Source of the DNA: a virus
Strand: one strand, 5' to 3'
Length of the DNA: 22,210 nt
Virus record (IMG/VR): IMGVR_UViG_3300031629_000094
Location: 1 to 22,210 of that record
Below the pieces are notes generated by a model. That model searched no databases, was not told where the DNA came from, and saw nothing but the letters and a program-made list of their open reading frames with translations. Position numbers and translations under genes: made by a program. Shown one piece after another: positions 1-22,210 of the stretch. Numbering within the stretch: position 1 is the first letter of the stretch; the number at the start of each line of letters is the position of its first letter.

Positions 1-953
1 CGCATCTCAATGATAGCTGCTTCTAATGCATCTGTATCACCCCTATCTACAGGGGCTACCTCTTTGGGTAAGCCACCACTAAGAGTGTAACCATCAGGAG
101 TGCTAAGACCCAGTGCTTCCATTTCATCATGTACTAAGCCTCCATGAGCATAAGCATACTCAGTCCTGTCAGGTTCGCCCCTATATTCTAGGAGATCCTG
201 CGCTGCTCTTATTAATTCTTTAACCCCGGAGTGGCCCACTGAATTTTCATAGCTATCCCCCCCATTCTTAAGATCATTCTGTAATTGGTCGGAAGCAAGG
301 TATGCCTTTGTATCTTGGCTATCCTCTTTACTTACTGGCCCCTCCATTTCTGTATCAAATAGTTCTGCTAGGTATTCCCCTGCATTACCATACATTAATA
401 ATGAGTAGGCTTCTGCACCATATTCTTGCATGAATCTATGGTGGGTATCCCTATCATCCCCAAGAACAGCCTCAAGTTCCTTTAGACCTCTATGGGTATA
501 CTCATGTGTCCATACCCCACTACCCTGTGTCATAGCAGGTGACATAACTATATCATCCCCCTTTACACCTCTGGCATTAATCTGTTCTTGGGAGTACCCA
601 TCACCTAATAGGGTTTCCTCAACGAATTCTGGTTCAGACTCTTTCCAAAAGTATTGGGCTACTCTGTTCTTGTTATCAACTATCTTATCCAGTTCCTGCT
701 TAATCTTCTGATCCGGATAACCAATATTATAGTAATCATCATTGGCATGGTCAGTAGCAGCCTCCGTAGCCATTACCTTACCCTTTGTAGGATCATAGCC
801 TAGTCGGGCAAAGGGGTTAAAATACATAGCAGGATCTAGGTCTGCTCTAAACTCTACATCACCTAAGCTGTCAGAAGGGTTAGTAGAATCACCTAGAGGG
901 ACTGTTCTTTTAGGCAAACCATCTTCGGGTGCTTTCTTTGATAATAAACCCAT
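1..953 (-). CDS. Putative HExxH zinc-metallopeptidase-like virion protein (3' end outside window)
   Basis: The reading frame is open from ATG at 953 to the left window edge, giving at least 317 residues with no stop. The start overlaps the TAA of the upstream 1174-residue gene (TAATG), with an AGGG-type ribosome site inside that gene's end. Residues 150-154 read HEYTH, in the context VWTHEYTHRGLKELE, which matches the zinc-binding and catalytic HExxH motif of zincin peptidases. Glu177 and Glu181, in QEYGAEAY, are candidates for the third zinc ligand. There is no signal peptide or obvious membrane segment. Residues 268-274 read YAHGGLV, a short Gly-Gly motif similar to one in the 1233-residue protein. 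Position at the end of the internal-virion block suggests a particle-associated or maturation protease, but this is inference. HExxH alone can occur by chance, so the enzymatic call is moderate while the gene call is firm. Confidence 0.6.
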   Translation of the reverse strand, partial: MGLLSKKAPEDGLPKRTVPLGDSTNPSDSLGDVEFRADLDPAMYFNPFARLGYDPTKGKVMATEAATDHANDDYYNIGYPDQKIKQELDKIVDNKNRVAQYFWKESEPEFVEETLLGDGYSQEQINARGVKGDDIVMSPAMTQGSGVWTHEYTHRGLKELEAVLGDDRDTHHRFMQEYGAEAYSLLMYGNAGEYLAELFDTEMEGPVSKEDSQDTKAYLASDQLQNDLKNGGDSYENSVGHSGVKELIRAAQDLLEYRGEPDRTEYAYAHGGLVHDEMEALGLSTPDGYTLSGGLPKEVAPVDRGDTDALEAAIIEM

Positions 954-3900
954 TACATTCCCTTCTCTAATGCTACACCTATCTTGGCACCTGCTTTGTA
1001 TGCACCCATCTCAGCTACAGTATGACCATAGTAGTTCTGGAAGTACTCGTTAGCTTTCTCTCTAGCCGCCTGAGGAGTCTTAGCCCACTTACCTTCATCA
1101 AACACACTATAGCTCTTACCTTCTCTGAATGCATCTAGCATGGCTTCACCTTTAGCCATCTCAACTGCCATCTTTCTAATATCTTCAAAGCGATTACCTA
1201 GAACAATACGTTTGTCCTTCTTAGATAAGCTCTTGTATAGGGGTGATGCCATTTGATAACCAATTATAATGTTGGCGTAGTCAGGCATGTGCTTCTTAGC
1301 TATATAGTCAGCTTGCTTATTGCCTGTGTGTGGGGTTAGTTTATAGGTTGGCATACCCAACATCTCTAACTCTTTCTCCATTTCATTCTGCCTAGGCATG
1401 TACTTGATACCAGTAAGCTGATTCATAACAGCACTCTGCCTACGCACTGTACCACCTGTGGTAGGGGATCTGTATTCAGGTAAGTCCTGCTGCCATACAG
1501 GTACTTTAGACTTGAGATGGTTAAGGAAAGTATGAGCAAATACACCACCCATTCCTTCTCCATCTACCATCCGTGTCTCACGTACAATAGCTTCATTGTC
1601 ATCAAAGGCAGAATAAATATCACGGAAGATCTGTGCTGCTGTTAGCGGCCTGCCCATGATAGAGCCTGCCCAGTTACCCATTACCTTACCTAACTTCTCT
1701 CTGGTAACTTCATCACCTGAAGCACCGCCCTCTGCCCCTATCTCAGATAGAGTAATAAATAAATCAGACACACTATCCATAACATTTGTAGGACGTAACT
1801 GTGTACCAGCAATACCCTCAAGTAGCTGGGATGCTATCTCTGTACCATGAAGATCTTCATTTCTCCATTTAACCATAATATCTGCTACAGCAAGGTATGG
1901 AGCCATAGGGAATACAGCACGAATATCTATAGGCTTATCCTTCTCTGAACCACCTATATGGAACCATGCTTTATCTTGGTTGTCATTACGATAGAGTACT
2001 GCGGCATATAATAAGCCACTACCTACTACACCCTTAGCCACCCTTTCTCTTGTATCCTGCATTGCTCTACTACTAACGTCAGCTAGTTCCTGCCCCTCAC
2101 TCTCTAATTTCTTGGCTGCATGATTGAATATATCCTTATCCTTTTTAAGGGGTGCCGCTGCAGCTTTAGCTTTATTTGTTGCTGCTTCTGCAAACTTTTT
2201 ACTTGCCTGACTCCCTACTCTCTTGCTTGAAACGTAAGAACCTGAAGCATTTAGAAAGTTCGCAGGGGAATACTTATACTGGAATGCCATAGCGTCTGCC
2301 ATGAATCGTGCAAAAGGGAATACAAAGGTGGTAGCAAAGGGTATAGACTCAGCCGCATCTACAAACCTCCGCAACACAGTACCTGATTCCGGCATCAATG
2401 CAAAGGTGCTTTCCAGTGCATCATCAGTAGCCTTCTTAAGAACCTGTATAGGTATGGGCTTGTCATTAGCAATGTAGTCATACATATTAAGATCTAACTT
2501 CTTCATCTGCCTGTTAACACTATCAGTGAAAACACCAGAACGTACTACCTGATCCTGCATCATGTTAAAGCCGTTCAACATACGAGTAGTCTTAGTTAGA
2601 GTCTCATTGCCTGTCTCTTGAAGGGATCTGAATAGAGTATGGGTTAGCCTAGTGTTGCTCTTCAACATCATCTTAGCTAATTCCATAGATTCTTTATGTC
2701 CCATGATTGCACTGAAGGCACCAATGGATTCCTGCCAAGTATCTGCCATACCCTGTTTGAAGCCTATTGCTCCCGTCTTACCTGTAATAGCATTGGCTAC
2801 AGCACTGTATGTATGGGCTATAGTACCCTCAACCATCTTAGCAGCAGCACCAAAGGTAACAGAAGCACCCGCAGAGATTACGTTACGTGCAGTGGTAGCA
2901 AGCTGTACTACCATTAATGCCCTAGACTCCCTATCCAGCCTCTTCATGAATCCCATAACAGTAGCTATAGCACCCCTAGTTTCATGGGGCTTACCATATA
3001 TAGCAGCTAACTTTGCCTTAAGGTCAGGGTTATTACCTGCCATCTTATCCATTCTGTCTGCCATAGCCTTGTATTGCTGTAGGGTATTACCACCTGCATT
3101 AGCTGCTAATCGTTGCATCTGTGCAAATTGAACCGTTGTTAGACCTGTCCCACCTATTGCTTGTTCAAGTACATCATCATCTATGCTATCTGCTGCACCA
3201 AGAACACGCATAGTCATGTTAGCAGGTGCTTCCTTCTTACCATTCTGTAGTGTTAGTCTGAAGTACTTATCCGGTAGCTCCTTCATAAGGTTTTCTGCCA
3301 CTGCAATTGAAGCTGCAGTAATGTCTGCTAGAACTTGACCCCCTAGTACAGCATCAGGCATAGATAATGAATTACGTATTCTTTCTGCTGCTTCTTTATC
3401 AAATTTAGGAATAGGTTTGCCAGTAATAGGGTCTATGTCTACCCCATTTGCTTTAGCCTTAGCTTTAGCAGCAGCCTTAGCAGCAGGACTATTATCCGTA
3501 GCAGCAGCTAACCGACCTGCAATCCTCTCTGCATTGGTACTAAGTCCCATAGCCTTTTTGCCAACTATATTAGCAGCACCAATGCCCACACCTAATAAAG
3601 ATGCACCCGCAGTTACACCACCAACTAGAGCAATATCACCCCAGTCTTTCTCTGCTAATTGTCCTATCTCAATCTTCAATTCTTGTCGCTGAGATTCCAC
3701 CATAGCACCACCCAGCCCTTCTATTGAGGTAGTTGCAGTGATACGACCAAGGTTTCCCTTTAGCATGTGTCCCATAACAGCCCTACTGAGCACTGAGGCA
3801 CCTGCCTTACGTGCTGCCATTGCTGCTATAGCTGACGCACCACCTGTAGGTATAGTCATTGCAAGACCTACTAGGGCTAAGGGGTCAGTTACTACAGTAC

Positions 3901-4477
3901 CTATAGAATCTATAACACCAGAGATGGTACTACCACCTCCCTCAGTGGTAAAGCTAGGCATCTGGTCATATATGCCATACATAATTGCATACCGATCTTT
4001 CTTACTCTTACTAAGATCTTTAATGTAATCTGTTTCTTGTAGTACATCTACAGAGTTTTCAGTTGCATAACGCATATGAGTCATGTAGCGTTCTAGTAGC
4101 TCCCTGTTAGTCTCTCCCTCTTGGCGGGTGCCTTCCTCACCTAGTCTATCTTCTAAGACAGATTCAGCTAACTGAGCAATACCATCATGCTTAGAGAGGT
4201 TACCTATACTATAGTCTTCACCTAACTCAGTTAGCTGTACGGGAGACTCAAAGGATGAAGCCTGATATGAATCCTCCCATGAATTCTCCTGAGGATCTTC
4301 GCTTGCATAGGGCTGTGATAAGTCAAAGTCAAGCGCATCAGATTCATACTCATCTTCATAAGGGGTGGATAGATCAAAGCCGACTGACCCAGCCTCCTCT
4401 TCTGATGTGGTACTGTTGAACCCTAGCTCTTCCTCTTCATCCACGTAGGGTTCGGATAAGTCAAAGTTAAGTGTCAT
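953..4477 (-). CDS. Large internal virion protein (1174 aa) with three FDLSxPY motifs
   Basis: ATG at 4477 follows directly on the TAA of the upstream gene, with GAGGT about 7 bases before it. The acidic N-terminus carries three copies of FDLSxPY (residues 5-11, 34-40, 51-57). A helical, charged part follows (about 90-175). Next come glycine/alanine-rich hydrophobic stretches (about 186-230 and 281-311), an Ala-Lys run (331-344), and long helical regions with further hydrophobic segments around ARNVISAGASVTFGAA. The plan (very large, soluble ends, membrane-compatible middle, last big gene of the virion block) fits ejection proteins such as T7 gp16, which enter the host envelope with the DNA. 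Its N-terminal part resembles large virion proteins I know from marine podoviruses, but I cannot name a family with certainty. No lytic transglycosylase motif was recognised. The virion role is inferred from size, composition and neighbours. Confidence 0.75.
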   Translation of the reverse strand: MTLNFDLSEPYVDEEEELGFNSTTSEEEAGSVGFDLSTPYEDEYESDALDFDLSQPYASEDPQENSWEDSYQASSFESPVQLTELGEDYSIGNLSKHDGIAQLAESVLEDRLGEEGTRQEGETNRELLERYMTHMRYATENSVDVLQETDYIKDLSKSKKDRYAIMYGIYDQMPSFTTEGGGSTISGVIDSIGTVVTDPLALVGLAMTIPTGGASAIAAMAARKAGASVLSRAVMGHMLKGNLGRITATTSIEGLGGAMVESQRQELKIEIGQLAEKDWGDIALVGGVTAGASLLGVGIGAANIVGKKAMGLSTNAERIAGRLAAATDNSPAAKAAAKAKAKANGVDIDPITGKPIPKFDKEAAERIRNSLSMPDAVLGGQVLADITAASIAVAENLMKELPDKYFRLTLQNGKKEAPANMTMRVLGAADSIDDDVLEQAIGGTGLTTVQFAQMQRLAANAGGNTLQQYKAMADRMDKMAGNNPDLKAKLAAIYGKPHETRGAIATVMGFMKRLDRESRALMVVQLATTARNVISAGASVTFGAAAKMVEGTIAHTYSAVANAITGKTGAIGFKQGMADTWQESIGAFSAIMGHKESMELAKMMLKSNTRLTHTLFRSLQETGNETLTKTTRMLNGFNMMQDQVVRSGVFTDSVNRQMKKLDLNMYDYIANDKPIPIQVLKKATDDALESTFALMPESGTVLRRFVDAAESIPFATTFVFPFARFMADAMAFQYKYSPANFLNASGSYVSSKRVGSQASKKFAEAATNKAKAAAAPLKKDKDIFNHAAKKLESEGQELADVSSRAMQDTRERVAKGVVGSGLLYAAVLYRNDNQDKAWFHIGGSEKDKPIDIRAVFPMAPYLAVADIMVKWRNEDLHGTEIASQLLEGIAGTQLRPTNVMDSVSDLFITLSEIGAEGGASGDEVTREKLGKVMGNWAGSIMGRPLTAAQIFRDIYSAFDDNEAIVRETRMVDGEGMGGVFAHTFLNHLKSKVPVWQQDLPEYRSPTTGGTVRRQSAVMNQLTGIKYMPRQNEMEKELEMLGMPTYKLTPHTGNKQADYIAKKHMPDYANIIIGYQMASPLYKSLSKKDKRIVLGNRFEDIRKMAVEMAKGEAMLDAFREGKSYSVFDEGKWAKTPQAAREKANEYFQNYYGHTVAEMGAYKAGAKIGVALEKGM

Positions 4478-6253
4478 TTACAATACCTCTAGCTTAGCGT
4501 ACAAAGTTTCCTTCAGTGAAGTAACCTTATCGGTCTTACGTATCTTGCTGGGGAAAGCATTAAGTTCTTTTATTAGATCCTTTATACTTTCCCTTGTCCA
4601 ATCTTTACGGCTGGTTACTATAGATGATATAGATGCAATACGGTCACTTGTAACAGTATTATCTATATCTCTCTGTGCGTTACCAAGCATACTTAATCCA
4701 GTAGCTATAGCGGAAGAGACAATAGGAGAATGTCCTAAACTAGAACCTCCCATCTTAGTAATCTTATCAATTGCACCCTGTATTTCTTCTGCAGTACCTT
4801 CATCTACTATCCTAGTTATTGCGGATACCATCTTACTAGAGTCAGCAGCAGTAGGTGCCCCCTCAAGCTTATTAAAGTAGGCTAAGTTAGCATCAGAAGT
4901 TATTAGCTTGGCTTTGAAGTCCTTTTCTACTTGTACCTTACTATCCGATTCACCTAACTCTTCCATGTTAGCTATGGTTTTATCCTGCTGCGATATTAGT
5001 TCAGGGTTAGTGCCTAGTTTACCCGCTGCCTTAACAACTCCACTACCATTACCTGTCTTCTTATCTCCCCACCACTCTGCAAACTGAGGGTTCTCACCTT
5101 TCGCTTTGTTAGTTAGTGCTCTCTGTTTCATACCCTTAAGTTCACGGCCTGTAAATAGTCCTTCTTGTTTTTCTCCCTGACTAGTTACATGTTTACCCCA
5201 GTAGAATACAGCATCCTTTGTTTTTGAAATATCCTTAGGTGAAAACCCACCATATAGTCCGGGTAATGCTATATCAAGAGCTTTCATTTTTCCTGAACTA
5301 ATAGTAGGATTCTCATTAGAAGACATAACCGCATTACTAATTATTACCCTAACGGCTTCCTTGTATTCCTTACTTTTTCTAAAGGCTGCTTCAAAACCCG
5401 GAAGACCCTGTAGCATAGAAGCATCAGCACCTGCGGTAGACTTTTGCTCTTCCCCATTTGTAGAGGCAGGTTGGAACTGACCAGTAATAGCCCAAGTGTT
5501 ACGCAGAGTCAGTAGTTCAGCAGTTATATTTTTAGAGAGAGATCGTGCTGCATCTTCTAAAGCACCCTCTACACCTAATTGAGATTGAGTTACAGTATTA
5601 GCATCTACTATAGCTTGCTGTGCTGTTCTAAAGTCTGTGGTAACATAGTTAATACTATGCTTTATCTCTCGTACTTTCTTATAGTTGTAAGAGTATAGTG
5701 ACTGCGCCTTTGCCATAGATATACCAGTGATAGCAGCAATCTGCTCACCCTGCTTCTTTGCAATAGAGGCTTCTGCCTCAACTGTCATATGCTCACTCTG
5801 ACCATAGAAGGAAGTGTAGTCTACAGGAGACTCCTTAGTGGCACCCCGTACACGCTCCACCAAAGTTAGGTTAGGATCTAAGGGTTCTGGCTCTTCCAAT
5901 ATGGTTATCATATCAGATATGTTCCATTCTTTACCTACCATTTCAGGGTGGCCCGGAGCTTCAAATAATTCATCTCGCTTAGCTTGTGATAGACGATATA
6001 TAATTTCCATCTGATCCTTGGTAAGATCTGGATCCCTACCCATGAAAGTAGACCGTATATCCTGTAGTCTATTGTTTTCTGTGTTTCTATCTTTCAGAAT
6101 CTTAGAGGCACCTTCTTGTATCATAGCATTGCTATTCCACATCTTGGCACTAAAGGCAGAGCGTTCAGCCTTCTGTTCTTTTAGCTTATCACCATAGTAA
6201 TCTGAACCTGCTTTGGTTGCACCTGAGATCACATCACTGAATTTAAATCCCAT
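4478..6253 (-). CDS. Probable internal virion protein (591 aa)
   Basis: The frame could begin at GTG 6262, but the AGAGAGG ribosome site would then abut the start codon. The ATG at 6253 lies about 8 bases downstream of that site and is preferred, giving a protein beginning MGFKFSDVISGATKAG. It overlaps the end of the 174-residue gene by 11 bases and stops immediately before the next gene's ATG, so translation is probably coupled. The sequence is mostly helix-forming, rich in Lys, Glu, Ala and Ser, with no signal peptide or convincing membrane segment and few cysteines. I recognise no enzyme motif. Its place between the 1233- and 1174-residue proteins, and its length, match the middle member of an internal core set as in T7 (gp14, gp15, gp16). 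That role is inferred from gene order only. A structural scaffold role cannot be excluded. Confidence 0.65.
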   Translation of the reverse strand: MGFKFSDVISGATKAGSDYYGDKLKEQKAERSAFSAKMWNSNAMIQEGASKILKDRNTENNRLQDIRSTFMGRDPDLTKDQMEIIYRLSQAKRDELFEAPGHPEMVGKEWNISDMITILEEPEPLDPNLTLVERVRGATKESPVDYTSFYGQSEHMTVEAEASIAKKQGEQIAAITGISMAKAQSLYSYNYKKVREIKHSINYVTTDFRTAQQAIVDANTVTQSQLGVEGALEDAARSLSKNITAELLTLRNTWAITGQFQPASTNGEEQKSTAGADASMLQGLPGFEAAFRKSKEYKEAVRVIISNAVMSSNENPTISSGKMKALDIALPGLYGGFSPKDISKTKDAVFYWGKHVTSQGEKQEGLFTGRELKGMKQRALTNKAKGENPQFAEWWGDKKTGNGSGVVKAAGKLGTNPELISQQDKTIANMEELGESDSKVQVEKDFKAKLITSDANLAYFNKLEGAPTAADSSKMVSAITRIVDEGTAEEIQGAIDKITKMGGSSLGHSPIVSSAIATGLSMLGNAQRDIDNTVTSDRIASISSIVTSRKDWTRESIKDLIKELNAFPSKIRKTDKVTSLKETLYAKLEVL

Positions 6254-6767
6254 CTTCTTCACCTCTCTTAGCCATTAAACCCATAGATGGTTCCACAGGA
6301 GGTTCCATAGGAGATGCTTCTACAATCTCTTCTTCAAGTGACATAGTCTCTTCTTCTACATCATCAAAGTCTTTTAGTGCTAGTGCAACGGCACTCATAC
6401 TAGGTTCAACATTCTTCTTAGTCTCATTACCTATCTTGTACTTAACATCAGAAGCTTCTGCTACGTTGATAAGCATTTCAATAAGTACTGGAGCAGCAAG
6501 CAAGCCTGTATCAAGGGTGTGATCCCCATCCATTACACCTGCTTTAATAAGTAGGTTAACAATAGGGATAATAGGTATGCCGGATTCTATCTGGTTAAGG
6601 ATTTCAGTTACCATACCCTTATCTTCAAACACAGGCATGTAGCTTTCAATGACTTCATTCACAGTGTTTAGCTTAGGTGGCTTCTCCCAAGGCTTTGAAC
6701 CTAACTCACCTGCTAGGGACTGTCCGGGTATGGGTGCATCAAATATGGGTTCCTTACTTGGATTCAT
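6243..6767 (-). CDS. Conserved-looking phage protein with PGQSLA/PWEKPP motif (174 aa)
   Basis: ATG at 6767 has AAGG five bases upstream and overlaps the 3' end of the 61-residue gene by 14 bases. Near the N-terminus, residues about 13-32 contain PGQSLAGELGSKPWEKPPK. This proline/tryptophan motif followed by a 'T-V-x-E' helix resembles small conserved proteins of unknown function in marine phages; that is from memory, not a search. The middle (about 60-105) is a hydrophobic helical domain (GIPIIPIVNLLIKAGVMDG, then VLIEMLINVAEAS). The C-terminal third is strongly acidic (EEETMSLEEEIVEAS) and probably disordered. There is no signal peptide. It sits inside the internal-virion block in a chain of overlapping genes, so a minor virion or assembly role is likely. 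Function is unknown. Confidence 0.7.
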   Translation of the reverse strand: MNPSKEPIFDAPIPGQSLAGELGSKPWEKPPKLNTVNEVIESYMPVFEDKGMVTEILNQIESGIPIIPIVNLLIKAGVMDGDHTLDTGLLAAPVLIEMLINVAEASDVKYKIGNETKKNVEPSMSAVALALKDFDDVEEETMSLEEEIVEASPMEPPVEPSMGLMAKRGEEDGI

Positions 6768-6939
6768 TGTTACCTTCCCTCATCTTTCTAAGCTGCTTAA
6801 TGTAGTGGATAATATCTGTATCCTCGTCTGAATTCTCTCGCTTGGGGATTAGACCATTGCTTTTTGCGGAAGTATCAGTAGGCGCTTTACGTATCTGTGC
6901 GTCTATCTTGTTATACATTTTAATTATATGTTGTGACAT
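6754..6939 (-). CDS. Small charged protein of unknown function (61 aa)
   Basis: ATG at 6939 has an AAGGGA ribosome site 7 bases upstream, in the 21-base gap after the 1233-residue gene, and the end overlaps the next gene by 14 bases. The product is rich in Lys, Asp and Glu, has no cysteine, and shows two short helical parts: an N-terminal MSQHIIKMYNKIDAQIRK and a C-terminal DIIHYIKQLRKMREG, separated by a polar linker. No family is recognised. The good ribosome site and coupling to flanking genes support a real gene; a small assembly or scaffolding helper is possible but unproven. Confidence 0.6.
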   Translation of the reverse strand: MSQHIIKMYNKIDAQIRKAPTDTSAKSNGLIPKRENSDEDTDIIHYIKQLRKMREGNNESK

Positions 6940-6960
6940 AGTGTAATCCCTTAGGTAATT

Positions 6961-9900
6961 TTAATCGTCTGCATCTTGACCATTCTTATAATCAACATAT
7001 TGCATACCAAGCTTAGTAATATTCTCCCACATAGTACTACTACTCGCAGATGATTTGGATGCTATTAGTGCCTCACCTGCTATGGTAGAAGTGGCGATTG
7101 CGTTAAACCGATCAGCTTCATTCTCTTTGATCTGGTAACCCCAATCCATTTCATCCCTATGTTCCTGCCATAAGTTATCATAGGCCGTGTTACTAATATC
7201 CAAAGCTGCCTTAGCATTGATCTCATTAGCACGGTTAGTGGCTGCGGTGTCTGCTGTAGCTACAGTTCTACGCCATTGAGCATTTGACTGCTCTACAACA
7301 AGACTGTTAGTAGCATTAAACTGATCTCTCTGATTCTTTATCTCAGTGTTAAACTTCTCAGTAGCATTGATCTCGCCTGCATTGAACTTGTCCTGTGCAT
7401 TCTTCTGTGAAGAGTTGAACTGGTTCATAGTAGATTTCATATTGTCATAGAACTGATCCACTTGGTTAGCGGAGGAGGCATTGAACTGCTTAGTAGCATT
7501 CTCTGCTGCCTTATCAGACAAGATAGAACTAATACGCTCTTGTGCTGCAAACATAGTAGTCTGTTGAGCATTACTTAGGTTAGCCATATCAACTTCAAGG
7601 AAGGCTTGGGCATTCTGTACTTCAGCCTGCTGCCTGTTGTTGAGGTTAGCCATATCCATGTTAGCACTGTTAGCAACATTAGCTAATTGTGCAGCCTGCT
7701 TATTAGATAGGTTTGCAAGATCCATAGTCTGTACTAAGTTAGAGTTCTGAATAGCTTTATTCTGCTCTGCAGTAAAGTTCATGTTAGCTATCTCAGAAAC
7801 ACGGGACGCATTCAATACATTAGTCTGCTGTCTGTTAGATAACTCTTGTCCTTTAATGGAAGCATCAATCTGTGCATTAGCTAGTGCAGTCTGTTGCTTG
7901 TTTGACAAGTTGGTAACTTCCATCTGCATAGCATTGGTCGTGTTAAACAACTTAGTTTGTTGCTCACTTGTTAGCTCTAGCTCTCGCTCTGATAACTGAG
8001 AAGACACATTGAATAGTGCAGTCTGTTGTTCATTGCTAAGCACCTGAGACTTCATAGCAGCAGATGCTATTGCATCTTGCATGAATGCAGCTTGTTGGCT
8101 TGTAGCATCAAACTGTGCAGACTCAAAGCTCTTAGTAGACTCTAACACTGCCATCTGCTGTTCGTTAGATACATCCTGACCTTTAAGTGAAGCACGAACC
8201 TGTAAGTTAGCAACAGAAGTTGCTTGCTCTGTAGATAGGTTAGTAAGATCTATAGATAGATTCTCAGCAGACTTTGCAAGGTTAGACTGTTGTGCATTAT
8301 TCAAGTTAATGTTATTGACTTCTGCATACCGTGCTGCGTTAGCTAGTGATGTTTGAGTCTCAGCATTTAGGTTCATACCTTTGGCTGCTGCACGTACTGC
8401 CTGATTAGAAATCACAACAGCTTGTAGGTTAGATAGACTTTCAGCCTGTAGTGCAAAGGCGTTAGTGCTATTCTGTAAAGCAGACTGTTGCTTATTAGAT
8501 AAGTTATTTAATGCCAAGTTCTGTGCGGCAGCAGCATTAGCTAACGAAGTTTGCTGTCTGTTACTCAGATTAGCCATATCCATACTTAGAAATGCTTGAG
8601 CATCATTCTGTGCAATAGGCATTGCAGATTCCATAGCAGCCTGCACAATAGCAGCACTAGCCATAGAAGAAGCACCAATACCCCTAGCAGCCATAACAGC
8701 ATTAGCATTACGCATAGCACCTGCAGCCCAAGCTGGAGTACCATCGTTGAACTGATCCATTAAGCTTGCCATCTGGCCTTGCATAGTAGCTGCAGCACTA
8801 ACGGCACCCTGTCGGTCTGTAGCAAGCTCCTGAGAGAAGTTACCCTGCTGAGCTATCATAGTAGCTTCAGTGTTCAAAGCATTCATAGTGGCAGCTACAG
8901 CGGCTACAGGTTCATCTAACTGTAAGGCAGCTACATCAACTAACTCTTGATTGCTAACTGCACGATTCTGTGCAACTACACCTGAAGTAGCATCAGACTT
9001 AACTATGTCAGCCGCAGGTACAGTACCTGCCTTAGCAGCATCCATGACAGTGTAGTCACCCAACTGAGCAGACTGAGTGGTCTTTAAGTTGTATGCGTCT
9101 GCTGCCTGTGCCTCTGGTGTAGCTGAGTCAAGGGAAGTTGTAGATGCGGCAAATTCTTTATTTGAAAGTTGATTAGCTGAAGATGCAATCTGACCCGTAG
9201 CAGCATTTACTTCCTGCCCCGGACTATAGGTTAATGCAGTGGTATCACCTACTTGTCCTGCTGTGCTTGTAGCCCCATCAGCCCGTTCAGTGATAGCACC
9301 CTGCTGTGCTTGCACTGTATCTGTTACTGTACCTACTTCAGAAACTAAAGCATCAGTCACACCTTTCACACCAGACTCTGCAGTGTTAGTGGTTATGTTG
9401 TCATGAGTCTTAGCATCAGGTGTATCAGCTTTAGTGTAAGCTGCCTGTGTAGTTGAAGCTGTTGGTGAAGTATCTAACTGACCTGCTGTTTTATTAATAA
9501 GTTGATTAGGATTTACTTGAGTAGCTGTGGCTACTGTCTTTGTACCCGTTGGAAGTGTAGGGTTAAGATGTTGACCAATAGATATATCACCTAAGGTACT
9601 GTCCTTAGTAAAGGGAATACCTTCTGGTGGCCCTGTTACTGGAGGTGGAGTAGTAACTAATGAAGGATCAGGTCTATAAGTAACACCTTTAATCTGGTCA
9701 ACAGGATCTACAAACTTCTGCTGTCCTGTAGCATCAAAGCCCACACCTTCAGTAGAGTCGTTGATCTGTCCACGGATACTATCTAAGCCCATACCACCAG
9801 CCAGAAGGTTAGAGTAGTATTCAACACCAGCAGCATCACCTGCCCTGCCTGTTTGTCCCTGATAAATAGATTGGATAGCTGCTACGTCTGCTGCAGTGTT

Positions 9901-10662
9901 ATCACCTGTGCGGCCTAGCTTATCTACAGCTTGATCTGTAGTAGCATAGTCTGGATTTACTTGGTCATAGGCATAGTTATTACCATCAGGATTCATCCAC
10001 ATAGGCCGAGCGTGTTCAGTCCGTACCCGTTGGTCTTCTGCCACATATCGCTGCTGCTTTGTACTTGCCCATTGACCCGCTTCAGTACTACCATCTAACT
10101 CAAGTCCAATAGTAGCAAGAGCCTCTTCAGAAGTCTTGCCAGATGCCTTTAACTCTGCCACCTTTCCTGCATAGAACTCCTGACCCTTCTTACCAGCGTG
10201 TCTACCTAACTTATTCTTAAATAGATTCTGTATAGATTCATTATCTTTAGATACTTGGTATTGCTTACCTTCATCACTGTAAGCTAGGTCAGCTTTAATA
10301 TCTTCAAGACTCTTAGTACCGTTAGCTAGTTGGTTCTTGTAGAAATTATAGCCTGCTTTGTTTGGCTGTCTACCTGTAGCGATAAGGTATGCCGCCTCTA
10401 TAGGATCCATTGGAGATTCAGGGATTCTAACCCTTCCTTCATTCCAGTAGTCTACATCACCACCACCTTCATAACCAGAAACCACTCCACCACTAGCATA
10501 CCGCTTAGTAGTAGCATTGATTAATGCATTATACTTATTCATTGCAGGAGGGTTAGCTTGAAGATAACCACCGAAGGAAGGTAAGTCACCAGTATGCCCC
10601 AGCTTTGAAGCAATACGCTTCATCTGATCTTGACTGTAACCTTTAAACTGTTGTTGAGGCAT
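6961..10662 (-). CDS. Giant internal virion protein with DUF4214-like N-terminus and hendecad helical stalk (1233 aa)
   Basis: ATG at 10662 has AAGAGAG about 8 bases upstream, at the end of a 156-base gap with a promoter candidate. Residues 55-69 hold YASGGVVSGYEGGGD. Three degenerate DUF4214-like repeats follow (about 86-134, 142-196, 260-305; e.g. GRQPNKAGYNFYKNQL). A low-complexity Thr/Ala/Asp-rich stretch covers about 310-600. Residues 677-1050 are seventeen 22-residue units without insertions, the clearest reading LSNxQQTxLxNA, and 1051-1149 are nine 11-residue units, most ending in QFN or a close variant. A 22/11-residue period is the hendecad pattern of right-handed coiled coils or long amphipathic helices. 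About 80 C-terminal residues follow. The large size, first place in a block of virion-type genes, and helical stalk suggest a DNA-ejection core or conduit protein comparable in role, not in sequence, to T7 gp15/gp16. A tail-fiber-like stalk is the alternative. Confidence 0.75.
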   Translation of the reverse strand: MPQQQFKGYSQDQMKRIASKLGHTGDLPSFGGYLQANPPAMNKYNALINATTKRYASGGVVSGYEGGGDVDYWNEGRVRIPESPMDPIEAAYLIATGRQPNKAGYNFYKNQLANGTKSLEDIKADLAYSDEGKQYQVSKDNESIQNLFKNKLGRHAGKKGQEFYAGKVAELKASGKTSEEALATIGLELDGSTEAGQWASTKQQRYVAEDQRVRTEHARPMWMNPDGNNYAYDQVNPDYATTDQAVDKLGRTGDNTAADVAAIQSIYQGQTGRAGDAAGVEYYSNLLAGGMGLDSIRGQINDSTEGVGFDATGQQKFVDPVDQIKGVTYRPDPSLVTTPPPVTGPPEGIPFTKDSTLGDISIGQHLNPTLPTGTKTVATATQVNPNQLINKTAGQLDTSPTASTTQAAYTKADTPDAKTHDNITTNTAESGVKGVTDALVSEVGTVTDTVQAQQGAITERADGATSTAGQVGDTTALTYSPGQEVNAATGQIASSANQLSNKEFAASTTSLDSATPEAQAADAYNLKTTQSAQLGDYTVMDAAKAGTVPAADIVKSDATSGVVAQNRAVSNQELVDVAALQLDEPVAAVAATMNALNTEATMIAQQGNFSQELATDRQGAVSAAATMQGQMASLMDQFNDGTPAWAAGAMRNANAVMAARGIGASSMASAAIVQAAMESAMPIAQNDAQAFLSMDMANLSNRQQTSLANAAAAQNLALNNLSNKQQSALQNSTNAFALQAESLSNLQAVVISNQAVRAAAKGMNLNAETQTSLANAARYAEVNNINLNNAQQSNLAKSAENLSIDLTNLSTEQATSVANLQVRASLKGQDVSNEQQMAVLESTKSFESAQFDATSQQAAFMQDAIASAAMKSQVLSNEQQTALFNVSSQLSERELELTSEQQTKLFNTTNAMQMEVTNLSNKQQTALANAQIDASIKGQELSNRQQTNVLNASRVSEIANMNFTAEQNKAIQNSNLVQTMDLANLSNKQAAQLANVANSANMDMANLNNRQQAEVQNAQAFLEVDMANLSNAQQTTMFAAQERISSILSDKAAENATKQFNASSANQVDQFYDNMKSTMNQFNSSQKNAQDKFNAGEINATEKFNTEIKNQRDQFNATNSLVVEQSNAQWRRTVATADTAATNRANEINAKAALDISNTAYDNLWQEHRDEMDWGYQIKENEADRFNAIATSTIAGEALIASKSSASSSTMWENITKLGMQYVDYKNGQDADD
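7216..7512 (-). repeat. Nine 11-residue (33-bp) coding repeats following the 22-residue array
   Basis: Residues 1051-1149 continue the register of the preceding array with 11-residue units. Most early units end in a Q/K-F-N/Y pattern, for example KAAENATKQFN, SSQKNAQDKFN and TEIKNQRDQFN; the last units are weaker. Halving of the unit from 22 to 11 without loss of phase suggests one continuous helical structure. Confidence 0.85.
7513..8634 (-). repeat. Seventeen in-register 22-residue (66-bp) coding repeats
   Basis: Residues 677-1050 of the 1233-residue protein divide exactly into 22-residue units; sixteen start at residue 699 and one weaker unit precedes them. Conserved positions are Leu1, Ser/Asn2-3, Gln5-Gln6, a hydrophobic residue at 9 and Ala/Asn at 11-12. 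Hydrophobic residues favour positions 1, 9, 12, 16 and 20, the 3-4-4 spacing of hendecads. The DNA copies are divergent, so this is visible mainly in the protein. Confidence 0.9.
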
Positions 10663-10691
10663 ATGTATACTCTCTTATAAATAATTATGAT

Positions 10692-10722
10692 TGATAGTAA
10701 GGGAAGTAGACACTATCAGTGT
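10692..10722 (-). promoter_or_regulatory. Two mutually exclusive hairpins in the leader of the 1233-aa gene
   Basis: Hairpin A is ACACT-ATC-AGTGT on the plus strand (10710-10722), a 5-bp stem with a 3-base loop. Hairpin B pairs 10692-10698 with 10712-10718 (TGATAGT/ACTATCA), a 7-bp stem with a 13-base loop. They share 10712-10718, so only one can form. They lie 30 to 60 bases upstream of the start codon, so they could influence translation. No U-run follows, so neither looks like a classic terminator. Confidence 0.4.
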
Positions 10723-10777
10723 GGTTACCTTATACTGTATATATTGTATATGTATCACGGGGGGTGGGGGTTTCACT

Positions 10778-10806
10778 AGAATAGCACTTTATTAACTAGA
10801 AGTCAA
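10778..10806 (-). promoter_or_regulatory. Sigma70-like promoter for the internal-virion block
   Basis: On the minus strand the -35 box is TTGACT (10806-10801, 5 of 6 to consensus) and the -10 box is TATTCT (10783-10778, 4 of 6), with an exact 17-base spacer. A start near 10771 would leave a leader of about 108 bases before the ATG at 10662. A 7-base direct repeat (ACTAGAA on the plus strand, 10775-10781 and 10795-10801) is spaced by 20 bases and touches both boxes, as an operator might. Host-type promoter sequences occur by chance in AT-rich DNA, so this is a candidate only. Confidence 0.5.
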
Positions 10807-10818
10807 GGTTTATTTTAA

Positions 10819-11253
10819 CTATCTTCTAGCTACTATAGATTGACCAAAGTACATCCCTACCACTGACATGATTGCATGGGGTAACCAAACTGGTGTTACC
10901 ATACCCTGTAATGAAACAAATTCAGTCACCGTATTCTTAAAGTCAAAGAACAAGATACTGAATCCTGATGTAACATCTACGGGTACTACTGTACTGAATC
11001 CTAATAAAGGTGCTAGTAGTATGAACATAGCCATACTCATGAAGGAGATAACCAAGAAGCGCCTGATCCATTGAGCATTGGGGTTCTGGTGTGCACGAGC
11101 AGCATCCACACTCTTCTCAGAGGCATCCATACGGGCTAACAACTGTTTCTGTTGCTCTGCCTTATCTGCCTGTGCTTGTGCCCACATCTTCATGCCAGCC
11201 CCACCTAAGGTGCTACCCATCATTGTGACAGCTTCCATTGGTAATCCAAACAT
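10819..11253 (-). CDS. Holin-like membrane protein (144 aa)
   Basis: ATG at 11253 has a perfect AGGAGG five bases upstream, overlapping the TAG of the preceding gene. Residues 3-22 are mildly hydrophobic (GLPMEAVTMMGSTLGGAGMK). A charged helical part follows (about 26-62), then a membrane segment (about 66-88, FLVISFMSMAMFILLAPLLG), a loop, and a second membrane segment (about 123-140), ending in ARR. This organisation resembles the three-segment holin family known from gene transfer agents and from small membrane proteins of marine phages. It is the last gene of the envelope cassette. Holin function is inferred from topology and from the adjoining small membrane proteins; no endolysin is seen in the window to confirm a lysis locus. 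Confidence 0.55.
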   Translation of the reverse strand: MFGLPMEAVTMMGSTLGGAGMKMWAQAQADKAEQQKQLLARMDASEKSVDAARAHQNPNAQWIRRFLVISFMSMAMFILLAPLLGFSTVVPVDVTSGFSILFFDFKNTVTEFVSLQGMVTPVWLPHAIMSVVGMYFGQSIVARR

Positions 11254-11262
11254 ACTAGCCTC

Positions 11263-11514
11263 CTATGATTCCCAAGCTTCATTGATGTCAGGTGTGTTAG
11301 GATCATCTCCTACCAGTCTACCCTTATCATCTCTAGCTCTCTTTCTTTTCTTAGGTGTATCCATTATAGCTTGAACTATATCATCTTTAATAAAGTAGGT
11401 ATGGTAAGCACCTTCACCTGCTACAATGTTACCACCAGCATTAGACACTTGGTTCTCTTCAGTAACATCATACCCTTGTTCTTTTAACTCGTCTTTGTAC
11501 ATCTTGAAATCCAT
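11263..11514 (-). CDS. Small hydrophilic protein of unknown function (83 aa)
   Basis: ATG at 11514 has AGAGG about 8 bases upstream. The start overlaps the end of the zinc-ribbon microprotein by 31 bases in another frame, and the end sits 9 bases before the holin-like gene, whose ribosome site overlaps this stop codon. The product is charged, without cysteine or membrane segment: MDFKMYKDELKEQGYDV is helical, the middle (GGNIVAGEGAYHTYFIKDDIV) looks like a small mixed domain, and the C-terminal part is a Lys/Arg cluster (PKKRKRARDDKGR) followed by an acidic tail. No family is recognised. It is the only clearly cytosolic protein apart from the microprotein in the envelope cassette, so a regulatory role is possible. 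Confidence 0.6.
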   Translation of the reverse strand: MDFKMYKDELKEQGYDVTEENQVSNAGGNIVAGEGAYHTYFIKDDIVQAIMDTPKKRKRARDDKGRLVGDDPNTPDINEAWES

Positions 11515-11600
11515 CTTTTAATCCTCTTACTAGTGCAGTGTCTGCATACCTTGTTACCTGCCTTTACATCATATGATCCACATATTCTACATAGAACCAC
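11484..11600 (-). CDS. Cys4 zinc-ribbon-like microprotein (38 aa, GTG start)
   Basis: The GTG at 11600 shares its first base with the final G of the upstream gene's TAG (TAGTG), a typical translational-coupling arrangement, and the frame runs to TAA at 11484-11486. The protein contains CRICGS at residues 4-9 and CRHC at 19-22, i.e. C-x2-C-x11-C-x2-C, followed by a basic stretch (SKRIKRW) and a fifth cysteine at 34. Two such knuckles 11 residues apart are the geometry of treble-clef or zinc-ribbon folds. It fills what would otherwise be an 85-base gap in a locus with almost none. No ATG start is available in frame. A nucleic-acid-binding or protein-docking role would be usual for such folds, but function here is unknown. 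The main doubt is its short length. Confidence 0.5.
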   Translation of the reverse strand: MVLCRICGSYDVKAGNKVCRHCTSKRIKRWISRCTKTS

Positions 11601-11821
11601 TATGCTTTACCCATTAGGTATGCACTCAAGGCTCCTAGGAGGGCCGCTAGTGCCAATGCACCTGCAGCCATACCTTTGCCCTTAGCTAACTGTAACTCTT
11701 GCGTAGCGAGTCTCTCATTGAGCTTCTCCATAGTGCTAGTCAAGCTCTCCATATCTTTAGTAAGTTGAGTGACTATGTGTACTAACTGTCCCGTTTCAAA
11801 GTCTGACATACCTTCCATCAT
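11600..11821 (-). CDS. Tail-anchored coiled-coil miniprotein, XhlA-like topology (73 aa)
   Basis: The ATG at 11821 has AAAAGG 6 bases upstream; the ATG at 11809 would sit one base after GGAAGG, too close, so 11821 (or 11818) is chosen. Residues about 10-46 form an amphipathic coiled coil (VTQLTKDMESLTSTMEKLNE), and residues about 50-70 are one membrane segment (MAAGALALAALLGALSAYLM) ending in GKA. This is the topology of XhlA-type phage proteins, which act with a holin at the inner membrane, and of single-segment holins. Sequence identity to XhlA cannot be judged here. Neighbours are a membrane-anchored coiled-coil protein upstream and a holin-like protein downstream, supporting a lysis-related or membrane-complex role. 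Confidence 0.6.
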   Translation of the reverse strand: MMEGMSDFETGQLVHIVTQLTKDMESLTSTMEKLNERLATQELQLAKGKGMAAGALALAALLGALSAYLMGKA

Positions 11822-11831
11822 GTAAATCCTT

Positions 11832-12395
11832 TTAATTAGCTAATGGGTTATCTAGTGAACGCTGCAACTTCTTATTCAATCTGGTTTCAAGATCAGTAAT
11901 CTTTCTCTCTACATCCTCACGGATAGTGTCAGACTTCTGTACATAATCTTTCTGTAGCTGGTCACGCTTACCTTCAAAGCGACCTTCAGCAACATCTATG
12001 GTAGCTCTAACATCACTTTCAATACCTGCAATGTCATCCTCTACCTTATCTATAATCTTTTCTTGACGGTTAATATCATCCCTAAGGGCGTTCTTAAGAT
12101 CCTTTATGGTATTGTACTGTTCTTCTGAGGCTTCTTTAATTGAGGAGATTTCATCCTTAACTAATCCTACACCCTTATCTATCACAGCAAACTTACCTTC
12201 CATGACAGCAATACGCTTGTCGTACCCAGATAGGTCAGGAGAGACAAAGCCACTAATACGAGACTCCATATCAAGGTATCTTTGATATACCTCAAACCCA
12301 CCCCACAGTCCACCTACGATACTACCAATCAGTGGTACTATTAGTAGTAGCTTACTGCCACCTAACTTGACACCACCATATTCTATTTCTGCCAT
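11832..12395 (-). CDS. Membrane-anchored periplasmic coiled-coil protein, i-spanin-like topology (187 aa)
   Basis: ATG at 12395 follows the previous stop by one base (TAATATG). Residues 15-34 (KLLLIVPLIGSIVGGLWGGF) form one membrane segment. About 55-180 is a long charged coiled coil (VEDDIAGIESDVRATIDVAE, then KITDLETRLNKKLQRSL). No cysteine is present. An N-terminal anchor with a long periplasmic coiled coil is the shape of inner-membrane spanins, which join the two membranes in the last step of Gram-negative lysis. Known i-spanins pair with an outer-membrane lipoprotein, and no convincing lipobox is visible nearby. Alternatively it may be a scaffold for the preceding secreted proteins. Topology is seen; function is inferred. 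Confidence 0.6.
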   Translation of the reverse strand: MAEIEYGGVKLGGSKLLLIVPLIGSIVGGLWGGFEVYQRYLDMESRISGFVSPDLSGYDKRIAVMEGKFAVIDKGVGLVKDEISSIKEASEEQYNTIKDLKNALRDDINRQEKIIDKVEDDIAGIESDVRATIDVAEGRFEGKRDQLQKDYVQKSDTIREDVERKITDLETRLNKKLQRSLDNPLAN

Positions 12396-12396
12396 A

Positions 12397-12795
12397 TTAT
12401 CCGTCCAACTGTAATCGTCTAAGTGCGTTTAGTTCAGTCTCTAACTTCATAATCTCAAGACGCTTTCTGTGTAATTCTAATAGGTACAACGTATTACAGT
12501 TGATCCTATCCTTTGGTGCATTCAAGGGCATAACTATTCTAGCAAATATACCAATGTCCTTGGATTGAGGGGCGGCATCTTCCGTGTCCCAAAAGCTAGT
12601 AGCATTATTAATGATACCAGTAACTCCAAACTCTAGGTTAATCGTACCACCTATAGCATTAGAGCAATCCAAATCTCCTGCCTTAAACTTGTCTGATTGA
12701 TAAGTGCCACCACTACTAGGTAGTTGCAATGAGAGTGAGTTGCCACCTAACACAGGAGTACACACTAGCAACATTAATAGAAGTAACCTTCTCAT
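12397..12795 (-). CDS. Secreted protein with two cysteines and C-terminal coiled coil (132 aa)
   Basis: ATG at 12795 overlaps the preceding TAA by one base (TAATG). Residues 1-17 are a signal peptide (MRRLLLLMLLVCTPVLG) with likely cleavage near 17-18. The mature part begins with a polar stretch, has Cys44 (GDLDCSN) and Cys100 (RINCNTLY) that could form a disulfide in the periplasm, and ends in a helix (YLLELHRKRLEIMKLETELN) that looks like a coiled coil. The Cys12 inside the signal sequence is not in a good lipobox context. It resembles conserved hypothetical proteins of marine phages, from memory. The C-terminal helix could partner the coiled coil encoded by the next gene. Function is unknown. 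Confidence 0.65.
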   Translation of the reverse strand: MRRLLLLMLLVCTPVLGGNSLSLQLPSSGGTYQSDKFKAGDLDCSNAIGGTINLEFGVTGIINNATSFWDTEDAAPQSKDIGIFARIVMPLNAPKDRINCNTLYLLELHRKRLEIMKLETELNALRRLQLDG

Positions 12796-13169
12796 TATTT
12801 AACCCTTGAACATATCTTTGATGCAACAGTAGTGCCTACTCTAAGCTGTGACACAGAACAAATGTACTCAACAGAACTAAGGGAAGTATTACGAACATAC
12901 ACTTCAAATTCTACTGTATCTAAGTATGACATAGGAATTACATTATACTGAGATACAAAAGGAACTGGTTCCCACTCGTCTGTAAATACTCCTATCTCGT
13001 AATAGGCTACGTCTTGCCTCTTATTAAAGAGACTTAACGTAGTAACGGATATACCTGCCATAAAGGACTTACTAAATACAGGGTATGTCGGTGTCATCTC
13101 ATGTGAATACACAGGAGCACTGAGTGTAATCACTATGAGAGACAGTAATGCTCTAATACTATTTAGCAA
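12795..13169 (-). CDS. Secreted beta-rich protein, possible Ig-like chaperone (124 aa, TTG start)
   Basis: The frame opens after a TAG just upstream and its first plausible start is TTG at 13169, overlapping the previous gene by 11 bases. Any downstream ATG would remove the signal peptide (residues about 2-22, cleavage likely VYS/HEM), so the TTG start is favoured. The mature part is a single beta-rich domain of about 100 residues: SVTTLSLFNKRQDVAYYEIG is reminiscent of the paired strands in fimbrial periplasmic chaperones (PapD N-terminal domain). Cys104 and Cys120 near the end could form a disulfide. It overlaps both neighbours, one of which is pilin-like. The chaperone idea rests on length, strand pattern and context only and is weak; an Ig-like structural subunit is equally possible. 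Confidence 0.6.
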   Translation of the reverse strand: MLNSIRALLSLIVITLSAPVYSHEMTPTYPVFSKSFMAGISVTTLSLFNKRQDVAYYEIGVFTDEWEPVPFVSQYNVIPMSYLDTVEFEVYVRNTSLSSVEYICSVSQLRVGTTVASKICSRVK

Positions 13170-13656
13170 TACATTCAGCTACTATGATAGCCGAATAGAT
13201 ACCACCGGGGAATGACTTATTACCACCGTATACTGCGGTAGACTCCGAAGAGAACCAAGTAGAACCAGCAATAGTTAAATCAAACTGTGTAGTGTTATCA
13301 TAAAGAATCTTATCTACTTCATAGGCAGACATACCAGCATCTGAGGTATTAGTAACGGAGGTTACACCTGTCCATGTTACCGTATCCAGTAAGGATGGGC
13401 TTTCACTAAATGCTGAAGGTGTTGTTATCTTAGCTAGATAAGAATCTGCAAGTGTTACATCATAACGTACAACAGGTACAACTCCACCTTCAGCATAAGA
13501 GGTACTTAGCTTACTAGGTAGTGGGTTACCATATACACCGTTGGTATCTGTAGTGATTAAGCAACGTGTTTTCACATTACCTGAGATTGGAACACCTGCT
13601 GCCAGTGTTGCAGAAGATATGGTAAGTATTAGACTTGCTATTAGTACTTTCTTCAT
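13159..13656 (-). CDS. Secreted pilin-subunit-like protein (165 aa)
   Basis: ATG at 13656 has GGAG six bases upstream, overlapping the TAA of the preceding gene. Residues 1-20 are a clear signal peptide (MKKVLIASLILTISSATLAA). The mature protein is beta-rich and small: Cys32 lies in NVKTRCLITT and Cys162 four residues from the end in IIVAECIAK. An early cysteine, a Gly/Thr/Ser-rich beta body and a terminal 'PGGxYxAxxxAxC' pattern recall chaperone-usher pilins and spore-coat-U-like subunits, although those usually end differently and no donor-strand N-terminus can be proven. The next gene may encode a chaperone-like partner. Equally it could be a decoy or shield on the host surface. It is one of five secreted proteins in a row. 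Confidence 0.65.
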   Translation of the reverse strand: MKKVLIASLILTISSATLAAGVPISGNVKTRCLITTDTNGVYGNPLPSKLSTSYAEGGVVPVVRYDVTLADSYLAKITTPSAFSESPSLLDTVTWTGVTSVTNTSDAGMSAYEVDKILYDNTTQFDLTIAGSTWFSSESTAVYGGNKSFPGGIYSAIIVAECIAK

Positions 13657-13659
13657 TTG

Positions 13660-14520
13660 TTACTCCGTTGGTTCATACTGCATACTCACCATTTTGGTGT
13701 GTAATAACTGTTGTGCCAGTCCTGCTCTAGCGCCTTCTTTGTTATCTGGTAGGTTACCACCGTTGAGAACCACTGTCTCTTTGTATGTACCGCCCTCTAA
13801 CTTCTTATCATAATAGGTATTCAGGGATACTGTTTGAGTCAATGCAAACATCAGTAAGTTCTGTGCTATAGTATTAGCAGATAGAACTGAATCATCTACA
13901 CTACTAAGGATCTTCTCCAGCTTTTCACTGTCTTCATCCTCTTGCTCTTCATCATCCTCTTCATCAAGATCTGCTTTATTGTTAAGCACATCCTGTATAT
14001 TCTTATCGCCTAATGGATCATAAGGTGGAATCTTATTAGCACCCATCATTGCAAGTATTGCTTCTGCATAGCCGGGACAGGCTGGGTCTGCCATTGGTGT
14101 TAGACATACTTCATACTTAAAAGTATAAATTACATTAGCATCAACAATTGAACCTGTACCTTCAATGTCAATAGAACCATCGCCCCACAATTCACCGGGC
14201 ATATTATCTATGTTAAAACCTTTGGTAATGGGTATGCCACCTCGCATCCCAGTCCAATCATCCGTACTAGAGAATACATATTCATCTGAGTCAACTAACC
14301 TGTTCCTCACATGAACTACCATAGCATCTTCTTTATTCTTAATAGGCGTGTACTGGTAGAACACCCCATTAATCTGTAGTCCTCTTATATTACTAGGGGC
14401 TATCTCCATCCCCCATGTATGCCCTGTACCTGCCATGTTACCGCTAATACCATAAATATATTCACTATGAGCATTGGTAGCATAGATAGCTAACAAAGCT
14501 ACTATAGCTAGTTTCCTCAT
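13660..14520 (-). CDS. Secreted protein with acidic linker (286 aa)
   Basis: ATG at 14520 overlaps the previous stop by four bases (ATGA). Residues 1-19 are a signal peptide (MRKLAIVALLAIYATNAHS, cleavage before Glu20). The first mature domain (20-160) is beta-rich with two close cysteines (Cys139, Cys148, in CLTPMADPAC) that may form a disulfide. Residues about 183-203 are a strongly acidic linker (DLDEEDDEEQEDEDSEKLEK). The C-terminal part (about 205-286) is helical followed by a polar domain containing KETVVLNGGNLPDN and LAQQLLHTKMVSMQY. No known family is assigned, though the pattern is reminiscent of conserved marine phage hypotheticals. It should act in the periplasm or at the outer surface. 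Coupling to the 183-residue gene suggests a joint function. Confidence 0.7.
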   Translation of the reverse strand: MRKLAIVALLAIYATNAHSEYIYGISGNMAGTGHTWGMEIAPSNIRGLQINGVFYQYTPIKNKEDAMVVHVRNRLVDSDEYVFSSTDDWTGMRGGIPITKGFNIDNMPGELWGDGSIDIEGTGSIVDANVIYTFKYEVCLTPMADPACPGYAEAILAMMGANKIPPYDPLGDKNIQDVLNNKADLDEEDDEEQEDEDSEKLEKILSSVDDSVLSANTIAQNLLMFALTQTVSLNTYYDKKLEGGTYKETVVLNGGNLPDNKEGARAGLAQQLLHTKMVSMQYEPTE

Positions 14521-15068
14521 AACAGTAGCAACAATCCTAGTACAGCACCGCCTAAGCTTAATAAGAACTTCTCAGTTTTATCTTCTTCCATTGCTTCTGG
14601 CTTAGGGATCTTCTCTTCGTCATTCTCCCATGCTATCTTAGCATCAGTGCCAATGATACCATTGTAAGGACAAGGAGTACCTGCCATTAACATTGCATCA
14701 AAGACTCGTAGATCTTGACAAAGCACTGAAACTGCAGCAACCTTCATACCCATATCATAGAGTGTCTTAGCATTCTTCAATCGTTCACAGTTAAGGTCAC
14801 GAGCTGTAGTACCTGCTGAGATACCCAAGATCTGTGTCTGCACTGCACCTGCTACACCGACTGTACAAGAGTCAGAGTTACCACCCCCAAGGGAGGGTGA
14901 TATTGCAGATGGTGGTGGAGACTTAAGTGTTGTAGTCACGGAGCCTGTTGTATGAACTGTACTATTAGAAGTAGAGTTAGTAACAATGGGTTCCCCTGCA
15001 CTTGCTGCAAATGGAACCATCAGTATCACTGTAGCTACTGCTATTCTAATCTTACTTATAACCTTCAT
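14517..15068 (-). CDS. Secreted Cys4 protein with C-terminal membrane anchor (183 aa)
   Basis: ATG at 15068 is the first gene after the 189-base gap; the ribosome site is weak. Residues 1-24 form a signal peptide (AVATVILMVPFAASA/GEP). A Ser/Thr/Pro-rich segment (about 28-62) is probably disordered. The core holds four cysteines (68, 94, 117, 133) around a helical stretch (LNCERLKNAKTLYDMGMKVA, then CQDLRVFDAMLMAGTPCPYN), suited to two disulfides. The C-terminus is an acidic linker (EEDKTEK) and a short hydrophobic tail (LLSLGGAVLGLLLLL), a probable membrane anchor. So the protein should face the periplasm while tethered. I recall similar hypothetical proteins in marine phages but no function. 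It leads the envelope cassette and overlaps the next gene by four bases. Confidence 0.7.
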   Translation of the reverse strand: MKVISKIRIAVATVILMVPFAASAGEPIVTNSTSNSTVHTTGSVTTTLKSPPPSAISPSLGGGNSDSCTVGVAGAVQTQILGISAGTTARDLNCERLKNAKTLYDMGMKVAAVSVLCQDLRVFDAMLMAGTPCPYNGIIGTDAKIAWENDEEKIPKPEAMEEDKTEKFLLSLGGAVLGLLLLL

Positions 15069-15119
15069 ATTCTAGTCCCATATTTACTTGATACACCACT
15101 TAGCATAACCACTACCTAT

Positions 15120-15185
15120 TTACCCTACAGGAGCCTGTGAAGGGCTAACGTGTACAGGGTACACCTCAAGTAGTGTTGACCACAT
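15120..15185 (-). CDS. Possible 21-residue leader peptide ORF
   Basis: ATG at 15185 is preceded by AAGGGAG ending about 10 bases upstream and the frame ends with TAA at 15120-15122. The product starts MWSTLLEVYPVHVSPSQ. It overlaps the inverted repeats of the gap, so translation would open or close those stems, as in leader-peptide control. No homology can be claimed and a chance ORF of this size is common. Confidence 0.2.
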   Translation of the reverse strand: MWSTLLEVYPVHVSPSQAPVG

Positions 15186-15200
15186 ACTTATGCGGCTCCC
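15129..15200 (-). promoter_or_regulatory. Nested inverted repeats, possible structured RNA element
   Basis: An outer stem can form between 15195-15200 and 15130-15135 (GGGAGC-C on one side, GGCTCC on the other; six pairs). It encloses a hairpin at 15168-15189 (AAGTA/TACTT plus an inner GTG/CAC) and a perfect 6-bp hairpin with 3-base loop at 15150-15164 (GTGTAC-CCT-GTACAC). This is a three-way-junction-like plan of about 72 bases. It is not a recognisable tRNA or known riboswitch. It could control expression of the envelope cassette, stabilise or process the transcript, or be chance. Confidence 0.35.
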
Positions 15201-15257
15201 TTCTCTAATACAATAAAGTTACTAAATATAAGTTACCATGTATTAAGAGTTTAAATC

Positions 15258-15680
15258 CTAGGCTAGTATGGGTCTGGTAGGCCAAGTGATGTTCTCAGGA
15301 TCAGCAGTGTTAACAGGAAGATCCCGTAACTCTTGACGATATACTGCCCAAGCTGCTGTATCAACACCTACCTGTACGTGATCTACAGCCTGTGTATGGT
15401 CTGAAAGCACCAACATTGCATCCCGCTCTTTACGTAACTCCCCTATGGAGTCAACATCAGAATCATCAATACCCCAAGACTGTACCCATAGGCCATCTGC
15501 TATCACAGGAGTTAATTCTGTAATAACTCTACCTACTTTCATAGTAGGATACTCAGTATCATTTACTACAGCAAAGCCATACTCTGCAAGTATTTCCGCA
15601 GTTTTTATTCTAGGTAAAGACACATTCGGGACTACTATTTTGGTAATAGGGTATTCTTTTGTACTAGTATTTATATACAT
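15258..15680 (-). CDS. Tail assembly chaperone (Phage_tail_APC-like, 140 aa)
   Basis: ATG at 15680 has AGAGAG six bases upstream and follows the glycine-rich adhesin gene by 10 bases. The C-terminal half has the pattern of phage tail assembly chaperones of the APC type (PF16778): a helix LRKERDAMLVLSDHTQ, then an Ala/Trp helix with WAVYRQELRDLP, then an ending DPENITWPTRPI. In that family the sequence 'R-x-x-R-D-x-L-L-x-x-[ST]-D' and 'W-x-x-Y-R-Q-x-L-R-D-[LI]-P' are the hallmarks. The N-terminal part (about 1-75) is a small beta-rich domain. Position right after fibers and adhesin fits a chaperone needed to fold or trimerise them and probably absent from the mature particle. Family assignment is from motif memory. 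Confidence 0.7.
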   Translation of the reverse strand: MYINTSTKEYPITKIVVPNVSLPRIKTAEILAEYGFAVVNDTEYPTMKVGRVITELTPVIADGLWVQSWGIDDSDVDSIGELRKERDAMLVLSDHTQAVDHVQVGVDTAAWAVYRQELRDLPVNTADPENITWPTRPILA

Positions 15681-15690
15681 ATCAATCTCT

Positions 15691-16488
15691 CTATAAAACG
15701 GTTATTGTGACAAAACCGCCACCAACATTAGTTCGGTTAATGTCAGATGGGTTTGAAGCTGTATTGACAATGAAACTGGTTCCACCCTGCCTAGAGCCTC
15801 CACCAACATAACCACCGCCTCCTGCCCACTGGCCGTAGTAACTTGCACTCATACCGCCACCTCCAGCACCCCACCCACCAGTGGGGCCGTTCCAGTAGTG
15901 ATCAGTACCTGAGGTGTTCGCACCATCCTTAAAGTTTTTGCCTCGGAAGTTATTACCACCCCCGCCATAACCTGAATAGCCGCCACCTCCTCCTGCATAT
16001 CCCGACCCAGAACCACCAGCTCCAGAAGCGTTTAATGAACCTGTGATGTACGGCTTCCCCGCCCTATCTACAGTACCTCCCGTAGCTCCGGAACCTCCCC
16101 CACAAATGATCACATTAATGTTTTGGGATGTAGAAACCGCAGTGCCGCCACCTGCACCTGAGTTGCCGCCGAGTTGCCCACATGTAATATATAAGTACGA
16201 ACCCTCCACAAGATCAAAATCGGCTTGGACTGTGGCCCCACCATAGGGTGTCGCATTAGCAGAGCCAGCGCCTGCGGCTTGGATACGATACGTTGCTGTT
16301 TTTGGAACCATCCACCTCTGTCTAACACCGACACCCGATATATAAGAGGCTACAACGCCACTATATGCGGAACTTACTGTTGAAGTGGTGGGAGCAGTAT
16401 GACCGACAGCTAGGGCAGTGAACGTATGTGAGGTAAATTCATATAAACCCGGATCTTCACTATTACCTCTTAGTTTATTTTCTATCAT
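15691..16488 (-). CDS. Glycine-rich adhesin with ALK/LTK-type glycine-rich domain (265 aa)
   Basis: The frame is open to 16524, but the ATG at 16488 overlaps the previous TAA (TAATG) and is the likely start. Residues 17-75 follow the pattern of the ALK/LTK glycine-rich domain: YEFTSHTFTALAVGHTAPTT, then AYSG, then QRWMVPKTATYRIQAAGAGS (compare 'W-x-V-P-x-[TA]-G-x-Y-x-I-x-A-x-G-A'). Residues about 105-235 are dominated by Gly runs (GYAGGGGGYSGYGGGG and others) with aromatic residues, which may form polyglycine-II helices as in the tip adhesin of phage S16 (gp38). The C-terminus (GGGFVTITVL) is a closing strand. Coming after two fiber genes and before a chaperone, it is probably the receptor-binding tip. 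By eye its GC is above its neighbours', a possible sign of exchange. Confidence 0.65.
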   Translation of the reverse strand: MIENKLRGNSEDPGLYEFTSHTFTALAVGHTAPTTSTVSSAYSGVVASYISGVGVRQRWMVPKTATYRIQAAGAGSANATPYGGATVQADFDLVEGSYLYITCGQLGGNSGAGGGTAVSTSQNINVIICGGGSGATGGTVDRAGKPYITGSLNASGAGGSGSGYAGGGGGYSGYGGGGNNFRGKNFKDGANTSGTDHYWNGPTGGWGAGGGGMSASYYGQWAGGGGYVGGGSRQGGTSFIVNTASNPSDINRTNVGGGFVTITVL

Positions 16489-17870
16489 TAGCTCATTACC
16501 TGTCCCGCAGCAAAACCATACCAAGTTGTACCACCGTCCGTTGTTAGGAAAGAAAACACATCAACACCTGCTTCTAGGTCAGGTGCATCACCACCAGCCC
16601 AATCCACGGAGCTAGGCCAAGTGATAACGGGCGTAGAACTTAGGGTTGCTATTAAAGTAAATGCCCCGGCTTTACCTGAAGCAGGTGGATTAGAGAAGGT
16701 CAGAGTCTGTGACCCCGCAATAGCTTTAGTCTGTACATTGCCTAATGAAAGGTCTACGTCATTAGCAGCCATTGCTTGTACAGTTTCTGAGTAATCCTTG
16801 ATTTCAGGACGCTGGATGATGTTGTCAGCGTGGTTAACCGTACCTGACATAGTACCACCCGCTTTAGGTAGGGCAGCGCCAGCCGTAGTCGTAGTAGAAC
16901 TTAAGATACCATCTCTAGTAGCAATATCTACACCATCAAAGGTACTGTTGGTTGTAATTGCACCAGTCATTGCCCCACCTGTCTTAGGTAAAGCAGCGTC
17001 TGCTGTTACACCGTCTGCTGCTACATCACGACCATCAAAAGTAGAGTTTGTAGTTATTGCACCAGTCATAGCACCGCCTGCTTTAGGTAGTGCTGCTCCT
17101 GCGGTAGTAGTGGTGGAAGTTAAGATCCCGTCACGAGTAGCAATGTCTACACCGTCAAACGTACTGTTGGTAGTAATAGCTCCTGTCATAGCTCCACCAG
17201 CTTTAGGTAAAGCAGCATCAGCAGTTACACCATCGGCTGCTACATCACGACCATCAATGGTACTGTTGGTAGTAACTGCACCTGTAAAGGCACCACCAGC
17301 AAGAGGCATCTTAGTGCCAATAGACGTAGCGGTAGTTGTTGCATAGTTGGCATCATCACCTAAGGCTGCTGCTAGTTCATTCAACGTGTTCAAAGTAGCT
17401 GGAGCCGAGTCTGCTAGGGCTGCAATTGCTGCATCAGCGTAGGCTGTCGTTGCTACTTTAGTTGAGTTGTCTGCAGCAGATTGAGTAGTAGTAGTTGGAC
17501 TACCACCAAGAGCAATACTTGTTGCAGATTCAACAGCAGTTTTAATCTCTGCATCAGACTGATCTGCAGTAGCAGAAGCTTCAATAGCATTTAGCTTAGT
17601 GTGATCTGCATCTGTGAACACATTAGAGTCAGTAGCCGCTTCAACAGCAGCACGAATCTCCGCATCAGTTTGATCTGCAGTAGCAGAAGCTTCAATAGCA
17701 TCTAGCTTAGTTTTATCTACACTAGAGGGCATTGCAAAACCACCTGCAGTAGAACCATCATGGACTACTAAAGTGTCTTTTGTTGTGTCAACAGTAACTT
17801 CACGTAAGGCACCTGTAAAAGATGAATGCTCGGAAGTCGTGCCACCACGAAGTTGTAGTAATTTACTCAT
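16488..17870 (-). CDS. Tail fiber protein with alternating repeats (460 aa)
   Basis: ATG at 17870 has GGAGGT eight bases upstream, lying inside the end of the previous gene. The N-terminus (LQLRGGTTSEHSSFTGALRE, then VVHDGSTAGG) is the short beta module found at the start of many phage fibers and tropism proteins. Residues 57-118 contain a two-copy helical repeat (LDAIEASATADQTDAEIRAA). About 158-180 (TLNELAAALGDDANYAT) is shared with the 891-residue fiber. Residues 186-344 are alternating units of two types, each with AGGAMTG. The C-terminal knob (about 365-460) has TFSNPPASGKAGAFTLIATL and FLTTDGGTTWYGF, a common fiber ending. It likely forms a trimeric fiber segment distal to the 891-residue protein, with the next gene as tip. 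Host-range role is inferred. Confidence 0.8.
   Translation of the reverse strand: MSKLLQLRGGTTSEHSSFTGALREVTVDTTKDTLVVHDGSTAGGFAMPSSVDKTKLDAIEASATADQTDAEIRAAVEAATDSNVFTDADHTKLNAIEASATADQSDAEIKTAVESATSIALGGSPTTTTQSAADNSTKVATTAYADAAIAALADSAPATLNTLNELAAALGDDANYATTTATSIGTKMPLAGGAFTGAVTTNSTIDGRDVAADGVTADAALPKAGGAMTGAITTNSTFDGVDIATRDGILTSTTTTAGAALPKAGGAMTGAITTNSTFDGRDVAADGVTADAALPKTGGAMTGAITTNSTFDGVDIATRDGILSSTTTTAGAALPKAGGTMSGTVNHADNIIQRPEIKDYSETVQAMAANDVDLSLGNVQTKAIAGSQTLTFSNPPASGKAGAFTLIATLSSTPVITWPSSVDWAGGDAPDLEAGVDVFSFLTTDGGTTWYGFAAGQVMS
16839..17273 (-). repeat. Alternating protein repeats with divergent DNA in the 460-aa fiber
   Basis: Residues 200-344 alternate two unit types: one with STFDGRDVAADGVTADAALPK and one with STFDGVDIATRDGIL followed by a Thr run and AGAALPK. 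Protein copies are almost identical, but their DNA differs at many third codon positions (compare 16861-16950 with 17081-17170). Confidence 0.85.
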
Positions 17871-17872
17871 TG

Positions 17873-20548
17873 TTATAGACCTCCAAAGTCTAGCTGTAAG
17901 TTAGAACCTGAAATAGTTCCGATATTCGTCATGTTGTTATTTTGTCCATCTAATGCCCCACCTAACTGTGGAGTTACATCTTCATGGATATTAGTTAATC
18001 CTGAAATAATGCTACTAAATATAGTTCCATTAAAGTATTTAAATATGTTTGTAGTAGTGTCCATCCACAGATCACCTGTGGACGGGCTAGAAGGTGCAGT
18101 AGAAGCTATTTTGTACTCATTAGCATATCTATTTACATCAGCTAAGTTACTTGCAACACTATTAACATTAGCAATAGCTGCACCAACTAAGTTTACATTA
18201 GTGACAGCACCTGCAACAGTACCTATATTTGAGGTAATCCCTGCAACAGTACTTATGTTTGAAGAATTGTTAGAGACTGTGGTAATATTAGCTGAAATGG
18301 CACCTACAGCATTAACATTTGAGATATTAGAAGCTACACTATTAACATTTGAGATATTAGAAGCTACACTATTAACATTGGATATTGCATTACCTACAGC
18401 GGCAATCTGACCTGATCCTGTGCCTACAGTAACTGCGGCTGTTATAGCCCCTAAGTCTTCAGAATAAACAATGTCCCCCGCTACAATGTCAATTGCAGCT
18501 TGGTTAAGCGCAGTGGGGGCAGTTGCTGCCCATGTACTTGTAGCAGTGTTATACGCCCTAAGCTCATTGGCAGATGTGTTCCACCATAAGTCACCTGAAT
18601 CTAGTGAAGTAGAGGGAGCAGATGATGCCGTACGATATTTATTAACAAAAGCATTAACATCTGAAATATTAGTCGCTACTGTATTTACGTTTGTAGCATT
18701 ACTGACTACACTGTTGATGTTAGTTGCGTTAGCAACTGCACTATTGATGTTAGTTGCATTGGAAGCCACAGCATTAACATTGGATATTGAACCTGCTACA
18801 GAATTAATATTAGTTGCGTTAGCAACTGCACTGTTGATGTTAGTTGCATTGGAAGCCGCAGCATTAACATTAGATATTGCACCAGCAACTGTATTAACAT
18901 TTGTAATGGCTGCGCCAACAACACCGATAGAGTTACCTGACCCTGTGCTAACTGCGGAGGCTATAGAGCCTAAGTCCTCAGTATAGACAATCTCACCACC
19001 AACAGCATTAATTAAAGCTTGGTCAGCAGCATTAGGTGCCATTACTACCCATGCAGATCCACTGTAGACCTTCATAGCACTAGCAGTGGTGTCCCAATAC
19101 ATAGCGCCTGTAAGTAAAGAGCCACCATCATTATCTACAGAAGGTGCCGAACTTTTTGAGCCAAGCATACGATCATCAAAGCTATCATATGAAGTAGCAG
19201 CAGCGGTAGCTGAGTTAGCAGCATTTGTCTCACTAGTTGCGGCATTACCTGCACTAGTCGCAGCAGCAGTAGATGAACCTAATATAGTATCTACATAAGT
19301 CTTCGTAGTAGCATCTTGTGCAAGAGTAGGATCAGCAACACCTGTGATCTTGTTAGCACCCATAGCCAGAACACCACTCATGGTGTCACCTGCTTTGGTT
19401 ACCTTCAATGCGTCTGCTGTATCTGTGTATGTCTTTGTAACAGCGTCTGTGCCAGCCGTAGGGGTGCCTAGGCCAGTGATCTTACTAGTACCCATAGCAA
19501 TGGCACCAGTCATGGTTCCACCTGCCTTAGGTAGCTTTGTGGCTATTGCAGCAGTGGTAGTAGAAGCATAGTTAGCGTCATCACCTAGGGCAGCAGCTAA
19601 CTCATTAAGAGTATCTAAAGCACCCGGAGCAGCAGCAATGACAGCAGACACTTCAGTATCTACATACGTCTTGGTAGCAGCATCCGAGCCTTGTACTGGA
19701 TTAGATAGACCTGTTATGGTAGAGGCTGTACCAGAGTTCATATCAAGTGAGCCGTTGATGGTCACATTAGTAAATGAGCTTGTACCTGAACCCGCAGTTA
19801 TATTACCCGTTACATTACCTGTAACAGCACCTGTGTGAACACCTGCTGTATTGCCAGTTAAGTTACCCGTTACATTACCTGCTAGCGGGCCTACAAAGTT
19901 TGTAGCATTTACTGTAGTACCTGTAATGGTACTAGCTGAAGTGTTACCAATCTGAGAACTGTTTACTGTACTGCCAGCAACTGCAACACCATCTATAGTA
20001 CCGCCATTAATATCAGCAGTAGTCGCTACAAGCGAAGTAATAGTAGCAGCGGCAGGAGTAGCACCACCAATGATAGTACCATCAATGTTACCACCATTAA
20101 TATCAACAGTAGCAAGAGTGGATAAGCCTGTGACACCTAAAGTGCCTGCAATGGTTGCATTCTCATGTACCGCAATAGTATCAATGTAGCCAATACCATC
20201 TATGTATAAGTCTTTAAACTCAGCACTAGAGGAACCAAGATCAACATCACTATCAGTGACAGGAACAATTGCCCCATCTTGAATACGTAGCTGTTCTACT
20301 GTGCCAGCACCTACTTGTGCATAGAAGCTGATACGGTTATTAGTAGTGTCAATAACTACTTTGTTTAATGCATCAACATCTGCAATGAGAGGTACGTAAG
20401 CACCTTCCGTTGAAGATCCATCATGCTTGTGTCCAGTTGCGAATGCGAAGGCATCACGTAAGGCATTATACTCTGCGTTAACGGGTGCCGCTTTGATTAC
20501 TGCGTTTGCAGTTATGTCTGCAACGGATTGTCTATTATAGCCAGCCAT
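17873..20548 (-). CDS. Long tail fiber protein (891 aa)
   Basis: ATG at 20548 follows the previous TAA by one base; GGAGAT lies about 10 bases upstream. The N-terminus (NAEYNALRDAFAFATGHKHD) is a typical virion-attachment module of marine phage fibers, followed by VDLGSSSAEFKDLYIDGIGY (about 102-121). A beta-rich repeat part covers about 125-285. Around 286-420 are fiber repeats with ATKTYVDT and KAGGTMTGAIAMG, including the TLNELAAALGDDANYA piece shared with the 460-residue fiber. Three copies of a small 'S-A-P-S ... G-D-L-W ... Y' module occur at about 466-501, 642-673 and 817-842, separated by two arrays of 10-residue repeats (549-638, 722-808). The end reads DVTPQLGGALDGQNNNMTNI, a common fiber ending. 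It is probably the stalk joined to the tail, carrying the following fiber and adhesin. Confidence 0.8.
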   Translation of the reverse strand: MAGYNRQSVADITANAVIKAAPVNAEYNALRDAFAFATGHKHDGSSTEGAYVPLIADVDALNKVVIDTTNNRISFYAQVGAGTVEQLRIQDGAIVPVTDSDVDLGSSSAEFKDLYIDGIGYIDTIAVHENATIAGTLGVTGLSTLATVDINGGNIDGTIIGGATPAAATITSLVATTADINGGTIDGVAVAGSTVNSSQIGNTSASTITGTTVNATNFVGPLAGNVTGNLTGNTAGVHTGAVTGNVTGNITAGSGTSSFTNVTINGSLDMNSGTASTITGLSNPVQGSDAATKTYVDTEVSAVIAAAPGALDTLNELAAALGDDANYASTTTAAIATKLPKAGGTMTGAIAMGTSKITGLGTPTAGTDAVTKTYTDTADALKVTKAGDTMSGVLAMGANKITGVADPTLAQDATTKTYVDTILGSSTAAATSAGNAATSETNAANSATAAATSYDSFDDRMLGSKSSAPSVDNDGGSLLTGAMYWDTTASAMKVYSGSAWVVMAPNAADQALINAVGGEIVYTEDLGSIASAVSTGSGNSIGVVGAAITNVNTVAGAISNVNAAASNATNINSAVANATNINSVAGSISNVNAVASNATNINSAVANATNINSVVSNATNVNTVATNISDVNAFVNKYRTASSAPSTSLDSGDLWWNTSANELRAYNTATSTWAATAPTALNQAAIDIVAGDIVYSEDLGAITAAVTVGTGSGQIAAVGNAISNVNSVASNISNVNSVASNISNVNAVGAISANITTVSNNSSNISTVAGITSNIGTVAGAVTNVNLVGAAIANVNSVASNLADVNRYANEYKIASTAPSSPSTGDLWMDTTTNIFKYFNGTIFSSIISGLTNIHEDVTPQLGGALDGQNNNMTNIGTISGSNLQLDFGGL
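18125..18385 (-). repeat. Second array of 10-residue repeats with perfect 30-bp tandem copy
   Basis: Residues 722-808 hold nine further units in the same phase, for example NISNVNSVAS. The 30-base units at 18311-18340 and 18341-18370 are identical, indicating a recent tandem duplication; the outer units are diverged. Confidence 0.85.
18635..18904 (-). repeat. First array of nine 10-residue (30-bp) repeats in the long fiber
   Basis: Residues 549-638 hold nine units in strict register with the pattern N-[VI]-N-[TSA]-x-[VA]-x-[SAN], for example NATNINSAVA. At DNA level, 18721-18790 and 18811-18880 are nearly identical copies 90 bases apart, so part of the array grew by duplicating three units together. 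Confidence 0.85.
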
Positions 20549-20549
20549 T

Positions 20550-22088
20550 TTATCTTAGATCTCCAGTGCCATAAGTTAACACTATGCCCTGTATGCTGTG
20601 ACTAGCATCAGTGCTATTAGTTACGTATTTAAAGGATATGGACTTACCAGAACCTGCTATGTTAGTTGTCCGTATCGGTGAGGGGTTACCACTGTAGATG
20701 GCAGTACTATCGTAGGTAGCTTCATTAAAGTATGCGGCTGCACCTACGGTATTCATTGTATAGTTAGTTGGGTTCATTATAGTAGTATCTTCGTAATCAT
20801 ACACTACAGATAATATAATTTCGTTATCCCCCTCAGATCGGAGGTAAGTACTAACTTTATAAAAGATCTTACGTAGTTCAGGATTTTCCATATATAGGTA
20901 AGGAGTTTGATATACACTGAAGATGTCTAGCCCATTAAAGGAGTTACCAATCTCTTGTCTATGTACTTTACCATCGGATGTACCATGTATTACATACTCA
21001 TACTGACCTAAGTAGCCACTAGCAGCACATGTAGCCTCTAGTCCTAATAGTTGTCCAAACTCAAAGGAGAACCCTTCTTGTTGCTTTCGGATACCTCCGA
21101 TAATACCCTGTGCTTCTGAGGCAGCAAAGAAGATACGGAACTGCGACTTCTGACGAATAACTACTGAAGATAGGCCATCTAAATCTATGTTCATTGAAAT
21201 GTCTGTGAATAGAGATTGAATATCTTTTGATATAGTCTCTAGTTCTACATCACCAATTCTGCTTGTACCTGATATAGGCCGCATACCATCCTGACTAAGG
21301 AACATTAAGTCCCCACCAATCTCCATGATACTGTCCGAAGCAATACAACCTAGATCGTGTGTAACACCTGTCAATACAAAGTCAGAAGTACTAGTACCTT
21401 TCAAAGACTTAATGTTGTTAGTTCCAAAGATATATAGTACATCTCGGAAAGGTTTGATAGCTACAATAGGGAAGCCTACATTAATTACGCCAGCACCATT
21501 GCCTGTAGCAAAGTCAGTTTCAGCTAATGGAGCACTGAAGAATAGTTTTGTAGGATGTGCAGGATCACCTGCAAGGAACATATGATTAGCATAATCCACA
21601 GCATACTTTGGATCCGTAGGAGCATTCGCATGAGTAAGCTGAGTGTATGTAGTACCATCATAAGTAGCTGCAGGATTAATACCATCTGTAAGTATAGTCT
21701 TTGGTGTAGTGAAGTTAAAGTTACTAAAACGTACCTTACCCACCCCTACCATTGTAGGTGAACCAGCAGTAGTAGCGGCTACCCATGCAGAGGTTGCTGT
21801 ATTCCAATAGTGAAGATAGTTATATCCAGAAGAAGGTTTTCTACAGGCTAGGATGCCATTGTTGATACCGTTGACTACATTAACACCTAGCGTAGATCCT
21901 GTTCCCGGAAGTGTACCATATGAATTATCAAAACCATTAATACGTCTATAACCACCTGTAATAGCTGGCTCATAGTTAACTAGTAGAATAGCACTACCCG
22001 GAGCTTGTTCACCCTGTGCAAGAACATCACGACTTGTATCTAAGCCGCCCCTGCAGAATACTTTGTTTACTGATAGTTGATCTGCCAT
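20550..22088 (-). CDS. Tail nozzle/hub-like protein (512 aa)
   Basis: ATG at 22088 lies four bases after the stop of the preceding gene; no strong ribosome site is seen, so coupling is likely. The N-terminal part (FCRGGLDTSRDVLAQGEQAP, then NYEPAITGGYRRINGFDNSY) has the 'E-P-x-x-x-G-G-Y-R-R-I-x-G-F' pattern seen in tail hub, nozzle or stabilization proteins of podoviruses, many of which are beta-propellers. The rest is beta-rich with repeated Trp/Tyr/Gly strands (NHMFLAGDPAHPTKLFFSAP, FRDVLYIFGTNNIKSLKG, GGDLMFLSQDGMRP), consistent with propeller blades. It should form the end of the short tail through which DNA leaves, with fibers attached. Gene order nozzle-then-fiber supports this. The exact equivalent (T7 gp12 or P22 gp10) cannot be decided from sequence reading. 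Confidence 0.6.
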   Translation of the reverse strand: MADQLSVNKVFCRGGLDTSRDVLAQGEQAPGSAILLVNYEPAITGGYRRINGFDNSYGTLPGTGSTLGVNVVNGINNGILACRKPSSGYNYLHYWNTATSAWVAATTAGSPTMVGVGKVRFSNFNFTTPKTILTDGINPAATYDGTTYTQLTHANAPTDPKYAVDYANHMFLAGDPAHPTKLFFSAPLAETDFATGNGAGVINVGFPIVAIKPFRDVLYIFGTNNIKSLKGTSTSDFVLTGVTHDLGCIASDSIMEIGGDLMFLSQDGMRPISGTSRIGDVELETISKDIQSLFTDISMNIDLDGLSSVVIRQKSQFRIFFAASEAQGIIGGIRKQQEGFSFEFGQLLGLEATCAASGYLGQYEYVIHGTSDGKVHRQEIGNSFNGLDIFSVYQTPYLYMENPELRKIFYKVSTYLRSEGDNEIILSVVYDYEDTTIMNPTNYTMNTVGAAAYFNEATYDSTAIYSGNPSPIRTTNIAGSGKSISFKYVTNSTDASHSIQGIVLTYGTGDLR

Positions 22089-22092
22089 GTGA

Positions 22093-22210
22093 CTATGCTA
22101 TCCCTGCAGAAGTAAGCTGACGAGTCCTAACAATGTAAGTTGATCTCATTTGGAACGTATCATCCATTAGGACATTACGCATAGCCTTAACACCATCTTC
22201 AAAAGCTTCT
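22093..22210 (-). CDS. 3' end of an unidentified, probably structural gene
   Basis: The minus-strand frame is open from the right window edge to TAG at 22093-22095, giving the last 38 residues (starting EAFEDGVKAMRNVLMDDTFQ). The start is outside the window. The end lies four bases before the nozzle-like gene, in the same packed transcription unit, so a tail or head-tail connector protein would be expected, but the fragment is too short to identify. Confidence 0.6.
   Translation of the reverse strand, partial: EAFEDGVKAMRNVLMDDTFQMRSTYIVRTRQLTSAGIA

Follow-up and report, generated by a model that had tools for sequence, protein, structure and literature searches.

A hendecad-phased repeat array in a putative ejection-cassette protein of HMO-2011-type marine podophages

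The locus and the layout of the repeat protein

We analysed a 22,210-nt virus fragment (IMGVR_UViG_3300031629_000094), the whole of which is called the window below. On its minus strand the gene order runs from a head-closure-like protein (20550–22088) through fibre genes to a repeat protein of 1233 amino acids (P0001, 6961–10662), followed by four genes down to position 953. The protein at the upstream end of this structural module resembles head-closure or stopper proteins (PHROG 578, head closure Hc3, E 4.5e-6), and its strongest match was phrog_5107, labelled amidase. Separate genes upstream of the repeat gene encode the fibres proper (Mtd_N and phrog tail-fibre proteins), and one of these fibres (16488–17870, minus strand) carries an Mtd_N domain together with internal ALPKAGGAMTGAITTNSTFDG repeats. 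Just upstream of the repeat gene, a minus-strand frame at 10819–11253 encodes a protein of 144 residues that by eye resembles a holin, having two or three apparent membrane segments.

The repeat gene opens a cassette of five genes that closes the late block, a position conserved in its relatives. It is followed on the same strand by gene 2 (6754–6939, 61 amino acids), gene 3 (6243–6767, 174 amino acids), whose APIPGQSL..PWE.PP family was found in every isolate relative aligned, gene 4 (4478–6262, 594 amino acids), which the alignment showed to be very divergent, and gene 5 (953–4477, 1174 amino acids), a position held in relatives by LPD38 or giant polyvalent proteins; searches of gene 5 of the window detected no LPD38. 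In isolates the order is repeat protein, small gene(s), and then proteins of approximately 160–210 (160–220 across the relatives), 300–930 and 820–1400 amino acids. With its homologue of HMO-2011 gp25 and the conserved cassette that follows it, the window has the structural module of an HMO-2011-type podophage. The repeat gene sits upstream of two larger ejection-type genes, an order comparable to that of T7 and P22; genes 4 and 5 gave no profile match to T7 gp15/16 or P22 gp20/16. Directly after the cassette, a minus-strand frame cut by the contig end (3–953) includes the sequence WTHEYTHRGL, which may be an HExxH metalloprotease motif.

The repeat protein begins with the motif FKGY..QMKRIA..LGH.GDL..F..YL..NP (residues 1–68, 10459–10662), which the alignment showed to be common to several relatives, and continues with DUF4214 (residues 88–133, 10264–10401; Pfam PF13946, E 2.7e-14), a Thr/Ala/Pro-rich linker that varies among relatives (residues 330–620, 8803–9675) and a conserved neck, ARGLGxSS...A.PIAxxDA (residues 625–688, 8599–8790). 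The array itself consists of sixteen 22-residue units with the consensus LSNxQQxxLxNAxxxxxxMxxxN (residues 699–1050, 7513–8568), followed by 11-residue units of the form xxxxNxxxQFN (residues 1051–1149, 7216–7512), with no insertion or deletion between units; 27% of its residues are Asn or Gln. A conserved C-terminal segment starting WRRTVATADTAATNRANE (residues 1130–1233, 6964–7275) ends the protein. The S74 chaperone domain that comes after this segment in some relatives, such as CRP-3 (Pfam) and CRP-212 (PHROG match), is absent from the window protein. The first-pass annotation had reported seventeen 22-residue units and nine 11-residue units at 7216–8634, coordinates that map exactly to residues 677–1149 of this minus-strand frame. 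The array is real, but the count needs revision: residues 677–698 (MESAMPIAQNDAQAFLSMDMAN) are the end of the conserved neck and not a repeat unit, and the 11-residue units are clean for seven copies (until residue ~1127), then degenerate and weaker up to residue 1149.

Pfam, PHROGs and NCBIfam searches of the window protein returned nothing beyond DUF4214 (Pfam), and a PDB sequence search gave no match. Foldseek comparison of the predicted model with the PDB returned only designed helical repeat proteins at a TM score of ~0.15, which is not a meaningful match, and comparison with BFVD returned the protein's own relatives. At the DNA level no tandem repeat of unit length is left within the window and no recent duplication was seen, indicating an old array that has been conserved at the protein level.

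A relative of the repeat protein was found in 27 phage records, all at less than 60% identity, comprising HMO-2011, Roseobacter CRP phages, Pelagibacter HTVC phages, one uncultured podophage, Rhizobium and Sinorhizobium phages, Vibrio CHOED, Aeromonas MQM1 and 1233 and Pseudoalteromonas Slicky01; IMG/VR added 80 loci. The annotated relatives are all hypothetical proteins apart from the record names 'huntingtin' and 'nuclear receptor coactivator', which we judged to be spurious automatic labels. Among them, gp25 of Puniceispirillum phage HMO-2011 (ADW08438, phage1322_25; 56.6% identity over residues 914–1194) and gp35 of Roseobacter phage CRP-1 (47% identity), both annotated as hypothetical, are homologous to the window protein and share its gene order and array type, but have an array of 228 residues rather than 448 and a different N-terminus. 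In Pelagibacter phage HTVC115P, a gene annotated as a toxin-activating lysine-acyltransferase (L014:10078–10527) lies directly after the repeat gene.

Cassette partners and the role of the repeat protein

The neck also occurs in repeat-less proteins of other podophages, namely a 238-residue protein of Vibrio phage 1.232.O (hhalign probability 86%) and a 519-residue protein of Pseudoalteromonas phage Y3 (tblastn), and is present on a Desulfobacula contig (L110). In both Y3 and 1.232.O (L111, L112) the array-less neck protein heads a cassette ending in a giant polyvalent protein, the last genes of the pair encoding a methylase-type protein of ~3,290 amino acids and a DdrB-like ParB protein of ~3,420 amino acids, and in HTVC033P an LPD38 protein (gene 52) is the last of the cassette. 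Both DdrB-ParB and LPD38 are listed as phage-type polyvalent domains, carried by proteins that are predicted to enter the host with the DNA (PMC5512222). An annotated acetyltransferase gene lies immediately after the neck gene of Y3, with a similar-looking gene on the Desulfobacula contig.

The S74 tails found in some relatives were compared with those of other phages. For the CRP-3 group, once sister phages and a single Octadecabacter protein labelled tail spike/chaperone are set aside, the best matches were DNA-ejection or injection proteins, from phages 7-11 and pSal-SNUABM-01. The Octadecabacter virus has a related S74, which in turn matches ejection or injection proteins of PVA1, H6/1 and others and few fibres, and AH02 gp11, an S74-ended protein encoded before a P22-like injection gene, matches the P22 gp7 family (E 1e-14). 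The P22 gp7/phiEco32-type DNA ejection proteins (phrog_598, phrog_4287), of which some end in S74, are likewise encoded in the late gene block and have a comparable Gly/Ala-rich C-terminal segment, and their optional S74 is matched in the relatives of the window protein; however, they have no repeat array and no detectable homology to it outside S74. Profile comparison of the repeat protein with P22 gp7 and the T7 gp14 core gave no match outside S74, and PHROGs gave none.

Taken together, the cassette position, the polyvalent proteins in related cassettes and the S74 matches make an internal, ejection-type role plausible, though indirectly. The part of the first-pass annotation that saw an internal virion or ejection protein thereby gains indirect support, though none from homology to P22 or T7 ejection proteins. 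The best reading is that the window encodes an ejection-cassette protein of an HMO-2011-type podophage, a marine short-tailed virus, and that this is an internal virion protein whose cassette products would be expelled ahead of or with the DNA; we give this a probability of about 55%, on the evidence of sequence and gene order.

The main competitor, unlikely in our judgement, is an external fibre, a trimeric tail or head appendage. S74 domains are known mainly from tail fibres, many tail-fibre PHROGs match AH02 gp11, and the close S74 match in Octadecabacter carries a tail-spike label. The variable N-termini with DUF4214 and the location of the repeat gene in the same block as fibre genes would also suit a fibre, and phage phi29 offers a precedent, though not a demonstrated homologue, in its head fibre gp8.5, an external trimer with a repeating helix-turn-helix stem (PMC7602432). 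Against this, ejection proteins account for most of the S74 matches that the CRP-3 group has outside its sister phages, the window protein has no S74 at all, the fibres proper are encoded separately upstream, and the neck recurs at the head of polyvalent-protein cassettes.

HMO-2011-type phages are reported to rank with the most abundant phages of the sea (PMC9038755). The literature searched contained no account of how they carry their DNA across the envelope and no virion proteomics for any relative. The repeat protein, probably an ejection protein, now gives a concrete candidate for DNA delivery with natural length variants of 13 to 70 hendecads, and since several isolates can be grown in the laboratory, any role of array length in delivery is directly testable, as is any refolding of ejection proteins through pre-set turns.

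Array length across the relatives

In 70 relatives, array length was measured between the PIA motif in the neck and the conserved W that follows the array. It ranged approximately five-fold, from 151 to 778 residues (13 to 70 hendecads), which in a straight helix would span 23–117 nm across related phages. In all but one relative the length was 8 mod 11, the lone exception (L029) carrying a 2-residue deletion. Fourteen of the 15 distinct lengths followed this rule, for which the chance would be ~4e-13 if lengths were independent, a figure that relatedness raises. The length changes repeat across the tree (19 over all length classes). Thus an 11-residue periodicity without insertions or deletions, as first claimed for the window protein in the form of a single register, holds family-wide as far as length is concerned.

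Most lengths also fall on 228+110k. Among lengths of at least 206 residues that are 8 mod 22, 57 arrays lie at 228+110k and four are 22 residues shorter, and random distinct lengths in 22-residue steps would concentrate equally strongly with P ~0.0005. Long copies contain a 110-residue (5×22) super-repeat of five unit types, a feature absent from the first-pass annotation. Sequence identity within the long array of L028 was 0.55 at a lag of 110 compared with 0.28–0.34 at lags of 22–88, and in the window protein 0.32 at a lag of 110 compared with 0.24–0.28 at shorter lags. In the L028 array the five distinct 22-residue types return in fixed order. Arrays of more than 316 residues came from metagenome assemblies only. 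A single origin of the long arrays was not supported, the classes of 448, 558 and 338 residues each requiring at least two changes on the tree.

Unequal recombination between 110-residue blocks would be the sober explanation of the 110-residue steps, with no structural need behind them, but it does not account for the strict 11-residue phase. It is unusual for ordinary solenoid repeats to hold turn length exactly constant through hundreds of units; this suggests that the phase of the helices is important in some state of the protein.

Turns, hydrophobic stripe and a possible change of shape

The columns of the 22-residue unit were compiled from non-redundant arrays of at least 228 residues, anchored on the C-terminal W so that no choice of motif was involved. 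The pattern is a hydrophobic position (89%), three variable positions, Asn (66%) and a hydrophobic position (96%, mostly Leu or Phe), then the turn site, S/T/N/D at 96% against a background of 29% (Ala 1%), followed by Asn (69%), one variable position and Gln (87%). This turn signature, N-L-S-N, recurs every 22 residues, and by the established rules of helix capping it is a Schellman C-cap, with hydrophobic residues at C3 and C'' and Asn at C', that leads into an N-cap box. An AlphaFold monomer of the window protein (25 sequences) broke the helix at all 16 unit starts but at only one of 15 mid-unit positions and restarted it at unit position 4 in 16/16 units, with a pLDDT of about 60–88 across the array, mostly 70–88. 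A second monomer, of a short homologue (L030, 40 sequences), was a poor model (pLDDT 55.7, pTM 0.19) with breaks at four of seven unit starts and none elsewhere in the 22-residue part. Both models are monomers from shallow alignments, so that the prediction favours turns without being conclusive.

The hydrophobic pattern was analysed in the same array. The 3-4-4 hydrophobic spacing that had been claimed throughout fits the 11-residue units (moment 0.122 at a period of 11/3) but poorly the 22-residue units (0.039), and the hydrophobic stripe flips by ~176° at the boundary between them (355° compared with 179°). No continuous 3-4-4 stripe therefore runs across the whole array; 'one register' is true of its length and not of its stripe, which lies on opposite sides in the two parts.

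The first-pass annotation had proposed a straight helix of ~70 nm able to cross a Gram-negative envelope. The capping signature, the 16/16 predicted breaks, the flipped stripe and the arrays of 151–778 residues together do not support such a stalk, and the five-fold length variation in particular argues against an envelope-sized rod. We consider it unlikely that the array is one continuous right-handed hendecad coiled coil, a 70-nm rod or conduit resembling a much enlarged phiX174 H tube with an Asn/Gln lining. The near-perfect 11-residue quantization would be expected of it, as would the good 3-4-4 moment of the 11-residue part, where AlphaFold drew long helices of low confidence, as it did for much of the short homologue; the Asn and Gln share is also close to the 26% of the phiX174 H tube, a structure that begins with three hendecad repeats. 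Against it stand the capping signature every 22 residues and the 89% hydrophobic site of the 22-residue units, which on a continuous helix would lie on the other side. Thus the array is probably a row of short helices rather than one straight rod, although tube or scaffold use may follow a rearrangement. A DNA-packing scaffold or internal core retained in the head shares the cassette and composition evidence of ejection but is improbable, as the cassette mates in relatives are of the injected type and array length did not track the lengths of genes 4 and 5 (Spearman −0.12 and −0.02 respectively). The same lack of correlation led us to reject the array as a ruler matched to either gene.

For the ejection reading, a most likely course of events can be sketched. 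The protein would be packed inside the head, where its array probably folds as short helices ended and restarted at N-L-S-N, and would be expelled early into the host, building a path for the DNA with the other cassette proteins. Since no unit departs from hendecad phase, the helices would stay in phase and the array could run as a continuous helix once assembled outside the capsid. A conduit that changes shape in this way, its turned helices straightening on ejection, is a tentative proposal to which we assign a low likelihood; if it is true, the number of 110-residue modules per gene would set the conduit's reach. A comparable system is the phiX174 H protein, which combines hendecads with an Asn/Gln-rich helix as here and forms a 17-nm DNA-translocating tube from three hendecads followed by heptads (PMC7354561). 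The present arrays differ in having up to 70 hendecads with turn signatures, and a PDB sequence search found no homology to H. By this analogy, the Asn/Gln share would be compatible with a DNA-facing surface.
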